Below, in pieces: positions 1 through 64,000 of a stretch of DNA of 64,000 nt. A model generated the notes under the pieces. The model saw only the letters and a program-made list of their open reading frames with translations, was not told the origin of the DNA and ran no database searches. The DNA comes from Streptomyces antimycoticus. Its GTDB lineage: Bacteria > Actinomycetota > Actinomycetes > Streptomycetales > Streptomycetaceae. Position 1 is the stretch's first letter; each line of letters starts with the position of its first letter. The stretch is from assembly GCF_005405925.1 (NCBI RefSeq), contig NZ_BJHV01000001.1, positions 8,990,001 through 9,054,000 of the forward strand. The letters run 5' to 3'. The translations under genes were made by a program, and so were the position numbers.

Positions 1-642
1 ACGGGTGAGGAAGTAGCCCTCGGCGAACTCCTCGTAGGAGCCGGTGTCGAAGGCGGCGTTGGTCACCGGGTAGAAGAGCACCTGCCGTACCAGCGACAGA
101 TCGCCGCGCTCCTTGGCGAGCAGGGTGAGGGCGATGGCCAGGTTGCCGCCCACCGAGTCCCCGGCCACCGCGATCCGGGAGGCGTCGAGCCCCGCCCCCT
201 CACCATGGGCCACGATCCACTGACCCACGGCGTAGCTCTGCTCAAGCGCCACCGGGTAGTGGGCCTCGGGGGAGAGGTCGTACTCGGGGAAGACGACCGC
301 GGCGCCCACTCGGACCGCCAGCTCCCGGACCAGCCGGTCATGGGTGTGGGCGTTGCCGAAAACCCAGCCCGCGCCGTGGATGTAGAGAATCACCGGAAGG
401 GTGCCGACGGCCTTCGGAGGGCGGACGATCCGCGCCTGGACGCCGCCCGCCGGGATGCCGCCGACGCTGATCCACTCCTCGTCCACCTCCGGCTTGGGCA
501 CCTCGCCGGACTGCACCTCGTCGAGCGTGCGACGGCCCTCCGCGGGCGTCATCTGGTACGGATAGGGCGGTTTGGCGGTGGCCTCGGCGAACGCCGCGGC
601 GGCGGGTTCGAGGACGGGCCGGGCCGGAGCGGTGATGGACAT
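1..642 (-). CDS. Alpha/beta hydrolase (HSL-type esterase/lipase), 3' end outside window
   Basis: The first 214 residues are visible and the gene runs off the left edge. It looks like a hormone-sensitive-lipase-type carboxylesterase (alpha/beta hydrolase fold-3). An HGAGW oxyanion motif lies near residue 90 and is followed by GNAHTHD. A GDSVGGN nucleophile elbow carrying the catalytic serine lies near residue 160. The catalytic Asp and His should be beyond the edge. There is no signal peptide, so a cytoplasmic enzyme acting on short-chain esters is expected; the substrate is unknown. The ATG start is preceded by GGAGA at normal spacing. It is transcribed leftward, away from the proline-rich gene upstream, whose terminator hairpin lies between them. 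Confidence 0.85.
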   Translation of the reverse strand, partial: MSITAPARPVLEPAAAAFAEATAKPPYPYQMTPAEGRRTLDEVQSGEVPKPEVDEEWISVGGIPAGGVQARIVRPPKAVGTLPVILYIHGAGWVFGNAHTHDRLVRELAVRVGAAVVFPEYDLSPEAHYPVALEQSYAVGQWIVAHGEGAGLDASRIAVAGDSVGGNLAIALTLLAKERGDLSLVRQVLFYPVTNAAFDTGSYEEFAEGYFLTR

Positions 643-714
643 CGGATTCTCCTTTTCCGGTCCGATTCCGTCCGACGATCTCACCCCGGCCGCCGCGGCA
701 CCCACCGCTGTTAC

Positions 715-745
715 GCCACCCGGGCCTCCGTCGGGCCCGGGTGGC
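715..745 (-). terminator. Strong GC hairpin, probable terminator of the proline-rich gene
   Basis: An exact 11-bp inverted repeat (715-725 and 735-745, arms GCCACCCGGGC and GCCCGGGTGGC) with a 9-base loop lies just after the stop of the leftward gene ending at 758. There is no T-tract, as is common in Streptomyces. Confidence 0.6.
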
Positions 746-757
746 CCATCGACGGCA

Positions 758-1048
758 TCACCTGATCGGGCCCGGTGCCGGTGACGGATCGGGGACCGGG
801 TCGGGGCCCGGCGGCCTGGGCACCGGATCGGGCGTCGGGCCCGGGGCGGGACCGGGCGTGGGGTTGGGCGGCGGCTCGGGCGGAGGGGTGGGAATCGGGT
901 CCGGCGGCGGCCCCGGAGGCGGTCCGGGTACGGGGCCCGGTGCGGGACCCGGCTCGGGGCCGCCCGGACCGGGCGACGGGGTCGGAGACGGCGGCCCGGG
1001 ATCTCGCTGCGTCGGATGGATGAGGGTCGGGTCGGTCTGCCGTGCCAC
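758..1048 (-). CDS. Small proline-rich protein (96 aa)
   Basis: After about 18 ordinary residues, the remainder is almost entirely Pro, Gly and Asp in PGP, PDP and PEP repeats. There is no signal peptide or membrane segment. I chose the GTG at 1048 because GGAGGA lies immediately upstream. A longer reading from further upstream has no ribosome binding site. Composition this biased produces long open frames by chance on both strands, so the evidence is the start signal plus the terminator-like hairpin after the stop. The function is unknown; the protein is probably unstructured. Confidence 0.45.
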   Translation of the reverse strand: MARQTDPTLIHPTQRDPGPPSPTPSPGPGGPEPGPAPGPVPGPPPGPPPDPIPTPPPEPPPNPTPGPAPGPTPDPVPRPPGPDPVPDPSPAPGPIR

Positions 1049-1215
1049 GGTGTCCTCCAAAACTCGTCGTCGGGTGGCCACGTCGTTTCCGGGGGCGGGT
1101 GCCCCGGTCCCCCGGGATGTACGCATGGACGCGGCGCCGAACGCGCGAGCGGCGGGGAAGGCGGGCGATAATTCCTCCACCCGGCGGAAGCGGCGTCGCT
1201 AGCATCGCCGTCGTC

Positions 1216-2957
1216 ATGCGACGTTTTCCTGATCCGGATCCCGGAAATCCAGACCATCGCTCACCCATATCCTATCTGTTATGGCTTGCCGCTTATCAGC
1301 GCAATGCCATATTCCTTGGCGCTCTCTATGGAATTGTCCATGTGCTGGCCCAGGCCCTGGTGCCCGCCGCCGTCGGCAAGGCCATCGACGCCGGGATCAT
1401 CGCCCGTGACCAGCGGGCACTCCTGTGGTGGGGCGGCGCGGTGGTGGCCCTGGGGACGATTCAGGCCGCCGCCGGAATTCTGCGCGACCGCGCCGCCCTC
1501 ACCACCCGGCTGGGCGCCGCCTATCGCACCGCACAACTCATCGCACGCCAGGCCGCCCGGCTGGGGGCGACCTTGCCGAAACGGGTGGCCAAAGGCGAGA
1601 TCGTGAATGCCGGAGTGGCCGATATCGGCCGGCTCGGGAAGCGCTCGCCGAAACCGCCCGGGGCAGCGGCTCCATCGTCGCCATCGCCGTCGTGGCGGCC
1701 ATCTTGCTGCACACCTCCTGGCAGCTGGGCCTGGTGGTGCTGCTCGGGGTGCCGCTCATGGTGGGGACGGTGTCGCTGCTGATCCGCCCGCTGCACCGGC
1801 GCCAGCAGCGGCTGCGCGAACAGCAGGCCGAGCTGACCGGCCGTGCCGTGGACATCGTCAGCGGGCTGCGGGTGCTGCGCGGCATCGGCGGCGAGGACGT
1901 CTTCGCCGACCGCTATCGCGCCGACTCCCAGCGGGTGCGCGCCGCGGGGGTGGCGGTGGCCCGGGTGGAGGCCCTGCTCGAGGGTGCCAAAGTGCTGCTG
2001 CCGGGGCTGCTGACCACCGTCGTCGTCTGGCTGGGCGCGCACTACGTGGCGAGCGGGCGGATGGGCCCGGGACAGCTCGTCGCCTTCTACGGCTACGCCG
2101 TCTTCCTGGTCGATCCGCTGCGCCGGCTCACCACCGCGGCCGGCCGGCTGACCCAGGGGCATGTGGCCGCGCGCCGTATCACGGCGTTTCTCGCGCTGCG
2201 GCCCGAGTTCGCCCTGGAGGCCGCCGCACCCGCTCCGTACGAGGGACCGTGCGAGGGACCCGTCCCGTACGAGGGACGCCCGTGCGAGGGACCCGTCCCG
2301 CTCGCCGACCCCGCCTCCGGGCTGATCGTGGCCCCGGGCCGGTTCACCGCCGTGGCCTGCGCGTCCCCCGCCGACACCGCGACCCTCGCCGCGCGGCTGG
2401 GCCGCTACACCGACTCCACCGTCACCCTCGGGGACACCCCGCTCGGCGATCTGCCCCCGGACGAGATCCGCCGCCGCATCCTCGTCGCCGACAACGACGA
2501 CCGCCTCTTCGCCGGTCCGCTGCGCGAGGAGCTCCGCGGCCGGGGGCGCGACGCGGAGCTGGAGCGGGCCGTCGACGCCGCCTGTGCGCGGGACATCGCC
2601 GAGGCGCTCCCGGACGGGCTCGACGACCTCGTCGCCGAGTCCGGGCGCAACTTCTCCGGCGGCCAGCAGCAGCGGCTGCGCCTGGTGCGCGCGCTCATGG
2701 CCGACCCGGAGGTGCTGATCCTCGTCGAGCCCACCAGCGCCGTCGACGCCCACACGGAGGCCCGTATCGCGCGCGGGGTGAGCGATCTGCGCGCGGGACG
2801 GACCACGCTGGTGTTCACCACCAGCCCCGTGGTGCTCGACCGGGCGGATCACGTCGTCTACGTACAGAGCGCGAAGGCCGTCGCCCAGGGCTCGCACGGC
2901 GATCTGCTCACCGATGTCCGCTACCGGTCCGTCGTGGCGCGGGAGGAGTCGGCATGA
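1216..2957 (+). CDS. ABC exporter half-transporter with degenerate ATP site (frameshifted as sequenced)
   Basis: This is a half-size ABC exporter, with six membrane helices (about residues 20-290) followed by a nucleotide-binding domain. The signature motif is intact (FSGGQQQR). The Walker A region is not: it reads ACASPADTATLA, with no P-loop lysine. Walker B has Val where Asp is expected (ILVEPTSAVD). The frame breaks at GGG 1636-1638, where one added G restores a continuous protein of about 580 residues; as written the product stops early. ATG 1216 has no clear ribosome binding site. The stop overlaps the next start (ATGA), so the pair is translationally coupled and should form a heterodimer. 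Near residue 345 a short repeat, PYEGP-CEGP-VPYEG-RPCEGP, sits in the linker. The substrate is unknown; peptide, drug and siderophore export are possibilities. Confidence 0.75.
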
Positions 2958-4696
2958 GCACCCACACCCCGCTGCCGGTCGCCCCGGCCGACGACACCCG
3001 CGCCTACGCCCGGCGGCTGGCGCTGCGCCACCCGCGCGAGCTCACCGCCGTGCTCGTCCTGTACGCGCTCGCCGCGGGCTGCCGACTGGTGGGCCCCCGG
3101 CTGCTGGGCGACCTGGTGGAGGACACCCGCGACGGCGGCGGCGCCATCACCCGTACGGCGCTGCTGATCTGCGCGTTCGTCATCGTCCAGGCGCTGCTGA
3201 CCCATGCCGCGACGTACGCCGCGGCGCGGCTGGGCGAGAAGGTCCTGGCCGCGTTGCGCGAGCGGTTCGTCGGCGATGTGCTCGCCCTGCCGCTGGCCAC
3301 CGTCGAACGGGCGGGCGCGGGCGATCTGGTCACCCGCACCATCCGGGACGTGGAGGTGCTCGCGGGCTGTGTGCGCCGCGCGGTCCCCGCCACCATGACC
3401 GCCCTGGTCACCATCGCCGTCACCTTCGGCGCCCTGGCCGTGGTGGGCCCGCTGCTGGCCTTCCCCTGCCTGATCGGGGTTCCGGTGCTGTGGGCCGCGG
3501 CCCGGTGGTTCTTCGGCCGCTCGCGCGAGGCGTTCCTGCGCCAGAGCGCGTCCTACGCGCGGATCACCGAGGGCCTCACCGAGACCGTCGAGGGAGCCCG
3601 TACCGTCGAGGCACTGGGCCTGGCCGGGCGGCGCGCGGAGCGCACGGACCGGGACATCGCCGGGTCCTACGCGGCCGAGCGCCATACGATCGGGCTGCTC
3701 ACGGTCTTTCTGCCGGTCATCGACACCGCCTATCTGCTGCCGGTGGCCGCGACCTTGGTGCTCGGCGGCCTCTTCGCGCTCCACGGCATGGTCTCGCTCG
3801 CCGCGGTCACCGCGGCCACCCTCTACGTCCAGCAGCTGCTGAGCCCGGTCGACACGGTGCTGTACTGCCTGGGCGACCTCCAGGCCGGCGCCGCCTCGCT
3901 GGCCCGGCTGCGGGGCGTCCACCGCACCCCCGGGCCCGGAGCCGACGCCCCCGCCACGGCCGCGCCCCGGCACCGGGGTCTGGCGCTGCGCGGAGTGCGC
4001 TACGCCTACCGGGACGGCAGGGATGTGCTGCGCGGGATCGACCTGGAGATCGAGCCGGGGGAGCGGCTGGCGGTCGTCGGGCCGTCGGGCGCGGGCAAGT
4101 CCACCCTCGGCCGGCTGCTCGCCGGGATCCACGCACCGCGCACCGGCTCGGTGACGGTGGGCGGGGTGCCGCTCACCGCGCTCTCCCCGGACCGGCTGCG
4201 TGGCCAGGTGGCCCTGGTGACCCAGGAGACGTATGTCTTCTCCGGAACGCTCCGGGAGAATCTGCTCATGGTCAGGCCCGAGGCGGCCGACGCCGAGCTG
4301 GAGCGGGTGCTGGACGCGGTCGGGGCCCGGGAGTGGGCCCTGGAGCTGGGGCTGGACGCGCGGGTGGGGGCGGGCGGCGCGGCCCTGGCCCCGGACCGGG
4401 TCCAGCAGCTGTCCCTCGCCCGGCTGGTGCTGGCCGATCCGCACACCCTGGTACTGGACGAGGCCACCTCGCTGCTCGATCCGCGTGCGGCCCGCCGACT
4501 GGAGCGCTCCCTCGCCGCCCTGCTCGAGGGGCGTACCGTCATAGCGATCGCCCACCGGCTGCACACCGCGCATGACGCCGACCGGGTGGCGGTGATGGAG
4601 GACGGCCGGATCACCGAACTCGGCCCGCATCACGAGCTCGTGGCGCGCGGGGGTGCGTACGCCGCGCTGTGGGAGTCGTGGCACGGCCGCACATGA
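2954..4696 (+). CDS. ABC exporter half-transporter, catalytic partner (580 aa)
   Basis: This is the second half of the exporter pair. Six membrane helices are followed by an ATPase domain with an intact Walker A (GPSGAGKST), an intact Walker B (LVLDEATSLLD) and the H-loop histidine in AHRL. Its own signature motif is lost: LAPDRVQQLS stands where LSGGQ is expected. Paired with the upstream protein, which keeps the signature but lacks Walker A, the dimer has one canonical and one dead ATP site, as in other asymmetric heterodimeric exporters. The ATG overlaps the upstream stop. The stop at 4696 is 27 bases from the convergent DeoR gene. Confidence 0.85.
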   Translation: MSTHTPLPVAPADDTRAYARRLALRHPRELTAVLVLYALAAGCRLVGPRLLGDLVEDTRDGGGAITRTALLICAFVIVQALLTHAATYAAARLGEKVLAALRERFVGDVLALPLATVERAGAGDLVTRTIRDVEVLAGCVRRAVPATMTALVTIAVTFGALAVVGPLLAFPCLIGVPVLWAAARWFFGRSREAFLRQSASYARITEGLTETVEGARTVEALGLAGRRAERTDRDIAGSYAAERHTIGLLTVFLPVIDTAYLLPVAATLVLGGLFALHGMVSLAAVTAATLYVQQLLSPVDTVLYCLGDLQAGAASLARLRGVHRTPGPGADAPATAAPRHRGLALRGVRYAYRDGRDVLRGIDLEIEPGERLAVVGPSGAGKSTLGRLLAGIHAPRTGSVTVGGVPLTALSPDRLRGQVALVTQETYVFSGTLRENLLMVRPEAADAELERVLDAVGAREWALELGLDARVGAGGAALAPDRVQQLSLARLVLADPHTLVLDEATSLLDPRAARRLERSLAALLEGRTVIAIAHRLHTAHDADRVAVMEDGRITELGPHHELVARGGAYAALWESWHGRT

Positions 4697-4722
4697 GGGG
4701 TGTGCGGCTCACGGATGGTGGA

Positions 4723-5538
4723 TCAACGGCCGGCGCCGCGGTCGGGTGTCGCGGGGCGGGGGTCACTCGCCCCGACGACCGTGACCTCGACCCCCTGGGC
4801 CCGCAGCGCCCGGATCTCGTGGGGGTCGGCGCCGTCGTCGGTCACCAGCGTCCAGCCGGGCGGCAGCCGCACCCAGGTGTGGAAGGGGCGACGGCCGATC
4901 TTCGCGGCGTGCGCGAGTACGTACACCGCGTCCGCCCGGCGGGCCATCAGCTCCTTCAGCCGGGTCTGGCTCAGATCCGCCTCGCAGATGCCGTGTTCGG
5001 CCGTCACCCCGTCGGCGCCCAGGAACACCCGGTCGAAGGTCATGCGCTCCAGGGCCGCCTCGGCGAGTGGGCCCAGGAAGCTCTGGCTCAGCGGCCGGAG
5101 CGTACCGCCGAGGCATTCCACCCGTACGGTCTCCACATCGGCGAGCTCCTGCAGCGCGGTGAGCCCGGTCGTGGCCACCGTGAGCCCTTCGGCGGTGCGC
5201 AGCTCATGGGCGAGCGCGCCGACCGTCGAACCGGCGTCGAGCAGCACCGTCTCCCCGGTGCGGATCGTCGACGCCGCCCAGCGTGCGATGGCCCGCTTGG
5301 CCTCGAACGCCTCGCCGGTGCGCTGGCGCAGCGATGCCTCCGGGTGGGCGACCAGGGCCATCGCCCCGCCGTACGTCCGCGCCAGCCGCCCGTCCGCGGT
5401 GAGCTGGGCGAGGTCGCGGCGGATGGTGGAGGCGGTCACGCCGAAGGTGCGGGACAGCTCCTCCACGCTGGTCAGGCCCGTGGTCGTGGCGAGGTGGACG
5501 ATCTGGTCGCGCCGGGCCCGCGCTCCGTTCACCGGCAT
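4723..5538 (-). CDS. DeoR-family transcriptional regulator of the C4 acid-sugar operon
   Basis: The N-terminal DeoR-type helix-turn-helix (about residues 8-60; VEELSRTFGVTASTIRRDL) is followed by the DeoR sensor domain, a ribose-5-phosphate-isomerase-like fold. DAGSTVGALA near residue 100 is the usual effector (sugar-phosphate) loop. It is the last gene of a leftward operon after the DUF1537 kinase and PdxA, so it probably represses that operon in response to a phosphorylated four-carbon acid. The ATG at 5538 has GAGAG just upstream; a TTG at 5556 is an alternative. A 15-base direct repeat lies in its leader. Confidence 0.82.
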   Translation of the reverse strand: MPVNGARARRDQIVHLATTTGLTSVEELSRTFGVTASTIRRDLAQLTADGRLARTYGGAMALVAHPEASLRQRTGEAFEAKRAIARWAASTIRTGETVLLDAGSTVGALAHELRTAEGLTVATTGLTALQELADVETVRVECLGGTLRPLSQSFLGPLAEAALERMTFDRVFLGADGVTAEHGICEADLSQTRLKELMARRADAVYVLAHAAKIGRRPFHTWVRLPPGWTLVTDDGADPHEIRALRAQGVEVTVVGASDPRPATPDRGAGR

Positions 5539-5542
5539 CTCT

Positions 5543-5583
5543 CTCGCGTTCCTCAACGTGGGCTCGGCCTCGCGTTCCTCAAC
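5543..5583 (-). repeat. 15-bp direct repeat in the leader of the DeoR gene
   Basis: CTCGCGTTCCTCAAC occurs at 5543-5557 and again at 5569-5583 (26-base period), directly upstream of the DeoR start and after the pdxA stop. It could be a duplicated ribosome-binding or operator segment, since the complement carries GAGGAACGCGAG twice. Confidence 0.6.
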
Positions 5584-5614
5584 TGGGGCTGGGCGCCAGC
5601 AACGGGGGCTGGCG

Positions 5615-6670
5615 TCACTGGGCGGGGGACGGAGCCATCTCGGCGGCCTGCCGCAGCGCCTCGATCATGCTACCGGCGTCGGCCGTGCCGGTACCGGCGA
5701 TGTCGAAGGCGGTGCCGTGGTCGACGGAGGTGCGGATGACGGGCAGACCGACGGTCAGATTGACCCCGGCCTCCAGGCCCAGCACCTTGACCGGGCCGTG
5801 CCCCTGGTCGTGGTACATCGCCACGATCAGGTCGTAGTCACCGCGCCCGGCCAGGAAGAAGGCGGTGTCGGCGGGGAGCGGACCGCGGGCGTCGATGCCG
5901 TCGGCGCGCAGCACCTCCAGCGCGGGCACGATCTTCTCCTCCTCCTCGCCGTAGCCGAACAGCCCGTTCTCCCCGGCGTGCGGATTGATCCCGCACACCC
6001 CGATCACCGGTTCGGGGGTCCCGGCGCGGACCATCGCCTCATGGCCGCGGCGCACGGTCCGCTCGACCAGACCCGGCTCGATCTTCCGCACCGCGTCGAT
6101 GAGGCCGAGGTGGGTGGTGACGTGAATGACCTTCACCGTGGGGGTGGCCAGCATCATCGACACCTCCTCGACCCCGGTGAGCTGGGCCAGCAGTTCGGTG
6201 TGGCCGGGGAAGACATGGCCGCCCGCGTGCAGCGCCTCCTTGTTGAGCGGTGCGGTGCAGATGCCCTGCACCGCACCGTTCATGGCGAGTTCGGCGGCGG
6301 TCCGTACGTACTGGTAGGCCGCGTCCCCGGCCACCGGGGAGAGCGTGCCCCAGGGCAGTTCGGCGGGAAGCAGCCCGAGGTCGACGACGTTGATCCGGCC
6401 CGGGGGGAACGCCGCGTCGGCGGGCGCGGCCACGGTGACGATCTCGCACGCGATGTCGCGCAGCCGCGCGGCCTGGCGCAGCCGCTCCGCGTCCCCGATG
6501 ACCACCGGACGGCAGCGCCGCAGCGTGTCCGGGTCGAGCAGGGCGGGGACGATCACCTCGGGTCCGATGCCGGCGCCGTCGCCCATGGTGACCGCGATGA
6601 GCGGAAGCGGGGCGGGATCGGCGTCCGCACCAGCGGCCCCGGTGGGGGCGAGGTTGGTGGAGGAGTTCAT
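5615..6670 (-). CDS. PdxA-family 4-phospho-acid dehydrogenase (PdxA2 type)
   Basis: A 351-residue member of the PdxA family, which consists of NAD- and metal-dependent dehydrogenases that oxidise and decarboxylate 4-phospho-hydroxy acids. Family motifs visible are GDGAGIGPE near residue 32, CTAPLNKEAL, the metal ligand region HVTTHLGL, NPHAGE, MYHDQGHGPVK and TSVDHGTAFDIAG. Because it overlaps a DUF1537 kinase (ATGA) and lies next to a DeoR regulator, it is more likely the catabolic PdxA2 form (4-phospho-D-threonate or 4-phospho-D-erythronate dehydrogenase) than the vitamin B6 enzyme. The product would be dihydroxyacetone phosphate and CO2. The stereochemistry of the substrate cannot be read from the sequence. 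Confidence 0.88.
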   Translation of the reverse strand: MNSSTNLAPTGAAGADADPAPLPLIAVTMGDGAGIGPEVIVPALLDPDTLRRCRPVVIGDAERLRQAARLRDIACEIVTVAAPADAAFPPGRINVVDLGLLPAELPWGTLSPVAGDAAYQYVRTAAELAMNGAVQGICTAPLNKEALHAGGHVFPGHTELLAQLTGVEEVSMMLATPTVKVIHVTTHLGLIDAVRKIEPGLVERTVRRGHEAMVRAGTPEPVIGVCGINPHAGENGLFGYGEEEEKIVPALEVLRADGIDARGPLPADTAFFLAGRGDYDLIVAMYHDQGHGPVKVLGLEAGVNLTVGLPVIRTSVDHGTAFDIAGTGTADAGSMIEALRQAAEMAPSPAQ

Positions 6671-8951
6671 GAGGTGACCTTCCGTTCCATCGAGTGGGGG
6701 CGCAGCGCCTGGACGATCTGGTGCAGGGAGTCGGGGTCGCCGAAGCTGCCCGGTCGGGTCACGACGGACCGCCCGTCGGGAGTGGAGAGATGAACGGCCC
6801 CGTGGTGCACCTGGCCAACCGGATCGAGCTCGGTCACCGCCAGGGCATCCAGCACCCGGCGTGCCGTCTCGCCGCCGGTCAGCACGAGGTCTACGGCGCC
6901 GTGGTGCGCGGCGACGGCGTCCTGGACGGCGCGGGCGAGGCCGAGCACCAGCCGCCGGGCGGACACGGGCCGGGGCCGCGGGCCTGCCTCCCCGGCAGGG
7001 CCTTCGCTCGGGCTCCCGGCTGGGCCTCTGCTCGGGTCTGTGCGGTCGGTGCCGCCGCCGGACGGTGGCGCAGTGGCGGGCTGGAGGCCGGGTGCTGGGC
7101 TGGGCGGCGGGCCGGGGACGTCGGCGGGCGCGACGGCATCGTGCTCCGGACGGGGGGATGGGATGGGCGCCGCGCCCACTGCCGCCGCGCCGTGCGCCGT
7201 CGTCGCGTCCGGGTCCCCGGGCGAGGCGGCGAGGGAGACGACCGTGACGGGGACGGTCAGCGGGGGCAGCCGCAGCGGGGGACCGTCCGACAGCAGCACC
7301 GCGAGCGGAAGTCGGTGGTGGGTGGCGCCGTCCTCGACCAGGCGCCGGATCTGTTCGGAGGCCGCCGGTTCGGCCGTGCCGACGACGACCAGCACCGGTC
7401 GCCCGGTATCCGCCGAGGGCGCTGCGGCTCCGGCCGCCGAGACGGCGGCGCCCGCCGGTGTGGTGGCGGGGCCGGCCGGTGTGGTGGCGGGGCCGGCCGG
7501 GGTCGCAGTGGGAGTGTCGGCGCCCGGAGCCGCTGTGGTGGTGGGGGCGCCCGGAGCCGCCGTGGTGGTGGGGGCGGCTCCGGCGTTCGTAGAGGGCACC
7601 GCGGTTCCGGCCGTCGACGCGGCTGCCCCCGCCGGTGTGGTGATGGCCGGGGCGTTGGCGGCGGCCGGAGCCGTGGTGGGGTCGTTGTCGGCCAGGTTGG
7701 TGGCGGTGGTGGCAGCCGGGTCGGTGAGGGCCGGAGCCGTGGTGGGCTTGGTGGCGTCGGGGCCAGTGCTGGCGGGGCCAGTCGGGGTCGCGGTGGCCGT
7801 GTCGGCGGCCGGAGCCGTGGTGGCGGTGGCAGACGGGTCGGTGAGGGCCGGAGTCGTGGTGGGGTCGGTGGCGGCCGGAGTCGTGGTGGGCTTGGTGGCG
7901 GCGCGGCCTGTGTTGGCGGGGCCAGTCGGGGTCGCAGTGGCCGTGTCGGCGGCCGGAGCCGTGGTGGCGGTGGTGGCAGCCGGGACGGTGAAGGCCGGAG
8001 CCGCGGTGGCGGCGGTGGCAGCCGAGACCGTGACGGCCGGGGCGCCGGTGGGGTCGGTGACGGCCGGAACCGTGGCGGCGGAGGCGGCCGTGTTCGTGGC
8101 GGCCGGAGCCGTCGACACCGCCGTGGCCTGGGCGGTAGCCGGAGCCGCCGTGGCGGGAAGAGCCGTCGTCAGGTGGCGGCCGAGGGCCACGGCCAGGCCC
8201 CCTGAGCCGACCAGCCGCATCCGGGGCCCTCGGTGAGCGATGCCTCGACGACCGCGTCGAGATCGGCGTCCGTCTCCGCGTCGCAGATCGCCACCCGTCC
8301 GGCCGCCACGGCCGCGCGCAGTGCGGCCCGCAGGGCAGGCGGGGACGCCCGTACCGTCGTCAGCGGGATCAGCGCGGTCGGAAGGCCGCCGAGCGCCTGG
8401 GCCACCGAAGCGGGTGGGGGCAGGGCTTCGGCGCGCCATGCGTCGCCCTCGTGGAGCGCCACCCCGCCGATGTGGACCACCCCCGAGCGCACCACGCGAC
8501 CGGCGATCGGCAGTGCGGGGGCGAGCACCACACCCGCCCCGTCCTCGGCGAGGGCGGCGATCTCGGCGGCGACATTGCCCCGCAGCAGCGAGTCGATCTT
8601 CTTCAGTACGAGGGTGTCCCCGTCGTTCCCGTCGGCCTCCCCGTCGTTCCCGTCGGCCTCGCCGTCGGCCTCCCCGTCGGGTGACGACAGCCGCAGCGCG
8701 TCGCGGACCGCCTCGGCCGCCTCGGCGGCCGGCCGGTAGCGGGAGTCGAGGTCCAGGACGGTCGCCTCGCCGGGATGGCGAGGGCGCAAGGAGCTCGCCA
8801 CACCGCTGCTCGCCGCACCCCCGCTCACCGCGTCAGACATCCTCACAAGCACAACCCGACTGCGTGTTGTGCGCGAGTGAAGCGCGGCTGCCACTTCCGC
8901 GGCGCCTGACAGGTCATCCGCGATGGCCAACAGCCTCCGGTTGGGCGTCAT
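6667..8951 (-). CDS. Four-carbon acid-sugar kinase (DUF1537) with giant low-complexity insertion (frameshifted as sequenced)
   Basis: The N-terminal DUF1537 domain (about residues 1-250) shows ADDLSGAAEVAA and LKKIDSLLRGN. The C-terminal nucleotide-binding domain shows VLVVVGTAEPAASEQIR, LTGGETARRVL and RPGSFGDPDSL. The family phosphorylates C4 acids such as threonate or erythronate on O4. Family members are usually about 400-450 residues. This one is about 761, because some 230 Ala/Thr/Pro-rich residues (about 7430-8165) and a further disordered Pro/Gly/Asp stretch (about 7010-7220) lie between or within the domains. One G is missing in the GGGG run 8223-8226, which breaks the frame; adding it joins the two halves at GPRMRLVGSGGLA. 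The ATG at 8951 has GAGGAGG upstream. It is the first gene of the operon with pdxA and deoR. Confidence 0.8.
7430..8165 (-). repeat. Imperfect tandem repeats encoding Ala/Thr/Pro-rich insertion
   Basis: Highly repetitive DNA inside the kinase gene. The longest copies are about 144 bases apart: the stretches starting at 7771 and 7915 both begin GGCGGGGCCAGTCGGGGTCG and stay nearly identical for about 60 bases. Shorter units such as GGCCGGAGCCGTGGTGG recur many times. The period is a multiple of three, so copy changes keep the frame. On the protein level the unit resembles TATATPTGPA-TG-ATKPTT-PALTDP. Confidence 0.85.
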
Positions 8952-9039
8952 GTCCACCGGCACCTCCTCGAATGACCGTGACGGACGGAGCGATCGGATG
9001 GCGTGGACATCGTCTCCGTGGTGCCGATGATGGCATACG

Positions 9040-9078
9040 TTGCGCGAAGTGCGCGAGGACTATTGCGTAAAGCGCGCA
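9040..9078. promoter_or_regulatory. Candidate operator: two direct copies of TTGCGNNAAGNGCGC
   Basis: TTGCGCGAAGTGCGCGA (9040-9056) and TTGCGTAAAGCGCGCA (9063-9078) are 23 bases apart, about two helical turns, in the 236-base gap between the divergent kinase operon and the oligopeptide-type ABC operon. The position suits a DeoR-family repressor site controlling one or both operons. A weaker look-alike lies in the 5' coding part of the kinase (about 8869-8890). Confidence 0.5.
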
Positions 9079-9187
9079 GCCATGTCACGGTGACCGCCGC
9101 GACACTTTGACCCGTACGGCCGTCATCCGGGCGCCGCGCGGGTCGAGCGATCCGGTCGCTCGCCTCAGGAACGCCGAGAGGTCAACG

Positions 9188-10761
9188 ATGACCCGTATCC
9201 CCTTCGGCCCGGCCCCCAGCCGCCGGTCCGTGCTGCGCCTCGGAGCAGGCGCCTCAGCAGGTATCGCCCTCGCCCCGCTGACCGGGTGCGCGGGCCCCAC
9301 CGGTGCCCCGGGCCCGGGGCCATCAGCCTCGGGCTGAACCGCTCGCTGGTCAGCCTGGACAACAAGCTGAACCAGTTCGACGCGGCGGTCACGGTGCAGC
9401 GCGCGGTGCGCCAGGCGCTGACCCGGATCGGCAAGGGGCTCCGGCCCGAGCTGGTGCTCGCCGACCGCTTCGAGATGACCGGGCCCACCGCCTGGACGGT
9501 GCGGCTGCGCGACGGAGCCCGCTACTCCGACGGAACCCCGGTCACCGTCAAGGACGTCTCGACCGCGCTCATGATGTACGCGGGCGTCAACGGCTCGTTC
9601 ATCGTCGGCCTCTTCCCCGAGATGCCCACCGTAGAGCCGGTCGACGAGCGCACCTTCCGCCTGCACACCAAGCGCCCGGTGCCCATCCTCGACCAGCTGA
9701 TGGCCAACATCCTGATCAGCCCCGCCGCCCGGAACCGGCCCGAGGAGCTGTCCGGCGGTGTGGGCTCCGGCCCGTACGTGGTCACCTCGGCCAACTCCGG
9801 CACCGGTGAGTACACCCTGGACGTCAACCCCCGGTACTGGGGGCGGCGCCCCACCGTGGACCGGGTGCGGGTGCGCTTCGTCCCCGAGGAGTCCAGCCGG
9901 GTCGTCGCCGTGCGCAGTGGTGAGCTGGATGTCATCGACACCATCACCCCCGACTCCGCCGAGCAGCTCAAGGGGTTGCCGGGGGTGCGTCTGGACCGCA
10001 CCTCGGGCACCCGCGTCAACCAGTTGTTCTTCAACTTCCGCAAACCGCGCGGACATCCGCTGGCCGACGCCCGGGTGCGCGAGGCGCTCAGCTACGCCAT
10101 CGACGGCGAGGCCCTGGTGCGCGATGTGCTCACCGGCTCCGCCCAGCAGGCCGAGGGCGTCATCCCGCTCGCCCTCAAGGGCTCGGTGCGCACCGGCCGT
10201 TACGTCCATGACCCCGGCCAGGCCCGCAAACGCCTCGCCGCGCTGGGCGCGAGCGATCTCAAGGTGAAGATCATCTGGGAGTCCGGCGAGTTCCCGGCGG
10301 ACACCTCGGTGATGGAGGCCGTGCTGGAGATGCTGCGCGCGGTCGGCGTCCGCGCCTCCCTCCAGCAGTTCGAACCGGGGGGCGACATCCAGCAGTGGCG
10401 GCAGGGCCGCCGGGGTGACTGGGACGTCCTCGGCAACGGCTTCTCCGTCCCCACCGGCCACGCCTCCACCAGCCTCCAGGGCATGTACGGCGGCACCGCG
10501 GAGAAGGAGAAGACCCGGGACACCTACCAGGGCTATGTCTTTCCGAAGATCGCCGCCCGGCTGGCCGACGCCTCCGCCGAAACGGACGAGAAGACGCGGA
10601 ACACCAAGCTCGCCGCGGTCCAGCAGCAGATCTGGGACACCCGCCCCTGCCTGTGGGCCTTCGTCCCCGATGTGGTGCTGGCCCGCCGCACCCGGGTGCG
10701 CGATGTGCGCCTGCTGCAGCTCAACTCCTACGATCTCGCCGCCGTGCGTCTGGAGGGCTGA
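9188..10761 (+). CDS. Oligopeptide/dipeptide-type ABC substrate-binding lipoprotein (frameshifted as sequenced)
   Basis: The N-terminus has a twin-arginine stretch (SRRSVLRLGAGAS) and a lipobox (LTGC), so it is probably a Tat-exported lipoprotein. The rest is an SBP family 5 protein, with the family region LRDGARYSDGTPVTVKDV near residue 110. The break is at GGGG 9316-9319; one extra G joins GAPGPG to AISLGLNRSLVSLD and gives about 524 residues. ATG 9188 follows GAGG. It heads an operon with two permeases and two ATPases (stop-to-start gap of 3 bases). Family 5 binders take peptides but also sugars and oligosaccharides. Given the neighbouring sugar-acid and sialidase-like genes, a glycan-derived ligand is possible. 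Confidence 0.85.
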
Positions 10762-10764
10762 GCC

Positions 10765-11694
10765 GTGACGCGCTATCTGATACGCCGCCTGGGCCAGAGC
10801 GTCCTGACGGTCTTCCTGACCCTCTCCACCGTCTTCGTCCTGGTCCGCATGGCCCCCGGCGACCCCGCCGCGGCCCTGGCCGGGCCCAACCCCTCCAGCG
10901 CCGACCTCGCCCGGATCCGGGAGCAGTTCGGCCTCGACCGGGGACTGCTCAGCCAGTACGGGCTCTTTCTGCGCGATCTGTTCACCGGCGACCTCGGCAC
11001 CAGCTACTCCTTCCACGCGCCCGCCCTGGACGTGGTGCTCGACCGGGTGCCCTACACCATCACCCTCTCCCTCTCCGCGATCACCCTCACCGCGCTGGTG
11101 GCCGTGCCGCTGGGCGTGTGGATGGCCCGCCGCGCCGACACCAAACGCGAGCTGGGCGCCAATGTGCTGACCATCGCCGGGCAGTCCATGCCGGACTTCT
11201 GGATCGGCGTGATGCTGCTGACCCTCTTCGCCGTGGCCGTTCCGGTACTGCCCGCCTCCGGCTTCACCACCTGGGGCGGACTGGTGCTGCCCACCGTGAC
11301 CGTGGCGATCCTCCAGATGGCGCTGATCTCCCGGCTGGTCCGCCGTGAGATGGTGGCGGCCCTCGCCGCGCCGTATGTCACCGTCGCCCGCTCCCGCGGG
11401 GTGTCGAACCGCGTACTGACCTGGCGCTACGCCATGGGCAACTCCGCCATCCCGGTGCTCACCGCACTCGGCACCCGCTTCGCCGCCATGCTCAACGGTG
11501 TCGTGGTGGTCGAGGTGGTCTTCGGCTGGCCCGGTGTCGGCTCGCTGGTCGTCCGCGCCCTGGAGACCCGCGACTATCCGCTGATCCAGGCCACCGTCCT
11601 GGTCACCGCCGCCCTGGCGGTCCTCGTCCAACTCCTCATCGACCTCGCCTACCCGCTGCTCGACCCGCGGGTACGCCTGGGAAAGGCGGCCTGA
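10765..11694 (+). CDS. ABC transporter permease, DppB type
   Basis: A 309-residue inner-membrane permease of the peptide/nickel importer class. It starts TRYLIRRLGQSVLTVF, has about six hydrophobic segments, and carries the ATPase-coupling loop with the EAA-like motif (VARSRGVSNRVLTWRYA) near residue 210. The GTG start is 3 bases after the binding-protein stop. The next permease starts 1 base after its stop, so expression is tightly coupled. Confidence 0.9.
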   Translation: MTRYLIRRLGQSVLTVFLTLSTVFVLVRMAPGDPAAALAGPNPSSADLARIREQFGLDRGLLSQYGLFLRDLFTGDLGTSYSFHAPALDVVLDRVPYTITLSLSAITLTALVAVPLGVWMARRADTKRELGANVLTIAGQSMPDFWIGVMLLTLFAVAVPVLPASGFTTWGGLVLPTVTVAILQMALISRLVRREMVAALAAPYVTVARSRGVSNRVLTWRYAMGNSAIPVLTALGTRFAAMLNGVVVVEVVFGWPGVGSLVVRALETRDYPLIQATVLVTAALAVLVQLLIDLAYPLLDPRVRLGKAA

Positions 11695-11695
11695 G

Positions 11696-12637
11696 ATGAA
11701 AGGCGCCCTCGAAACCCCCGCCGAACCCCCGGCCCCCGCGAAGGCCGGCCCCGCGCCCCGCCCCAGCGCGGTCACCGCCAGGGACCTCGCGCGCGCCACC
11801 GCCACCCGGCGCCGCCGCAGCGCGAGCCTCAAACTGTGGGCGGGCGCGGTGTGCACCCTGCTGGTGGTGGTCCCCGTCGCCCTCGCCCAGGTGCTGCCGC
11901 TGCCCGGCGCGGGCGATCAGGACCTCTCCCGGCGCCGGCTGGCGCCATTGACCGACGGCCATCTCTTCGGCACCGACCAGCTCGGCCGCGATGTGCTCTC
12001 GCGGGTGCTGCACGGCGGCCAGGTCTCGCTGTCGATCGGTGTGCTCGCCGTTGTCGTCTCCGGCCTCATCGGCATCGTCGCGGGCGCCGCCGCCGGGTAC
12101 TACGGCCGCTGGGTGGACGCGGTCGTCTCCCGGCTGCTGGAGGCCCAGATGTCGCTGCCGCTGCTGATGATGCTGCTGCTCGTGGTGGCCCTCTTCGGCC
12201 CCTCCGTCACCGTCATCACCTGCGTCATCGCCATCGCCCAGTGGCCCGAGGTGGCCCGGCTGACCCGGTCCCTGGTGCTGGTCGAGCGGGAGAAGCCGTA
12301 TGTGGCCGCCGCCCAGGTGCTGGGGCTGCCCCGGATCGCCATCCTGGCCCGCCACATCATCCCCAACATCGTCCGCCAGGCCTCGCTCGTGGTCCTGCTG
12401 CTGCTCGCCCAGGCGGTGCTGCTGGAGAGCGCGCTGAGCTACCTCGGCGCGGGCCCCCAGCGGCCGTTCGCCACCTGGGGCCGGATCATCTCGGACGGCC
12501 AGGACTACATCACCACCTCCTGGTGGCTGGTGACCCTGCCCGGCCTCGTCATCGTGCTGCTGGTGGTCGGGGTCAATCTGCTCGGCGACGGACTGCGCGA
12601 CCGTACCCGCCGACATGCGACGGAGGGCTCCCGATGA
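11696..12637 (+). CDS. ABC transporter permease, DppC type
   Basis: A 313-residue partner permease. A proline-rich cytoplasmic N-terminus of about 40 residues is followed by one membrane segment, the DppC-specific loop FGTDQLGRDVLSRVLHGG near residue 90, and five more hydrophobic segments. The coupling loop (AAQVLGLPRIAILARHI) lies near residue 205. The stop overlaps the next start (ATGA). Confidence 0.9.
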   Translation: MKGALETPAEPPAPAKAGPAPRPSAVTARDLARATATRRRRSASLKLWAGAVCTLLVVVPVALAQVLPLPGAGDQDLSRRRLAPLTDGHLFGTDQLGRDVLSRVLHGGQVSLSIGVLAVVVSGLIGIVAGAAAGYYGRWVDAVVSRLLEAQMSLPLLMMLLLVVALFGPSVTVITCVIAIAQWPEVARLTRSLVLVEREKPYVAAAQVLGLPRIAILARHIIPNIVRQASLVVLLLLAQAVLLESALSYLGAGPQRPFATWGRIISDGQDYITTSWWLVTLPGLVIVLLVVGVNLLGDGLRDRTRRHATEGSR

Positions 12638-13527
12638 GCGGCACCCGCGAGACCAACGGCACCAACGGCGCCAACGACACCTCCGACACCGGCGCCCCGG
12701 GCCCCCTGGTGGAGGTCGAGGACCTGCAGATCGAGCTGATCACCGACCGCGGGGCGGTGCGCGCGGTCGACGGGGTCGGCTTCACCATCGGCCCCGGCGA
12801 GACGGTGACGATCATCGGCGAGTCCGGCTCCGGCAAGTCCACCACCGCGATGGGCCTGCTGCGGCTGCTGCCCGACGGGCTCGCCGTCCTCTCCGGGACG
12901 GCCCGGATCTTCGGTGCCGACGTCATCGCCGACGCCAAGGCGGCCGGGCGGATCCGCGGCCGGGGGGTCTCCCTGATCCCCCAGGACCCGATGACCGCGC
13001 TCAGCCCGGTGCACACCATCGGCCGCCAGCTCGGCGAGGCGCTCCGGCTGCGCCACCCGGGGATGTCCCGCGCCGAGGCCCGCGCCAAGGGCGTCGAACT
13101 GCTCGGCCGGGTACGGATCCCCCACCCCGAGACCCGCTGGGGCGCCTACCCCCACCAGTTCTCCGGCGGCATGCTGCAGCGCGTCCTCATCGCCATCGCG
13201 CTGGCCGCCGAGCCCCGGCTGCTGGTGGCCGACGAGCCCACCTCCGCGCTCGATGTCACCGTCCAGGCGGGCGTCCTCGACCTGCTGATGGAGCTCCAGG
13301 AGCGCACCGGCATCGGCATCCTGATGATCACCCACGATCTGGGCGTGGCCCGGCTGGTCTCCGACCGCATCCACGTCATGCGCGGCGGCCGCTTCGTGGA
13401 GTCGGGCCCGGTCGAACAGATCGTGGACCATCCCCGCGAGCGGTACACCCGCGATCTGCTCGCCGCCGTGCCCACTCTGGGCCCCTGGCACGAGACCCCC
13501 GCCGCCGTCACCGAGGAGGCGCTGTGA
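12634..13527 (+). CDS. ABC transporter ATP-binding protein, DppD type
   Basis: A 297-residue importer ATPase with Walker A GESGSGKST, Q-loop IPQDPMTALSP, signature FSGGMLQR, Walker B LLVADEPTSALD and H-loop ITHD, all intact. The N-terminal 20 residues are Asn/Thr/Gly-rich (TNGTNGANDTSDTG), an odd low-complexity leader. It overlaps both neighbours (ATGA and GTGA). The C-terminus is slightly shorter than typical DppD and lacks an obvious Fe-S motif. Confidence 0.9.
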   Translation: MSGTRETNGTNGANDTSDTGAPGPLVEVEDLQIELITDRGAVRAVDGVGFTIGPGETVTIIGESGSGKSTTAMGLLRLLPDGLAVLSGTARIFGADVIADAKAAGRIRGRGVSLIPQDPMTALSPVHTIGRQLGEALRLRHPGMSRAEARAKGVELLGRVRIPHPETRWGAYPHQFSGGMLQRVLIAIALAAEPRLLVADEPTSALDVTVQAGVLDLLMELQERTGIGILMITHDLGVARLVSDRIHVMRGGRFVESGPVEQIVDHPRERYTRDLLAAVPTLGPWHETPAAVTEEAL

Positions 13528-14366
13528 CCACACCCCTGCTGGCCGTCGAGGACCTGGTGGTCGAATACCCGGTCGCCGGCGGTGTCTTCCGCGCGGTGGA
13601 CGGCGTCAGCTTCTCCGTCCCGCCCGGCGGGGCGCTCGGCGTCGTCGGCGAATCCGGCTGCGGCAAGTCCACCATCGCCCGCTCCCTCGTCCGGCTGCTG
13701 CGCCCCACCCAGGGCCGGATCCTCCTCGACGGAACCGATATCGCGGGCCTGCCCGAGCGGCGGCTGCGCCCGCTGCGCAAGCGGGTGCAGATGGTCTTCC
13801 AGGATCCATACGGCTCGCTGGACCCGCATCTGACGGCCGAGGAGATCGTGGCCGAGCCGTTGCGGCTGAACGGCATGCGCTCACGGGCCGAACGCCACCG
13901 CCGCGCCGCCGTCCTCATCGACCAGGTGGGGCTGGACTCCGGCGCGCTCCAGCGCCGCCCGGCCGAGTTCTCCGGCGGCCAGCGCCAGCGGATCGGCATC
14001 GCCCGCGCGCTGGCCAGCGACCCCGAACTGCTGGTGTGCGACGAGGCCACCTCCGCGCTGGACGTCTCCGTACAGGCCCAGGTCCTCCAGCTGCTGCGGG
14101 AACTCCAGGCCGAACAGGGGCTCGCCTACATCGTCATCTCCCACAACCTCGGAGTGGTCCGCGAGATCAGCTCCGAGGTGGTGGTGATGCGCGCCGGGAG
14201 GATCATCGAGTCCGGGCCGACCGGCAGGGTGCTCTCCGCGCCCGCCGACCCGTACACCAGGGCGCTGCGCCGGGCGGCGCTCGACCCGACGACCATGCGG
14301 GGACGCAAACCGCGCGCCCTCGTGTCCGCGATCGCGACCGACCAGGAACCAGGAGCACCGCAGTGA
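13524..14366 (+). CDS. ABC transporter ATP-binding protein, DppF type
   Basis: The 280-residue second ATPase of the importer. It has Walker A GESGCGKST, Q-loop VFQDPYGSLDP, signature FSGGQRQR, Walker B LLVCDEATSALD and H-loop ISHN (Asn after His instead of Asp). It starts at a GTG overlapping the DppD stop, and its own stop overlaps the aldo/keto reductase start. The transporter and the catabolic enzymes therefore form one transcript. Confidence 0.9.
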   Translation: MTTPLLAVEDLVVEYPVAGGVFRAVDGVSFSVPPGGALGVVGESGCGKSTIARSLVRLLRPTQGRILLDGTDIAGLPERRLRPLRKRVQMVFQDPYGSLDPHLTAEEIVAEPLRLNGMRSRAERHRRAAVLIDQVGLDSGALQRRPAEFSGGQRQRIGIARALASDPELLVCDEATSALDVSVQAQVLQLLRELQAEQGLAYIVISHNLGVVREISSEVVVMRAGRIIESGPTGRVLSAPADPYTRALRRAALDPTTMRGRKPRALVSAIATDQEPGAPQ

Positions 14367-15409
14367 ACGCGCATCCGCAGCCCCACACCACCACCCAGGC
14401 GTCGCCCGGCGGGGTCGCCCTGCCGGGGATCCCGGTGCCGCTCTCGCGGCTGGTGCTGGGCACCATGACCTTCGGCGACACGGTGGACCGCGCGGGCGCC
14501 GCCGCGATGCTGGACACCGCGCTGGACGCCGGAGTGACCGGGGTGGACACCGCCAACGCCTACGCGGGCGGCACCACCGAGACGATCCTGGCCGAGCTGC
14601 TCCCCGGCCGCCGCGACCGGATCGTGCTCGCCACCAAGGCCGGTATGCCGCACCCCGACGCGGGCGACCACTCACCGCTGTCCGCGCGCGGGATGCGCGC
14701 GGCACTCGAAGGCAGCCTGCGCCGCCTGGGCACCGACCATGTCGACCTGTTCTATCTGCACCAGCCCGACCGTTCCACGCCGCTGGCGGAGACGCTGGGC
14801 ACGGTCGCCGAGTTCGTCACCGAGGGCAAGATCCGGGCGCTCGGCGTCTCCAACTACGCCGCCTGGCAGATCGCCGAGATCACCCACACCGCAGAACGGG
14901 TCGGCGCGCCGCGCCCGGTGGTGGCCCAGCAGCTCTACAACCTGCTGGCGCGGCGGATCGAGGAGGAATACCTGGAATACGCAGCATACGCGGAATACGC
15001 GGAATACGCGGCCACCAGCGGACTGCGCACCATGGTCTACAACCCGCTCGGCGGCGGGCTGCTGACGGGCCGTCATACCTTCGAGGAGCAGCCGGAGTCG
15101 GGCCGCTTCGGTGACTCCCGGGTGGCCGCCATGTACCGGCAGCGCTACTGGGACGCCGGGCTCTTCGAGGCCGTACGGACCCTGTCCGGGATCGCCGAGG
15201 AGGCGGGCATCCCGCTCGTCGACCTCTCGCTGCGCTGGCTGCTCGGCCGGGACGGGGTGGACGCGCTGCTGCTCGGCGGCTCCCGTGTCGAACACCTCCG
15301 CGCCAATCTGGCCGCCGCGGCCGCGGGCCCCCTTCCGGCGGATGTGACGGCGGCGTGCGACGCGGTGGGCGCCCAGCTCAGGGGCCCGATGCCCGCGTAC
15401 AACCGCTAG
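14363..15409 (+). CDS. Aldo/keto reductase
   Basis: A 348-residue NADP-type aldo/keto reductase TIM barrel. It has GTMTFGDTVD, the catalytic Asp/Tyr region DTANAYAGG, the Lys in LATKAGM, the His in FYLHQPD, and the late motif GVSNY. After RRIEEEYLEY the protein carries an AYAEYAEYAA stretch encoded by tandem GAATACGCG-like 9-base units (about 14970-15012), which looks like a recent in-frame expansion. It overlaps the transporter operon (GTGA) and probably acts on an imported sugar or its aldehyde product. Confidence 0.87.
   Translation: MNAHPQPHTTTQASPGGVALPGIPVPLSRLVLGTMTFGDTVDRAGAAAMLDTALDAGVTGVDTANAYAGGTTETILAELLPGRRDRIVLATKAGMPHPDAGDHSPLSARGMRAALEGSLRRLGTDHVDLFYLHQPDRSTPLAETLGTVAEFVTEGKIRALGVSNYAAWQIAEITHTAERVGAPRPVVAQQLYNLLARRIEEEYLEYAAYAEYAEYAATSGLRTMVYNPLGGGLLTGRHTFEEQPESGRFGDSRVAAMYRQRYWDAGLFEAVRTLSGIAEEAGIPLVDLSLRWLLGRDGVDALLLGGSRVEHLRANLAAAAAGPLPADVTAACDAVGAQLRGPMPAYNR
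14970..15012 (+). repeat. 9-bp tandem repeat inside aldo/keto reductase gene
   Basis: Units GAATACCTG, GAATACGCA, GCATACGCG, GAATACGCG, GAATACGCG follow each other without interruption and encode alternating EY/AY pairs. The frame is kept. The family normally has a single EYLE(F/Y)A segment here. Confidence 0.8.
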
Positions 15410-15497
15410 GTCCGGCGTGCTCCGCCCTTCCCGGAGGGCCGGGGCCCGCCCGGCCGCAGACATCCCCGCCACCGCAACCATGAGGAGCCCGGCGCCC

Positions 15498-16703
15498 ATG
15501 ACCGCCGACCAAGACCCCGCGATGCCGCCGACGGACGGACGGCTCCGGCCGCGCCCGGGCGATCCGGCGCGCCAGGAGGCGTTCCTGCCGGCGCCCGCCG
15601 TCCAGAACCACGCCGCCAACCTCACCGTGCTGCCGGGAGGGGACCTCGGCTGTGTGTGGTTCGGCGGCACCCAGGAGGGCGTACCGGACATCTCCGTGTG
15701 GTTCTCCCGGCTGGCCCCCGGCTCCGGTACCTGGACGGAGCCGGTCCGGCTCTCCGGCGACGACAACCGCTCGGAGCAGAATCCGCTGCTGTTCCCCACC
15801 CCGGCCGGGGAGCTGTGGCTGCTCTACACCGCCCAGCGGGCGGGCGACCAGGACACGGCGGAGGTCCGGCTGCGGGTGTCCGCCGACGCGGGCGCCACCT
15901 GGGACGCGCCGCGTACCCTCTTCCCGGCCACCGAGGCGGGTGGGGTGTTCATCCGTCAGCCGGTGGCCGTACTGGACTCCGGGCGGTGGCTGCTGCCGGT
16001 GTTCCACTGCGTGGCCACCCCCGGGGCCAAATGGGTCGGCGACCACGACACCAGCGCGGTGATGATCAGCGACGACCAGGGGCGGACCTGGCACGAGCGG
16101 CCCGTGCCCGGCTCGACCGGCTGTGTGCACATGAACGTCCACCAACTGCCGGACACCACCGTGCTGGCCCTCTTCCGCAGCCGCTGGGCGGACGCGGTCT
16201 ACCGCGCGCACAGCACCGACGGCGGGGAGACCTGGAGCGAGCCGGTCCGCACCGAACTGCCCAACAACAACTCCTCCGTGCAGTACGTCCCGCTCGCCGA
16301 CGGGCGGCTCGCGCTGGTCTACAACCACAGCAGCCGGGCGGATGCCACGGCCCGCCGTGTCTCCCTCTACGACGAGATCGACGACGAGGGACGGACCGGA
16401 GAGCCCCCCGCCCCGGCCGCCACGCGGGACGATGCGGCACCCGGTGCCTTCTGGGGTGCGCCGCGCGCGCCGATGACCCTCGCGCTGTCCTCCGACAACG
16501 GCCTGACCTGGCCCGTACGGCGCGATCTGGACACCGGCGACGGCCACTGCCTGACCAACAACTCACGCGACCGGCTCAACCGCGAGCTGTCCTACCCCAC
16601 CATCCGGCAGGGCTCCGACGGCACGCTGCACATCGCGTACACCTACCACCGCCGGGCCATCAAATACGTCCGGGTCACACCGGATTGGGCAGCCGATGCC
16701 TGA
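15498..16703 (+). CDS. Cytoplasmic BNR/Asp-box (sialidase-like beta-propeller) protein
   Basis: A 401-residue beta-propeller with four clear Asp-boxes of the S-x-D-x-G-x-T-W type: SADAGATW, SDDQGRTW, STDGGETW and SSDNGLTW. These are typical of GH33 sialidases and related exo-glycosidases or lyases. There is no signal peptide or lipobox, so it should act inside the cell on imported material. ATG 15498 has GAGGAG about 10 bases upstream; earlier in-frame starts are less likely. It lies 88 bases after the aldo/keto reductase, and the following SDR overlaps its end by 8 bases. The exact reaction cannot be assigned; sialidase-type hydrolysis is only one option. Confidence 0.8.
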   Translation: MTADQDPAMPPTDGRLRPRPGDPARQEAFLPAPAVQNHAANLTVLPGGDLGCVWFGGTQEGVPDISVWFSRLAPGSGTWTEPVRLSGDDNRSEQNPLLFPTPAGELWLLYTAQRAGDQDTAEVRLRVSADAGATWDAPRTLFPATEAGGVFIRQPVAVLDSGRWLLPVFHCVATPGAKWVGDHDTSAVMISDDQGRTWHERPVPGSTGCVHMNVHQLPDTTVLALFRSRWADAVYRAHSTDGGETWSEPVRTELPNNNSSVQYVPLADGRLALVYNHSSRADATARRVSLYDEIDDEGRTGEPPAPAATRDDAAPGAFWGAPRAPMTLALSSDNGLTWPVRRDLDTGDGHCLTNNSRDRLNRELSYPTIRQGSDGTLHIAYTYHRRAIKYVRVTPDWAADA

Positions 16704-17379
16704 GCCCCGGCACGCCGTGGTCACCGGTGTCAGCTCCGGTATCGGCGCCGCGATCGCCACCCGGCTGCTGGACCAGGGGTGGCGGATCACCGGGATCAGC
16801 CGTACGGCCCCCGCGCAGCCGGTCGCGGGGCTGCACTGGATCCCGGCCGATCTGTCCCGGCCGGAGGACCTCCCCGAGGTGCTCGCCCCGGTGTCCGGGG
16901 TGGACGCGATCGTGCACGCGGCGGGCGTTCAGCGCTCGGCGCGGCTGGGGGAGCTGGCGCCCGAGGACGGGTCCCTCATGTGGCGGATCCATGTGCAGGC
17001 GGCGGGCGTCCTGGTCGACACGCTGGTGGACCGGGTGGCGGACGGCGGCCGGGTGGTGCTGGTGGGCAGCCGGACAATGACGGGCGTCCCGGGCAAGAGC
17101 CAGTACGCCGCCACCAAGGCGGCGCTGCCCGCCCTGGCCCGGTCCTGGGCGGCCGAGCTGGCGCCCCGGGCGGTCACGGTGAACGTGGTGGCGCCGGGGC
17201 CCACGGACACCCCCATGCTGCGCGACCCCGGCCGCAGCGGCACCCCGCCGGTGATGCCACCGCTGGGCCGGCTGGTCCGTCCCGAGGAGGTGGCGGGGCT
17301 GACGTCGTTCCTGCTGGGCCCGGAGGGCGGCGCGGTCACCGGGCAGACGCTGGTGATGTGCGCGGGCGCCTCACTCTGA
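16696..17379 (+). CDS. Short-chain dehydrogenase/reductase (SDR)
   Basis: A 227-residue classical SDR with the cofactor motif TGVSSGIG near residue 11, HAAG in place of NNAG, the catalytic Ser in LVGSRTM and YAATK. The ATG overlaps the end of the Asp-box gene by 8 bases, so it is the last gene of the operon starting at 9188. It probably oxidises or reduces a sugar-derived intermediate. Its 3' end overlaps the convergent TetR gene by 9 bases. Confidence 0.88.
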   Translation: MPEPRHAVVTGVSSGIGAAIATRLLDQGWRITGISRTAPAQPVAGLHWIPADLSRPEDLPEVLAPVSGVDAIVHAAGVQRSARLGELAPEDGSLMWRIHVQAAGVLVDTLVDRVADGGRVVLVGSRTMTGVPGKSQYAATKAALPALARSWAAELAPRAVTVNVVAPGPTDTPMLRDPGRSGTPPVMPPLGRLVRPEEVAGLTSFLLGPEGGAVTGQTLVMCAGASL

Positions 17380-18012
17380 CGGAGGCGGCGTGTCCGGGCG
17401 GGCGAGCGCCAGCAGCCTCGCGGTGTCCATGGGCCGGGCCTGGAGCGAGGGCAGCAGCAGGGTCCACAGATCGGCCAGATGGTCCTCGACCAGCCGCCGC
17501 CCGTCGAGGGCCTCGGAGACGGTGTGCAGCCCGAAGAAGGCGAAGACGACGGTCCGGGCGGCGGGCAGCGGATCGACATGCGGGGCCAGATCGCCCTCGG
17601 CCCGGGCCTTCTCCATCATCTGCCCCACGGCGTCCATCCAGCCCACGAAGGGTGGTGGCATGGGCGCCTCGATCAGGGTGCGCTCGGTCCACAGCCGGGC
17701 CCCGGCGCGGACCACGAGGTCGTCGCGGAAGGCGCGGGCCACCGCGAAGCTGAGCCGCACGAGTTGCTCCAGGGGCGGCGCGTCGAGGGCGGTGTAGCGC
17801 TCGATCAGCGGGGGCCAGGTGGCGAAGTGTTCCTCCACCACGGCGAGGGCGAGCCTTTCCTTGCTCGTGTAATGGAAATAGATGGCGCCGCTGGTATGAC
17901 CGGACCGGGCGGTGATGTCGCTGATGCTCGTGCCGGCGTATCCCCGTTCGTCGAAAAGGAACGCGGCGGCCTCCAGAAGGGATCGGCGTGTTTGCTCGGC
18001 CCGTTCTTGCAC
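17371..18012 (-). CDS. TetR-family regulator resembling gamma-butyrolactone receptors
   Basis: A 213-residue TetR protein with an N-terminal helix-turn-helix (QERAEQTRRSLLEAA, then SDITARSGHTSGAIYFHYTSKE). The body resembles ArpA/ScbR-type receptors, with VRAGARLWTE near residue 100 and a C-terminal FAFFGLHTVSEAL segment. The GTG start has AAGGA about 8 bases upstream. It is divergent from the AfsA-like gene with 110 bases between them, the usual receptor-synthase arrangement. It probably represses that gene and others until a butyrolactone or furan signal binds. Confidence 0.8.
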   Translation of the reverse strand: MQERAEQTRRSLLEAAAFLFDERGYAGTSISDITARSGHTSGAIYFHYTSKERLALAVVEEHFATWPPLIERYTALDAPPLEQLVRLSFAVARAFRDDLVVRAGARLWTERTLIEAPMPPPFVGWMDAVGQMMEKARAEGDLAPHVDPLPAARTVVFAFFGLHTVSEALDGRRLVEDHLADLWTLLLPSLQARPMDTARLLALARPDTPPPSE

Positions 18013-18101
18013 GTGTTCGCCGTCCTTCAGCAGCCCGTCGGATGTGACGGGGAGAACTTAGCGGACTTTCGGCCGGTGATGGTGATGAGGCGAGACAGGT
18101 C

Positions 18102-18118
18102 AAACATTATTAGTATTT
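18102..18118. promoter_or_regulatory. AT-rich imperfect palindrome, candidate receptor-binding element
   Basis: AAACAT-TATTA-GTATTT lies immediately upstream of the AfsA-like start in an otherwise GC-rich divergent gap. Its size and base composition suit an autoregulatory element for a butyrolactone receptor or a -10 region, but only 4 of 6 arm positions match. Confidence 0.3.
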
Positions 18119-18122
18119 TAAG

Positions 18123-19055
18123 GTGATCGTTCGTGAGGCTCATGGCCTTTCGGAGCCGTCCGGTCCCACCGGGCGGCCGCTCAGCTGGTCCCGCACCGTG
18201 GCGCGGGAGGCGGTGCACCGGGTCTCGGTGGCCGAGGTGCTGCTCACCGATGTGCGTACGCACGGTGACGACCGCTTCGAGGCCGCCGCCCAGTGGCCGA
18301 GGTCCCATCCCACCTTCCCGCACGGCGGAGACGGCCGCCACCATCCGCTGATGATCGCGGAAACCCTGCGCGAGCTGGGGATCTACATCCCCACGCGGTA
18401 CTACGCGGTGCCCGCGGGAGCGCACTTCCTGATCCGGGACCTCTCCTACCGGCTGGACCCCGAGACCGAACCCCGGGCGCCGTACGGCGCCTCCGACATC
18501 ACCTGCCGGGCCGCCGTCACCGACATCCGCACCACCCCCTGCGGACGCTTCGTCTCCGGGATGCGGCTGGATGTCGTGCTGTCCGCGGGCGGCAAGCTCT
18601 TCGCCTGGGCCGGGGGCACCGCGCGCTTCCTGGACGGTACGGCCTACGCGGAGACCCGGTCCGCCTTCCACGGGCACACCGCACGCCGCAGGCTGCGCGC
18701 CGCGGTGCGGCCCTCACCTGCGCAACTGGCCGTTCCCGCGGCCCGCGACGTGCTGGTGGTACAGGACGGGGGAGTGGTCTACCTCGACCCCGCCGACCCC
18801 CGGCATCCGTTCTTCTTCGACCACTGGAGTGACCATGTGCCGGGCCTGGTACTGCTGGAGGGCGCCCGTCAGGCGGCCGCGCTGGCCACCGGCGGAACGC
18901 TGACCCGGCCCGTCGCCTGCCGCATGAAGGCGATCCGCTTCACCGAGTCGTTTCCGCCGGCCGTGGTCGAGTGCACCTCCCACGGCCGAACGTGTGTCTT
19001 CCGGCTGCGCCAGGCCGATATCTGCACGGCGGTCGGCGTGCTCCAGTACCTCTGA
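18123..19055 (+). CDS. AfsA/ScbA-like gamma-butyrolactone biosynthesis protein
   Basis: A 310-residue protein with two A-factor biosynthesis hotdog domains. The first spans about residues 20-150 (VHRVSVAEVLLTD, then FEAAAQWPRSHPTF). The second spans about 190-300 (DHWSDHVPGLVLLEGARQAA, then SFPPAVVECTS). AfsA proteins condense a beta-ketoacyl chain with dihydroxyacetone phosphate, the first step to butyrolactone autoregulators. The GTG start lacks a well-spaced ribosome binding site, which is common in this family. Its neighbours, a TetR receptor-like gene and a HAD phosphatase, support a local signalling unit. Confidence 0.85.
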   Translation: MIVREAHGLSEPSGPTGRPLSWSRTVAREAVHRVSVAEVLLTDVRTHGDDRFEAAAQWPRSHPTFPHGGDGRHHPLMIAETLRELGIYIPTRYYAVPAGAHFLIRDLSYRLDPETEPRAPYGASDITCRAAVTDIRTTPCGRFVSGMRLDVVLSAGGKLFAWAGGTARFLDGTAYAETRSAFHGHTARRRLRAAVRPSPAQLAVPAARDVLVVQDGGVVYLDPADPRHPFFFDHWSDHVPGLVLLEGARQAAALATGGTLTRPVACRMKAIRFTESFPPAVVECTSHGRTCVFRLRQADICTAVGVLQYL

Positions 19056-19155
19056 GCGACGAACACGCTGTGCGACGAACTCATGGGCGACGAACGGCCT
19101 GAACGACGAACAAACCGCCGACACTGAGTGACCTCTTGCTTACTGCGGGTCATCT

Positions 19156-19178
19156 AACTAACGTAGTGATCGTTATGT
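19156..19178. promoter_or_regulatory. Candidate ARE-like operator upstream of the HAD gene
   Basis: AACTAACG and CGTTATGTT face each other across seven bases; the core TAACG-N7-CGTTA is exact. The half-site pattern AAC-N2-AC resembles butyrolactone-receptor boxes. It lies in the 274-base gap between the AfsA-like and HAD genes, so the HAD gene probably has its own promoter. Confidence 0.4.
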
Positions 19179-19329
19179 TTCGGGCAGGCGAAGCTCACGG
19201 CCTGTACGACAGCAGCGGTCGGCGCACGGCGCCACTTCCGAGCCGCCAGGACATTTCCACTGAGCGGTTCCCCGCACGTACAGGCACTCCCTGCGCCGAT
19301 TCCTCCACCTCCCATGGAACGGCAGACAG

Positions 19330-20007
19330 ATGACAGCCGAAAAGTTTCTCGGATGGACCCCAGCCGCCATCGTCTTCGACTGCGACGGCACCCTGATGGA
19401 TTCCGAACGACACTGGGTGGAGGCGCGCGAAGTGGTGCTCAGAAACCACGGAACCGCCCCCGACGAGGAGTTCGCGCAAAGCACGAAGGGGCTCCACTAC
19501 ACCGAATGCGGCCGCATGCTGGCCGAATTCGCCGGCCGCCCCGAACTCGCCGACGAGATGACCGAACAACTCCTGGACGCCTTCCGCCGGCTGGTGGCCG
19601 AGGACCCGGTCACCATGCCGGGAGCGCCCCAACTGGTGGCGAAGGCGGCGACGTTCGCCCCGCTGGCCGTGGCCAGCAACTGTCCGCGCGACGTCGTCGA
19701 GGACGGGCTCGCCAAGGCCGGGCTGCTGCGGTACTTCGGCCATGTGCTGGTCCCCGAGGGGCAGGTGCGGCCCAAGCCGTATCCCGACGTCTATCTGGAG
19801 GCCGCCCGGCTGTGCGGTGCGGCCCCCGAGGACGCCCTCGCGGTGGAGGACTCCCACTGTGGGTTTCTGTCCGCCTCGCGCGCCGGGCTGAGGGTGCTCG
19901 GCGTCGGGCCGCGGAAGCCGGTGGACGAGCCCCCGCCGGTGGATGTGTGGGTCTCCACCCTGGCCGACCCGGAGCTGGTCAAGTGGGCGGACTCCCGGGC
20001 GGCCTGA
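19330..20007 (+). CDS. HAD-superfamily phosphatase
   Basis: A 225-residue HAD hydrolase of the beta-phosphoglucomutase-like group. It has the nucleophile motif VFDCDGTLMDSE near residue 15, the Ser/Asn in AVASNCP, and the Lys and Asp motifs KPYPDVYLEA and VEDSHCG. Because it follows an AfsA-like gene, it may remove the phosphate from the butenolide phosphate intermediate in butyrolactone synthesis. It could equally be a general sugar phosphatase. The ATG has only a weak GGAAC upstream. Confidence 0.85.
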   Translation: MTAEKFLGWTPAAIVFDCDGTLMDSERHWVEAREVVLRNHGTAPDEEFAQSTKGLHYTECGRMLAEFAGRPELADEMTEQLLDAFRRLVAEDPVTMPGAPQLVAKAATFAPLAVASNCPRDVVEDGLAKAGLLRYFGHVLVPEGQVRPKPYPDVYLEAARLCGAAPEDALAVEDSHCGFLSASRAGLRVLGVGPRKPVDEPPPVDVWVSTLADPELVKWADSRAA

Positions 20008-20050
20008 GGGACTGACGCACGCCCACCGCCTGGTCGGCGGGTGCCGCGCG

Positions 20051-20575
20051 TCACTTCTTCCCGTCGTGGCCCGTATGGCTCGCCGAGCTGTCCATGCCCT
20101 CCATGCCGTCCATCCCGTCCCCCTGCTTCATCCCGTCATGGGACGCACCGTGGGACATCCCCTTCTCGAGGGATCCGCCGAGCTTCTCGCGCAGGGGCTC
20201 CAGTGAGCTCATGGACAGACCGGTGACCGACCAGCGCTTGCCGACCAGGTACATGCCCCCATAGTCCTTCGACGTCGTCAGCCAGTCGTGCTGGCCCTTG
20301 TCGGTGGCGAAGGTGACCATCGTGAACCGCTTCCCGCCGGACCCGCAGGCGCCCTGGCGCAGCTCGTCCGCCTCGGTGATGACCGTGGCCTTGCAGCCGA
20401 TGGCGTCGGCGATCTTCGTCAGCGGCGCGGGTTTGCCGGGCCTGGCGAACTCCTTGGTGGCGGGGGAGACCTTCTTCTGCTCGTGCTTGGCGTCGTGTGC
20501 CTGATCGCCTCCACCGCAGCCGGCCAGGAACAGCAGGGCCGCGCCGACCGCGGTGGCACGCAGTGCGAGTGACAC
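20051..20575 (-). CDS. Secreted lipoprotein, paralogue of the one at 41594-42031
   Basis: A 174-residue lipoprotein. The GTG at 20575 has GGGAGG upstream, followed by a short n-region, a hydrophobic stretch and the lipobox LAGC. The conserved part has two cysteines (IGCKA and QGACG) and the block DKGQHDWLTTSKDYGGMYLVGKRW (split here: DKGQHDWL, then YGGMYLVG-RW). The C-terminus is Met/His/Gly/Asp-rich (about residues 145-174), possibly metal-binding. A second gene in this window encodes the same core. The function is unknown; the position beside a redox operon is suggestive. Confidence 0.75.
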   Translation of the reverse strand: MSLALRATAVGAALLFLAGCGGGDQAHDAKHEQKKVSPATKEFARPGKPAPLTKIADAIGCKATVITEADELRQGACGSGGKRFTMVTFATDKGQHDWLTTSKDYGGMYLVGKRWSVTGLSMSSLEPLREKLGGSLEKGMSHGASHDGMKQGDGMDGMEGMDSSASHTGHDGKK

Positions 20576-20666
20576 ATCAACCTCCCGTAGAAAATCCGGC
20601 GGGGCGGCCCGGGCCGGACGGCCTCGGGCCACCCGCCGCGGTGGACCGTAAGTGATGGAGTCTGTC

Positions 20667-21644
20667 TTACTGGCCCGCCTTCTTGCCCTTGTCGGTGACC
20701 GCGAACCAGGTGCCCTTCACGCCCTGGCCGTTGATGTCCCCGGGCTTCTTGTCCCCGGTGAAGGTGTACAGCAGCCAGCAGTCGAACGCCGCCTGCTTGG
20801 TGCCGTCGGGGCGCTTGAAGGAGGTGACCTTCGCGGCGTCGAGCCCGGCGACCTTCGTGGTGTCCACGGCCTTGACGGGCTTCCAGGTGTCCAGGCAGGC
20901 ACCGAGGCAGCCGGTCTTCATCGGCCAGGCGCTGTCCTTGTTGAACCGGTAGACGGTCATGCCCTTGCCGTCCACGATGATCTTGCCCAGCTCGGCGTTG
21001 TTGTTGACCATGAGCTGGAGGCTGTCGTCCGCGGCCGCGGTCTTGCCGGCCGGCTTTCCGTCGGGCGCCAGCGCGTTCCAGGTGCCGCCCACGCCCTGGC
21101 CCTTGGTGTCACCCGGCTTGGCGTCGCCCGCGAAGCGGTAGACCGGCCAGCCCGCCAGCGTGAGCTGCTTGGTGCCGTCGGAGCGGGTGACCGAGCCCAG
21201 CTTGCTCGATTCGATACCGGTGGTGGCCGCGGCGTCGTCCGCGGGCACCGCAGGCCACTTGGTGGCGCAGTCGTCGTTGCAGTTGGACTTGGCGGGCTTG
21301 GGGGTGTCCTCGTCGAACCGGTAGAGGGTCCAGCCCTTGCTGTCGGTGACGAACTTGCCCAGCTTGGCGTCCTCCTTGACCGCCAGCTGCTTGGCCGGAC
21401 CGGTGCGCTCGGCCTCGCCGCCCGCGGCGGCACCGGTGTCGCCGCCCGCCTCGTAACCGCCGGTCGCGCCGGCCACCGCGCCCGCGCCCGCCGACGCGGA
21501 GGCCCCCGCACCCACCGTCTGACTGCCACCCGCCGGCTGCACGTTGGCGCTGCCCGCGGAGTTGTCCTTGCTGCTGCCGCAAGCCGCCGTCAGCAGAACC
21601 ATCGCTACCGACACCCCGGCGAACGCGATGTGACGCTTCTCCAT
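20667..21644 (-). CDS. SCO0930-like lipoprotein with Yx(FWY)xxD repeats
   Basis: A 325-residue lipoprotein with lipobox TAAC. A Gly/Ala-rich linker (about residues 35-80) is followed by at least three copies of the secreted repeat known from the COG4315/PF03640 family (LYRFDEDT-PKPAK-SNCNDDC, then VYRFAGD, then VYRFNKDSAW-P-TGCLGACLDTW, then LYTFTGD). Each full copy has the YxFxxD motif and two copies keep a Cx3C pair ahead of W-(P/K). The ATG at 21644 was chosen because GAGGG sits 6 bases upstream. It lies on the outer face of the membrane, downstream of a flavoprotein and a cytochrome-b-like gene. Confidence 0.85.
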   Translation of the reverse strand: MEKRHIAFAGVSVAMVLLTAACGSSKDNSAGSANVQPAGGSQTVGAGASASAGAGAVAGATGGYEAGGDTGAAAGGEAERTGPAKQLAVKEDAKLGKFVTDSKGWTLYRFDEDTPKPAKSNCNDDCATKWPAVPADDAAATTGIESSKLGSVTRSDGTKQLTLAGWPVYRFAGDAKPGDTKGQGVGGTWNALAPDGKPAGKTAAADDSLQLMVNNNAELGKIIVDGKGMTVYRFNKDSAWPMKTGCLGACLDTWKPVKAVDTTKVAGLDAAKVTSFKRPDGTKQAAFDCWLLYTFTGDKKPGDINGQGVKGTWFAVTDKGKKAGQ

Positions 21645-21846
21645 GACCATCCCTCTGCAATCTCGATCGGTCCGGCGGTGATTGCGCCGACGTGATGTCC
21701 ATACGGAGCCCGCGCGGACCGGCGCTCAGCGGCTTCCGAATTTGTCACCTGACGCAAAAAACGCCGGATCCTTGAGCGCACAGCAGTCGACGGCCGTTGC
21801 GCACGACCGTCGTGGTGTCGGGTGGTGCGGTGGATCAGCCGGTGGC

Positions 21847-23370
21847 CTACTCCTCGATACGCAGCGCCAGGGCGGGGCAGCGCCGGACCGCGCGCACCGC
21901 CTGGGCCCGTAGCTGCCGGGGCACATCCATCTTGGCCGAGGCCGGATAGCCGTCGATGCCGAGTGTCAGCACCTCGGGCGGCAGGATGTCCGCGCACAGC
22001 CCGTGGCCCTGGCACAGCGACCAGTCCACCAGGAGCTTTTCCATCGGCCCCCGCTGGGGGCGCTCGTCGCGCGCCGCGGGGTTCAGCGGGGCGGGCGGCA
22101 GGGCCGGCGGCAGGGCGTCCTCCGGCAGCGGCAGCACGCCCATCGTGGGCCGTCCGCAGCCGGCGCCGAGCGCATGCGCCTCGAACTCCTCGGGGAACGC
22201 GTCCAGCGCGGTGGTCACGAAACCGGCGGTGCCGTCGGGATGGCTGCAGGCCCCGCGCCCCCGCACCGAGTTGACGTAGGCGCGCACATTGTCGATCGAG
22301 GCCTGGCCGCCGCCGCGCTCCACCTGGCCGATGGCGTCCGCGAGCGCCGGCAGCCCGATGAAGCACGGCCCGCACTGACCGGCCGTCTCGGCGGCCAGCC
22401 AGCGCGCCACCCGTGCGGTCTCGCCGAGCGGGCAGGTGTTCTCGGGGATGGGCAGCACCGCCCCGGCGCCCAGCCGGGCGCCGTACTTCTTCATGGACTC
22501 CCGGGAGATGGTGGCGGCGTTGATGCTCCGGGGGTCCAGCCACTTGCCGTGGTAGCCGCCCACCAGCACCGCCTGGCCGGGGGTGAGACCGCACAGCTCC
22601 AGGACGTAGGTCAGCGGCACCCCGGTGGGCGTCTCCAGCACGTACTTCCCGCCGACCGTCAGCAGCGTCGTGCCCGGTTCGGTGGGCAGCCCCACCGAGC
22701 GGTACGGCAGGGCGCCCATCCGCGCCGCCACCGCGAGCTGGGCGAAGGTCTCGGTGTTGGACAGCAGGGTGGGCAGACCGCTGAGCCCGCTGTCGCTGGT
22801 CCGGATCTTCCGGCCGTTGGGGATGGCCGGGGCGCCGCTGATGCCGTTGATGACCGCGCCGCCCTCACCGGCGACGAACCGGTCCGGGGTGCGGTTCACG
22901 CTCACCGGGACCCCGCTGGGGCCGCGTTCGGCGATCGCGGCGGCCACGGACTCCTCGACATCCATGCGGTGCACCGCGATGGCGACCTCCTCGGCACCGA
23001 GCGCCTCGGCGGCCAGGACGGCGCCGTCGATCACCAGATGCGGGGTGTGCAGCAGCAGCGCGGTGTCCTTGAGGCAGCTGGGCTCGCCCTCGCTGCCATT
23101 GACCACGACGGCGCAGCGGCCCTCGCGCCGGCCGGCCGACTCCACGACGGCCTGGACCTTGGTGGCGAAGGGGAAACCGGCGCCGCCGCGCCCGCGCAGA
23201 TCGATGTTCTCCGCGAGCGCCACGAGTTCATCCGCCCGGAGGGCGGGCATGGTGCCATGAACGGTCAGATGGCCGACCCGGTCGAGCCGGTACACCTCGT
23301 CGAGCCCGGCCAGCAGCCGGGGCGGATCGACACAGGCGAGCCTGGGTTTGGTCGTGATCACCGGTCCCAC
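21847..23370 (-). CDS. NuoF-like flavoprotein fused to a C-terminal ferredoxin
   Basis: A 507-residue protein. The NuoF-like part (about residues 30-430) has the NADH/FMN-site glycine-rich LRGRGGAGFPFATK and VVNGSEGEP, an SLBB-like segment, and the Fe-S motif (GQCGPC, with a later Cys in RGACSH). The last 65 residues are a separate small ferredoxin (CQGHGLC, then RRCP) of the type that serves P450s. It probably oxidises NAD(P)H and passes electrons through its own ferredoxin to the membrane protein encoded just upstream, with which it overlaps by 13 bases. The start is a GTG. The electron acceptor is not known. Confidence 0.85.
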   Translation of the reverse strand: MGPVITTKPRLACVDPPRLLAGLDEVYRLDRVGHLTVHGTMPALRADELVALAENIDLRGRGGAGFPFATKVQAVVESAGRREGRCAVVVNGSEGEPSCLKDTALLLHTPHLVIDGAVLAAEALGAEEVAIAVHRMDVEESVAAAIAERGPSGVPVSVNRTPDRFVAGEGGAVINGISGAPAIPNGRKIRTSDSGLSGLPTLLSNTETFAQLAVAARMGALPYRSVGLPTEPGTTLLTVGGKYVLETPTGVPLTYVLELCGLTPGQAVLVGGYHGKWLDPRSINAATISRESMKKYGARLGAGAVLPIPENTCPLGETARVARWLAAETAGQCGPCFIGLPALADAIGQVERGGGQASIDNVRAYVNSVRGRGACSHPDGTAGFVTTALDAFPEEFEAHALGAGCGRPTMGVLPLPEDALPPALPPAPLNPAARDERPQRGPMEKLLVDWSLCQGHGLCADILPPEVLTLGIDGYPASAKMDVPRQLRAQAVRAVRRCPALALRIEE

Positions 23371-24257
23371 CCGCGAGAGGCACCGAGCGGCTGACTGTCA
23401 CGCGAGCCGGGCTCGGCCGAACGGGGGCGCGGCACGGTGGGATCGGCCCGCCGGGTCCGGCCCTCCTGCATGCTGCGGGCGGGAGGATTCCTGACCTCGA
23501 TGCCGTCCGCCCGGTCGATGTCCTGGCGCCGCCGCGCGACCAGCCGCAGCCACAGCGCGATGGCCACACCGGCCAGGGCGGCGATGTAGCCGTAGGTGGC
23601 CCAGGTCTTGGCGGCGCGTCCCGCCTTCAGGCCGTGGATCAGCGCGGCACACCACGCCGGATAGGCGCCCACATGCAGCGCCCGCCACCAGCGGTACCGC
23701 CAGCGGGAGTTGCCGGCCGAGGCGAACGAGCTGCGCACCGCACCGGTCACCGCGGCGATCACGAAGAGATAGCCGGCGATGGTGCCGAGTCCGATCAACA
23801 CCGGCTGATTTGCGTCAGCGAACGGGAGCACGATGGACGCGGCGTTGGTGTGGCTCTCCGCGATCTTGACCCAGATGTGAACGGCCAGGAAGAGCAGACC
23901 GGCGACCGCGGCCGCCCGGTGGATTGCCTGGGCCATCAGCCGCTGCCTGGTGTGCAGGATCAGCTGGTCGGTCGCGGCGAGCCCCCACAGCACCGCCGAC
24001 GTCAGACAGACCAGCGCGAGCACACCCGCGCCGAAGTCGAGGAACGCAAAGGTCTTGGCGAACGCGCCCGCGTCCCAGGCCACATACAGGGACAGCGCGA
24101 TGGAGCCGAGAATGGCGTAGATCCGGATGTGGCGTGGCCATCCCATCCCGGATGGATCACGCTGCTGAGTCCGGCGAGCGGCCCGTCGTCCGCCTCGAGC
24201 CCGGCGTCCCCCGTGACGCCCCTGCGAGGAGGGGAGCGGCGTTTGGGACATGGACAT
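23358..24257 (-). CDS. Cytochrome-b/ferric-reductase-like membrane protein
   Basis: A 299-residue protein with an Arg-rich N-terminus and about six hydrophobic helices between residues 45 and 240. Helix-embedded histidines (AIHRAAAVAG, AVHIWVKI, ALHVGAYPAWCAALIHGL) suggest bis-histidine haem binding as in ferric-reductase-like transmembrane domains. The C-terminal tail is cytoplasmic and charged. The ATG at 24257 has GGGAGG 7 bases upstream; an earlier reading has no such site. It is the first gene of the leftward redox operon. Confidence 0.75.
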   Translation of the reverse strand: MSMSQTPLPSSQGRHGGRRARGGRRAARRTQQRDPSGMGWPRHIRIYAILGSIALSLYVAWDAGAFAKTFAFLDFGAGVLALVCLTSAVLWGLAATDQLILHTRQRLMAQAIHRAAAVAGLLFLAVHIWVKIAESHTNAASIVLPFADANQPVLIGLGTIAGYLFVIAAVTGAVRSSFASAGNSRWRYRWWRALHVGAYPAWCAALIHGLKAGRAAKTWATYGYIAALAGVAIALWLRLVARRRQDIDRADGIEVRNPPARSMQEGRTRRADPTVPRPRSAEPGSRDSQPLGASRGWDR

Positions 24258-24527
24258 TGGAGCCTCCCGATCGCGCGGATTCGCGCGGGTGACGAGATAC
24301 GTCAAAGTCGTCTTGGGGGCAGCAGCTTCTCGGAAGTACACGTGATCTCCATAAGATTTGTCGTAACGTGACAACTTCTAGTGGACGGACCCTGACCACG
24401 CCGTCCCCGGCTGATCCACTGTCGTTTCAATGGCAAAGAACCGGCAAAGTGTCGGGACCGGGTGGGGCAGGGTCCTCTATGACGTAGCGGAGGACCCTCG
24501 ACTCCCTGACCGGTACTGGACGAACCG

Positions 24528-25786
24528 GTGACGGAGGCAACCTCCACGGACCTGGCCGACCCCCCAACGGCCAGGTCTCCCCCCGGCAAGAACGAGGTAA
24601 TGATGGGCGAACTCGTGAACCGCATCTGGTCCCGCCCCCGTGGTGAGTGGACCCGAGTGCTGCGCAATGAACTCCCGTCCCTGGCCGACGAGGTGGTTGA
24701 GAACCTTCGGCACAGAATTCCGGGATTCGCCGAACTTCTGGAGGACTCTGAGCGAGACAAGGTCCGAGGGGGAGTCGAGCAGGCTCTCCTGACGGCACTC
24801 GGCCACCGCAAGGCGGGCGAGGACGGCGTGGGTGAGCAGGCCGCGACCCCCGCCTCCGGTGAGGAGGCGCTGGTCGAGGTGCCGCCCGAGCGGGCCCGGC
24901 GCGATCTGTTCGAGGCCCTCATCGGTGAAGTGGCGGTCTCCGAGCGCACCCTGATGGAGCTCTCCCGGGCCGCCCGGTGGCCGCTTCCCGAGACGGTGCA
25001 GGCCATCGCCCTGCCCACCCCGGGCGAGGCACCGCAGTTGGCCGCCGTGCTGGGTGACACCCTCATCGGCGCGGTCGGCGACGAGCTGTGCCTGCTGATC
25101 CCCGACCCGGACGCGGACCCGGGGCCCACAGTGGAGACCGCCGCCACCGCCGCCACCGCCGCCACCCCGGAAGGCGACCGGGAGCCGGAGCGCGAAGCGC
25201 CCGCCGAGCCCGGCACCCGGGCGGCGCTGGAGACCGCGCTGCGCGGCCGTACCGCAGCCGTGGGCCATGTGGTGCCGCTCAACGACGCTTCCTCGTCGGT
25301 GCGTTGGGCACGGCGCTTGCTGACCCTGGCACCCGCCCGCCCCGGCCCCGAGGCCCGGGTGCTCTTCGTCGACGACCATCTGTCGATGCTGCTGCTCCTG
25401 CAGGACGAGTCGCTGGTCCGGGCGCTGGCCGCCCGGTGGCTCAAGCCGCTGGTCGGGCTGACCCCCGGCAGAGCGAGCGGCTGCAGATGACGCTGCTGGC
25501 CTGGCTGGAGGGCGGTGGCGCGCCCGAGGCGGCCAAGGCCCTCAAGGTGCATCCGCAGACCGTGCGCTATCGGCTGCGCCAGATCGAGAAGCTCTTCGGG
25601 CCGGGCCTGCGGGATCCCCGAATACGCTTCGAGCTGGAGATGGCGCTGCGCGGCCGCAGGCTGATGGCGCAGATGGACCGGATACGGCGCCACGCGTCCC
25701 GGGTCGGCCGCCGGACCCGTGCCGGTGCGCCCCCCGGTGTCCGTCCGCTGGGCATCGCCAGGGAGGCGCGCGTCAACGGACTCTGA
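24528..25786 (+). CDS. PucR-type transcriptional regulator (frameshifted as sequenced)
   Basis: The C-terminal PucR/CdaR helix-turn-helix is clear (about residues 325-390: AKALKVHPQTVRYRLRQIE). A GGDEF-like middle region and an N-terminal part (ELVNRIWSRPRGEWTRVLR) common to Streptomyces regulators precede it. The frame breaks in CCCCCGG 25462-25468; one added base joins GLTPG to QSERLQMTLLAWLE, giving about 419 residues. Six repeats of GCCACCGCC near 25145 encode TAATAATAAT. GTG 24528 or ATG 24603 may be the start. It is divergent from the redox operon with a 270-base AT-richer gap and may control it. Confidence 0.75.
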
Positions 25787-25799
25787 CCCGCAGAAGGCG

Positions 25800-25831
25800 A
25801 ACCGCCGGCCGCGCTCACACGGTCGGCGGTT
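25800..25831 (+). terminator. Rho-independent-type terminator after the PucR-type gene
   Basis: AACCGCCGGCCG and CGGTCGGCGGTT pair in a 12-bp stem (one G-T wobble) around an 8-base loop, followed by TTTTCG. It lies 14 bases after the stop, pointing rightward, and also separates the convergent sigma gene. Confidence 0.75.
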
Positions 25832-25978
25832 TTCGCTGTCACGGGTGGATCCGGCGCCCGCCGCTCGGACGACGCGGATCGCCGGAGGAGGGCCCTAGCT
25901 CAACTACCACCGACCCCACACCGGAATCAGCGGCCACACCCCAGCCAGCCGCGTCACCAACCTGTCCGGTCAGCACAC

Positions 25979-26914
25979 CTAGCCTCGCGCCCCGGCGGGC
26001 GCCGCGGTACGCGGGGCTGTGCGCATCGCCGCGTTCAGGCCGAGCAGTTCGCTGTAGGCGTGGGAGCAGAAGGCGCATCCGGCCAGATGGCGCGCGAGCG
26101 CCCGGCCGCGCACCCCGCCCCGGCGCACCGAGGCGCCGATCTGGCCGCTGTAGTGCCGGCACCGGTCGTCGCGTGCCGACTCCAGATGGGCCCGCAGATA
26201 CGACTCCCGCAGCCCCTCCCGGGCCCGGAAGGCCAGCGAGGTCACCCCGCTGGGGGAGATGCCCAGGAGCACGGCCACCCGGTGCGGGGACTCCTCCTCG
26301 ACGAGGGTCAGCCACAGCACGATCTGCCAGCGCTCGGGAAGCCCCCGGAAGCTGCGGATGAGCAACCGGCGGTCCTCCCGGGCCACCAGATACTGCTGGG
26401 GATCGGCCGTGGACGCGTACTGCCGCCAGGACTCGAAGTCGGCGGTCAGCAGCACCCGGCGCGCCCCGGCGCTCCACTCCGTCGCCGTATGGCGCACCAC
26501 CGTGAGCAGATACGGCCGCCAGGGACCCCGGGGTCCGCCCCCGGCGCGAACGGCCTGGAAGGTGCGGAAGAACGCCTCGGAGGCCAGGTCCTCGGCGTCA
26601 TGCGGGTCACGGCAGCAGGTCAGGGCGTAGCGCAGGGTCGCCGCGTGGTGGCGGCGGTAGAGCAGGTCGCCCGCCGCCGGGCTGCTGCTGCCCGACCGGT
26701 AATCCTCCGCCAATTGCCGGGTGAGTTCGTGGTCCGAGAGGGGGCGGACCGGGCGGTCGGTATGCTCCTGGCCCTGGAGCCCCTCGGTGTCCGGATGTTC
26801 CGCCGCCGGAGGGTCGGTGGCCGCGTCGTCGTCCGCGGCCTCGTGTAAGTGTCCGGTGACAGCGCGACGCGCGCCGGCCTTACGGCCGACGCGCGCCTGG
26901 TGATCGTGTTCCAT
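25979..26914 (-). CDS. ECF sigma factor with fused C-terminal zinc-finger (ZAS-like) domain
   Basis: A 311-residue protein. A disordered N-terminus of about 60 residues is followed by sigma region 2 (LTCCRDPHDAEDLASEAFFR, near residue 115), sigma region 4 (LLGISPSGVTSLAFRAREGL, near residue 225) and a tail with H-x3-C-x2-C (RHLAGCAFC). That motif is the anti-sigma zinc-binding signature, so sigma and sensor may be in one chain. The ATG overlaps the DUF1996 stop (TGATG), so translation is coupled. It is probably the regulator of its own operon with DUF4142 and DUF1996. Confidence 0.82.
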   Translation of the reverse strand: MEHDHQARVGRKAGARRAVTGHLHEAADDDAATDPPAAEHPDTEGLQGQEHTDRPVRPLSDHELTRQLAEDYRSGSSSPAAGDLLYRRHHAATLRYALTCCRDPHDAEDLASEAFFRTFQAVRAGGGPRGPWRPYLLTVVRHTATEWSAGARRVLLTADFESWRQYASTADPQQYLVAREDRRLLIRSFRGLPERWQIVLWLTLVEEESPHRVAVLLGISPSGVTSLAFRAREGLRESYLRAHLESARDDRCRHYSGQIGASVRRGGVRGRALARHLAGCAFCSHAYSELLGLNAAMRTAPRTAAPAGARG

Positions 26915-28410
26915 CAGCCGCACTGCTTGCCGCTGTTGATGCAGTCCACCGCCTCGTTCATCAGGTCCTCCGACATCACGTTGATGAAGTCGTCGTGGTC
27001 CGTGATGGGCTTGTGCAACTGCTCGGGGAAGCCGTCCACGGCGAACGGGGTGTTGGCCGGCACGTCGTAGGTGATCGTGTTCACCAGCTGGGGGATGGCC
27101 TTGAAGCCGTTGGGGCAGGAGCCGTCCTCGCCCGCGAACGCCACGTGGTCACGGTGGTTGGCGCTGTCGATGTTCTGGCCGTCCCAGCAGCTCTGGAAGT
27201 CGAAGGTCCGGGTGACCGAGCTGCCTTCGGGGCAGAGCGGGTACTTGTCGGTCAGCTGCCGGTCCTCGAAGCCGGTGCAGCTCCAGGAGGCGTTGGCGTT
27301 CTTGTCGCCGTTGGTGAACGCCTTGGCGTCACCGGTGATGATGCGCAGGAACTTCGGCATCGCGGTGACCTTGCTCTGCGCGTTGCCCTTGAACTCGATC
27401 TTGGAGCTCTTGGGGGTCAGGATCGTGCCGACGTTGCCCTCCTGGCCACCGCCGAGCTCATTGGCGTCCGCCTCGTCCTTGCCGTCCTGGGCGCGGACCA
27501 CCGGCCAGTAGTAGGTCGACTTGTCGTCCTGGTTCTCGCAGGAGGTGCCGCCCTGCTCGAAGGTCTGGTTGTTGGCGAAGGCGTCGTTGCTGTCGTTGCC
27601 CACGTAGTCGTGGGTGTGGTGGGCGCCGTTGCCGACACCGGGCGCGACGATCACGTTGTCGCTGTTGCGCAGCTCGGGGTCGCCGACGCCGCACTCGGTG
27701 GCGAAGGTGCCGGTGGAGCCGTTCTGCTGGGCCTGCGGCGGCTGCTGGACGTTCGGCTGCACCTTGGTGATGTCGACGAAGTCGTCCTGCGAGGGGCCGT
27801 TGCCCGCCTGGCCGCCCGCGTTGCCGGGCACCTCGTTGGCGCCCTCGCCGCCCTGGTCGCCGCCGCCTTGCTGGTCGCCGCCCTGCTGGTCGTCGCCGCC
27901 CTGCTGGTCGCTGCCTTGCTGATCGCCGCCCTGCTGGTCGCCTTGCTGGTCGCCGCCTTGCTGCTGACCGTCCTGGGTGGCGACCTCCTGCCACTTGCAG
28001 TCGTTCATCCCCTGCAGCTGGGAGTTGTCGCCGCCCATGGCCGAGCCGATGTTGTCCATCGTCCGGGAGCGCTCGTCGTTGAGCTTGGAGAGCACCGCGT
28101 CGCTCGAACCCTGCTGCTGGTTCATCTGCTGGTAGGCCTTGGCCACCTGGTTGTCCAGCTCGGCCAGGTTCTTGTCGACCTCGGGCCTGGCCTTCTCCGG
28201 CACATCACTCAGCTTCTGCCCCACATCGGGGCACTGGATCGTCCCCGCCTTCGCGGCCACGGTGTTGTTCTGGCCGGAGTCGCCCTTGTCGCCGTGGGCG
28301 GACGCGTTGGCGGCGATGATCGCGGCCCCGCCACCGCCGAGCGCCAAGGCGGCGACGATGGCGACGGTCTTATTGGTGAACCGCCCGCGTTTGTGGGTCT
28401 GTTGCCTCAT
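26914..28410 (-). CDS. Secreted DUF1996 protein with QQGGD repeat linker
   Basis: A 498-residue protein with a signal peptide (positively charged start, then [23 protein letters not shown]). An N-terminal helical region with two cysteines comes next. A low-complexity linker of repeated [10 protein letters not shown] units follows (about residues 150-185). The DUF1996 domain (about 235-480) has conserved [36 protein letters not shown] and many cysteines. The role of DUF1996 is unknown; it is found in secreted bacterial and fungal proteins. It lies 20 bases after the DUF4142 gene and overlaps the sigma gene, so all three are one operon. Confidence 0.85.
27860..27965 (-). repeat. Tandem repeats encoding the QQGGD linker of the DUF1996 protein
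   Basis: CTGCTGGTCGCCGCC-like units of 9-15 bases follow each other about eight times (plus-strand sense CTGCTGGTCG). The frame is kept throughout, so length can vary without loss of the protein. Confidence 0.8.
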
Positions 28411-28430
28411 AAGATCACTTCACTTAGTCG

Positions 28431-29072
28431 TTAGAGGGTGTCGAAGTCGACAAGCCCGGTGTCCTCGAGGACCGTGATGTGGTCGAGAACGATGGCATTG
28501 GCCCTGGTGGCCAGAGATCTGACCATGGAGTTGCGGCTCTCGGCTCGCACCTGCGCCACAAGGTTGAACACCTTGCCGTGAGCGGCGCGCAACCGGTTTG
28601 CGAACACCCGCTCGAACTGGGCGCTGCTGCCGGCGCTGGTCATCTCGTTCAGCCAGCCCTGTTGCTGCGCGTTGGGCTGATTGGGCAGCTGGATCCCGAG
28701 CGCCCGGCCGACCTCCTCGGAGCGGCGGTCGAGTTCGGTGTGTCCCTCGATGAGATGCTCACCGGCGGTCTTCACCGCGTCCCGGCCGCCCCGCTCCTGG
28801 GCGAGGCGCCCGGCGGGGAGCTCCCACGTTCCGGCGAGCCTGACTTTGCGGACAAAGTCCCGGTCAGTGGCCGTGAGCGGCCCGTACTGGGTGCTGACCG
28901 TCCCACCGCCGTCGTCCGTGACGCCGTTGCGCGGCAGGGCCGCGCTGCTCTCGCCGAACAGCGAAACCGGGATGAGGATCGCCGCCAGTGTGACGGCGAG
29001 CGCCCCAATGATGAGCCCGGTGCCGATGGTTCGGCTGGAGGCGATGGGTCTGGTGAGGTTTGCTGGTGGCAC
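28431..29072 (-). CDS. Membrane-anchored DUF4142 protein
   Basis: A 213-residue protein with a hydrophobic N-terminal segment (GLIIGALAVTLAAILIPVSLFG) without a lipobox, then a DUF4142 helical domain (about residues 60-205), ferritin-like in appearance, containing LAGTWELPAGRLA, EHLIEGHTELD and LDHI. The GTG at 29072 has GGAGGG upstream; a longer reading adds 9 residues. It is the first gene of the operon with DUF1996 and the ECF sigma factor. The role of DUF4142 is not established. Confidence 0.82.
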   Translation of the reverse strand: MPPANLTRPIASSRTIGTGLIIGALAVTLAAILIPVSLFGESSAALPRNGVTDDGGGTVSTQYGPLTATDRDFVRKVRLAGTWELPAGRLAQERGGRDAVKTAGEHLIEGHTELDRRSEEVGRALGIQLPNQPNAQQQGWLNEMTSAGSSAQFERVFANRLRAAHGKVFNLVAQVRAESRNSMVRSLATRANAIVLDHITVLEDTGLVDFDTL

Positions 29073-29381
29073 AGCGCCCTCCTTGGTTCGGAGTGACACC
29101 GGACGCTAGTACCTCGTGTGGCTCGGTCGTGGAGACCTCATCACCAGTGAATAAAGCCGGGACAGAGATCACTTCCCGCTGCTACCCTGCGCGGCCGCGA
29201 TCCGCAGGGGCGTCGAGAAATTTTTTCCCACCCGGTTGAGCAACTCACCGGGCCCGTACGTACGGCAGGGAGAACCCGGTGCCCGGCCGTGCCCGAGCGG
29301 CCCGCCGCGCACCGTCCCGACGACCCGGAGGCGCCCCGCCGTGGATACGACAGCGCGGAAGACCACGCCCACCAGGCTCCG
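29073..29381. other. Intergenic gap between SARP regulator and DUF4142 operon
   Basis: 309 bases with no convincing gene. A leftward 67-residue frame (29169-29372) lacks a ribosome binding site and recognisable content. An A/T-rich patch at 29215-29230 and TTTATTCAC (complement, near 29150) may belong to the promoter of the DUF4142 operon. Confidence 0.4.
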
Positions 29382-32246
29382 TCATCCGCTGAGAGCCGAG
29401 GCCGGATGCGGTGACTGCCGGTACTGCCCCAGTTTGCCGTCGAGGACCCGGGCATCGGGGTGGTTCAGCTCCTGGAGAATCTCCAGGGCCCCGCGCCAGT
29501 CGATGAGCGCGGTGGCCAGGTCGCCCTGGGCCAGGCGCGTGTCCCCCTGGTGGTGCAGGGTGTCGGCCTCCAGGTACCGGTCGCTGATCTCGCGGTAGAT
29601 GGCGAGCGCCCGGCCGTACGAGGTGAGGGCGTGCTCATACCGTCCGAGGTGGTGGTACGCGTATCCCACGCTGTCCAGCGCGGCGGCCTCGCCGGCCGAG
29701 TCGCCGATCCGCCGGTGCAGTTCGACGGCCTGGCGGCAGTGGGCCAGCGCGTGCTCGTACTCACCGCGGAGGATATGGGTCCAGCCGATCTCGTTGAGCA
29801 CGCTGGCCTGTCCGCTGAGGTGTTCCGCGGCGCGGTAGTGGTCCAGCGCGGGCCGGTAGTGGTCCAGCGCCTCCTGGTAGCGGCTCTGGCTGTTGGACAG
29901 AAACGCCAGGGAGCGCAGGGTGCGGGCCTGCCCGCCCGCCTCGCCGAGCTCCGTGAACAGCTCCAGCGCCCGCTCCAGATGGTCACACCCCTCCTCGTAC
30001 CGGCCCAGCCGTCCCTCGGCGAACCCCAGGGTGCGGTGGCTGTGTGCCTGGCCGAGCCGATCGGACAGCGCCCGGGCCGCACCCAGCGCGGCGCGCTGGA
30101 TGGCGGTCTGCTCCTGCCAGTGGCCGCGCCGGTCCAGGAAGAGCTCCAGTGTCACGGCCAACTGCCAGGCGTGGGACGGGAATCCGTGGTCGCGGGCGTG
30201 CTCGACGACCGACAGCAGAACGCCCCGCTCGGCCGAGAGCCATGCCTCGGCGCGGTCCTGGCCGCCGAGGTGCTCGGGCGCGGCGTCGGGCCGGGCCGGG
30301 GACAGCGGCAGCGGTTCGGTCCGGCGCGGGGCGAGCAGCGTGGCGGCGGTGCGCGCGGTGTGCAGATAGTGGTCGAACATCCGGTGCCGGGCGTCGTGGC
30401 GGATCTCGTCCGTGTCGTGGTCCTGGACCAGCTCCATGGCGTAGGCCCGCAGCAGATCGTGGAAGGTGTAGCGGCCCGGGGCCTGCTCCACCAGCAGATG
30501 GGCGCGGGTGAGCGCGGTCAGCAGGGCACGGGTGACCCGGAGCGGGAGCCCGGCCAGACTCGCGGCCGCGGCGGCCGAGACCTCGGGCCCCGGATGCAGG
30601 GCGAGCAGCCGGAACAGCCGGGCGGCCTCCCGGTCCAGGGCCCGGTAGGACCAGGAGAAGACGCTCCGCGCGTCGGTGTTCGGATCGGGGCCCGCGAACG
30701 CGTCGAGGTTGCCCTGGCTCTCGCGTAACTCCGCGGCGACAGAAGAAAGGGGAAAGGACGGACGGGTCGCGGCCCGGGCGGCCACCACCGCCAGCGCGAG
30801 CGGCAGCCGCCCGCACAGCCGGACGATGGTCGCCACCGCCTGTGGCTCCGCGGCGACCCGGTCCGTGCCCAGCCGCCGGACCAGCGCCTCATGGGACTCG
30901 GCCGGGGACAGCGGGCCCAGAGTAAGAGGACGGGCCCCCTCGCTCGCTATCAGACCGTGGAGCTGATTGCGGCTGGTGACGATGGTCAGACAGCCGGGGG
31001 AGCCGGGCAGCAGCGGCCGCACGTGCTGGGAGTCCACCACATTGTCCAGCAGGATCAGCATCCGCCGCCCGGCCAGCAGACTGCGGTACAGCGCGGTCTT
31101 GGTGTCCAGACCCGTGGGCACCCGGTTCGGTGGAATCCCCAGCGCGTGGAGGAACGCCCGCAGCGCCTCGTTCGGCGACATCATCGAACCGGTCGGATCG
31201 AAGCCGCGCAGATTGGCGTAGAGCTGGCCGTCCGGAAAGCGGTGGGCGATCCGATGGGCCCAGTGCACGGCCAGCGTGGTCTTGCCGATCCCGGCCATCC
31301 CGTCGATCGCGCTGATCACCACCGGACCCGGTGATCCGGCCTCGGCACCCTCGGGCAGCAGAGTATGGACACCGGCGAGTTCGGCATGGCGTCCGCTGAA
31401 CGCGGGCAGGTCGGGCGGGAGCTGCGCCGGGCGGACCGCCGGGGCGGGCGGCACCGCCGGAGGGACCGGCTGGACCGGCTCGGCGGGGGCCGGGGTCGAC
31501 CGGGGCACCACCTCGCGATGGGCGGCGCGCAATTCACGGCCGGGCGGGACGCCGAGCTGATCGGCCAGCCGGTTGCGCGCGGTCGAGAAGACCTCCAGCG
31601 CCTCGGCCCGCCGTCCGGTGGCGGCGAGCACCCGGATCAGCTGGGCCTGCAGGGTCTCGTCCAGCGCATGGTGGGCGGCGAACTGCTGGAGCACGGTGGG
31701 CAGTTGCTCCGGGACCTCGGAGGCCAGCGCCGTCGTGGCGGCCTCCTTGGCGATGGCCAGAAGTTCCCGGTCGACACCGGAGAAGACGGGATGGGCCTGG
31801 ATGTCGGAGGGGACTCCGGTGGCGGTCGGCCCCCGCCACAGGGCGAGCGCCTGTGAGAAGAGCTCGGCCGCCCGCTCCGGCTCGCCCGCGGCGGCGGTGC
31901 GCCGCGCCGATTCGCTCAGCTCCCGGAAGCGCAGCAGATCCAGCGCGTCCGCGTCGGCGTTCAGCCGGTAGCCGCCCGAGCTGCGCACCAGCCGGCTGCC
32001 CTCCGCCCGCGCCGGCAGACCGGGTTCCAGCAGCCGGCGCACCGAGCCCACATGGCGGTGCACCACATTCACCGCGGTGCTCGGCGGATCCTGCGCCCAG
32101 AGGACGTCGACGATTTCGCTGAGCGCCACGGGCTGTCCCGCCCGCACCAGCAGCAGTGCGAGCAGCGCTCGCTGTTTGGGCGGGCCCAGCTCCAGTTCCA
32201 CATCGCCACGCCACGCCCTGACCGGGCCTACCACCGTAAATCGCAC
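29382..32246 (-). CDS. SARP/AfsR-type regulator with NB-ARC and TPR domains
   Basis: A 954-residue protein. An OmpR-type winged-helix DNA-binding domain (residues 1-95: LGPPKQRALLALLL) is followed by a bacterial transcriptional activation domain (95-240) and a Pro/Ala linker (about 245-270). The NB-ARC ATPase follows, with P-loop GMAGIGKTTLA near residue 315, then LILLDNV. TPR repeats complete it (about 690-930), with units ending GRYEEGCDHLERAL, SRYQEALDHYRPAL, GEYEHALAHCRQAV and GRYEHALTSYGRAL. This is the AfsR architecture, usually activating specialised metabolism. The GTG at 32246 gives the standard VRFTVVGPVRAW start. Confidence 0.9.
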   Translation of the reverse strand: MRFTVVGPVRAWRGDVELELGPPKQRALLALLLVRAGQPVALSEIVDVLWAQDPPSTAVNVVHRHVGSVRRLLEPGLPARAEGSRLVRSSGGYRLNADADALDLLRFRELSESARRTAAAGEPERAAELFSQALALWRGPTATGVPSDIQAHPVFSGVDRELLAIAKEAATTALASEVPEQLPTVLQQFAAHHALDETLQAQLIRVLAATGRRAEALEVFSTARNRLADQLGVPPGRELRAAHREVVPRSTPAPAEPVQPVPPAVPPAPAVRPAQLPPDLPAFSGRHAELAGVHTLLPEGAEAGSPGPVVISAIDGMAGIGKTTLAVHWAHRIAHRFPDGQLYANLRGFDPTGSMMSPNEALRAFLHALGIPPNRVPTGLDTKTALYRSLLAGRRMLILLDNVVDSQHVRPLLPGSPGCLTIVTSRNQLHGLIASEGARPLTLGPLSPAESHEALVRRLGTDRVAAEPQAVATIVRLCGRLPLALAVVAARAATRPSFPLSSVAAELRESQGNLDAFAGPDPNTDARSVFSWSYRALDREAARLFRLLALHPGPEVSAAAAASLAGLPLRVTRALLTALTRAHLLVEQAPGRYTFHDLLRAYAMELVQDHDTDEIRHDARHRMFDHYLHTARTAATLLAPRRTEPLPLSPARPDAAPEHLGGQDRAEAWLSAERGVLLSVVEHARDHGFPSHAWQLAVTLELFLDRRGHWQEQTAIQRAALGAARALSDRLGQAHSHRTLGFAEGRLGRYEEGCDHLERALELFTELGEAGGQARTLRSLAFLSNSQSRYQEALDHYRPALDHYRAAEHLSGQASVLNEIGWTHILRGEYEHALAHCRQAVELHRRIGDSAGEAAALDSVGYAYHHLGRYEHALTSYGRALAIYREISDRYLEADTLHHQGDTRLAQGDLATALIDWRGALEILQELNHPDARVLDGKLGQYRQSPHPASALSG

Positions 32247-32386
32247 AACTAGGGATCTTAGTCGAGCCCGTTTCGGGCACCGCGTTCTTCCGGCCGCCAT
32301 GCGACGTCAGACTTTCGTCACTCAATCGGCGTCGCCCTTCTCTTACGCTCGCGCCATTGACACATCAGCCTCGGGGGAACGAGACG

Positions 32387-32925
32387 ATGGACATCCGCAC
32401 GGCGGGCGTCACGACCGACGCCGACACCTTCTTAAAGACGCTGTACCGACGACACGGCTCGGCGCTGCACCGCCTGGCGGCCCGGAAGCTGGGCGGGGAC
32501 TGGCACCGGGCCCAGGACATCGTGCAGGAGGTGGCGATCCACGCCTGGCAGCGCCCCATGGACGTCGGCCCCATGGACGACACCGTCCGTAATCGGCTGT
32601 TCACCGTGGTCGGCGACCTGGTGACCGATGGCCACCAGGACCAGGCGGAGCGATCGGTGGAGACGGCCGGTGAGGCGGAGATGGCGCTGCCGGCCGCGCC
32701 GGACGCGGTCGATCAGGCACTCACCGCCCAGCTGGTGTGGGACGCGCTGGCGGACCTGGCGCCCCCGCAACGGGAAGTGCTGCTGCATCTGCACTATCTG
32801 GACCGCAGCGTCAGCCAGGCCGCCCGGGCGCTCGGGGTGCCCCCGGAACCATCAAATCGCGGACGTACTACGCGACTCGGGCCCTGCGAACGGCCCTGCG
32901 GGCGCGCGGCGTCACCGAGTGCTGA
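32387..32925 (+). CDS. Orphan ECF (SigE/SigL-like) sigma factor (frameshifted as sequenced)
   Basis: Region 2 (residues 15-80) has LYRRHGSALHRLAARK and DIVQEVAIHAWQ. Region 4 (about 115-170) has LAPPQREVLLHLHYLDRSVSQAARALGVPPG. The frame breaks in CCCCCGG 32840-32846; one added G restores TIKSRTYYATRALRTAL and a stop at 32925, giving 179 residues. No anti-sigma gene follows, unlike most members of this group. ATG 32387 is preceded by GGGGGAA. It is divergent from the SARP gene, 140 bases away. Confidence 0.8.
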
Positions 32926-32982
32926 CCTCCTCCGGACACCCGCCGACTGCTTTCTGATCGAATGATCGCTACTATGGCGGTG

Positions 32983-33000
32983 TTTCGAGTATGGACGAAA
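32983..33000. promoter_or_regulatory. Inverted repeat TTTCG-N8-CGAAA upstream of the DeoR/LacI hybrid gene
   Basis: An exact 5-bp inverted repeat ends 25 bases before the ATG at 33026 and is suited to autoregulation. An additional GATCGAATGATC lies 20 bases further upstream. Confidence 0.35.
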
Positions 33001-33025
33001 GCCGATCGCGTCAGGGGTGGGGAAC

Positions 33026-34108
33026 ATGCGGGAGTCGGCGCGGAAGCGGCAGGCACGGATCGCGGCACTGGTGGAGGCCCGGGGCAGCGCGCGGATCACC
33101 GATCTCGCGGATGAGCTGGCGGTGTCCGTCGTCACCGTACGGCGGGACGTGGAGGACCTGGCCCAGCGCGGGGAGGTGCGCCGCGGCCACGGGGTGGCGC
33201 GCTCGCTGCGGCCGATGGCCCAGGAGTCCACCGCCACCGGCGACACCATCGGCATGGTGGTCCCCGAGCGCAACACCTATCTGACCGAGACCGTCCAGGT
33301 GGCGCGCGAGGCCGCCGAGAAGGCCGGGCTGCGGCTCGCGCTGCACATCGCCGCGGACGAGCGCGGCACCGAGCGCGCGGTCCGCCAGGCGCTGGACGCG
33401 GGCGCGCGGGGGCTGCTGCTCTCCCCGCGCTGGCGCACCGAGGCGGAGGAGCGGGCGGACCACGCGTGGCTCGGCGCCCTGGAGCTCCCCGTGGTGCTGG
33501 TGGAGCGCCGGCCCCACCGCGGCAGCGCCATCTACGGGCTGGACTGTGTGCGTTCGGACCACGCCCACGGAGTGCATCTGGCGCTCGAGCATCTGACCTC
33601 GCTGGGCCATCGGCGCGTCGTGCTGGCGGCGCGCGACGACAGCCCCACCGCGCGGGTGATCCGGTCGGAGTTCGCCGCGCAGACCGCGGCCCGTGGCATC
33701 CGTGAGGGGTGCCCGGTGATGCTCAGTTCGCGCACCGCCGGGCCCGACCCGCGTCCGCGTGACGCCGGCGCGGCCGACCTGGCCGACGCGGTGCGCCGCG
33801 CCGGAGCCACCGCCGCGCTGATCCACGGCGACATGGACGCGCTGGTGCTGGTCCAGCGGCTGCGGGAGGCGGGTGTCGAGGTGCCGCGCGACTGCTCGGT
33901 GGTCGCGTACAACGATGTGGTCGCCGACATGGGGCAGATCGCGCTGACGGCCGTGGCCCCGCCCAAGGGTGAGGTCGGACAGGCCGCGCTGGAGCTGCTG
34001 ACCCGCCAGCTGGAGCGGACGCGGACCGGGCGGTGGGCCGGCGCCGCCCGCCATCTGGAGCTGCTGCCGGAGCTGGTGGTCCGGGATTCCACCGCCCCAC
34101 TTCTCTGA
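33026..34108 (+). CDS. Hybrid regulator: DeoR-type helix-turn-helix with LacI-type sensor
   Basis: A 360-residue protein. Its DNA-binding domain (residues 1-55: ITDLADELAVSVVTVRRDVEDLAQRGE) is of the DeoR type. The rest is a periplasmic-binding-like sensor of the LacI/GalR type (GMVVPERNTYL near residue 75, HLTSLGHRRVVLAAR near 195, YNDVVADMG near 300). LacI proteins normally have their own headpiece, so this is a domain swap, though known in actinomycetes. The ATG at 33026 has GGGG-TGGGG upstream; GTG 33017 is possible. It is followed by a sugar ABC importer and catabolic genes on the same strand, which it probably controls. Confidence 0.85.
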   Translation: MRESARKRQARIAALVEARGSARITDLADELAVSVVTVRRDVEDLAQRGEVRRGHGVARSLRPMAQESTATGDTIGMVVPERNTYLTETVQVAREAAEKAGLRLALHIAADERGTERAVRQALDAGARGLLLSPRWRTEAEERADHAWLGALELPVVLVERRPHRGSAIYGLDCVRSDHAHGVHLALEHLTSLGHRRVVLAARDDSPTARVIRSEFAAQTAARGIREGCPVMLSSRTAGPDPRPRDAGAADLADAVRRAGATAALIHGDMDALVLVQRLREAGVEVPRDCSVVAYNDVVADMGQIALTAVAPPKGEVGQAALELLTRQLERTRTGRWAGAARHLELLPELVVRDSTAPLL

Positions 34109-34143
34109 TTGTTTGACCGCTTTAGTTTCTTCTGTTCGATGTA

Positions 34144-34174
34144 TTGACGGCTTTTCAGTCAAGCGCTCAAGATT
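34144..34174 (+). promoter_or_regulatory. Candidate promoter/operator of the sugar-uptake operon
   Basis: TTGACG (34144-34149) with CAAGAT 18 bases on gives a plausible -35/-10 pair. The -35 is embedded in an exact inverted repeat TTGAC-N9-GTCAA (34144-34162), a likely repressor site. It is 35 bases before the binding-protein start. Confidence 0.4.
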
Positions 34175-34208
34175 CCCCTGACTCCACCGCTGACTCAGGG
34201 GAGGGCCC

Positions 34209-35567
34209 ATGCCTGGTCATAGACGCCCAGGTCGCTCGGCAACCGGACGCCGGGCGACGGCGGGCACCACCGCACTGCTCACGCTGCTCGCCCTCGTCCT
34301 GGCGGGCTGTTCGGGTTGCTCGACAAGTCGCGGATCCGACACCGTCGGCGACGGTCCCGTACGCCTGACCTTCTGGTCGGCGCTGCGCGGCAGTCAGGAA
34401 GTCGTCGACGAGTTCAACCGCACCCACGACCGCATCAAGGTCGAATTCCAGCAGGTGCCCTCCGGGGAGCAGGGCGGCTGGACCAAGCTCAGCAACGCCG
34501 CGCGCGCGGGCAACGCCCCCGACGTCGCCACCATCGAATACCCCCAGCTCCCCGGTTTCACCATCGACGGCGTGCCCCGGGACATCACCAAGCTGCTGCC
34601 CGACTCGGTCCGCAAGAAGATCCTGCCGCAGGCGCTGGACCTCACCACCTTCGACGGGCGCACCTACGCCGTGCCGGTGGACATCGAGCCGATGGTCTTC
34701 CTGTACCGCAAGGACATCTTCACCAAGAACCACATTCCGGTCCCCAAGACCTGGGCGGAGTTCGAGAGTTCGGCCCGCAAGCTCAAGCAGGCCCAGCCGC
34801 GGACCCGTATCGGCAGCCTCTTCACCACCGGCGGCACCCTCTATATGGCCGGGTACGCCTGGCAGGCCGGGGCGAAGTGGTACGACACCGTCGGGGACAC
34901 CTGGCGGATCTCCATGGACGACGCCCCCACCCGTAAGGTCGCCGGCTACTGGCAGCGGCTGATGGACGACGATCTGGTGCGGGTGGAGCCCGGCTCCAGT
35001 CAGCAGTGGCGGGCCCATCTGCGCAGCGGGGAGACGGCCGGCTATCTGGCGGGTGCCTGGGCCGCGGGCTCGATGATGGCGTCCACCCCCGACGGCAAGG
35101 GCAAATGGGCCATCGCGCCGATGCCGCAGTGGGATCCGGCGAAACCCAAGGTGAGCACCCAGGGCGGCTCGACCTTCATGGTCACCAAGGACAGCCGGCA
35201 CCCCAAGGAGGCCATGGAGTTCATCTCCTGGATGGTGACCAGCCCCGGCGCCCTGAAGGCCAAGCTCGCCAGCGGGGTCAGCAGCGCCTTCCCGTCCGTG
35301 CCCAGCCTGGTGCCGGTCGCCCGCAAGGAGATGGACACCAGCTACTACTCCGGCCAGGACATCTTCGGTCTCTTCCAGAAGGAGGCCGAGCGGATCGCGC
35401 CCACCTGGAAGTGGGGCCCGCGGATGACCTCGACCACCAGCTCCGGTGACGACGGGCTCGCCAAGGCGGGTGCCGGCAGCGGCGACATTCTCAAAGCCCT
35501 GCGCGATGCCCAGAGCCGGACGATGCCCGATCTCAAAAGCCTCGGCCTGTCGGTCACCACCCGCTGA
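34209..35567 (+). CDS. Sugar ABC transporter substrate-binding lipoprotein
   Basis: A 452-residue extracellular solute-binding protein of family 1 (UgpB/MalE-like). The N-terminus is Arg-rich, followed by a hydrophobic stretch and the lipobox LAGC. The family segment LTFWSALRGS-QEVVDEFN lies near residue 55, then AGNAPDVATIEYPQLP, and the hinge GTLYMAGYAWQAGAKW near 220. ATG 34209 follows GAGGGG. It is the first of at least six co-directional genes. The ligand is probably an oligosaccharide or uronide, judged from the neighbouring DUF2264, dehydrogenase and isomerase genes. Confidence 0.9.
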   Translation: MPGHRRPGRSATGRRATAGTTALLTLLALVLAGCSGCSTSRGSDTVGDGPVRLTFWSALRGSQEVVDEFNRTHDRIKVEFQQVPSGEQGGWTKLSNAARAGNAPDVATIEYPQLPGFTIDGVPRDITKLLPDSVRKKILPQALDLTTFDGRTYAVPVDIEPMVFLYRKDIFTKNHIPVPKTWAEFESSARKLKQAQPRTRIGSLFTTGGTLYMAGYAWQAGAKWYDTVGDTWRISMDDAPTRKVAGYWQRLMDDDLVRVEPGSSQQWRAHLRSGETAGYLAGAWAAGSMMASTPDGKGKWAIAPMPQWDPAKPKVSTQGGSTFMVTKDSRHPKEAMEFISWMVTSPGALKAKLASGVSSAFPSVPSLVPVARKEMDTSYYSGQDIFGLFQKEAERIAPTWKWGPRMTSTTSSGDDGLAKAGAGSGDILKALRDAQSRTMPDLKSLGLSVTTR

Positions 35568-35629
35568 ACCCCGTCCTCTCCCCGTCCCACCCCGAGCCGC
35601 ACCTCTTCCCGTTGAAGCCGAGGTAATCC

Positions 35630-36589
35630 GTGAGCACCGTCATGTCCTCGAAAGGGGCGGCGCCGCCATCAACGGCCGCCGCCGACCCGCCCCGCAGAAC
35701 CGGACGACGCCAGCAGAGGGTCGCCGCCGCCGTTCTGCTGACCCCCTTCACGGCGCTGCTCGTCGCCGTGTTCCTGGTCCCCGTCGGCTACGCCATCTAC
35801 CTCAGCCTCTTCTCCGAGGACCACGAGGGACTCGGCTTCGGCGGCGGGCGCACCGTCTTCACCGGGTTGCGCAGCTATCTCTCGGTGCTGCAGGACCCGA
35901 GCTTCCTCTCCGGGTTCGGCACCATCGCCCTCTACTGCGTGATCTTCGTCCCGCTCGTGGTCATCAGCGCGCTCGCGCTCGGCCTGCTGCTCGACTCGGG
36001 CCTGGTCCGGATGCGGCGGACCGCGCAGATGCTGGTCTATCTGCCGCACGCCGTTCCCGGCATCATCGCGGCCGTCATCTGGCTGTACCTCTACACCCCG
36101 GGGCTCAGCCCCGTTATCAAGCTCTTCGCCCAGGCCGATATCACCATCGACTTCCTCGGTCTGCACACCGTGCTCCCGTCGATCGTCAATATCGCCCTGT
36201 GGAGCGGACTCGGCTACAACATGATCATCTTCTATGCCGCGCTCCAGGCGCTGCCGCGTGAGGTGATCGAGGCGGCGACCATCGACGGCGCCGGGGGCAT
36301 CCGCACCGCGCTCCAGGTCAAGGTGCCCATCATCAGGGGCTCCGTCGTCATGGTGTGCATGTTCTCCCTGATCGGCGCGCTCCAGCTGTTCACCGAACCC
36401 ATGCTGATGAACCAGGCCACCCCGATGGTCAACTCCCGCTTCACTCCGAACATGTACATCTACGACGCGGCCTTCCGCCGCAACAACTACGGACTCGCCT
36501 CCGCGGCCTCCATCATTCTTCTGATCGTCACCTGTGTGCTGTCGTACGCCGTGACGCGCTGGTCGGGCCGCCGGGAACGGAGAGCGTGA
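35630..36589 (+). CDS. Sugar ABC transporter permease (MalF/UgpA type)
   Basis: A 319-residue permease with a charged N-terminus, six hydrophobic segments and the coupling loop EAATIDGAGGIRTALQVKVP near residue 215. The GTG start has GAGG upstream. Its stop overlaps the next permease start (TGATG). No ATPase gene follows; such Streptomyces importers share the general MsiK-type ATPase encoded elsewhere. Confidence 0.9.
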   Translation: MSTVMSSKGAAPPSTAAADPPRRTGRRQQRVAAAVLLTPFTALLVAVFLVPVGYAIYLSLFSEDHEGLGFGGGRTVFTGLRSYLSVLQDPSFLSGFGTIALYCVIFVPLVVISALALGLLLDSGLVRMRRTAQMLVYLPHAVPGIIAAVIWLYLYTPGLSPVIKLFAQADITIDFLGLHTVLPSIVNIALWSGLGYNMIIFYAALQALPREVIEAATIDGAGGIRTALQVKVPIIRGSVVMVCMFSLIGALQLFTEPMLMNQATPMVNSRFTPNMYIYDAAFRRNNYGLASAASIILLIVTCVLSYAVTRWSGRRERRA

Positions 36590-37503
36590 TGACCACGACC
36601 ACACCCACCACCCCCGTGAACGCCCCCCAGGGACCGCCGGCCAGACCGCTCGGCAAGCCCTTCGGGCGCTCCAAGCTGACCAGCCGTGGCATCGCCAACG
36701 CGGTCGTTCTGATCGCCGCCCTCTACACCATGCTGCCCGCGCTGTGGCTGCTGCTGGCGTCCACCAAGAACGCCGACGCCCTCTTCGGCAGCGACATCCT
36801 CTCCTTCGGCGACTTCTCCTTCGGGCGCAACCTCTCCGACCTGTTCTCCATGGACGGCGGGCTCTACGGCGAGTGGTACGTCAACAGCCTGCTGTACGCG
36901 GTCGTCGGCGCCCTGGTGGGCTCGCTGATCAGCGTGGCCGCGGGCTACGCCTTCGACAAGTACGAGTTCCGGCACAAGGAGAAGCTGTTCGGCCTCGTGC
37001 TCACCGGCGTCATGGTGCCGCCGACCGTGCTGGCCCTCCCGCTCTATCTCGTGGCCTCCAACATCGGCATGGTCAACACCTTCTGGTCGGTCTTCATCCC
37101 GGTGCTCTTCAACCCGTTCGGCGTCTACCTGGCCCGCCTGCTCAGCAGCGGCTATGTGCCCAACGAGGTGCTGGAGGCGTCCCGGGTCGACGGCGCGGGC
37201 GAGCTGCAGACCTATGTGCGGGTCAGTCTGCGGATGCTCGGGCCCGGGTTCGTGACCGTCTTCCTCTTTCAGCTCACGGCCATCTGGAACAACTTCTTCC
37301 TTCCGATGGTGATGCTCTCCGACCAGCACCTGTATCCGCTCAGCCTCGGCCTCTACACCTGGAACAGCGCCGCCACCGTCTCGCCCGAGTACTACCCCCT
37401 CGTGGTCATCGGCTCACTGCTCGCCGTCGTGCCGCTGATCGTGGCGTTCGTGATGCTGCAGCGCTACTGGAAGTCCGGACTGACCGCAGGGAGCGTGAAG
37501 TGA
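36589..37503 (+). CDS. Sugar ABC transporter permease (MalG/UgpE type)
   Basis: A 304-residue partner permease with a Pro/Thr-rich N-terminus, six hydrophobic helices and the coupling loop EASRVDGAGELQTYVRVSLR near residue 205. It overlaps both neighbours: upstream TGATG and downstream GTGA. Confidence 0.9.
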   Translation: MTTTTPTTPVNAPQGPPARPLGKPFGRSKLTSRGIANAVVLIAALYTMLPALWLLLASTKNADALFGSDILSFGDFSFGRNLSDLFSMDGGLYGEWYVNSLLYAVVGALVGSLISVAAGYAFDKYEFRHKEKLFGLVLTGVMVPPTVLALPLYLVASNIGMVNTFWSVFIPVLFNPFGVYLARLLSSGYVPNEVLEASRVDGAGELQTYVRVSLRMLGPGFVTVFLFQLTAIWNNFFLPMVMLSDQHLYPLSLGLYTWNSAATVSPEYYPLVVIGSLLAVVPLIVAFVMLQRYWKSGLTAGSVK

Positions 37504-38531
37504 CCGACCCGCACATCTCCGCCCGTCACCGCCCCCGAGCCGCCCTGGCCATGGCCGAGCGCTCCGCCCGGCAGGTGCTCGGATCCGGACGTATGGACCG
37601 GCTCACCGAACTCCTCGATCTCGATCCCGGCCTCGTCCTCGACGACTTCACCACCCCGGCCGCGCGCCGTGCCCTCGCCGATGCCGAACTGCTGGTCACC
37701 GGCTGGGGCTGCCCGCCCCTGGACCGCGGCGCGCTCGACGCCGCGCCCCGGCTGCGCGCCGTCGTCCACACCGCGGGCACCGTGCGCCACCACATCACCG
37801 ACGCCTGCTGGGAGCGCGGCATCGCGGTCTCCTCGGCGGCCGCGGCCAACGCGGTACCCGTCGCCGAGTACACCGTCGCCATGATCCTGCTGTCCAACAA
37901 GCGCATCCTGGACATCGCCCGGGACTACCGCGCCGAGCGGCGCACGATCGACTGGAACGAGCGCTATCCGGACGCCGGCAACTACCGCCGGACAGTGGGC
38001 ATCCTCAGCGCCTCCGTCATCGGCCGCCGGGTGATCGAGCTGCTGCGCCCGTACGACCTCGACCTGCGGCTGTACGACCCGTATGTCACGGCTGAGGAGG
38101 CGCGGGAACTCGGCGCGCGCCAGGTCGGCCTGCGGGAACTCTTCGCCGGCAGCGATGTCATCAGCGTCCACACCCCCCTGCTGCCGGCCACCCAGGGGCT
38201 GGTCAGCCGGGAGCTGCTGGCCGCCATGCCGGACGGCGCCACGCTCATCAACACCGCGCGCGGGGCGGTGGTGGACCAGGACGCGCTGACCGAGGAGCTG
38301 GTGGCCGGGCGGATCCGCGCCGTCCTCGACGTCACCGTGCCGGAGGTGCTGCCCGCCGCCTCACCCCTGTACGACTGCGACAACGCGCTGATCACCCCGC
38401 ATATCGCCGGATCCAAGAGCGGTGAGCTGCGCCGGCTGGCCGACCTCGCCATCGGCGAGATCGAGAACTACGTCACCGGCCGCGACTTCGCCCACCCCGT
38501 ACGACCGGAGATCCTCGACCGCTCGGCGTGA
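37500..38531 (+). CDS. D-2-hydroxyacid dehydrogenase family protein with altered NAD motif
   Basis: A 343-residue member of the D-isomer-specific 2-hydroxyacid dehydrogenase family. The catalytic Arg (NTARGAVVDQDAL), Glu (VPEVLP) and His (ITPHIAGS) are present. The Rossmann motif, usually GxGxxG, reads GILSASVIGRR, so the first two glycines are replaced by Ser. Binding of NAD may therefore be unusual, or the sequence may be subfamily-specific. The GTG start overlaps the permease stop. It probably oxidises or reduces a hydroxy-acid or sugar acid brought in by the importer. Confidence 0.85.
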   Translation: MTDPHISARHRPRAALAMAERSARQVLGSGRMDRLTELLDLDPGLVLDDFTTPAARRALADAELLVTGWGCPPLDRGALDAAPRLRAVVHTAGTVRHHITDACWERGIAVSSAAAANAVPVAEYTVAMILLSNKRILDIARDYRAERRTIDWNERYPDAGNYRRTVGILSASVIGRRVIELLRPYDLDLRLYDPYVTAEEARELGARQVGLRELFAGSDVISVHTPLLPATQGLVSRELLAAMPDGATLINTARGAVVDQDALTEELVAGRIRAVLDVTVPEVLPAASPLYDCDNALITPHIAGSKSGELRRLADLAIGEIENYVTGRDFAHPVRPEILDRSA

Positions 38532-38579
38532 GAGGGCGCGCCCTCTCACGTCCCGCGACCCCAGGAGGCCCACCCCGCC

Positions 38580-40523
38580 ATGCCCGAGCTCCCCTTCCTC
38601 CTCCCCGCCGACGACCGCACCCTCAGCCCCCACACCGGCTACACCCGCGCCCACTGGGAGGCCGCCGCGGACGGCATGCTGCACGCCGCCCTCCGCTACG
38701 CCACCCCCGGCCAGGGCCTGATCGACCTGCCCGGACCCCCGTCGAAGTCCGGGGTGCGCTCCGACGGGCTCGAAGGGTTCGCCCGCACCTTCCTCCTCGC
38801 CGCCTTCCGCGCCGCCGGGGCCTCGGGCAAGGACCAGCACGGCTTCCTGGAGCGCTACACCGCGGGCATCGCCCGCGGCACCCGCACCCCCGGGCGCGAC
38901 GACGCCGAGTCGTGGCCGGTGATCGGCCATCACGGCGCCCACGGCCAGCCCATGGTGGAGTCCGCGTCCGTGGCCCTGGGCCTGCGGCTGACCGCGCCGT
39001 GGACCTGGGACGCCCTGCCGTCCGACGCCCAGGACCGCACCGAGGAATGGCTGCGCGGTGCGCTGCGCCACCAGCCCGCTCCCAACAACTGGTATCTCTT
39101 CCCCCTCACCGTCGCCGGTTTCCTTCAGGCCGTCGGGCGCGGCGACGCCGAGACGGCCCGCGCCATCGAGCGGGGGCTCGGCCTCCTGGAGGGCTGGTAC
39201 GAGGGCCAGGGCTGGTACTCCGACGGCGACGGGCGGTCGTTCGACCACTACAACGGCTGGGCGCTGCACATGTACCCGCTGCTCCACGCCCATCTGGCCG
39301 GCGACCAAGCGCTGCTGGACCGGCTCGGCCCGCGGCTGCGCACCTTCCTCGAGGGCTTCTCGCTGCTCTTCGACGCCGACGGCGCCCCCATCCACCACGG
39401 CCGCTCCCTCACCTACCGCTTCGCCGCCGTCGCCTCGGTGGCCCTCGGCGCCCTCACCGGCCACACCCCCCTCGCCCCCGGGGCCACCCGCCGCATCCTC
39501 AGCGGAGCGCTGCGCCACTTTCTGGACCGCGGGGCGCTGACCGAGGACGGGGTGCTGAGCCTGGGCTGGTACGGGCCGCACGCCGCGACCCTGCAGCGCT
39601 ACTCCGGGCCCGGCTCGCCCTACTGGGCCTCCAAGGGGTTCCTCGGCCTGCTGCTCCCGCCCGACCACCCGGTGTGGACCGCCACCGAGGAGGCCGCGCC
39701 GGTCGAGGGGCCGGACCGGGCGCTGGCGCTGCCCGCCGCCGGGTTCCTCGTCCAGACCACCGGCCGGGACGGGCTGGTGCGGCTGCACAACCACGGCAGC
39801 TACAAACTCCGGCCCTGGGAGGCCGAGCACGGACCGGCCGACCCGCTCTACGCCCGGCTCGCCTACTCCACCCGCACCGGTCCCACCAGCGCGGACAACA
39901 CCCCCGACAACCACATCGCCATCGAGGTGCGCGGAGTGCGCAGCGCCCGGCTGCGCATCCACCCCCTGGCCGCGGGCCCCGACTGGCTCGCCTCCTCCCA
40001 CACCCCCGCTTTCCCCGACGCCGGCCCCAAGGTGCCCTCGATCCGCGTCGACAGCCTGACCCTCGTCCGCGGCCGGCTCGAAGTGCGGGTCCACCGCGCC
40101 GTGGGCGTCCCCGCCGGGACCCGGATCCACCACAGCGGCTGGGCCGTCGCGCTGCCCCCGGGCACCCCGGCGGAGACGGAACAGGGCGCCGAGATACGGC
40201 TGGACGGGGAAGAGGTGACCGGTCAGCTCCTCGGACTGCACGGCTGGCAGAGCGCGACCGCGGTCCGGGCGCCGCAGGGCACCGCGTACGGGTCATGGGC
40301 CCTGGTCCCCGAACTCACCGGCACCGTCGGCGAGGACCCGGCCGGCACCCTCTTCGTCGCACTGGCCTCGCTCACCGGCGAACGCGACCCGGCCCCCCTC
40401 GTCGATCTCGCCACCGCCGAGGTGAACGGGCTCGCGGTCACCGTACGGCTGCCGGACGGCCAAGGCGTCGTGGTGGACTTCGGCGCGGGCGACGCGCCCA
40501 CCGTCACGGAGGCGGGCGCATGA
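38580..40523 (+). CDS. DUF2264 protein, candidate glycoside hydrolase
   Basis: A 647-residue protein. The N-terminal part (about residues 20-380) is the DUF2264 domain, rich in alpha-helix and aromatic clusters (PAPNNWYLFPLTVAGF, YEGQGWYSDGDGRSFDHYNGWALHMYP, GSPYWASKGFLGLLLP), like an alpha/alpha-barrel. The C-terminal 260 residues are predicted beta-rich. There is no signal peptide, so it is cytoplasmic. I recall that DUF2264 proteins have been linked to beta-glucuronidase-type hydrolysis, but cannot verify this here. It lies within a sugar importer operon (48 bases after the dehydrogenase) and overlaps the isomerase (ATGA). Confidence 0.82.
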   Translation: MPELPFLLPADDRTLSPHTGYTRAHWEAAADGMLHAALRYATPGQGLIDLPGPPSKSGVRSDGLEGFARTFLLAAFRAAGASGKDQHGFLERYTAGIARGTRTPGRDDAESWPVIGHHGAHGQPMVESASVALGLRLTAPWTWDALPSDAQDRTEEWLRGALRHQPAPNNWYLFPLTVAGFLQAVGRGDAETARAIERGLGLLEGWYEGQGWYSDGDGRSFDHYNGWALHMYPLLHAHLAGDQALLDRLGPRLRTFLEGFSLLFDADGAPIHHGRSLTYRFAAVASVALGALTGHTPLAPGATRRILSGALRHFLDRGALTEDGVLSLGWYGPHAATLQRYSGPGSPYWASKGFLGLLLPPDHPVWTATEEAAPVEGPDRALALPAAGFLVQTTGRDGLVRLHNHGSYKLRPWEAEHGPADPLYARLAYSTRTGPTSADNTPDNHIAIEVRGVRSARLRIHPLAAGPDWLASSHTPAFPDAGPKVPSIRVDSLTLVRGRLEVRVHRAVGVPAGTRIHHSGWAVALPPGTPAETEQGAEIRLDGEEVTGQLLGLHGWQSATAVRAPQGTAYGSWALVPELTGTVGEDPAGTLFVALASLTGERDPAPLVDLATAEVNGLAVTVRLPDGQGVVVDFGAGDAPTVTEAGA

Positions 40524-41314
40524 CGCGGCTCGGCATCTGCTCGGTGACGCTGCGCGGGCTCGACCCCGACCGAGTGATCGCCGCCGTGGCCGGAGCGGGC
40601 CTGGAGTGCGTCGAATGGGGCGGTGACGTCCATGTGCCGCCCGGCGACGAGGACACCGCCCGGCGGGTCCGCGACGCCACTGCGGCCGCCGGGCTCGCCG
40701 TCGCCTCGTACGGCTCCTACTACCGTGCCGGGCGCGGCGACCCGGAGGAGTTCGACGCGGTGCTCCGCTCCGCCGTGGCGCTCGGCGCCCCGCGCATCCG
40801 GATCTGGGCGGGCGCCACCGGCACCCGGGAGACCCCGCCCGAGGCGCGCCGCGCGGTCGTCGAGGACACCCGGCGCGCGGCCGCGCTCGCCGCGGAGGCG
40901 GGGGTGGAACTCGCCTACGAGTTCCACCGCAACACCTTGACCGACGGCGCCGACCACACCCTCCGGCTGCTGGACGAGGTGGACCGCGCCGAGGTCGCCA
41001 CCTACTGGCAGCCGCCCGTCGACATGCCCGACGCCGAGGCGCTGAAGGGGCTGGACGCGCTGGGGGACCGGATCGCCGCGGTGCACGCCTTCTCCTGGTG
41101 GCCCGGGACCACCCGGCTGCCGCTGACCGCCCGCGCCCCGCTGTGGCGCAGCGCCTTCGAGCGGCTGCTCACCCACCGCGCCGCGATGTCCGGCGGCCCG
41201 CCGCTGGATGTCCTGCTGGAGTTCGTGCCGGGGGACGACGAGCGGCTGCTGCCGCGGGAGGCGGCCACGCTGCGGGCCCTCGCCGACGTTCAGGGGGCGT
41301 CCGGCGGGTCGTGA
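40520..41314 (+). CDS. Sugar phosphate isomerase/epimerase (xylose-isomerase-like TIM barrel)
   Basis: A 264-residue AP-endonuclease-2-family TIM barrel. It starts TRLGICSVTLRGLDPDRVI, then has EWGGDVHV, SYGSYYR, the metal-ligand Glu regions LAYEFHRNTL and YWQPPVDM, and DVLLEFVPGDD. The family contains isomerases and epimerases for sugars and uronic acids. It is the last gene of the operon. An inverted-repeat element begins 19 bases after its stop. Confidence 0.85.
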   Translation: MTRLGICSVTLRGLDPDRVIAAVAGAGLECVEWGGDVHVPPGDEDTARRVRDATAAAGLAVASYGSYYRAGRGDPEEFDAVLRSAVALGAPRIRIWAGATGTRETPPEARRAVVEDTRRAAALAAEAGVELAYEFHRNTLTDGADHTLRLLDEVDRAEVATYWQPPVDMPDAEALKGLDALGDRIAAVHAFSWWPGTTRLPLTARAPLWRSAFERLLTHRAAMSGGPPLDVLLEFVPGDDERLLPREAATLRALADVQGASGGS

Positions 41315-41332
41315 CGCCTTGCGGCGGGCTGC

Positions 41333-41548
41333 TCCCCTCCCCGCCCCTTCCCTCAGGCCGGGCGCCCCGCCCAGACCCCGGGCCGGGCGCCCCGGAGGTG
41401 CGCGGGCGTCCGCCCGGTCATCCGCCGCGTCGGCGTGCCGACCGCGATCAGCCCGCCGGTGCGGGTGTGCACGGCGGCGACGGTCGGCTCGTCGACGCCT
41501 CGGGGTCCAGGGGCGAGGCCCCTGGTTCGGGAAGGGGCGGGGAGGGGA
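41333..41548. repeat. Inverted-repeat intergenic element with inner hairpin
   Basis: TCCCCTCCCCGCCCCTTCCC (41333-41352) and its exact 20-base complement (41529-41548) enclose 176 bases. An inner exact hairpin CCAGGGGC-GAG-GCCCCTGG lies at 41507-41525. It is non-coding; a leftward frame across it (41353-41616) is not a gene. The arrangement resembles dispersed intergenic elements seen in many Streptomyces genomes and may act as a bidirectional terminator. Confidence 0.7.
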
Positions 41549-41593
41549 AGGAGCCGCCGGACACGGGATCGGTGGCGAGTGATGGGCAGGTGA

Positions 41594-42031
41594 TCACCTG
41601 GGGGTGCGGGAGGCACCCCCGTAGGAGGTGTCCTCCTCGATGGTGCCGCCGAATTCGTCCCGGAGCGTCTCCATGTTCTTACGGGGCGAGGACGACAGCA
41701 CCCAGCGGTTGCCGACCAGATAGACCCCGCCGTACATCTGCGCGGTCTCCAGCCAGTCGCGCTGGCCCTTGGCGGTCACGAAGTCGAGGAAGACGAACTT
41801 GCCCTCGGCGGTCTTGCAGACGGCCTGGCGGTAGTCGTCCACCTTGGTGGTGAACTGCGGCTCGCAGCCGGCGGCCGAGGCGAGCTGCTCCACCCGCGCG
41901 GCCTTGGGCGCGGGGCTCGCGCTCGGCCGGGCGGCGTTCCCGCCGGTCTCCGCCTTGGCGTCCGCCTTACCGTCCCCGCCGCCGCATCCGGCGACGGTCA
42001 GCAGCGCGCCCACCGCCGCCGCGACCGCCAT
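41594..42031 (-). CDS. Secreted lipoprotein, paralogue of the one at 20051-20575
   Basis: A lipoprotein of at least 145 residues with lipobox VAGC near the start and a Pro/Ala/Lys linker. The conserved core has two cysteines (AGCEP, AVCKT) and GQRDWLETAQMYGGVYLVGNRW, matching the protein at 20051. From ATG 42031 the protein lacks a positively charged n-region. Upstream in the same frame is an Arg-rich stretch reaching ATG 42154 without a ribosome binding site. A well-placed GAGAGG-ATG exists in another frame near 42110 and would join if one base were missing, so the true start is uncertain. Confidence 0.7.
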   Translation of the reverse strand: MAVAAAVGALLTVAGCGGGDGKADAKAETGGNAARPSASPAPKAARVEQLASAAGCEPQFTTKVDDYRQAVCKTAEGKFVFLDFVTAKGQRDWLETAQMYGGVYLVGNRWVLSSSPRKNMETLRDEFGGTIEEDTSYGGASRTPR

Positions 42032-42255
42032 CGCGCGCGGGCCGTGGCGGCGCGGGGGCGGTTGGCGGGCCGGAGCGGGTGCCGGGCGTCGGCGTCGGCG
42101 GCGTCGTACATAAAAGGCCCTCTCGCATCGGATCCGGGTCGCGGCTGTGTCCATCGCATCTACGGATACGGAGGGGCGGCGACGATCGTTCATCCCCCTC
42201 GCACGGTTCCGAGCCCGGCCGGGTGCGTACCGGCGCGGCCGGGCTGCCCGGACCC

Positions 42256-42284
42256 TTGACAGCCAGGTCGGATGCTGGATTACT
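42256..42284 (+). promoter_or_regulatory. Candidate promoter of paaK
   Basis: TTGACA (42256-42261), 17 bases, then ATTACT (42279-42284). The -35 is exact and the -10 is weak. It lies 60 bases before the paaK start and directly upstream of the palindrome at 42303. Confidence 0.5.
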
Positions 42285-42302
42285 GGACCGCGCCCGAACG
42301 GT

Positions 42303-42318
42303 GACCGAATGTTCGGTC
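42303..42318. promoter_or_regulatory. Palindromic operator upstream of paaK
   Basis: GACCGAA-TG-TTCGGTC, exact 7-bp arms with a 2-base centre, placed just downstream of the candidate promoter. It resembles the operators bound by TetR-type PaaR regulators of phenylacetate genes (core CNAACG-type halves). No PaaR gene is in the window. Confidence 0.65.
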
Positions 42319-42343
42319 GGCAAGCGGAGGTGGTGGACGGCCC

Positions 42344-43651
42344 ATGGCGGAATCCCTGAGCGTGGCTCCGCTCGACGACGCCGAGCGGATGAGCCCCGAG
42401 GAGCTGAGGGCGCTCCAGCTCACCCGGCTGCGCGCCACCTTGCGCCATGCGTACGACCATGTCGAGCTGTACCGCAAGAAGTTCCGCGAGGCCGGGGTCG
42501 GCCCCGAGGACTGCCGCACCTTGGAGGACCTGGCCCGGTTCCCCTTCACCACCAAGGACGATCTGCGCGACACCTACCCCTTCGGGATGTTCGGCGTCGA
42601 GCACAGCGAGGTGCGGCGGCTCCACGCCTCCAGCGGCACCACCGGCCGCCCCACCCTCGTCGGCTACACCGAGCACGACCTGGCGGTCTGGGCGGAGGTG
42701 ATCGCCCGCTCGATCCGCGCGGCCGGCGGCCGGCCCGGCCACAAGGTGCACATCTCCTACGGCTACGGGCTGTTCACCGGCGGCCTCGGCGCCCACTACG
42801 GCGCGGAGCGGCTCGGCTGCACCGTCATTCCCGCCTCCGGGGGCATGACCGCCCGGCAGGTGCGGCTCATCCAGGACCTCGGGCCCGAGATCATCATGAT
42901 CACGCCGTCCTATCTGCTGACGCTCCTCGACGAGTTCGAGCGGCAAGGCGTCGATCCCCGCTCCACCTCCCTCCAGGTCGGCATCTTCGGCGCCGAACCC
43001 TGGACGGAGGAGATGCGGCGGGAGATCGAGGAGCGCATGGACATCCACGCGGTGGACATATACGGGCTCTCGGAGGTGATCGGCCCCGGGGTGGCCCAGG
43101 AGTGCGTGGAGACCAAGGACGGACTGCACGTCTGGGAGGACCACTTCTACCCGGAGATCGTCGACCCGCTCGGCGACGCGGTGCTGCCCGGCGGCGAGGA
43201 GGGGGAGCTGACCTTCACCACCCTCACCAAGGAGGCGCTCCCCGTCATCCGCTACCGCACCCGCGATCTGACCCGGCTGCTGCCCGGCACCGCCCGCCCC
43301 GCCTTCCGGCGCATCCAGAAGATCACCGGCCGCTGTGACGACATGCTCATCGTGCGTGGGGTCAATGTCTTTCCCACCCAGGTCGAGGAGATCGTGCTGC
43401 GGGTCCCGGCGGTGGCCCCGCACTTCCAACTCGAGCTGACCCGGCGCGGCCGGATGGACCATATGGCGGTGCGGATCGAGGCCCGCCCCGGCGTCGGTCC
43501 CGAGCAGCGCGCGGCCGCCGCGGCGACGATCGCGCGGGGAGTGAAGGACGGGGTGGGGCTCACGGTCGAGGTGGCGGTCGTGGACCCGGAGACGCTGGAG
43601 CGCTCCGTGGGCAAGATCCGCCGGGTCAAGGACCGGCGGACGGAGAGCTGA
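42344..43651 (+). CDS. paaK: Phenylacetate-CoA ligase
   Basis: A 435-residue ANL-family ligase that converts phenylacetate, ATP and CoA to phenylacetyl-CoA. The motifs are the P-loop SSGTTGRPT near residue 95, YGYGLFTGGLG, the A5-type IYGLSEVIGPG near 240, the A7 Asp region TRDLTRLL and the C-terminal hinge GRCDDMLIVRGVN, then VGKIRRV with the catalytic lysine. It stands alone here, without other paa genes. The ATG has GGAGG 13 bases upstream. The palindrome upstream suggests repression relieved by phenylacetyl-CoA. Confidence 0.92.
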   Translation: MAESLSVAPLDDAERMSPEELRALQLTRLRATLRHAYDHVELYRKKFREAGVGPEDCRTLEDLARFPFTTKDDLRDTYPFGMFGVEHSEVRRLHASSGTTGRPTLVGYTEHDLAVWAEVIARSIRAAGGRPGHKVHISYGYGLFTGGLGAHYGAERLGCTVIPASGGMTARQVRLIQDLGPEIIMITPSYLLTLLDEFERQGVDPRSTSLQVGIFGAEPWTEEMRREIEERMDIHAVDIYGLSEVIGPGVAQECVETKDGLHVWEDHFYPEIVDPLGDAVLPGGEEGELTFTTLTKEALPVIRYRTRDLTRLLPGTARPAFRRIQKITGRCDDMLIVRGVNVFPTQVEEIVLRVPAVAPHFQLELTRRGRMDHMAVRIEARPGVGPEQRAAAAATIARGVKDGVGLTVEVAVVDPETLERSVGKIRRVKDRRTES

Positions 43652-43653
43652 GC

Positions 43654-43668
43654 AGCGCCCCGGGCGCT
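43654..43668 (+). terminator. Short GC hairpin after paaK
   Basis: AGCGCC-CCG-GGCGCT starts 2 bases after the paaK stop, in the convergent gap with the acyltransferase gene. There is no T-tract. Confidence 0.35.
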
Positions 43669-43735
43669 CCATCCATGGACGGGACGCGGCGCCCGGGACG
43701 CGGCGCCCGCGACGGAGGGCCCCGAGCGTACGGGC

Positions 43736-44593
43736 TCAGCGGGCCAGTTCGAGAGCGGGGATCTCCTGATGCAGGGGCAACCGCGCCCCGCAGACGGTCG
43801 CCTGGGCCTGTGCCGCGACCCTGCGCCGGTCGTCGACGTCCCGCATCGGCCGCAGCGCACGGTGCACGGCCACCCGCACGGTGAGCCCGTCGGCGCGCAG
43901 CACCCGGCGCAGCGAGCCGCCGAAGTCGTCCTCGCCGACGAAGGCCGCCACCGTGGTCGGGGCGCCGTGCTGGACGTACTCCAGCGTCACCGGACGCACC
44001 GGCGCGCCCGCGTCCAGCGCGGCCTGGAAGGTGGCCCGCCGGAAGCCGCCGCCCGTGCCCGAACACCAGGTGATGCCCTGGGGAAAGGCCATCACCGACT
44101 GGCCGTCACGCATCCGGGCGGCCATCTCCCGTACGGTGTCGGGGAGTTCGCGTAGCGAACCGCGGTCGATGTACAGCGTGCCCGCGCGGGTGGCCAGCGA
44201 GCCGATCAGCGGCCAGCCCGCGATCTCCCGCTTGGCCAGCATCACCACGGGCTCCACCGCGAGCAGCGCGAGGATGTCCAGCCAGGAGATGTGATTCGCC
44301 ACGACGAGCGTGCCGGTGCCGCCGGGCGCGCTGAGCGTGCTGTCGCCCGTCACCTCCAGCCGGATGCCGAGGGAGTCCAGCAGCGTCGCCGCCCGCGCCC
44401 GCAGCGTCTCGGGCTCGGCGATCCGCCGACCGGACAGCATCGCGCCCATCACCGCCCGGACGAAGACCGCGGCCCGCCGGGCGCCCCGGGTGGCCGGGAC
44501 GCGGTCGGCGGCGTGGGAGACACAGCCGGGAGTGCACGGGGACCAGCCCGCCCAGGCGTGCTCGGGCAGACTCATCGCGGCCGTGTCGGTCAC
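43736..44593 (-). CDS. olsA: 1-acyl-glycerol-3-phosphate-type acyltransferase (ornithine lipid O-acyltransferase)
   Basis: A 285-residue PlsC-family acyltransferase with the catalytic NHISWLD (NHx4D box) near residue 100, the acceptor motif region LYIDRGS near 140 and FPQG (usually FPEG) near 170. The GTG start overlaps the OlsB stop by 4 bases. In this pairing it should add the second fatty acid to lyso-ornithine lipid, giving a phosphorus-free membrane lipid. PlsC duties in phospholipid synthesis are an alternative. Confidence 0.85.
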   Translation of the reverse strand: MTDTAAMSLPEHAWAGWSPCTPGCVSHAADRVPATRGARRAAVFVRAVMGAMLSGRRIAEPETLRARAATLLDSLGIRLEVTGDSTLSAPGGTGTLVVANHISWLDILALLAVEPVVMLAKREIAGWPLIGSLATRAGTLYIDRGSLRELPDTVREMAARMRDGQSVMAFPQGITWCSGTGGGFRRATFQAALDAGAPVRPVTLEYVQHGAPTTVAAFVGEDDFGGSLRRVLRADGLTVRVAVHRALRPMRDVDDRRRVAAQAQATVCGARLPLHQEIPALELAR

Positions 44594-45348
44594 CGGGATT
44601 CACCGAGGAAGTAGCGGCGGTAGCGGTCGTTCATCCGCTCGGTGTCCAGCAGTACGAAGAAGTCGGCGTCGTTGAAGGCCCGGTCGTGCTGCGGGGAGCC
44701 GCACATCCAGGCGCCGACCCGCAGATAGCCGCGGAGCAGCGGCGGCAGGTCCGCGTAGCTGGGCTCGCCGTCCAGCGGCCGCGAGGGTATCCACGGGTCG
44801 AGCGGGTGGACCCGCATCTCGGCCGGGGCGGCGTGCTTGGTGGTGCCGAGCAGCCAGGCGTTGGCGGCCGCCCCCTCGCCCTCGGCCAGTGGAACCGAGG
44901 CACAGCCCGCGAGATAGCGATGGCCGGACAGCAGCACATAGCGGGCCAGGCCGGCCCACATGAGGTTGATGACCGCGCCCGTGCGGTGGTCGGCGTGGAC
45001 ACAGGCCCGGCCGGTCTCGACCATGGACGAGCGGACCTCGGTCGGAAGACCGCGCAGATCGAACTCGGTGTCCGAGTAGAGCCGCCCGCTGCGTCCGGGA
45101 GGAAGCAGCCGGTAGGTGCCGACCACGGTGCCCGTCGCCGTGTCCGTGACGATCAGGTGGTCCATGACCTCGTCGAACTCGTCCACGTCGCGGCCGTCGA
45201 CCGCGGCGTCCAGCCGGCCGCCCCTCTCCTCGCCGAACACCTGGTAGCGCAGCCGCTGCGCGGCGTGGATCTGCTCCTGGGTGTGGGCGATCGAGGTGAC
45301 GTACGAGCTGGTGGGCGCCGTCGTCGAGGACGTCGTGAGCACGGACAT
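44590..45348 (-). CDS. olsB: Ornithine N-acyltransferase OlsB-like (GNAT superfamily)
   Basis: A 252-residue GNAT-fold protein of the OlsB group, which transfers a 3-hydroxyacyl chain from acyl-carrier protein to ornithine. Visible are LRYQVFGEERGGRLD near residue 35, DHLIVTDTATGTVVGTYRLL, ETGRACVHADHRTGAVINLMW and the C-terminal PLLRGYLRVGAWMCG. The ATG has GGAGAACAGGA upstream. It is coupled to olsA. Ornithine lipids replace phospholipids under phosphate limitation in many bacteria. Confidence 0.85.
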   Translation of the reverse strand: MSVLTTSSTTAPTSSYVTSIAHTQEQIHAAQRLRYQVFGEERGGRLDAAVDGRDVDEFDEVMDHLIVTDTATGTVVGTYRLLPPGRSGRLYSDTEFDLRGLPTEVRSSMVETGRACVHADHRTGAVINLMWAGLARYVLLSGHRYLAGCASVPLAEGEGAAANAWLLGTTKHAAPAEMRVHPLDPWIPSRPLDGEPSYADLPPLLRGYLRVGAWMCGSPQHDRAFNDADFFVLLDTERMNDRYRRYFLGESR

Positions 45349-45552
45349 TCCTGTTCTCCGTTCAAGGGAAGTCAGGAGCGGTGGGGACTGGGGAAGAGCG
45401 GAAGAAACGCCTCACTCGCCGTGCGGTGCGCCGAGGCGGCGCGCACTGCAGGCGTTCACCAGTCTTGCCGTGGCGACGTACGTCACAGTGTCCGTGTGGT
45501 GATTCGGCGACTGCCAGTCGATGACGAACACATGCCGCTGGTCGGCCCGTGG

Positions 45553-46233
45553 TTACGGAGCGGTAGCGCCGGTGCCGCCGTTGTCATCGGTGCCAGAAGC
45601 GGTCCGGTGCGCGAAGCCCAGTGAGTGGGCGGCGGTGGCGGGGGTGGGCTGGGACCAGTAGTCGCTGACGGCCTGGGCCGAGGACAGGGAACGAGTTTCG
45701 GCCAGATCCAGATAGAGGACGCCGTCGAGATGGTCGGTCTCGTGCTGGACGATCCGCGCGGGCCAGCCGGTGAACTCCTCGTCCAGCTCGCGCCCCGTCT
45801 CGTCCTGCCCGCGCAGCCGGATCCGGTCCGGGCGGCTGACCACGGCCTGCCAGCCGGGGATGCTCAGGCACCCCTCGAAGAACGCCGCCCGGCCGTCGCC
45901 GACCGGTTCGTAGGCGGGATTGACCAGCACCCGGTACGGCTGCGGCACCCGGCCGCGCACCTCCCGCACCTCGTCCGCCACCTCCGCCGGGTCCTCGATC
46001 ACCGCGAGCCGCAGCGGCACACCGATCTGCGGGGCGGCGAGCCCCACCCCGGGCGCGGAGTGCATCGTCTCCCGCATCGCCGCCAGCAGCCGGTCCAGCT
46101 GGTCCGCGGCCAGCTGGCCCTCGTACGGCAGGGCCGGCTGCCGGAGGACGGGGACGCCCGCGGAGATGATCGGCAGCGGGCGGGTCCCGGAGAGCAGTTC
46201 GTCGACGAGCTCGGACACGGTGGTGGTCGGCAT
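45553..46233 (-). CDS. def: Peptide deformylase
   Basis: A 226-residue metallo-enzyme that removes the formyl group from new proteins. All three motifs are intact: GVGLAAPQIG near residue 70, EGCLSIPG near 125 and QHETDHLDG near 170 (HExxH zinc site). The length and C-terminal tail match the larger actinobacterial form. ATG 46233 is the conventional start (PTTTVSELVDELL) though it lacks a good ribosome binding site. It is probably one of several def paralogues. Confidence 0.93.
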   Translation of the reverse strand: MPTTTVSELVDELLSGTRPLPIISAGVPVLRQPALPYEGQLAADQLDRLLAAMRETMHSAPGVGLAAPQIGVPLRLAVIEDPAEVADEVREVRGRVPQPYRVLVNPAYEPVGDGRAAFFEGCLSIPGWQAVVSRPDRIRLRGQDETGRELDEEFTGWPARIVQHETDHLDGVLYLDLAETRSLSSAQAVSDYWSQPTPATAAHSLGFAHRTASGTDDNGGTGATAP

Positions 46234-46559
46234 GGGGACAGCCTGACAGACGATCACCGGGGGCGTGGCCGGTGCTCAAGCGGCGGGTGCTCACCCCCGG
46301 GTGCTCACCATCGGACAAAAGGTGAACAGGGCACCGATGGGGTCCGTAGACGCCGATGAGCCGCCGGGAACATCCCACGCCCCCGCGGCTCGGCCGAGTC
46401 CTCCCGGCTCGGTCGCTGCCGCCCCGCGGCGCTCCCCCCGTTGTGCACGGCGGGGCGGCAGCCCTTCCCGCCACCCTCGCCCGTTGTGTCGTTTTCGTCG
46501 TACGTGCGCGGGTACCCGCTCGCCGCACGGGCCCCGGAGGAGGGGCGGAGGGAGGGCGG
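46234..46559. other. Intergenic gap between def and a small conserved gene
   Basis: 326 bases with no convincing gene. GGTGCTCA occurs three times (46271, 46286 and 46300). A rightward frame from 46356 joins the downstream gene but has no ribosome binding site until 46560. Confidence 0.4.
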
Positions 46560-46898
46560 ATGACCAGCCATGACGACCTGCCGCTCGCGGATTACGACCA
46601 TCTGCCGCTCGGCGCCCTGCGGCACCGCATCCGCGCCCTCACCGAGGAGCGGCTGCGGAAGCTGCTGGAGTACGAGCGCTCCCACGCCGACCGCCTTCCG
46701 GTCGTCGAGGTGGTCACGGCGCGCATGCGCCAGCTGGAGGGCGGCGCCACCCCCTCGCCCGGTGAGCCGGGCGCCGAGCCGCTCCCCGAGCGGCCCGATC
46801 CGCCGCGCGGCGGATCGTCGGTGACACCGCAGACGGCGGCCGAGCCGAGCCCGCCGCCGCGCCACGGCCACCCCGGCCACCCGGGGCAGGCGGAGTGA
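46560..46898 (+). CDS. Small conserved hypothetical protein (112 aa)
   Basis: An acidic helical N-terminal half (LPLADYDHLPLGALRHRIRALTEERLRKLLEYE, quoted in parts as DYDHLPLG, HRIRALTEE, LLEYERSHA-RLPVVEV) and a Pro/Gly-rich tail. The pattern with DYDHLPLG is typical of a small conserved actinobacterial family of unknown function. The ATG at 46560 directly follows GGGAGGGCGG, which decided the start. Confidence 0.7.
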   Translation: MTSHDDLPLADYDHLPLGALRHRIRALTEERLRKLLEYERSHADRLPVVEVVTARMRQLEGGATPSPGEPGAEPLPERPDPPRGGSSVTPQTAAEPSPPPRHGHPGHPGQAE

Positions 46899-46937
46899 AC
46901 CGCCCGCACAGCCCCTCGGAACCCAGGGGCGCTCTCG

Positions 46938-47372
46938 CTAGCCCCGCTCGGCCCGTGCCTCCGGCAGCAGCTCCCGGATGTCGCTCGGCAGCACGCCGTA
47001 GAGCTTCTCCATCAGCTCCGGGTCCACGGCCGAGTCCAGTACCTCGAAGAAGGCGGCCGCCTCGCGCAGCGCCTCCTCCTCGGTGTGTTCGGTGCGCCAG
47101 GCGACCCGGCCCGCGAAACCGGTGAGGTCGAACCGCTCGCCGTGGTCCCGCCGGTGCGCCCGCTCCTCGGGCGTGCCCTCGTGCGCGGCGGCGACCCGGC
47201 GCAGGGGCTCGCCCGCCTCCTGCGGCAGCTGTGCCGCCATATGGTCCGCCAGCCCGCCCGGGATGCGCTCGGCGAGGGTCTCGAGCGTCGCCCGTATCGC
47301 CCGCTCGGCCGACTGCCGGTCGGGGAGCTGGGCCCGGGCCTGGACCAGGCCCGTCAGTTCTTCGTAGCGCAT
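46938..47372 (-). CDS. DUF2267 protein
   Basis: A 144-residue protein made of a DUF2267 helical domain, with ELTGLVQARAQLPDRQSAERAIRATLETLAERI at the start and AAAFFEVLDSAVDPELMEKLYGVLP-D in the second half (given here only as landmarks: AERAIRATLETLAERI and LLPEARAERG). The ATG has GAGGAGCG upstream. It is convergent with the preceding small gene. The function is unknown; such proteins often accompany stress genes. Confidence 0.8.
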   Translation of the reverse strand: MRYEELTGLVQARAQLPDRQSAERAIRATLETLAERIPGGLADHMAAQLPQEAGEPLRRVAAAHEGTPEERAHRRDHGERFDLTGFAGRVAWRTEHTEEEALREAAAFFEVLDSAVDPELMEKLYGVLPSDIRELLPEARAERG

Positions 47373-47431
47373 GGTCGGCGCTCCTCGTGGTCGGATGCCC
47401 GGTGCTGTGCCGAGTGCCCCGTGCGGTTCGC

Positions 47432-47965
47432 TCAAACCGTCGCCGGGCGCCCGGTCTCCTCGGTGTCCTCCCGCGCGGCGAGCAGCGGCCCGAGCACCCG
47501 GGTGCCGGGTCCGGTGCGCCCGCCGGGGCCCGGGAGCTGGGTGGTGTTGCCGACCGTCAGGGGCTCCTGGCAGTGGGCGCACGCGGACACCGGCGTGGTG
47601 TCCTGTCCGCAGCCGAGATGGCGGATCCGGGCCGGCGGCCCGGCGGGACCCGCGTACCAGCGGTCGCCCCACTCCATCAGGGCGAGCAGCACCGGATAGA
47701 GCTCCTTGCCCTTCGGGGCGGCGCGATAGTGCTCACGCGGCGGACGCTCCTGGTATCGCTCCCGGACCAGCACCCCCTCCTCGACCAGCCGGGACAGCCG
47801 GGCGGCCAGGACCTTCCGCGATATGCCCAGGTCATGGGCGAGATCGTCGAAGCGGGTGACCCCGGTGAGCACATCCCGCATGATCAGCGCCGTCCAGGCG
47901 TCGCCGAACAGATCGGTGGCGCGGGCGATCGAGCAGGCCACATCGGCGAGCGGAGTACGGGTCAT
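47432..47965 (-). CDS. HxlR-family transcriptional regulator
   Basis: A 177-residue winged-helix regulator of the HxlR/MarR-like type: IARATDLFGDAWTALIMRDV near residue 13, LGISRKVLAARLSRLVEEGV near 45 and LLALMEWGDRWY near 95. The tail has a Cys pair (CAHC) that may be zinc-binding or redox-sensitive. It is divergent from a methyltransferase gene, with two palindromes between them. Confidence 0.85.
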   Translation of the reverse strand: MTRTPLADVACSIARATDLFGDAWTALIMRDVLTGVTRFDDLAHDLGISRKVLAARLSRLVEEGVLVRERYQERPPREHYRAAPKGKELYPVLLALMEWGDRWYAGPAGPPARIRHLGCGQDTTPVSACAHCQEPLTVGNTTQLPGPGGRTGPGTRVLGPLLAAREDTEETGRPATV

Positions 47966-47981
47966 GACACAACCCTAGCCG

Positions 47982-48025
47982 AGTTCCCTGAGGGAACTTA
48001 AGGATGTTAGGTTTCCTCGGGGAAC
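47982..48025. promoter_or_regulatory. Paired palindromes between HxlR and methyltransferase genes
   Basis: AGTTCCC-TGA-GGGAACT (47982-47998, exact) and GTTTCCTCGGGGAAC (48011-48025, one mismatch) have centres 28 bases apart, in the divergent gap and 17 bases from the HxlR start. They are probably HxlR operators controlling both genes. Confidence 0.65.
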
Positions 48026-48097
48026 CGGGCGAGCCCGTCCGGCCCACCCCAGGCACCGGTGAATCCGCGAATCCGCGCACCCGTGAGGGAGAAGACG

Positions 48098-48868
48098 ATG
48101 GCCGCCGCCCCGCACATCGAACTGGACTCACGGTCGCCCGAGGCCGTCGACGGCCGACAGATCCGGGCCGTCACCTTCCAGGACAGCCGCCTGGAGTACG
48201 TCCGCACCACGCTCAAGAGCGCGGACCTGTCCGCGCCCGGAAGCCGCGCCGTGGTCGTGGGCAGTGGCCGCGGGCTGCTGGCCCGCGGGCTGGCCGGTCT
48301 CGGCTTCGACGTCGTCGCCGTCGACCCCTCCGCCACCGCGACCGATATGGCACGCGAGGCGGGCGAGGGCGAGCACCCCGGAATCGAGTACCGCACCGCG
48401 CCCGCCGAGCAACTCGGCCTCGCCGACGGCGCGTTCGACCTCGCCTACTACGCGGACACCTTCGAGATCACCTCGGAGCTGGACCGGGTGCTGGCGGAGG
48501 CCGCCCGGGTGCTGCGGCCCGGCGGTGTGCTGATCTACGACACCGTGAACCGCACCTTTCTCTCCCGGCTGATCTACCTCGGCGCCTTCCAGCGTGTCCC
48601 GATGACCCGGATCATGCCGGCCGGCCGCTACACGGCGGCGCGGCTGCGCACCCCCGCCGAACTGACCGCCGCCCTGGACCGGCAGGGGCTGCGCAACGAG
48701 GACATCTGCGACTTCAAGCCCAAGGACCCGCGCAGCCTGGTCAAGGCCACCATGGCGCGCCGCAAGGGGCGGATCAGCGATGAGCAGATCCCGCCGATCG
48801 TCGACTTCGTCCTGGCCCCGGACGCCCGGCCGCTGGTCACCTACCTCGGCTACGCCCGCAAGGGCTGA
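48098..48868 (+). CDS. Class I SAM-dependent methyltransferase (UbiG-like)
   Basis: A 256-residue methyltransferase. SAM motif I is VVGSGRGLLARGLAG near residue 55 with the acidic ribose ligand in AVDPS. Motif II/III regions are LADGAFDLAYYAD and VLRPGGVLIYDTVNRT. The latter, with FLSRLIYLGA, resembles UbiG O-methyltransferases. ATG 48098 follows GAGGGAG. It is divergent from HxlR, which probably responds to a compound this enzyme modifies. Confidence 0.85.
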   Translation: MAAAPHIELDSRSPEAVDGRQIRAVTFQDSRLEYVRTTLKSADLSAPGSRAVVVGSGRGLLARGLAGLGFDVVAVDPSATATDMAREAGEGEHPGIEYRTAPAEQLGLADGAFDLAYYADTFEITSELDRVLAEAARVLRPGGVLIYDTVNRTFLSRLIYLGAFQRVPMTRIMPAGRYTAARLRTPAELTAALDRQGLRNEDICDFKPKDPRSLVKATMARRKGRISDEQIPPIVDFVLAPDARPLVTYLGYARKG

Positions 48869-48918
48869 CCGGCGAGCCCGGCACTCCACCCGGGTGGCAT
48901 GGGCGCACACTGGTCGCT

Positions 48919-49467
48919 GTGACGCGTAAGCGCAGCGCCGGACTCCTGCTGTACCGCGGTGCGGGCCCGGCCGTCGAGGTGCTGCTCGCCCATATGGGAG
49001 GCCCGTTCTGGGCCGCCAAGGACGCGGGCGCCTGGACCGTGCCCAAGGGGGAGTACGACGAGGACGAGACCCCGGAGGCCGCCGCGCGCCGGGAGTTCGA
49101 GGAGGAACTCGGCGTACCCCCGCCCGGCGGCGAGCCGATTCCGCTCGGCTCCGTGACGCAGACCGGGGGCAAGGAGGTCACCGTCTGGGCGCTCGCGGGC
49201 GATCTTGACCCGGCGCGGATCACACCCGGCACGTTCACGATGGAGTGGCCGAAGGGGTCCGGCCGGATGCGGGAGTTCCCCGAGATCGACCGGGTCGCCT
49301 GGTTCGGCCCGGACGAGGCCCGCCGGAAGATCGTGACGAAGCAGCGGGTCTTCCTGGACCGGCTCGAGGAACTGCTCCAGGGGACGGACGGCGCGGGGGC
49401 CGGGCACCGGACGGAAGGCGCGGGCCCGGGGGACCGGACGGATGGCGCGGGCCCCGGGGGCGCGTGA
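48919..49467 (+). CDS. Nudix hydrolase
   Basis: A 182-residue protein with a complete Nudix box (GEYDEDE-TPEAAAR-REFEEELGV) near residues 45-67, binding magnesium for nucleoside-diphosphate-type hydrolysis. The last 30 residues are Gly/Ala/Thr/Asp repeats (TDGAGAG, TEGAGPG, TDGAGPG). The GTG start follows a spacing without a strong ribosome binding site. The substrate cannot be predicted. Confidence 0.85.
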   Translation: MTRKRSAGLLLYRGAGPAVEVLLAHMGGPFWAAKDAGAWTVPKGEYDEDETPEAAARREFEEELGVPPPGGEPIPLGSVTQTGGKEVTVWALAGDLDPARITPGTFTMEWPKGSGRMREFPEIDRVAWFGPDEARRKIVTKQRVFLDRLEELLQGTDGAGAGHRTEGAGPGDRTDGAGPGGA

Positions 49468-49495
49468 CCGGGGCCCGCGGCCGTCCGCCCTCAGG

Positions 49496-52400
49496 TCACT
49501 CCGTTCCTCCCGTTCCGCAGCGCACCGTGGCCGCTCCCCAGTCGGCGTGGTCATGTGCGTTGCCGTCGCCGCCGTCGGTGACCCGCAGCCGGAGCCGCTG
49601 CGCGCCCTCGACGTCGGCCTTCACCGGTACGGCCGCGTCCGGGCCGCGCACCGTCTCACCGCGGTACACCCGCTCGCCGTCGGCGTAGACCTCGAAGACG
49701 ACGCTGCCGTCGGCCCCCACCTCGTCGTCCACGCCCGCCTCGGCCGTGAAGGACGAGCAGTTGCCGCCCAGGAAGACCTCGACCGTCGCATCGGCGTGCG
49801 TGCCCAGGCCGCGCTCGTAGGTCGTACCGCCGACGGTCAGGGTCTTGCCGTCGCCGGGGGCGGACTCGCCGTTGCTGTGGTCACGTTCGACCGGGCCCCA
49901 GCCGTTGTCCGCGGTGAGGAAGTCGAGCGTGGACACCGCCACGTCGCCGCGCGGCGGGGGAGGCGTGCCGTCGATCTCGGCCGACGCCGAGCCGCTCACC
50001 CGCGCGCCGCCGGCCGAGGTCGCGCGGACGTCGGCGACGGCGGGCCGCAGGCCGTCCGGGGTGCCCTCGCCGCGGGTGATCTCGGTCCGTACGGTCGCGG
50101 TCCGGCCCGCCGCGAGGTCGCCGAGGTCGAGGGTGCCGGGCTCGGCGGTCCACCCCTCGGCCAGGCCGAAGGCCGCCGTGACGTCGCGCAACGGGGTGTC
50201 GCACGGGTTGGTGACGGTCAGCTCGGCCGAGGTGGTCCCGCCCGCCGCCACCGTGGTGTCGGCGGCGGTGAGCTTGGCCTCGGGGGCGCAGACCACCGGG
50301 CCGTGCGGGGTGCCGGTGCGGGCCTCGGTGCCGGTCAGCGGGCGCAGCCGCAGGGTGTAGGCGTACTCCTTGGCGGGCCGCACCTGGTACTGGGGCAGGA
50401 CGGTGTGGAACGTCTCGCTCACACCGCTGACCGCGTGGTCCAGGTGCAGGGTGTTGCCTCCCGGGTCCTTGCGGAGGGCGAACGGATAGGCGGCGCGGTC
50501 GATCCCGGTGTAGGGGGTCACCCCGGCCGAGAAGTCCCCCGACACCAGCAGCCCGCCGCTGCCGTCGGACAGCGAGGCCCAGCGGACGTCCTCGTGGTTC
50601 CCGTAGTCCTGCGGTTTGGTGTATCCGGCGAACTGCTCGTCCACGTCCGTGGAGTACACCCCCACGGGGGCGCCGTCCTCGCGGTCGGTGTAGTTCTCCT
50701 GCGGCCCGCGCCCGTACCAGGTGAACCGGTCGTAGCGGTCGGGCAGCCGGAGCGAGAGCCCGATGCGGGGCAGATAGGGCACCGTGCGCGCCGCGCCCCG
50801 GGCCTCGACGCGGTGATCGAGGCGCAGCTCCCCGGTGCCGCTGACGGTGTACCGCAGGGTCTGGGCGAACGAGGAGTCCTTCACGCCGGGCGCCGCGGCG
50901 GAGGAGGGCACGGTGACGACGACCTCGCCGTCCCGCTCGTCCACCGTGACCTTGCCCGGCTCGGTGCGCAGCCGGTCCAGGCCCGCCTCGCGCCAGGGCC
51001 CCTCCTCGGAGCCGATCTCATTGCTGAGCGGGGCACGCCAGGCGTCCAGCTCGGGGCCGGAGCCGAGCAGCTCCCGCCCGCCGGACTTCATGGAGACCAG
51101 CTCACCACTGGCCCGGTCGAAGCCGTACGAGAAGCCGTCGCCGCTGACGGTGAGGCGGCCGCCGGACGTGGTGGCCTTGACCTTCCCCGGCGCCCGCGCC
51201 GGTACCGTGCCCGCCAGTTGCCGGCCGCCGATGTCGAACTGCTCGACCGCCACCCGGTCTCCCGCCTTCGCCCAGGCCGTGTCCGTGGCCCGTACCGCCT
51301 CCACGGTCAACTGCCGGTCGGCGTCCTGGGGATTGGCGGGCGGCTTCGGCAGTTGGAGGGTGGTCCGCTGACCGGCGGCCAGGTCGAGCGTGCGGCTGCC
51401 CTGGGCCAGGGTGCGGGCGCCCTCGGTGATACGCCAGCGCAGCCGGAGGTCGTCGGTGCCGGTGAAGGACCGCTCGTTGCGCACCTCGATCCGCCCCGCA
51501 CGGGCCTGGTCGCCCGAGATACGGATCGGGGCGTGGACCGCCGCCATGGCGCGGGCCTCGGGCTGGACGGTGCGGTCGGAGGAGACCACCCCGTCGACCC
51601 CGCCGGTCCCGGCGCCATAGGACAGGAACTCACCCTTCCGGTCGAGCCGGTCGAAGTCGAGCGCGAGCACCGCGTCCGCGCTGGGGTCGGTGGCGAGCTG
51701 ATCGGCGCTCAGCGCCTTGTGGTAGACGCGGACCTGGTCGACGGTGCCATGGGCCATCCGGGTGCGGATGTTCTCCTGCTCGGTCTCCGGGTTGCGGCCG
51801 ATGTTCACCGGCTGCGCGGAGGAGCCGACTGCCCCGGTCCAGTCGGCCGACGCGGTCTGCTTCCCGTCGATGAGCAGCCGGAGCGTCCGGCCGTCGAAGG
51901 TGCCCGAGACGCGATGCCATGAGCCGTACCAGCCGTCGGGGACATCGGCCGCGACCGTGTGCCAGTCGCCGTCCCCGTAGACGAAGAACTCCAGGGTGTC
52001 CTTGTCGCGCATCTTCAGCGCATAGCTGTGGTCACCCTTGGCGATCACGGTGAAGGAGCCGGTCCAGTCGGCGGGTTTCACCCAGGCGTCCAGGGTGAGC
52101 GCGTCCGAGACCGCGTCCAGCTTCGGGTCGCGGTAGACCTCCACGAAGTCGTCCAGCCCGGACAGCTCCAGCGCCTTGCCCCGGTGGCCCGCCACCAGGT
52201 CGGGCTTCCCGGAGACGTAGGACAGGATGTCGTTGCCGGAGGTGTCGGGGGTGGTCAGCAGGGGCTGGGTGATGTTCTGCTCCGCCCAGTCCCATATGTA
52301 GCCGCCTTGGACCTGGGGATACTTCCGTACGACAGCCCAGAACTCGCGGAAGTTGCCGAGCGAGTTGCCCATGGCGTGGGCGTACTCACCCATGATGATG

Positions 52401-54103
52401 GGCTTGGTGGTGGCCTTCGCCTTCTCCTCCAGGCTGGAGGGGGAGGGGTAGCGCGGGCCCCACACATCGGCGAACGGGGCGTCGCCGTCAGGGCTGTTGG
52501 GCTGGTGGTAGACCGGCCGGGCCGGGTCCTCGCGGTCCAGGAAGTCGGCCATCGCGTAGTGGGCCTTGCCCAGTCCGGCCTCGTTGCCGGTGTCCCACAT
52601 CAGCACGCTGGGATGGTTCTTGTCCCGTTCGTACATGGCCGTGAGGCGGTCCATGAACGCGGCCTGCCACTCGGGCCGCTCGGCCAGACAGTCGTCCGGG
52701 CAGGCGTCGTGGTGATGGGTCTCGATGTCCACCTCGTCGTCGATCCACAGACCGCGTGCGTCGGCCTGTTCGTAGAGGTACGGATCCGAGGGGTAGTGGG
52801 AGGTGCGCACGGAGTTGACGTTGAGCTGCTTCATCAGGGAGACGTCCGAGGCGGTGCGCTCACGAGTGGCGTGGCGGCCGGTGCCGGGGTCGGTCTCGGA
52901 GCGGTTGACGCCCTTGATGAGGATGCGCTTGCCGTTGACGAGGAGCTGTCTGTCCTTGATCTCGACCTCGCGGAAGCCCACCGGCTGGGCCGTGGTGTGG
53001 GTGACGGTGCCATCGGCGCCGGTGAGCCGGACGACGAGGGTGTAGAGATGGGGCGTCTCATCGGTCCACTTGGCCGGATTGGCCACGTCCGCGGTGAGGG
53101 TGGTGGACCCGCTGCCGTCGGCCACCGTTCCCGACATCGTTGTCACCTTGTGTCCGCGCTGGTCGTAGAGCGTGCCGAGGACCTTGCGCTCATCCGTGGC
53201 GCGCCGCGGGCCCTTGGTGGCCACGTCGACCTCGGCGGTCAGCCGGGCGTCGCGGTACCGGGCGTCCAGATCGGTCTTCACCGTGATGTCCCGCAGATAG
53301 GTGGCCGGGGTGGAGTACAGCCCGACCGAGCGGAAGATGCCCGAGAAGCGCCACTGGTCGTAGTCCTCCAGATGCGCCCCCGAACCCCAGCGGTGCACCT
53401 GCACCGCGACGGTGTTGCGACCCGGGTGCAGCCGGTCGCTGATGTCGAACTCGGCGGGGGTGTAGCCGCCCTGGTCATAGCCGGCGTAGGAGCCGTTCAC
53501 CCACAGCAGATAGCCGCTGGTGACGCCCTCGAAGCGCAGAAACGTCCGCCGCTTCTCCCAGCTCTTCGGCAGCTCGAAGGTCTTGACGTAGGCGCCCGTG
53601 GGGTTGACGTCATGCGGGACCTTCGGGGGAGCGTCCGGATACATCTCGGTGGGGATGTTCCGGAACACCGGATGGTCGAGGCCGTCCGTCTGCCAGGTGT
53701 GCGGCACGCTCACACTGCGCCAGCCGCCGCGCGAGGTGTCATAGCCCTCGGTGAAGAAGTCCTTCGGCACCTCCTCGGGGCGGTCGGACATATGGAGCTT
53801 CCAGTTGCCGTCGAGCGAGGCGGTCCAGCGGCTCCTGGAGCCGCCGTCGAGGGCGCCGGCGGTGCCGGTGTACGGGGTCAGCCGCGCATGGGCGGGCTCC
53901 TGGCCGACCGAGGTGACCTCGGGGTCCTCCAGCAGCTTGTAGACATCCGCGGGCGGATCGGGGGGATTCGCCGCTGCCGCCGGGGCGGCGGGGGCGGCGA
54001 GCGCGAGGGCCAGGGCGAAGGCGGCGAGCCGGGATATCCGGGGCGGCCGGGGTGGCCGGGAGAAGCGGGGGAGGAGGAGACGACGACGGAGGCGTCGGGA
54101 CAT
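49496..54103 (-). CDS. Secreted glycoside hydrolase family 2 beta-galactosidase, 1535 aa
   Basis: A signal peptide (Arg-rich start, then LAAFALALALAAPAAPAAAA) is followed by the GH2 sugar-binding jelly roll (about residues 70-250), an Ig-like domain and the TIM barrel (about 340-870). The acid/base is Glu508 in GNEAG and the nucleophile is Glu573 in MGEYAHAMGN, as in LacZ. A LamG-type lectin domain (about 640-800) interrupts the barrel. It is followed by the small-chain domain, a NEW3-type domain (about 1290-1370) and a C-terminal NPCBM domain (about 1396-1535). The extra modules suggest binding to plant or mucin polysaccharide. The ATG at 54103 is favoured over earlier frames. A LacI-like palindrome lies in its leader. 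Confidence 0.9.
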   Translation of the reverse strand: MSRRLRRRLLLPRFSRPPRPPRISRLAAFALALALAAPAAPAAAANPPDPPADVYKLLEDPEVTSVGQEPAHARLTPYTGTAGALDGGSRSRWTASLDGNWKLHMSDRPEEVPKDFFTEGYDTSRGGWRSVSVPHTWQTDGLDHPVFRNIPTEMYPDAPPKVPHDVNPTGAYVKTFELPKSWEKRRTFLRFEGVTSGYLLWVNGSYAGYDQGGYTPAEFDISDRLHPGRNTVAVQVHRWGSGAHLEDYDQWRFSGIFRSVGLYSTPATYLRDITVKTDLDARYRDARLTAEVDVATKGPRRATDERKVLGTLYDQRGHKVTTMSGTVADGSGSTTLTADVANPAKWTDETPHLYTLVVRLTGADGTVTHTTAQPVGFREVEIKDRQLLVNGKRILIKGVNRSETDPGTGRHATRERTASDVSLMKQLNVNSVRTSHYPSDPYLYEQADARGLWIDDEVDIETHHHDACPDDCLAERPEWQAAFMDRLTAMYERDKNHPSVLMWDTGNEAGLGKAHYAMADFLDREDPARPVYHQPNSPDGDAPFADVWGPRYPSPSSLEEKAKATTKPIIMGEYAHAMGNSLGNFREFWAVVRKYPQVQGGYIWDWAEQNITQPLLTTPDTSGNDILSYVSGKPDLVAGHRGKALELSGLDDFVEVYRDPKLDAVSDALTLDAWVKPADWTGSFTVIAKGDHSYALKMRDKDTLEFFVYGDGDWHTVAADVPDGWYGSWHRVSGTFDGRTLRLLIDGKQTASADWTGAVGSSAQPVNIGRNPETEQENIRTRMAHGTVDQVRVYHKALSADQLATDPSADAVLALDFDRLDRKGEFLSYGAGTGGVDGVVSSDRTVQPEARAMAAVHAPIRISGDQARAGRIEVRNERSFTGTDDLRLRWRITEGARTLAQGSRTLDLAAGQRTTLQLPKPPANPQDADRQLTVEAVRATDTAWAKAGDRVAVEQFDIGGRQLAGTVPARAPGKVKATTSGGRLTVSGDGFSYGFDRASGELVSMKSGGRELLGSGPELDAWRAPLSNEIGSEEGPWREAGLDRLRTEPGKVTVDERDGEVVVTVPSSAAAPGVKDSSFAQTLRYTVSGTGELRLDHRVEARGAARTVPYLPRIGLSLRLPDRYDRFTWYGRGPQENYTDREDGAPVGVYSTDVDEQFAGYTKPQDYGNHEDVRWASLSDGSGGLLVSGDFSAGVTPYTGIDRAAYPFALRKDPGGNTLHLDHAVSGVSETFHTVLPQYQVRPAKEYAYTLRLRPLTGTEARTGTPHGPVVCAPEAKLTAADTTVAAGGTTSAELTVTNPCDTPLRDVTAAFGLAEGWTAEPGTLDLGDLAAGRTATVRTEITRGEGTPDGLRPAVADVRATSAGGARVSGSASAEIDGTPPPPRGDVAVSTLDFLTADNGWGPVERDHSNGESAPGDGKTLTVGGTTYERGLGTHADATVEVFLGGNCSSFTAEAGVDDEVGADGSVVFEVYADGERVYRGETVRGPDAAVPVKADVEGAQRLRLRVTDGGDGNAHDHADWGAATVRCGTGGTE

Positions 54104-54128
54104 CTGGTGGTCCACCCTTCTGTGGGTG

Positions 54129-54142
54129 TGGAAAACGCTCCA
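54129..54142. promoter_or_regulatory. Imperfect LacI-type operator upstream of the beta-galactosidase gene
   Basis: In the gene's sense the site reads TGGAGCG-TTTTCCA, with outer TGGA/TCCA arms. It resembles the GGAGCGCTCC boxes of Streptomyces LacI-family sugar repressors and lies 26-39 bases upstream of the start. Confidence 0.35.
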
Positions 54143-54289
54143 GAGTGAACAGGCCCGCACATTAGCCAACGTGTCCTCTCAGGCCAAGATGTTCCGACCG
54201 ACTCACCGTCGGCCGGGCGCGGCTACCGTGAAGAGAGTGAGGGCCGTGCGGAATGCCGCGCCGGGCGCGGTGAGGCCGACGGAGGCACC

Positions 54290-56014
54290 GTGGGTATGGA
54301 GAGCGCGAGGAGTACGGAGTCCCTGCCCCAGCTGCGACTGGACGAGCTGCTGGAGGAACTGCAGCTGCGCATCGACGGGGTGCGCGGCACCCAGGACCGG
54401 GTGCACAGCCTGCTGGAGGCCGTCCTGTCGGTGGGCCGGGAGCTGGATCTTTCGCATGTGCTGCGGAGGATCGTCGAGGCCGCCGTGGTGCTCGTGGACG
54501 CCGAATACGGCGCGCTGGGGGTGATCGGCGAGGACCAGCGGCTGGCCGAATTCCTGCCGGTGGGCACCGACAAGGACCGGATCGAGGCGATCGGGCATCT
54601 GCCGTCCGGCCACGGCCTCCTGGGGGAGCTGATCCGCCATCCCCAGCCGCTGCGGCTCGGCGAGCTCTCGGAGCATCCGGCCTCCTACCGCTTTCCGCCG
54701 GACCATCCGCCGATGGGCTCCTTCCTCGGGGTGCCCATCCGGGTGCGCGACGAGATCTTCGGCAACCTCTATCTCACCGAGAAGCGCGGCGGTAAGGAGT
54801 TCGACGGCGAGGACGAGACGGTGCTGTCCACCCTCGCCGTGGCCGCCGGAGTGGCCATCGAGAACGCCCGGCTGTACGAGGAGGCCCGGCACCGCCAGCG
54901 CTGGCTGGAGGCTAATGCCGAGGTCACCCACAGCCTGCTGTCCGGAGTGGACGAGACCCGGGTCCTGGAGCTGATCGTCGAGCATGCCCGCCGGATCCTC
55001 TCCGCCGATCTGGGCGTGCTGATGCTGCCGGTGGCCGGCACCGACGAACTGCAGGTCGAGGTGGCGGCGGGGACCGATGCCGAGGCCCACCGCGGTCTGG
55101 TGCTGCCCCGCCGGGGCACCTTCGGCGGTGCGGCCTTCACCGCCTCCGAGCCGGTGACCAGCACCGACGTCCAGAACGACCCGCGGATCACCGTCGGCCC
55201 GCAGCGCTGGGAGGGTCTCGGCCCGGCCGTCGCGGTGCCGATGCGGACGAGCGATGGAGTGGGCGGAGTGCTCTCGCTGGCCCGCATGGCGGACAGCCCC
55301 GCCTTCACCCAGATCGAGACCGACACCCTGCTGGGCTTCGCGGGCCAGGCGGCCATCGCGATGAAACTGGCCGAGCGGCGGCGCGACGCGGAGCAGCTCG
55401 CGCTGCTCGAGGACCGCGACCGGATCGCCCGCGATCTGCACGACCTGGCCATCCAGCGGCTCTTCGCCGCCGGGATGACGCTGCAGTCCACCCTGCGCTT
55501 CGTCCAGCACCCGGAGGGCTCCGAACGGCTGCTGCGGGTGGTGGACGACCTGGACGACACCATCAAGATCATCCGCTCGACGATCTTCGGGCTGCGCTCG
55601 CACGAGGCGGGCCCCGCCGTCCAGGGGCTGCGGGTCCGTACCGCCAAGACCATCGAGGAGGCCGTGCCCGCGCTCGGCTTCACCCCCTCGCTGCGCACCG
55701 AGGGCCTGGTCGACACCGATGTGCCGCGCACCGTCGCGGACGACATGGTCGCCGTCCTGGCCGAGGCGATGTCGAACATCGCCCGGCACGCACGGGCCGA
55801 CGCCGCCGAGATCTCGCTGGTCGTGGCGGCCGGGCGACTGACCCTCATGGTCACGGACAACGGGATGGGCATCCCCGAGGGCGGCCGTCGCAGCGGACTG
55901 CGCAACATGGCCGAGCGCGCCGAGAAACTCGGCGGTGAGCTGGAGCTCGCCGAGCCGCCGGGCGGCGGCACCCGCCTGGTGTGGGGCGTACCGCTGCCGG
56001 AGCGGCAGGCGTAG
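54290..56014 (+). CDS. Two-GAF sensor histidine kinase (DevS/OsdK-like)
   Basis: A 574-residue cytoplasmic kinase without membrane segments. It has two GAF domains (about residues 60-200 and 215-365), a HisKA_3 dimerisation domain with the phospho-histidine in DRIARDLHDLAIQRLFA near residue 380, and an HATPase domain (EAMSNIARHARAD, DNGMGIPEGG, GGTRLVWGVP). In DevS and DosT of mycobacteria and OsdK of Streptomyces the GAF region senses oxygen or redox through haem or Fe-S. Neighbouring genes fit that type. The GTG start has GGAGG upstream; an ATG two codons later is possible. Confidence 0.88.
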   Translation: MGMESARSTESLPQLRLDELLEELQLRIDGVRGTQDRVHSLLEAVLSVGRELDLSHVLRRIVEAAVVLVDAEYGALGVIGEDQRLAEFLPVGTDKDRIEAIGHLPSGHGLLGELIRHPQPLRLGELSEHPASYRFPPDHPPMGSFLGVPIRVRDEIFGNLYLTEKRGGKEFDGEDETVLSTLAVAAGVAIENARLYEEARHRQRWLEANAEVTHSLLSGVDETRVLELIVEHARRILSADLGVLMLPVAGTDELQVEVAAGTDAEAHRGLVLPRRGTFGGAAFTASEPVTSTDVQNDPRITVGPQRWEGLGPAVAVPMRTSDGVGGVLSLARMADSPAFTQIETDTLLGFAGQAAIAMKLAERRRDAEQLALLEDRDRIARDLHDLAIQRLFAAGMTLQSTLRFVQHPEGSERLLRVVDDLDDTIKIIRSTIFGLRSHEAGPAVQGLRVRTAKTIEEAVPALGFTPSLRTEGLVDTDVPRTVADDMVAVLAEAMSNIARHARADAAEISLVVAAGRLTLMVTDNGMGIPEGGRRSGLRNMAERAEKLGGELELAEPPGGGTRLVWGVPLPERQA

Positions 56015-56055
56015 GCGGTGGGCGTGTCCGTTGCGGGGGCGGTGGGCGTGCCGCC

Positions 56056-57093
56056 TCAGCGGCCCCCGTCCAGGGTCTCGGCCGCCCCGCTGCGCGGAGT
56101 GGCCGGCCCGACCGGTCCGTAACCCAGCCGGATCAGCATCTGCACATGGCCCGGCGTCCGGTGGGCGTCGCTCAGCGACCACCGCAGATCCGACCACTCC
56201 AGCGCCTGGTGCAGCAGGGAGGCCCGGACCGTGTACGAGGTCGCCAGCAGCAGTACGTGTTCCAGCGCCTGCCCGGCCCGCAGCCAGTCGGTGCGCCGGT
56301 CCTGGTCCGTGGCCAGCACGGCGATGGCCGGATGGCTCTCGAACGCCGCGGCGGGCGCATCACCGCCCCGGCGGCCGTCCGGCCCCGGACCGAGGTAGTC
56401 GCGCATGGGCAGCCGCCCGGTGACGTCCCGCGGCCCGAGGGCGGCCGCCGGGATGCCGTACGGCCCGATGTCGCGGACCCAGTCGCGGCTCTCGGCGAGC
56501 CGGCGCGGATCCCCCGAGGTGCGCCGTTCCGCCTCGGCGGTCAGCCGCAGCAGCCGCGAGGTCTCCTCGGGGCCCGCCAGCCACAGGGTGGCCCCGTGTG
56601 CCCGCGCGGCCTCCGCCAGTTCGTACAGCACCCGTGGCGGCAGCCGGCGCCCGGAGAAGGGGGAGCGGCTGCTGTGCCGCCGCCAGATGACGTCGTACAG
56701 ATCGTGGTCCGGGGCGCCGTGCGGGGCATCGTGCCGGTCGCCGTGGTGCGGGGCCTCGCGCCCGGCGCCGTCGTGGGGCGCCGCGGCCAGGCGCACCGTG
56801 GCCAGCAGATCGGGCTGTGACCGGTACGGCAGCAGCCGGACCACCGGGTCCCAGCCGAAATGGGCCACGGCGACCCGCAGATTGAACACGGCGGCCCCGG
56901 CGGAGACGCTCAGCGCCCGGCCCATCGGATCGGCGTACCGCAGCGCCCGCTCGGGGGCGGCCCGGACCTCCAGCGTGACGGTGTCGGGGTTCAGCCGATA
57001 GCGCCACGGCTGGGTGTTGTGCATCGACGGGGCGGCCACGGCCGCGGAGATGAGCTTCTCCAGGATCGCCGCGTCGAGCATTGCGGGCTGCAT
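56056..57093 (-). CDS. Acg-family nitroreductase-like protein
   Basis: A 345-residue protein of the Acg group (Rv2032-like), with two half nitroreductase folds: SAAVAAPSMHNTQPWRY near the N-terminus, WRRHSSRSPFSGRRLPP in the middle and AGQALEHVLLLATSYTVRASLLHQALEW near the end (the FMN-site positions resemble those of nitroreductases). In mycobacteria acg belongs to the DosR regulon and the protein binds FMN. An insertion AGREAPHHGDRHDAPHG (His/Asp-rich) is unusual. The ATG at 57093 has GGAGGAG upstream. It is downstream of the response regulator gene and on the same strand. Confidence 0.85.
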   Translation of the reverse strand: MQPAMLDAAILEKLISAAVAAPSMHNTQPWRYRLNPDTVTLEVRAAPERALRYADPMGRALSVSAGAAVFNLRVAVAHFGWDPVVRLLPYRSQPDLLATVRLAAAPHDGAGREAPHHGDRHDAPHGAPDHDLYDVIWRRHSSRSPFSGRRLPPRVLYELAEAARAHGATLWLAGPEETSRLLRLTAEAERRTSGDPRRLAESRDWVRDIGPYGIPAAALGPRDVTGRLPMRDYLGPGPDGRRGGDAPAAAFESHPAIAVLATDQDRRTDWLRAGQALEHVLLLATSYTVRASLLHQALEWSDLRWSLSDAHRTPGHVQMLIRLGYGPVGPATPRSGAAETLDGGR

Positions 57094-57191
57094 GGGGTCT
57101 CCTCGCCGGTGGGCCATCAGTGGTGGTGGTGGGCCGTCAGGATGGGGGCAGTTGAGGGCTACGGACGGGTCTCTGCGGCTCCGGGCCCGGG

Positions 57192-57905
57192 TCATCCCGG
57201 ATGGTCGTCGGCGGGGGGCGGGGCCGAGTGGGTCGCCAGCACCGCCGCCTGGATACGGCGCTCCACACCCAGCTTGGCCAGCAGCCGGGAGATGTGGTTC
57301 TTGACCGTCTTCTCGGACAGGAAGAGCCGCTTGCCGATCTGCCGATTGGTGAGCCCGTCGCCGATCAGCACCAGGATTTCCCGCTCGCGCGGGGACAGCC
57401 CGGCCAGCACCTCGTCCCTGGGCTCCTGCGGGGCGGTGTCGCCCCGCAGGGTGCTCATCAGCCGGGCGGTGGTGGCCGGGTCGAGCATCGACTGACCGGA
57501 GGCGACGGTCCGCACCGCCGAGACCAGGTCCGACCCCTTGATCTGCTTGAGCACGTAGCCCGCCGCCCCGGCCATGATCGCGTCCAGCAGAGCGTCGTCG
57601 TCGTCGAACGAGGTCAGCATCAGACAGGCCAGGTCCGGCATCCGGGAGCGCAGCTCACGGCAGACCGTGATGCCGTCCCCGTCCGGCAGCCGGACGTCCA
57701 GGATGGCCACAGCGGGCCGCAGCGCCGGGCCCCGGGCCAGCGCGTGGTCCACGGTTCCCGCGTCGCCGACCACCTCGATGTCCGGTTCGGCGTCCAGGAG
57801 GTCGTGCAGTCCGCGCCGGACGACTTCGTGGTCGTCGAGTACGAACACCCTGATCGGTGTCGCCGGTGTCGCCGGTGTCGCTCGTGTCGCTCGTGTCTCG
57901 GTCAT
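57192..57905 (-). CDS. NarL/LuxR-type response regulator (DosR/OsdR-like)
   Basis: A 237-residue protein with a receiver domain (residues 18-135; phospho-Asp in [10 protein letters not shown]) and a LuxR-type helix-turn-helix (about 165-230; [48 protein letters not shown], seen here as [10 protein letters not shown]). The DNA-binding domain matches the DosR type. A short repeat of ATP and ATR triplets opens the protein ([13 protein letters not shown]), encoded by GTCGCCGGT and GTCGCTCGT repeats. It is presumably the partner of the kinase at 54290, with an Acg-like gene downstream. Confidence 0.9.
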
Positions 57906-57981
57906 GGGCTCTCGCACTGTTCGTCCGCCGTCCGCCCTTCCCCCGGTGGGAATCGTGGCGCAGCAGGTCAGGGCAGTACCA

Positions 57982-58006
57982 GGGCCGAACGGGCCCCCAA
58001 GGGGGC
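57982..58006. promoter_or_regulatory. Candidate OsdR-type operator, overlapping GC palindromes
   Basis: GGGCC-GAACG-GGCCC (57982-57996) and GCCCCC-AA-GGGGGC (57993-58006) overlap in the 147-base divergent gap between the response regulator and the Rv1733c-like gene. Dormancy-regulator boxes in actinobacteria have GGG...CCC ends, but this GC-rich version may also be chance. Confidence 0.35.
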
Positions 58007-58052
58007 TGCCCGGCCCTCGTCCCGCCCTCCCCGCGCGTGGGACGGTCGCGAC

Positions 58053-58634
58053 ATGGGCACGGAAGTGCGGGGGCGGCGGACATGGCGGTGGCGTCGCAAT
58101 CCGCTCAGACGCCGCTCGGATGTGATCGAGGCCTGGGTCGTGCTGGTCACCGGCCTGGTGATGGCGGTCGGCGGCCCGGTGGCGGGGGTGGCCGCGGGCA
58201 CCGCCGTGGACACGTCGCTGCGGCAGGAGCGGGCGGACCGGCACCGGGTGCCCGCGGTCCTGAAGGAGGACGCGCCCGTCGCGCAGCCCGCCGGCGACGG
58301 GTCCACCACCGGCCAGGTGCGCGCGATCGTCCGGTGGACCGGCCCGGACGGCACCGTCCACACCGGCACGGCCCGGGTCCACGACGGCAGCAAGGCGGGC
58401 ACCGCCACCGAGGTCTGGACCGATGACCGGGGCCGCCTCGTCCAGCGGCCGCCCACCCCTGAGCAGATCGCCACCCGCGCGGTGCTCGCCGGGACGTCGG
58501 CCGCGGCGGGCGTGGGCGCGATCTCGCTGGCCGGACGTGGTGTGGCGCGCTGGCGCCTGGACCGCGCCCGCACCCAGGAATGGGGCCGCGCCTGGGCCGA
58601 GGTCGGCCCCCGCTGGAGCCGCCACATCCGGTGA
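58053..58634 (+). CDS. Rv1733c-like membrane protein
   Basis: A 193-residue protein with an Arg-rich N-terminus ([16 protein letters not shown]), a first membrane helix at residues 27-52, an extracytoplasmic beta-rich loop with [17 protein letters not shown] and [14 protein letters not shown], and a second helix near residues 140-165. This two-helix layout and the motif NPLRRRSD identify the Rv1733c family, part of the DosR regulon in mycobacteria. Its biochemical function is unknown. It is divergent from the response regulator. Confidence 0.85.
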
Positions 58635-59073
58635 CGAGCGGTCCCGTGGCGCCCGTGTCCGGCGGGTCTTTCGCGTGTGCGGCACCGCGGCTGACGCTGC
58701 CCGGGCCTGTGGCATCCCGGGCCTGTGGCATCCGGGGCCCGGGTGCTTCCCGGCGGCGCCGGGCCGCCGTATCCGGCGAGGCCCGATCATGAACCGCCGT
58801 GGCCGGCCGGTCTTGGCGCGTGTGGCATCGGCGGGACGCCGCCGGGCGGCATCCGGCGGCGGATGTGCCCAGCGGTTGCTGGGGGGCGTCGCGCGCCGCT
58901 GAGCCGCCTGGGCCCTGTCCGGTGGATCTTCGCGGATCAGCTGGCGGCGTCTGGTGCGGTGCATCGCGAGGCGGAGGGTCGTCCTCGTACCGGGTTGTAC
59001 TCGGACGATCCCGACAACGCGGCGAGGTGCCGTGCCAGGCGTCGCGGGCCCGCGACGAGCCACCGGACACGGC
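58635..59073. other. Non-coding gap before the IS element
   Basis: 439 bases with no supported gene. CGGGCCTGTGGCATC is repeated in tandem (two near-identical copies around 58705-58735), and CGTGTGGCATCGGCGGG is related. The region reads like decayed sequence or a repeat-rich spacer. The element begins at 59078. Confidence 0.4.
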
Positions 59074-59077
59074 CTAG

Positions 59078-60764
59078 AAGACTGATGAAGATCTTGGTGT
59101 GATTCTGGTTGCCGTGGTCAGGTGATAGCGGGGGTGTGCCAGGTGTCGCCGTTGTGGTTGAGTCCGAGGTTGATCAAGGTTCGCAGGTTGAGGGCTGCGG
59201 CACGGGTGTGGAGCCAGGCGTTGTTCTTGATGGTGCCGCGGTAGCGGAGTCTGCGGTTGCCGTGGGCGACGAGCCAGGCGACGGCGCGTTCGACGGGTGG
59301 TCTCCATCGTCGGTAGGCGGCTTGCCAGTCGGGGTCGGTGCTGGCCTGGTGGCGGGCAGCGGTGAGCAGGTCGTGGTGGGGGCGGATGGTGACGATCCGG
59401 CCGGTCTTGGCGGTGGTGCACTGCTTGCGCAGGGGGCAGCTGGCGCACTGGTCGGTGAAGAGCGCTTTGCGTTGCATGTGCCGCCCGGACGGCTCGCTGA
59501 GCGGGACGGTGTGTCCGGCGGGGCAGGTCACCGTGCTGCCCGCGGTGTTGATGGCGAAGTCGTCGAGGCTGAACCCGCCAAGGACAGCCGTCTTCAGCGG
59601 GGCGGGCTTGAGGAAGAGTCGGTGTCCTGCTCGGTGCAGGATCTGGCAGGTGTCGCCAGTGGAGTAGGCGCTGTCGCCGAAGACGTCCACCGGGCTGTCT
59701 TCGTCGGCGAGCAAGTCGATGCCGACAGTGGCCTCGTGGTGCTCGGTTCCGGTTGCCGGCCGCAGAGCGAGGGCGGTGTATAAGCCGGTCTCGGGCTCGA
59801 CGGCCAGGTGGGCCTTGAAGCCGTCCTGCCGGTGGGTGCGGGTCTTGTGGACGTGGCGGGCTTCGGGGTCGACGGTGGAGATCATCCGGTCGTAGGCGGT
59901 GCCCTGAGTGATGCGCCAACGCCCGTCACGGCCGTTGGAGTCCTCGGCGGGTTCGACGTCCTGTCCTGCGACCAGGGCCAGCAGGCCGAGCGCGTTCGCG
60001 GCTTTCTCCCCGAGCTGTTGGTCGGGCAGGTGGCCCAGCAGCCGCACCGCGTCGGTGACCAGTGCGTCGATGAGGTCGGCTCGGGCCTGCTCGTCGTTCC
60101 AGGCGATGCGGGGTTTGCCCGGGTCGGTGTAATCGTGGGCGGTGCACTGGATTGCTGCTTGTTCGGCCGCGTGTGGGACCTCACGGATGACTGTCCTGAT
60201 GGCGGCGATGATCTGGGTGACCGTGTCCTGGGTGGCGACCGCGTTGTCCAGCACGGTGGAGTCCAGCGCCCGACGGTGCTTGCCTTTCAGTACTCCGGTG
60301 CTCTTCACGACTTCGCGTACGGTCTCGAAGATCCGGTTCGGACGGGCGGAGCGGGCCAGCCGGCGGCGGAAGTAGGCCAGCAGCGACGGGTCGAACGCCA
60401 TGTCGTAAAGGCCCAGCCCGCACGCGGCCTTCCACCGCAGGTCACACCGCAATTCCTGCACGGTCTGGTAATCCGACAGCCCGTGCAGGGCCTGCAGAGT
60501 GATCGCAGCGGCCAGGATCTGCGGCGGCATACTCGGCCGCCCGTTCGCCGACGGATACATGTCCGCGAACATCTGAGCCGGAAACAGCCTCCCCCGATGC
60601 TCGGCCAGAAACGCGAACACACTCCCGACTGGGATCAAACCCCGACACGTCTCCCACACGTCCGGCCCGACCGTCTCCCCGACCCACTCACCCATCGCCA
60701 CGACACGAGTCTGGGCCTGCCACTCACACCGCAAGGCCAGAACCTCAAGATCTTCATCAGTCTT
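59078..60764 (-). mobile_element. Complete IS1182-family insertion sequence, 1687 bp
   Basis: Exact 19-bp terminal inverted repeats AAGACTGATGAAGATCTTG (59078-59096 and, as complement, 60746-60764) flank one transposase gene. CTAG occurs directly outside each end (59074-59077 and 60765-60768) and is either a 4-base target duplication or an extension of the repeats to 23 bp. The element is intact and may be active. It lies between convergent genes and breaks no recognisable gene. Confidence 0.9.
59118..60734 (-). CDS. IS1182-family transposase
   Basis: A 538-residue DDE transposase. The N-terminal IS1182 domain has FAFLAEHRGRLFP and AAITLQALHGLSDYQTVQELRCDLRWKAACGL (landmarks: LQALHGLSDYQ and RCDLRWKAACGL). 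Catalytic Asp regions include ALDSTVLDNA, DGFKAHLAVEPETGLYTA and VFGDSAYSTGDT. A Cys cluster CPAGHT-CASCPLRKQC looks zinc-binding, and the C-terminus has the late Glu region PPVERAVAWLV. An ATG 14 codons in (MGEWVGE) is an alternative start. The gene fills the element and lacks a frameshift. Confidence 0.92.
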   Translation of the reverse strand: MRCEWQAQTRVVAMGEWVGETVGPDVWETCRGLIPVGSVFAFLAEHRGRLFPAQMFADMYPSANGRPSMPPQILAAAITLQALHGLSDYQTVQELRCDLRWKAACGLGLYDMAFDPSLLAYFRRRLARSARPNRIFETVREVVKSTGVLKGKHRRALDSTVLDNAVATQDTVTQIIAAIRTVIREVPHAAEQAAIQCTAHDYTDPGKPRIAWNDEQARADLIDALVTDAVRLLGHLPDQQLGEKAANALGLLALVAGQDVEPAEDSNGRDGRWRITQGTAYDRMISTVDPEARHVHKTRTHRQDGFKAHLAVEPETGLYTALALRPATGTEHHEATVGIDLLADEDSPVDVFGDSAYSTGDTCQILHRAGHRLFLKPAPLKTAVLGGFSLDDFAINTAGSTVTCPAGHTVPLSEPSGRHMQRKALFTDQCASCPLRKQCTTAKTGRIVTIRPHHDLLTAARHQASTDPDWQAAYRRWRPPVERAVAWLVAHGNRRLRYRGTIKNNAWLHTRAAALNLRTLINLGLNHNGDTWHTPAIT

Positions 60765-60951
60765 CTAGGGGGCAGATCGCCGCCGCGGTGCGCGCGGCCG
60801 CGCGGGGCGTGGCGTAGGGGACGTCTCCTCTGCCGTCGTGCCGGGCGCGCCCTCGGTGACGGTCCCGGCCGCGCCGGGGGCCTCCCAGCGCGGCCGGGCG
60901 CGCCGTCCCGCGGCACCGACCACGCACGGCCCGCCGGGCCGCACCGCAGAC

Positions 60952-61617
60952 CTACCGCCGCTGGGCCGTATGAGGCGCGGCCGTGAGTTGGTTGTCGAAG
61001 TCGACCACGCCCTCGATCGCCCGGATGAGACGGGCCGCCGCCGGGATGAGAACGGCCTCCTTGACCCGTCCCGTCAGGGTGACCACGCCCTCGTTCACGC
61101 TCACCCGGACGGTTTCCCCCGCCGCCGGGAAGAGATGGGCCACCACCTCGCGGCGCACCTCCTCCTCGATGTCGTCGTCCGGCCGCAGAAACACCTTCAG
61201 CAGGTCGGCGCGGCTGACGATGCCCTCCAGGCGGCCCTCCTCGTCCACCACCGGGAGCCGCTTGACCCGCTTATGGGTCATGATCCGTGCGGCCTCGGCG
61301 AGCGTCGCGCTCGCGTGGACGGTGATGGCGGGGGTCGTCATCAGCTCATCGGCCGTCACCGCGCCCGCCTTGGCGACACCGGGGAGGTCGGGCAGTTGCG
61401 CCACCCGCGCCGGATCGCTGTCGCGGAACTCCTCCTTGGGCAGCAGATCCGCCTCCGAGACCACCCCGATGACCCGGCCCTCGCCCTCCAGCACCGGCAG
61501 GGCGCTCACCCTCCACTGCTCCAGCGTTCTGACGATCTCCTTGAACGGCGCTTCGCGGCCGACGGCGACGACGGTATGGGTCATCACATCGCTCACAATG
61601 TGCGCACTCCGGGGCAC
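60952..61617 (-). CDS. CBS-pair and BON domain protein
   Basis: A 221-residue protein. Two CBS motifs (about residues 5-60 and 85-150: VSDVMTHTVVAVGREAPFKEI and ELMTTPAITVHASATLAEAARIM) are followed by a BON domain (about 155-215, VSVNEGVVTLTGRVKEA). CBS pairs usually bind adenine nucleotides and BON domains bind membranes or lipids; proteins with this order occur in hypoxia or stress regulons. The GTG at 61617 has AAGGAGG upstream. It is 14 bases from the nicotinate phosphoribosyltransferase gene, in the same leftward operon. Confidence 0.88.
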   Translation of the reverse strand: MPRSAHIVSDVMTHTVVAVGREAPFKEIVRTLEQWRVSALPVLEGEGRVIGVVSEADLLPKEEFRDSDPARVAQLPDLPGVAKAGAVTADELMTTPAITVHASATLAEAARIMTHKRVKRLPVVDEEGRLEGIVSRADLLKVFLRPDDDIEEEVRREVVAHLFPAAGETVRVSVNEGVVTLTGRVKEAVLIPAAARLIRAIEGVVDFDNQLTAAPHTAQRR

Positions 61618-61631
61618 GGCATCCTCCTTGG

Positions 61632-62990
61632 TCACGCTGCCTGTCTTCCGCCCGCCTCGCCGCCGGCCGCCAGCCGGTGCTCGATCCGGTGGCGTACCCG
61701 CCCCGCGAGGCCGGCCAGTCCGGCGGAGGTGGCCGGCCGGGGCGGGACCGGGTGGCGGATCCGCCGGGCGTGCGGCGGCAGCCCTGCGAGATCGGTGGCG
61801 AACCGCCGCCGCGCGCGGTCGAGGGTGTCGGGGGCTCCGGTGCGCCTGCCCTCGCGCATCACGGTCTCCAGCAGTGGCGCGCCGCCGTTGGGCGGAAGCT
61901 CGTCGCGTTCGCCGATCACATCGGCGTAGCCGGGGCGGCGCCAGACCTGCTTGGTTCCGGGGGCGGTGGCCTTGGCCGAGGACAGTTTCATCACCGGGGT
62001 CCCGTCGTAGGCGACCAGCTTGTACGCGGTGTCGAGGGCGGCGGCGTCGGCCGACACTCCCATCCGGGTGCCCACGGCGAAGACATCGATCGGCGCGCCC
62101 GCGTGGACCAGCTCCTCCAGGGCGTACTCGTCGAGCCCGCCGCTCGCCACGATGCGCACCTCGGGCAGCCCCGCCGCGTCGAGGATCTTCCGCGCCCGCA
62201 CCGCCTGCTCGCCCAGGTCGCCGCTGTCCAGCCGGATCGCGCCGCTGGGCCCGGATTCCAGCTCGCGCAGCACCCGGGCCGCGGTGGCCACTCCGGTCGT
62301 GGTGTCGTAGGTGTCCACCAGGAAGGTGACCGGGCCGGGATGGGTACGGGCGAACGCGCGGAACGCGGTCTCCTCGTCCGGGAACGCCTCGATGTACGCA
62401 TGCGCCATCGTCCCGCTGGCCTCGATCCCGTACGCGGCGGCCGCCGCCACATTGCTGGTCGCCGTGAATCCGGTCATCGCGCTCAGCCGCGCCGACTGCA
62501 TCCCGGCCCAGGGGCCGTGGGTGCGGCGCAGCGAGAAGTCCACCACCGGGCGCCCCTTCGCGGCCAGCACACACCGGGCCGCCTTGGAGGCGATGGTGGT
62601 CTGATGGCTCAGCTGCACCATCAGATACGTCTCGACCAGCTGGGCCTGCGGCAGTGGCGCGGTCAGCTCCAGCAGCGGCTCCCCGGCCAGGACGATCCGC
62701 CCCTCGGGCACCGCCCGCACCTCGCCGTCGAAGCCGAGCCCCAGCAGGGGTTCGAGGTCCTCGGACGGACGGTGCATCGCCGCGGCGAACGCCGCCACGT
62801 CCTCGGGCTCCACGCGGAAGCCGGACAGAAAGTCCAGCGCCGGCTCCAGGCCCGCGGCGACCAGGAAGCCCCGCTCGGGCGGCAGCCCGCGGGCGTAGAG
62901 ATCGAAGGTGGCCGGGCCGGTCATGCCCTCGCGCAGATACGACAGGGCCATCGTCGCCTCGTAGAGGTCGGTGGTCATCGCCTCCGACAC
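61632..62990 (-). CDS. pncB: Nicotinate phosphoribosyltransferase
   Basis: A 452-residue enzyme of the Preiss-Handler NAD salvage route, joining nicotinate and PRPP. It opens TTDLYEATMALSYL. Markers are VVDFSLRRTHGPWAGM near residue 150, the autophosphorylation His region TMAHAYIEAFPDE near 200, IRLDSGDLGEQA near 255 and VFAVGTRMGVS near 305. A mycobacterial second pncB belongs to the DosR regulon, which fits this context. The GTG at 62990 has GGGAGG upstream; an ATG 4 codons in has a closer GGAGG. Confidence 0.9.
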   Translation of the reverse strand: MSEAMTTDLYEATMALSYLREGMTGPATFDLYARGLPPERGFLVAAGLEPALDFLSGFRVEPEDVAAFAAAMHRPSEDLEPLLGLGFDGEVRAVPEGRIVLAGEPLLELTAPLPQAQLVETYLMVQLSHQTTIASKAARCVLAAKGRPVVDFSLRRTHGPWAGMQSARLSAMTGFTATSNVAAAAAYGIEASGTMAHAYIEAFPDEETAFRAFARTHPGPVTFLVDTYDTTTGVATAARVLRELESGPSGAIRLDSGDLGEQAVRARKILDAAGLPEVRIVASGGLDEYALEELVHAGAPIDVFAVGTRMGVSADAAALDTAYKLVAYDGTPVMKLSSAKATAPGTKQVWRRPGYADVIGERDELPPNGGAPLLETVMREGRRTGAPDTLDRARRRFATDLAGLPPHARRIRHPVPPRPATSAGLAGLAGRVRHRIEHRLAAGGEAGGRQAA

Positions 62991-63014
62991 GTCACTCTCG
63001 CCTCCCTTCGGACA

Positions 63015-63830
63015 TCAGCCGCACGGGACGACCACCACCGGGCACGGCGCGTGGTGCACCGCCGCCTGGATCACCGGGCCCAGGTGGGGGACGGGGTCCG
63101 GCTCCGTCTCCGCACGGCCAAGCACGAGCAGCCCGGAGCCCGGCGCGGTGTGCATCACCCCGAGGGCCGGGCGCTCGGAGGTGAGGGCCTCCGCCACCGG
63201 TACCCCGGGGTACTTCTCCCGCCAGGGACGCAGCGCCGCGTCCAGTGCGTCCGCCGCCGCTTCCTCGCTTTCCGGCCCGCCCGCGCCCGCGCCCGCGTGT
63301 ACGGCGCGCAGCGCACCACCGCGCCGGGCGGCGGCGTCGAAGGCGAACCGCAGCGTCTCCTCGCGCGCCCCCCGCAGACACACCCCGACGGTCACATCGG
63401 CGGTCAGCGGCCGGTCGTCGGCGTGCACCATGACCACCGGCCGTTCCCCGTGCGCCAGGACATGGCGGCCGGTCGATCCGAGCAGAAAGCCGCCGGGGGT
63501 GCCGCGGCCGCGCGAGCCGAGCACCAGCATCTCGGCGTCCCGGGCGGCGTCCAGCAGGGCGGGCACGGTCTCGCGCGGCACCAGCTCGGCCGAGACCCGC
63601 AGTCCCGGATGGGTGTCGCGCAACTCGCCCACCAGGTCGGTCAGCAGACGCTGCGCCCAGTAGTTCAGATCGTCCTCGTGGGGGAGGGTCGGGGCCTCGG
63701 GCGACGGCGGGTTCCAGGCGTGGATCAGACGCAGCCGCAGATCCCGGAGCAGCGCCTCGCGGGCCGCCCAGTGTGCGGCCGGCGGGCTCTCGGCGAAACC
63801 GTCGACGCCGACGACGATCGGCGCTCCCAT
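63015..63830 (-). CDS. Tandem universal stress protein
   Basis: A 271-residue protein with two Usp domains. The first (residues 1-140) has a full ATP-binding loop GSRGRGTPGGFLLGSTGRHV. The second (about 150-270) lacks it: LVLGRAETEPD replaces the G-x2-G-x9-GS loop. One domain should bind ATP and the other not. ATG 63830 has GAGGTGACACG upstream, well spaced. The gene is in the leftward operon with pncB and the CBS protein, a typical hypoxia-regulon combination. Confidence 0.92.
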   Translation of the reverse strand: MGAPIVVGVDGFAESPPAAHWAAREALLRDLRLRLIHAWNPPSPEAPTLPHEDDLNYWAQRLLTDLVGELRDTHPGLRVSAELVPRETVPALLDAARDAEMLVLGSRGRGTPGGFLLGSTGRHVLAHGERPVVMVHADDRPLTADVTVGVCLRGAREETLRFAFDAAARRGGALRAVHAGAGAGGPESEEAAADALDAALRPWREKYPGVPVAEALTSERPALGVMHTAPGSGLLVLGRAETEPDPVPHLGPVIQAAVHHAPCPVVVVPCG

Positions 63831-63850
63831 GCGTGTCACCTCCTCCCCGC

Positions 63851-64000
63851 TCACGTCCCCGGGCCACCAGTGGACGGGCGGCCTCGCCGAGCGCGATCTT
63901 GATCGCGCCGGTGTCGGCCGCGCGGGCGAAGACGTCGTACGCCTCCTCCATCTGGTCCAGCTCGAAGAGATGGGTGATCAGCGTGGAGGCGGGCAGCCGT
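63851..64000 (-). CDS. C-terminus of a zinc-type alcohol dehydrogenase (frameshifted as sequenced)
   Basis: The last 49 residues of a medium-chain dehydrogenase are visible; the motif LITHLFELDQMEEAYDVF is the usual C-terminal helix. The open frame as written has no stop at the expected site and would run on through the stress-protein gene in another frame. One extra G in GGGG (minus strand; CCCC 63857-63860) gives ARGT and a TGA ending at 63851, 20 bases before the stress-protein start. This is the likely true end. It heads the visible part of the operon. Confidence 0.7.
   Translation of the reverse strand, partial: TAARLHADHPSLRAGPDGGGVRRLRPRGRHRRDQDRARRGRPSTGGPGT

Follow-up and report, generated by a model that had tools for sequence, protein, structure and literature searches.

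A repeat-built interdomain linker of variable length in a four-carbon acid sugar kinase of Streptomyces antimycoticus and its relatives

Introduction

Intragenic tandem repeats, or coding VNTRs, were reportedly treated by Verstrepen in 2005, and their textbook cases are surface proteins. In dihydrolipoamide acetyltransferase (E2), a cytoplasmic enzyme, Ala/Pro-rich linkers accompany a mobile lipoyl domain. The same enzyme appears among the low-complexity-region proteins of prokaryotes in PMC6821194, and DUF1537 enzymes are kinases acting on four-carbon sugar acids, according to two reviews (PMC7954711; PMC10971088).

Here we analyse a DUF1537 gene in a stretch of 64,000 nucleotides from Streptomyces antimycoticus (contig NZ_BJHV01000001.1, positions 8,990,001 to 9,054,000 of the forward strand), referred to as the window. 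A preliminary description of this DNA had pointed to a repeat-built insertion between the conserved ends of the kinase. In the literature, judged by titles and openings of abstracts, we found nothing on this linker.

Results

The preliminary description had called the gene a DUF1537 acid-sugar kinase whose conserved ends are split by Ala/Thr/Pro repeats and a second disordered stretch. Indeed, profile and ORF analysis of the window placed the two halves of a four-carbon acid sugar kinase of the DUF1537 family within 6667-8951 on the minus strand, with matches to PF07005 (SBD_N; E 4.1e-33 for the N-half) and to PF17042 (NBD_C; E 7.5e-15, 56.3 bits, cut-off 28.3), and both an A/T/P tract and a low-complexity insert were found. 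P0144, a 761-aa database protein, scored 116.3 bits against PF07005 (cut-off 25). The features of the locus are:

8223..8951, minus: N-terminal half, SBD_N (PF07005), residues 1-243, identical to P0144
8617..8667, minus: small acidic repeat (DGEADGN, 21-bp unit; TRF) in a loop of SBD_N
8223..8229, minus: frame break between the gene halves, in a G/C run where one base of the P0144 reading is missing from the window
6667..8229, minus: C-terminal half, read in a separate frame and corresponding to P0144 residues 242-761, including linker, second insert and NBD_C
7402..8190, minus: linker between the domains, 264 aa when measured with anchor motifs, composed of 34% A, 26% T and 15% P and predicted to be unstructured
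7718..8032, minus: main tandem array, 2.2 copies of a unit of 144 bp (48 codons) with 87% matches and a TRF score of 477
7231..7401, minus: nucleotide-binding domain, first part (RPVLVVVGTAEP...)
6958..7230, minus: second insert, a disordered stretch of 91 aa rich in Pro, Ser, Gly and Asp that interrupts the nucleotide-binding domain
6667..6957, minus: conserved last block of NBD_C, PF17042 profile positions 92-168, including DLVLTGGETA
5615..6670, minus: pdxA-family dehydrogenase, its ATG overlapping the kinase stop codon (ATGA, 6667-6670)
4723..5556, minus: DeoR-family regulator of the same cluster
9286..10761 (ORF), plus: divergent ABC-transporter solute-binding lipoprotein

The PF17042 alignment was confined to profile positions 92-168, presumably because the second insert splits NBD_C; the motif of the first NBD strand, RPVLVVVGTAEP, is nonetheless present. 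The two-domain DUF1537 fold was found for this kinase, and structure comparison of its model gave PDB 5dmh, 3dqq, 4xgj, 4xfr, 4xg0 and 1yzy as top matches; 3dqq is titled a putative tRNA synthase, yet is a sequence relative. Columns invariant across 50 relatives (e.g., D12, D13, K118, D120, R124, G693 and G694) are retained, in stretches where the window equals P0144. With the D-threonate kinase equivalog NF047819 (cut-off 450 bits), P0144 reached 88.6 bits, and the short relatives P0011 and P0035 were likewise far below the cut-off (117.5 and 113.8 bits). For the 3-oxo-tetronate kinase equivalog NF043035 (cut-off 350 bits), the N-half scored 33 bits, and P0144 had no listed match at E ≤ 0.001. 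Since the D-threonate cut-off is missed also by short relatives, the exact substrate cannot be named. The two domains jointly amount to the standard enzyme of ~420 residues, and the protein is an ordinary four-carbon acid sugar kinase, whose activity we infer.

The gene lies in a cluster that we found repeatedly. DeoR and PdxA genes adjoin the kinase in 11 of 12 loci, and genes for the solute-binding lipoprotein and a permease do so in 9 of the 12, Pedococcus and Phycicoccus among them; some of the loci counted as lacking neighbours are cut off by contig ends. The deoR-pdxA-kinase/ABC-transporter arrangement is a conserved catabolic cluster. In the window, the signal peptide (from about 9190) and the mature part of the lipoprotein are in different frames, which amounts to a second single-base break, while the lipoprotein was whole in 6 of 7 other loci (L031, L015, L017, L019, L020 and L021); its motif was not found in the seventh (L018).

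The kinase itself is also out of frame. The stretch 6667-8951 comprises 2,285 bases, a length not divisible by three, and the kinase has no continuous open reading frame in this genome, being divided between the N-half ORF (8963-8169) and the C-half ORF (8439-6667), which occupy different frames. The former continues out of frame past its domain to a stop at 8169, so that an intervening stop codon, which the preliminary description had named as evidence against its own reading, is present in this assembly. The protein of about 761 residues that it had proposed is thus not encoded in one frame in the window, but P0144, of exactly that length and from another contig and assembly, matches the N-half over residues 1-243 and the C-half over residues 242-761 with zero mismatches; judged by this identity, the two strains would be close. 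That P0144 stems from a different assembly follows from its longest contig, which measures 182,064 bases as compared to 10,917,594 for that of the window. The claim that the repeats keep the frame is right for the tract itself, but immediately upstream of it the gene as assembled loses the frame.

In the sister genome G055, the kinase gene is open (its ORF has 841 aa if read from the first ATG and about 797 aa if read from the likely start), and the kinase is unbroken in nine other genome loci (L015-L019, L031, L040, L043 and L059). Relative to G055, the gene has 23 gaps, of which 18 have lengths divisible by three, four form two compensating pairs, and the remaining one is the break; a 30-bp insertion at 8629 shows that the acidic-repeat loop of SBD_N is also variable in length. 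Beyond the kinase, which was absent from the 55 picked G055 ORFs and hence outside this census, five of the 42 sister ORFs matching over 80% change frame in the window, one of them at three places (24368-25783). In the reverse comparison, the sister showed a changed frame for four of 39 window ORFs, and in two cases (1425 and 32357) the change coincides with a single-base gap on the window side. Several single missing bases in the window fall in G/C runs. The gene at 24368-25783 (plus strand) is intact in G055 (473 aa), and the longest piece of its window counterpart, with its three single-base frame changes, had no Pfam match. Frame changes relative to G055 were also seen in sigma-factor-like, GNAT acetyltransferase-like and polypeptide deformylase-like genes (32357-32922, 44593-45446 and 45556-46453). 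Besides the kinase break at 8223-8229, breaks in the window lie at about 9310, 24463, 24514, 25462, 32842 and 45389.

These similar single-base breaks in other window genes, several of them in G/C runs, favour an assembly error as the source of the break in the kinase, a reading that we consider very probable. The assembly is not error-ridden everywhere, since rpoB, rpoC and two copies of dnaE carry no break; this check of essential genes is not decisive, and there may be a split in one further polC-like match. Loss of frame, each time at a different place, also affects six database records (P0001, P0002, P0004, P0005, P0121 and P0130), which could mean recurrent real inactivation. Among the listed matches with at least 73% identity to the N-half (P0001-P0010; P0020, a 201-aa fragment, was excluded from this group), none is complete, all being partial, truncated or frame-lost. 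A practical warning follows, namely that high-GC repeat genes such as this one can look truncated or partial in databases.

The insertion of about 230 residues proposed in the preliminary description is present, although the linker is slightly longer (264 aa by anchor motifs, which give linkers ~5 aa longer than HMM anchors). The reported 144-base period and shorter units were recovered as well, TRF detecting units of 42, 27 and 21 bp besides the main array. The best TRF score from 200 codon shuffles of the linker was 160, as compared to 477 for the real sequence, ruling out a chance origin. A predicted structure model agrees with the flexible linker that had been suggested. The two 48-codon copies in the window differ from each other with a dN/dS of 1.03. 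Relative to G055, dN/dS was 0.83 for the linker and 0.66 for the second insert, both rough values because the alignment of repeats is arbitrary, as compared to 0.44 for the SBD and 0.22 and 0.29 for the NBD parts.

Several other accounts of the tract were dropped. We rejected a mobile or genome-wide repeat, since outside its own gene the array has only one weak match in the genome (72% over 102 bp, C1:5847039-5847140, L039), and also an insert general to the family, as the DUF1537 paralogues of this genome (L001 and L002) lack it. A wall or secreted protein finds no support in a cytoplasmic-type kinase fold within a catabolic cluster. Two antisense ORFs cover the array (7040-8236 and 6694-8205, both plus strand); they are probably open through composition alone.

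We then compared relatives from two protein searches (145-462 aa and 438-1394 aa), each of which scored the 7,997 candidates sharing most words and listed the best 120; 209 of the 237 proteins were measurable with HMM anchors, and 28 lacking an anchor were left out. The 84 closest full-length matches listed have linkers of 53-314 aa (median 141); these are the measured members of P0122-P0206, chosen by match rank and not by taxonomy, many named only Streptomyces sp. and one (P0128) labelled Stenotrophomonas sp. The 125 other listed proteins, which are not a random sample, have a median linker of 22 aa (range 14-100), which in 107 proteins stays below 60 aa. The second insert measures 32-139 aa (median 93) in the set of 84, as compared to a median of 10 in the others, while the last NBD_C block is 94 aa in 77 of 79 proteins. 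All 13 species names of the NCBI S. violaceusniger group occur among the matches, and in the 12 with a measurable linker it is at least 53 aa; the S. yatensis record stops ahead of the linker. The preliminary description's idea of an expanding linker, to be checked in relatives, was thus supported, with kinase ends constant and the length of the repeat linker variable.

Length differs even between the closest relatives. In the main set (78 proteins, with P0155, P0193 and P0206 omitted from the pair comparison), 75 pairs share at least 99% core identity, and linker length differs in 68% of them, by up to 102 aa; at 98-99% core identity, 40% of 142 pairs differ. Even with identical cores, P0141 has a linker of 207 aa and P0138 one of 146 aa, and the linker of P0143 is 37 aa shorter than that of P0144 at a core identity of 99.5%. 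Relative to G055, the kinase has 18 in-frame gaps in 2.3 kb, as compared to 14 in 40.7 kb for 39 other ORFs. In composition, the linkers of 84 proteins of P0121-P0206 contain 51-75% A+T+P and 4-15% charged residues, and aromatic residues and Cys account for 39 of 12,292 residues. The repeat motif depends on the lineage, being of PGATNPAA type in S. iranensis, charged A/T/E/R in S. himastatinicus, and A/T/P in the antimycoticus type. Several of P0195-P0205 (mostly named S. hygroscopicus) have another repeat array in a loop near the N-terminus, of GEGDGGA..RPPHP type in P0197 and P0200, and an SBD of up to 363 residues.

In a core tree of 44 proteins (44 of the 47 chosen, its bootstrap not fully settled), the main expanded clade comprises 26 rows with a support of 98/96 and linkers of 58-319 aa by motif anchors. 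An earlier tree with 44 of 53 chosen proteins, built without L018, L019 and P0011, gave the expanded group a support of 97/98. S. himastatinicus (L018; the core of L040 is identical) falls outside the main clade with a linker of 328 aa, beside P0011 and P0210 (98 aa). P0011, from Streptomyces sp. BRA346, shares 93.6% core identity with L018, but its linker is 32 aa and its second insert 20 aa, as compared to 121 aa in L018. Streptomyces sp. NBS 14/10 (L019), with a linker of 173 aa, lies beside P0013 (32 aa, core identity 96.1%), and P0213, P0215 and P0219 have smaller linkers of 76-87 aa. Long linkers outside the main clade beside short-linker kin mean that the site expanded more than once and that near relatives lack the long form; a single expansion for the whole NCBI violaceusniger group was therefore dropped. 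In L019 (6001-7700), which represents a separate expansion, parts of the linker look like copies of the C-terminal end of the SBD itself, suggesting that the linker arose by tandem duplication in frame.

Discussion

Taken as a whole, our data are probably best explained by an ordinary kinase with a minisatellite linker that acts as a tolerated flexible tether, the break being an assembly error. In S. violaceusniger-type Streptomyces, a natural interdomain linker would have turned into an intragenic minisatellite, and two or more nearby lineages would have undergone comparable growth of this site independently. Through tandem duplication and deletion in frame, the linker would quickly become longer or shorter, while selection would preserve the reading frame, the domains on either side and a composition that is hydrophilic, rich in Ala/Thr and low in aromatic residues. 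Both the linker and the second insert would remain unfolded, with the enzyme closing around them. Conservation extends to the frame and the adjoining domains, and in the main clade also to composition, but not to length or motif.

As to its role, the linker is most likely a tolerated flexible tether rather than a dedicated scaffold, with a length that we take to be near-neutral. Against this view, the measured main-clade linkers are never under 53 aa and stay at 51-75% Ala+Thr+Pro, which some function could explain. Selection on length or disorder, for example for a scaffold, a crowding brush, a condensate former, or a tether tuning domain closure or channelling product to PdxA, would account for a minimum of at least 53 aa in 84 of 84 measured main-clade linkers, and for the A/T/P-rich composition throughout; that the site grew in parallel in three or more lineages could be selection too, and the kinase-PdxA fusions of other Streptomyces suggest that proximity to PdxA may matter. 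We nevertheless regard a functional linker as rather unlikely, given that motifs differ among S. himastatinicus, S. iranensis and the antimycoticus type, that relatives with 93-96% identical cores have just 32 aa, and that length varies among proteins with identical cores. The scaffold or condensate role offered in the preliminary description likewise finds no support, given these lineage-specific motifs, the high charge in one lineage, a linker dN/dS near 0.8 (about 0.83), and the near absence of aromatic residues (39 of 12,292 together with Cys), aromatic residues and Cys being the usual drivers of condensation. Repeat copy number together with frequent flanking single-base slips might also tune or switch the kinase and the translationally coupled pdxA between strains, but we think such an adjustable element improbable; if true, a metabolic enzyme of Streptomyces would be controlled in a manner resembling a contingency locus.

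Frame loss in the window and, at different places, in six database records, together with an SBD dN/dS of 0.44 that is not very low, would also fit a kinase turning pseudogene in this lineage, with inserts and a real frameshift accumulating. This we consider unlikely, as an unbroken 761-aa protein matching both halves is recorded from another contig, nine other loci are in one frame (L018 and L040 with identical cores), the NBD parts show dN/dS of 0.22 and 0.29, the columns invariant in 50 relatives are retained, and single-base breaks of the same type occur in other window genes, including that of the lipoprotein. That the array itself is misassembled would be conceivable from the proneness of tandem repeats to assembly errors and the single-base gaps in this assembly; the same array is, however, found in P0144 on another contig, and in-frame variants of it occur in P0143 (99.5% core identity) and other strains, making this very improbable indeed. 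Repeat collapse in short-read assemblies could make some reported linker lengths too short.

In this group of soil Streptomyces, the kinase documents fast and repeated in-frame minisatellite growth within a cytoplasmic metabolic enzyme, whose linker can grow freely while the folded parts stay fixed, to the point that length differs among nearly identical strains. It also provides a natural length series, in which the core stays constant and linkers range from about 20 to more than 300 residues, identical-core pairs included. With near relatives of 93.6% core identity carrying 32 and 328 residues, the effect of linker length on a two-domain kinase is directly testable.

Compared with the solved DUF1537 kinases (5dmh, 3dqq, 4xgj, 4xfr, 4xg0 and 1yzy), which are its top structural matches, this kinase is alike in having both Pfam domains above cut-off, and it resembles DUF1537 four-carbon acid sugar kinases in its pdxA and DeoR neighbours; it differs in that 264 aa separate the domains and 91 aa interrupt NBD_C, whereas the aligned chains of the solved enzymes measure 393-420 residues. 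The kinase-PdxA fusions of other Streptomyces (P0207, P0209, P0214, P0236 and P0237) have the kinase followed by PdxA, an order seen in P0207 and P0237, and linkers of 23-86 aa, whereas the two genes in the window are separate, with an ATGA overlap. Prokaryotic enzymes such as dihydrolipoamide acetyltransferase likewise carry low-complexity stretches in ordinary cytoplasmic enzymes, but unlike the E2 linkers, that of the kinase has no mobile domain and varies in length among proteins with identical cores. Lastly, the linker shares with coding VNTRs its in-frame units and a copy number that varies among strains; the textbook cases belong to the cell surface, whereas here the repeats reside in a metabolic kinase.
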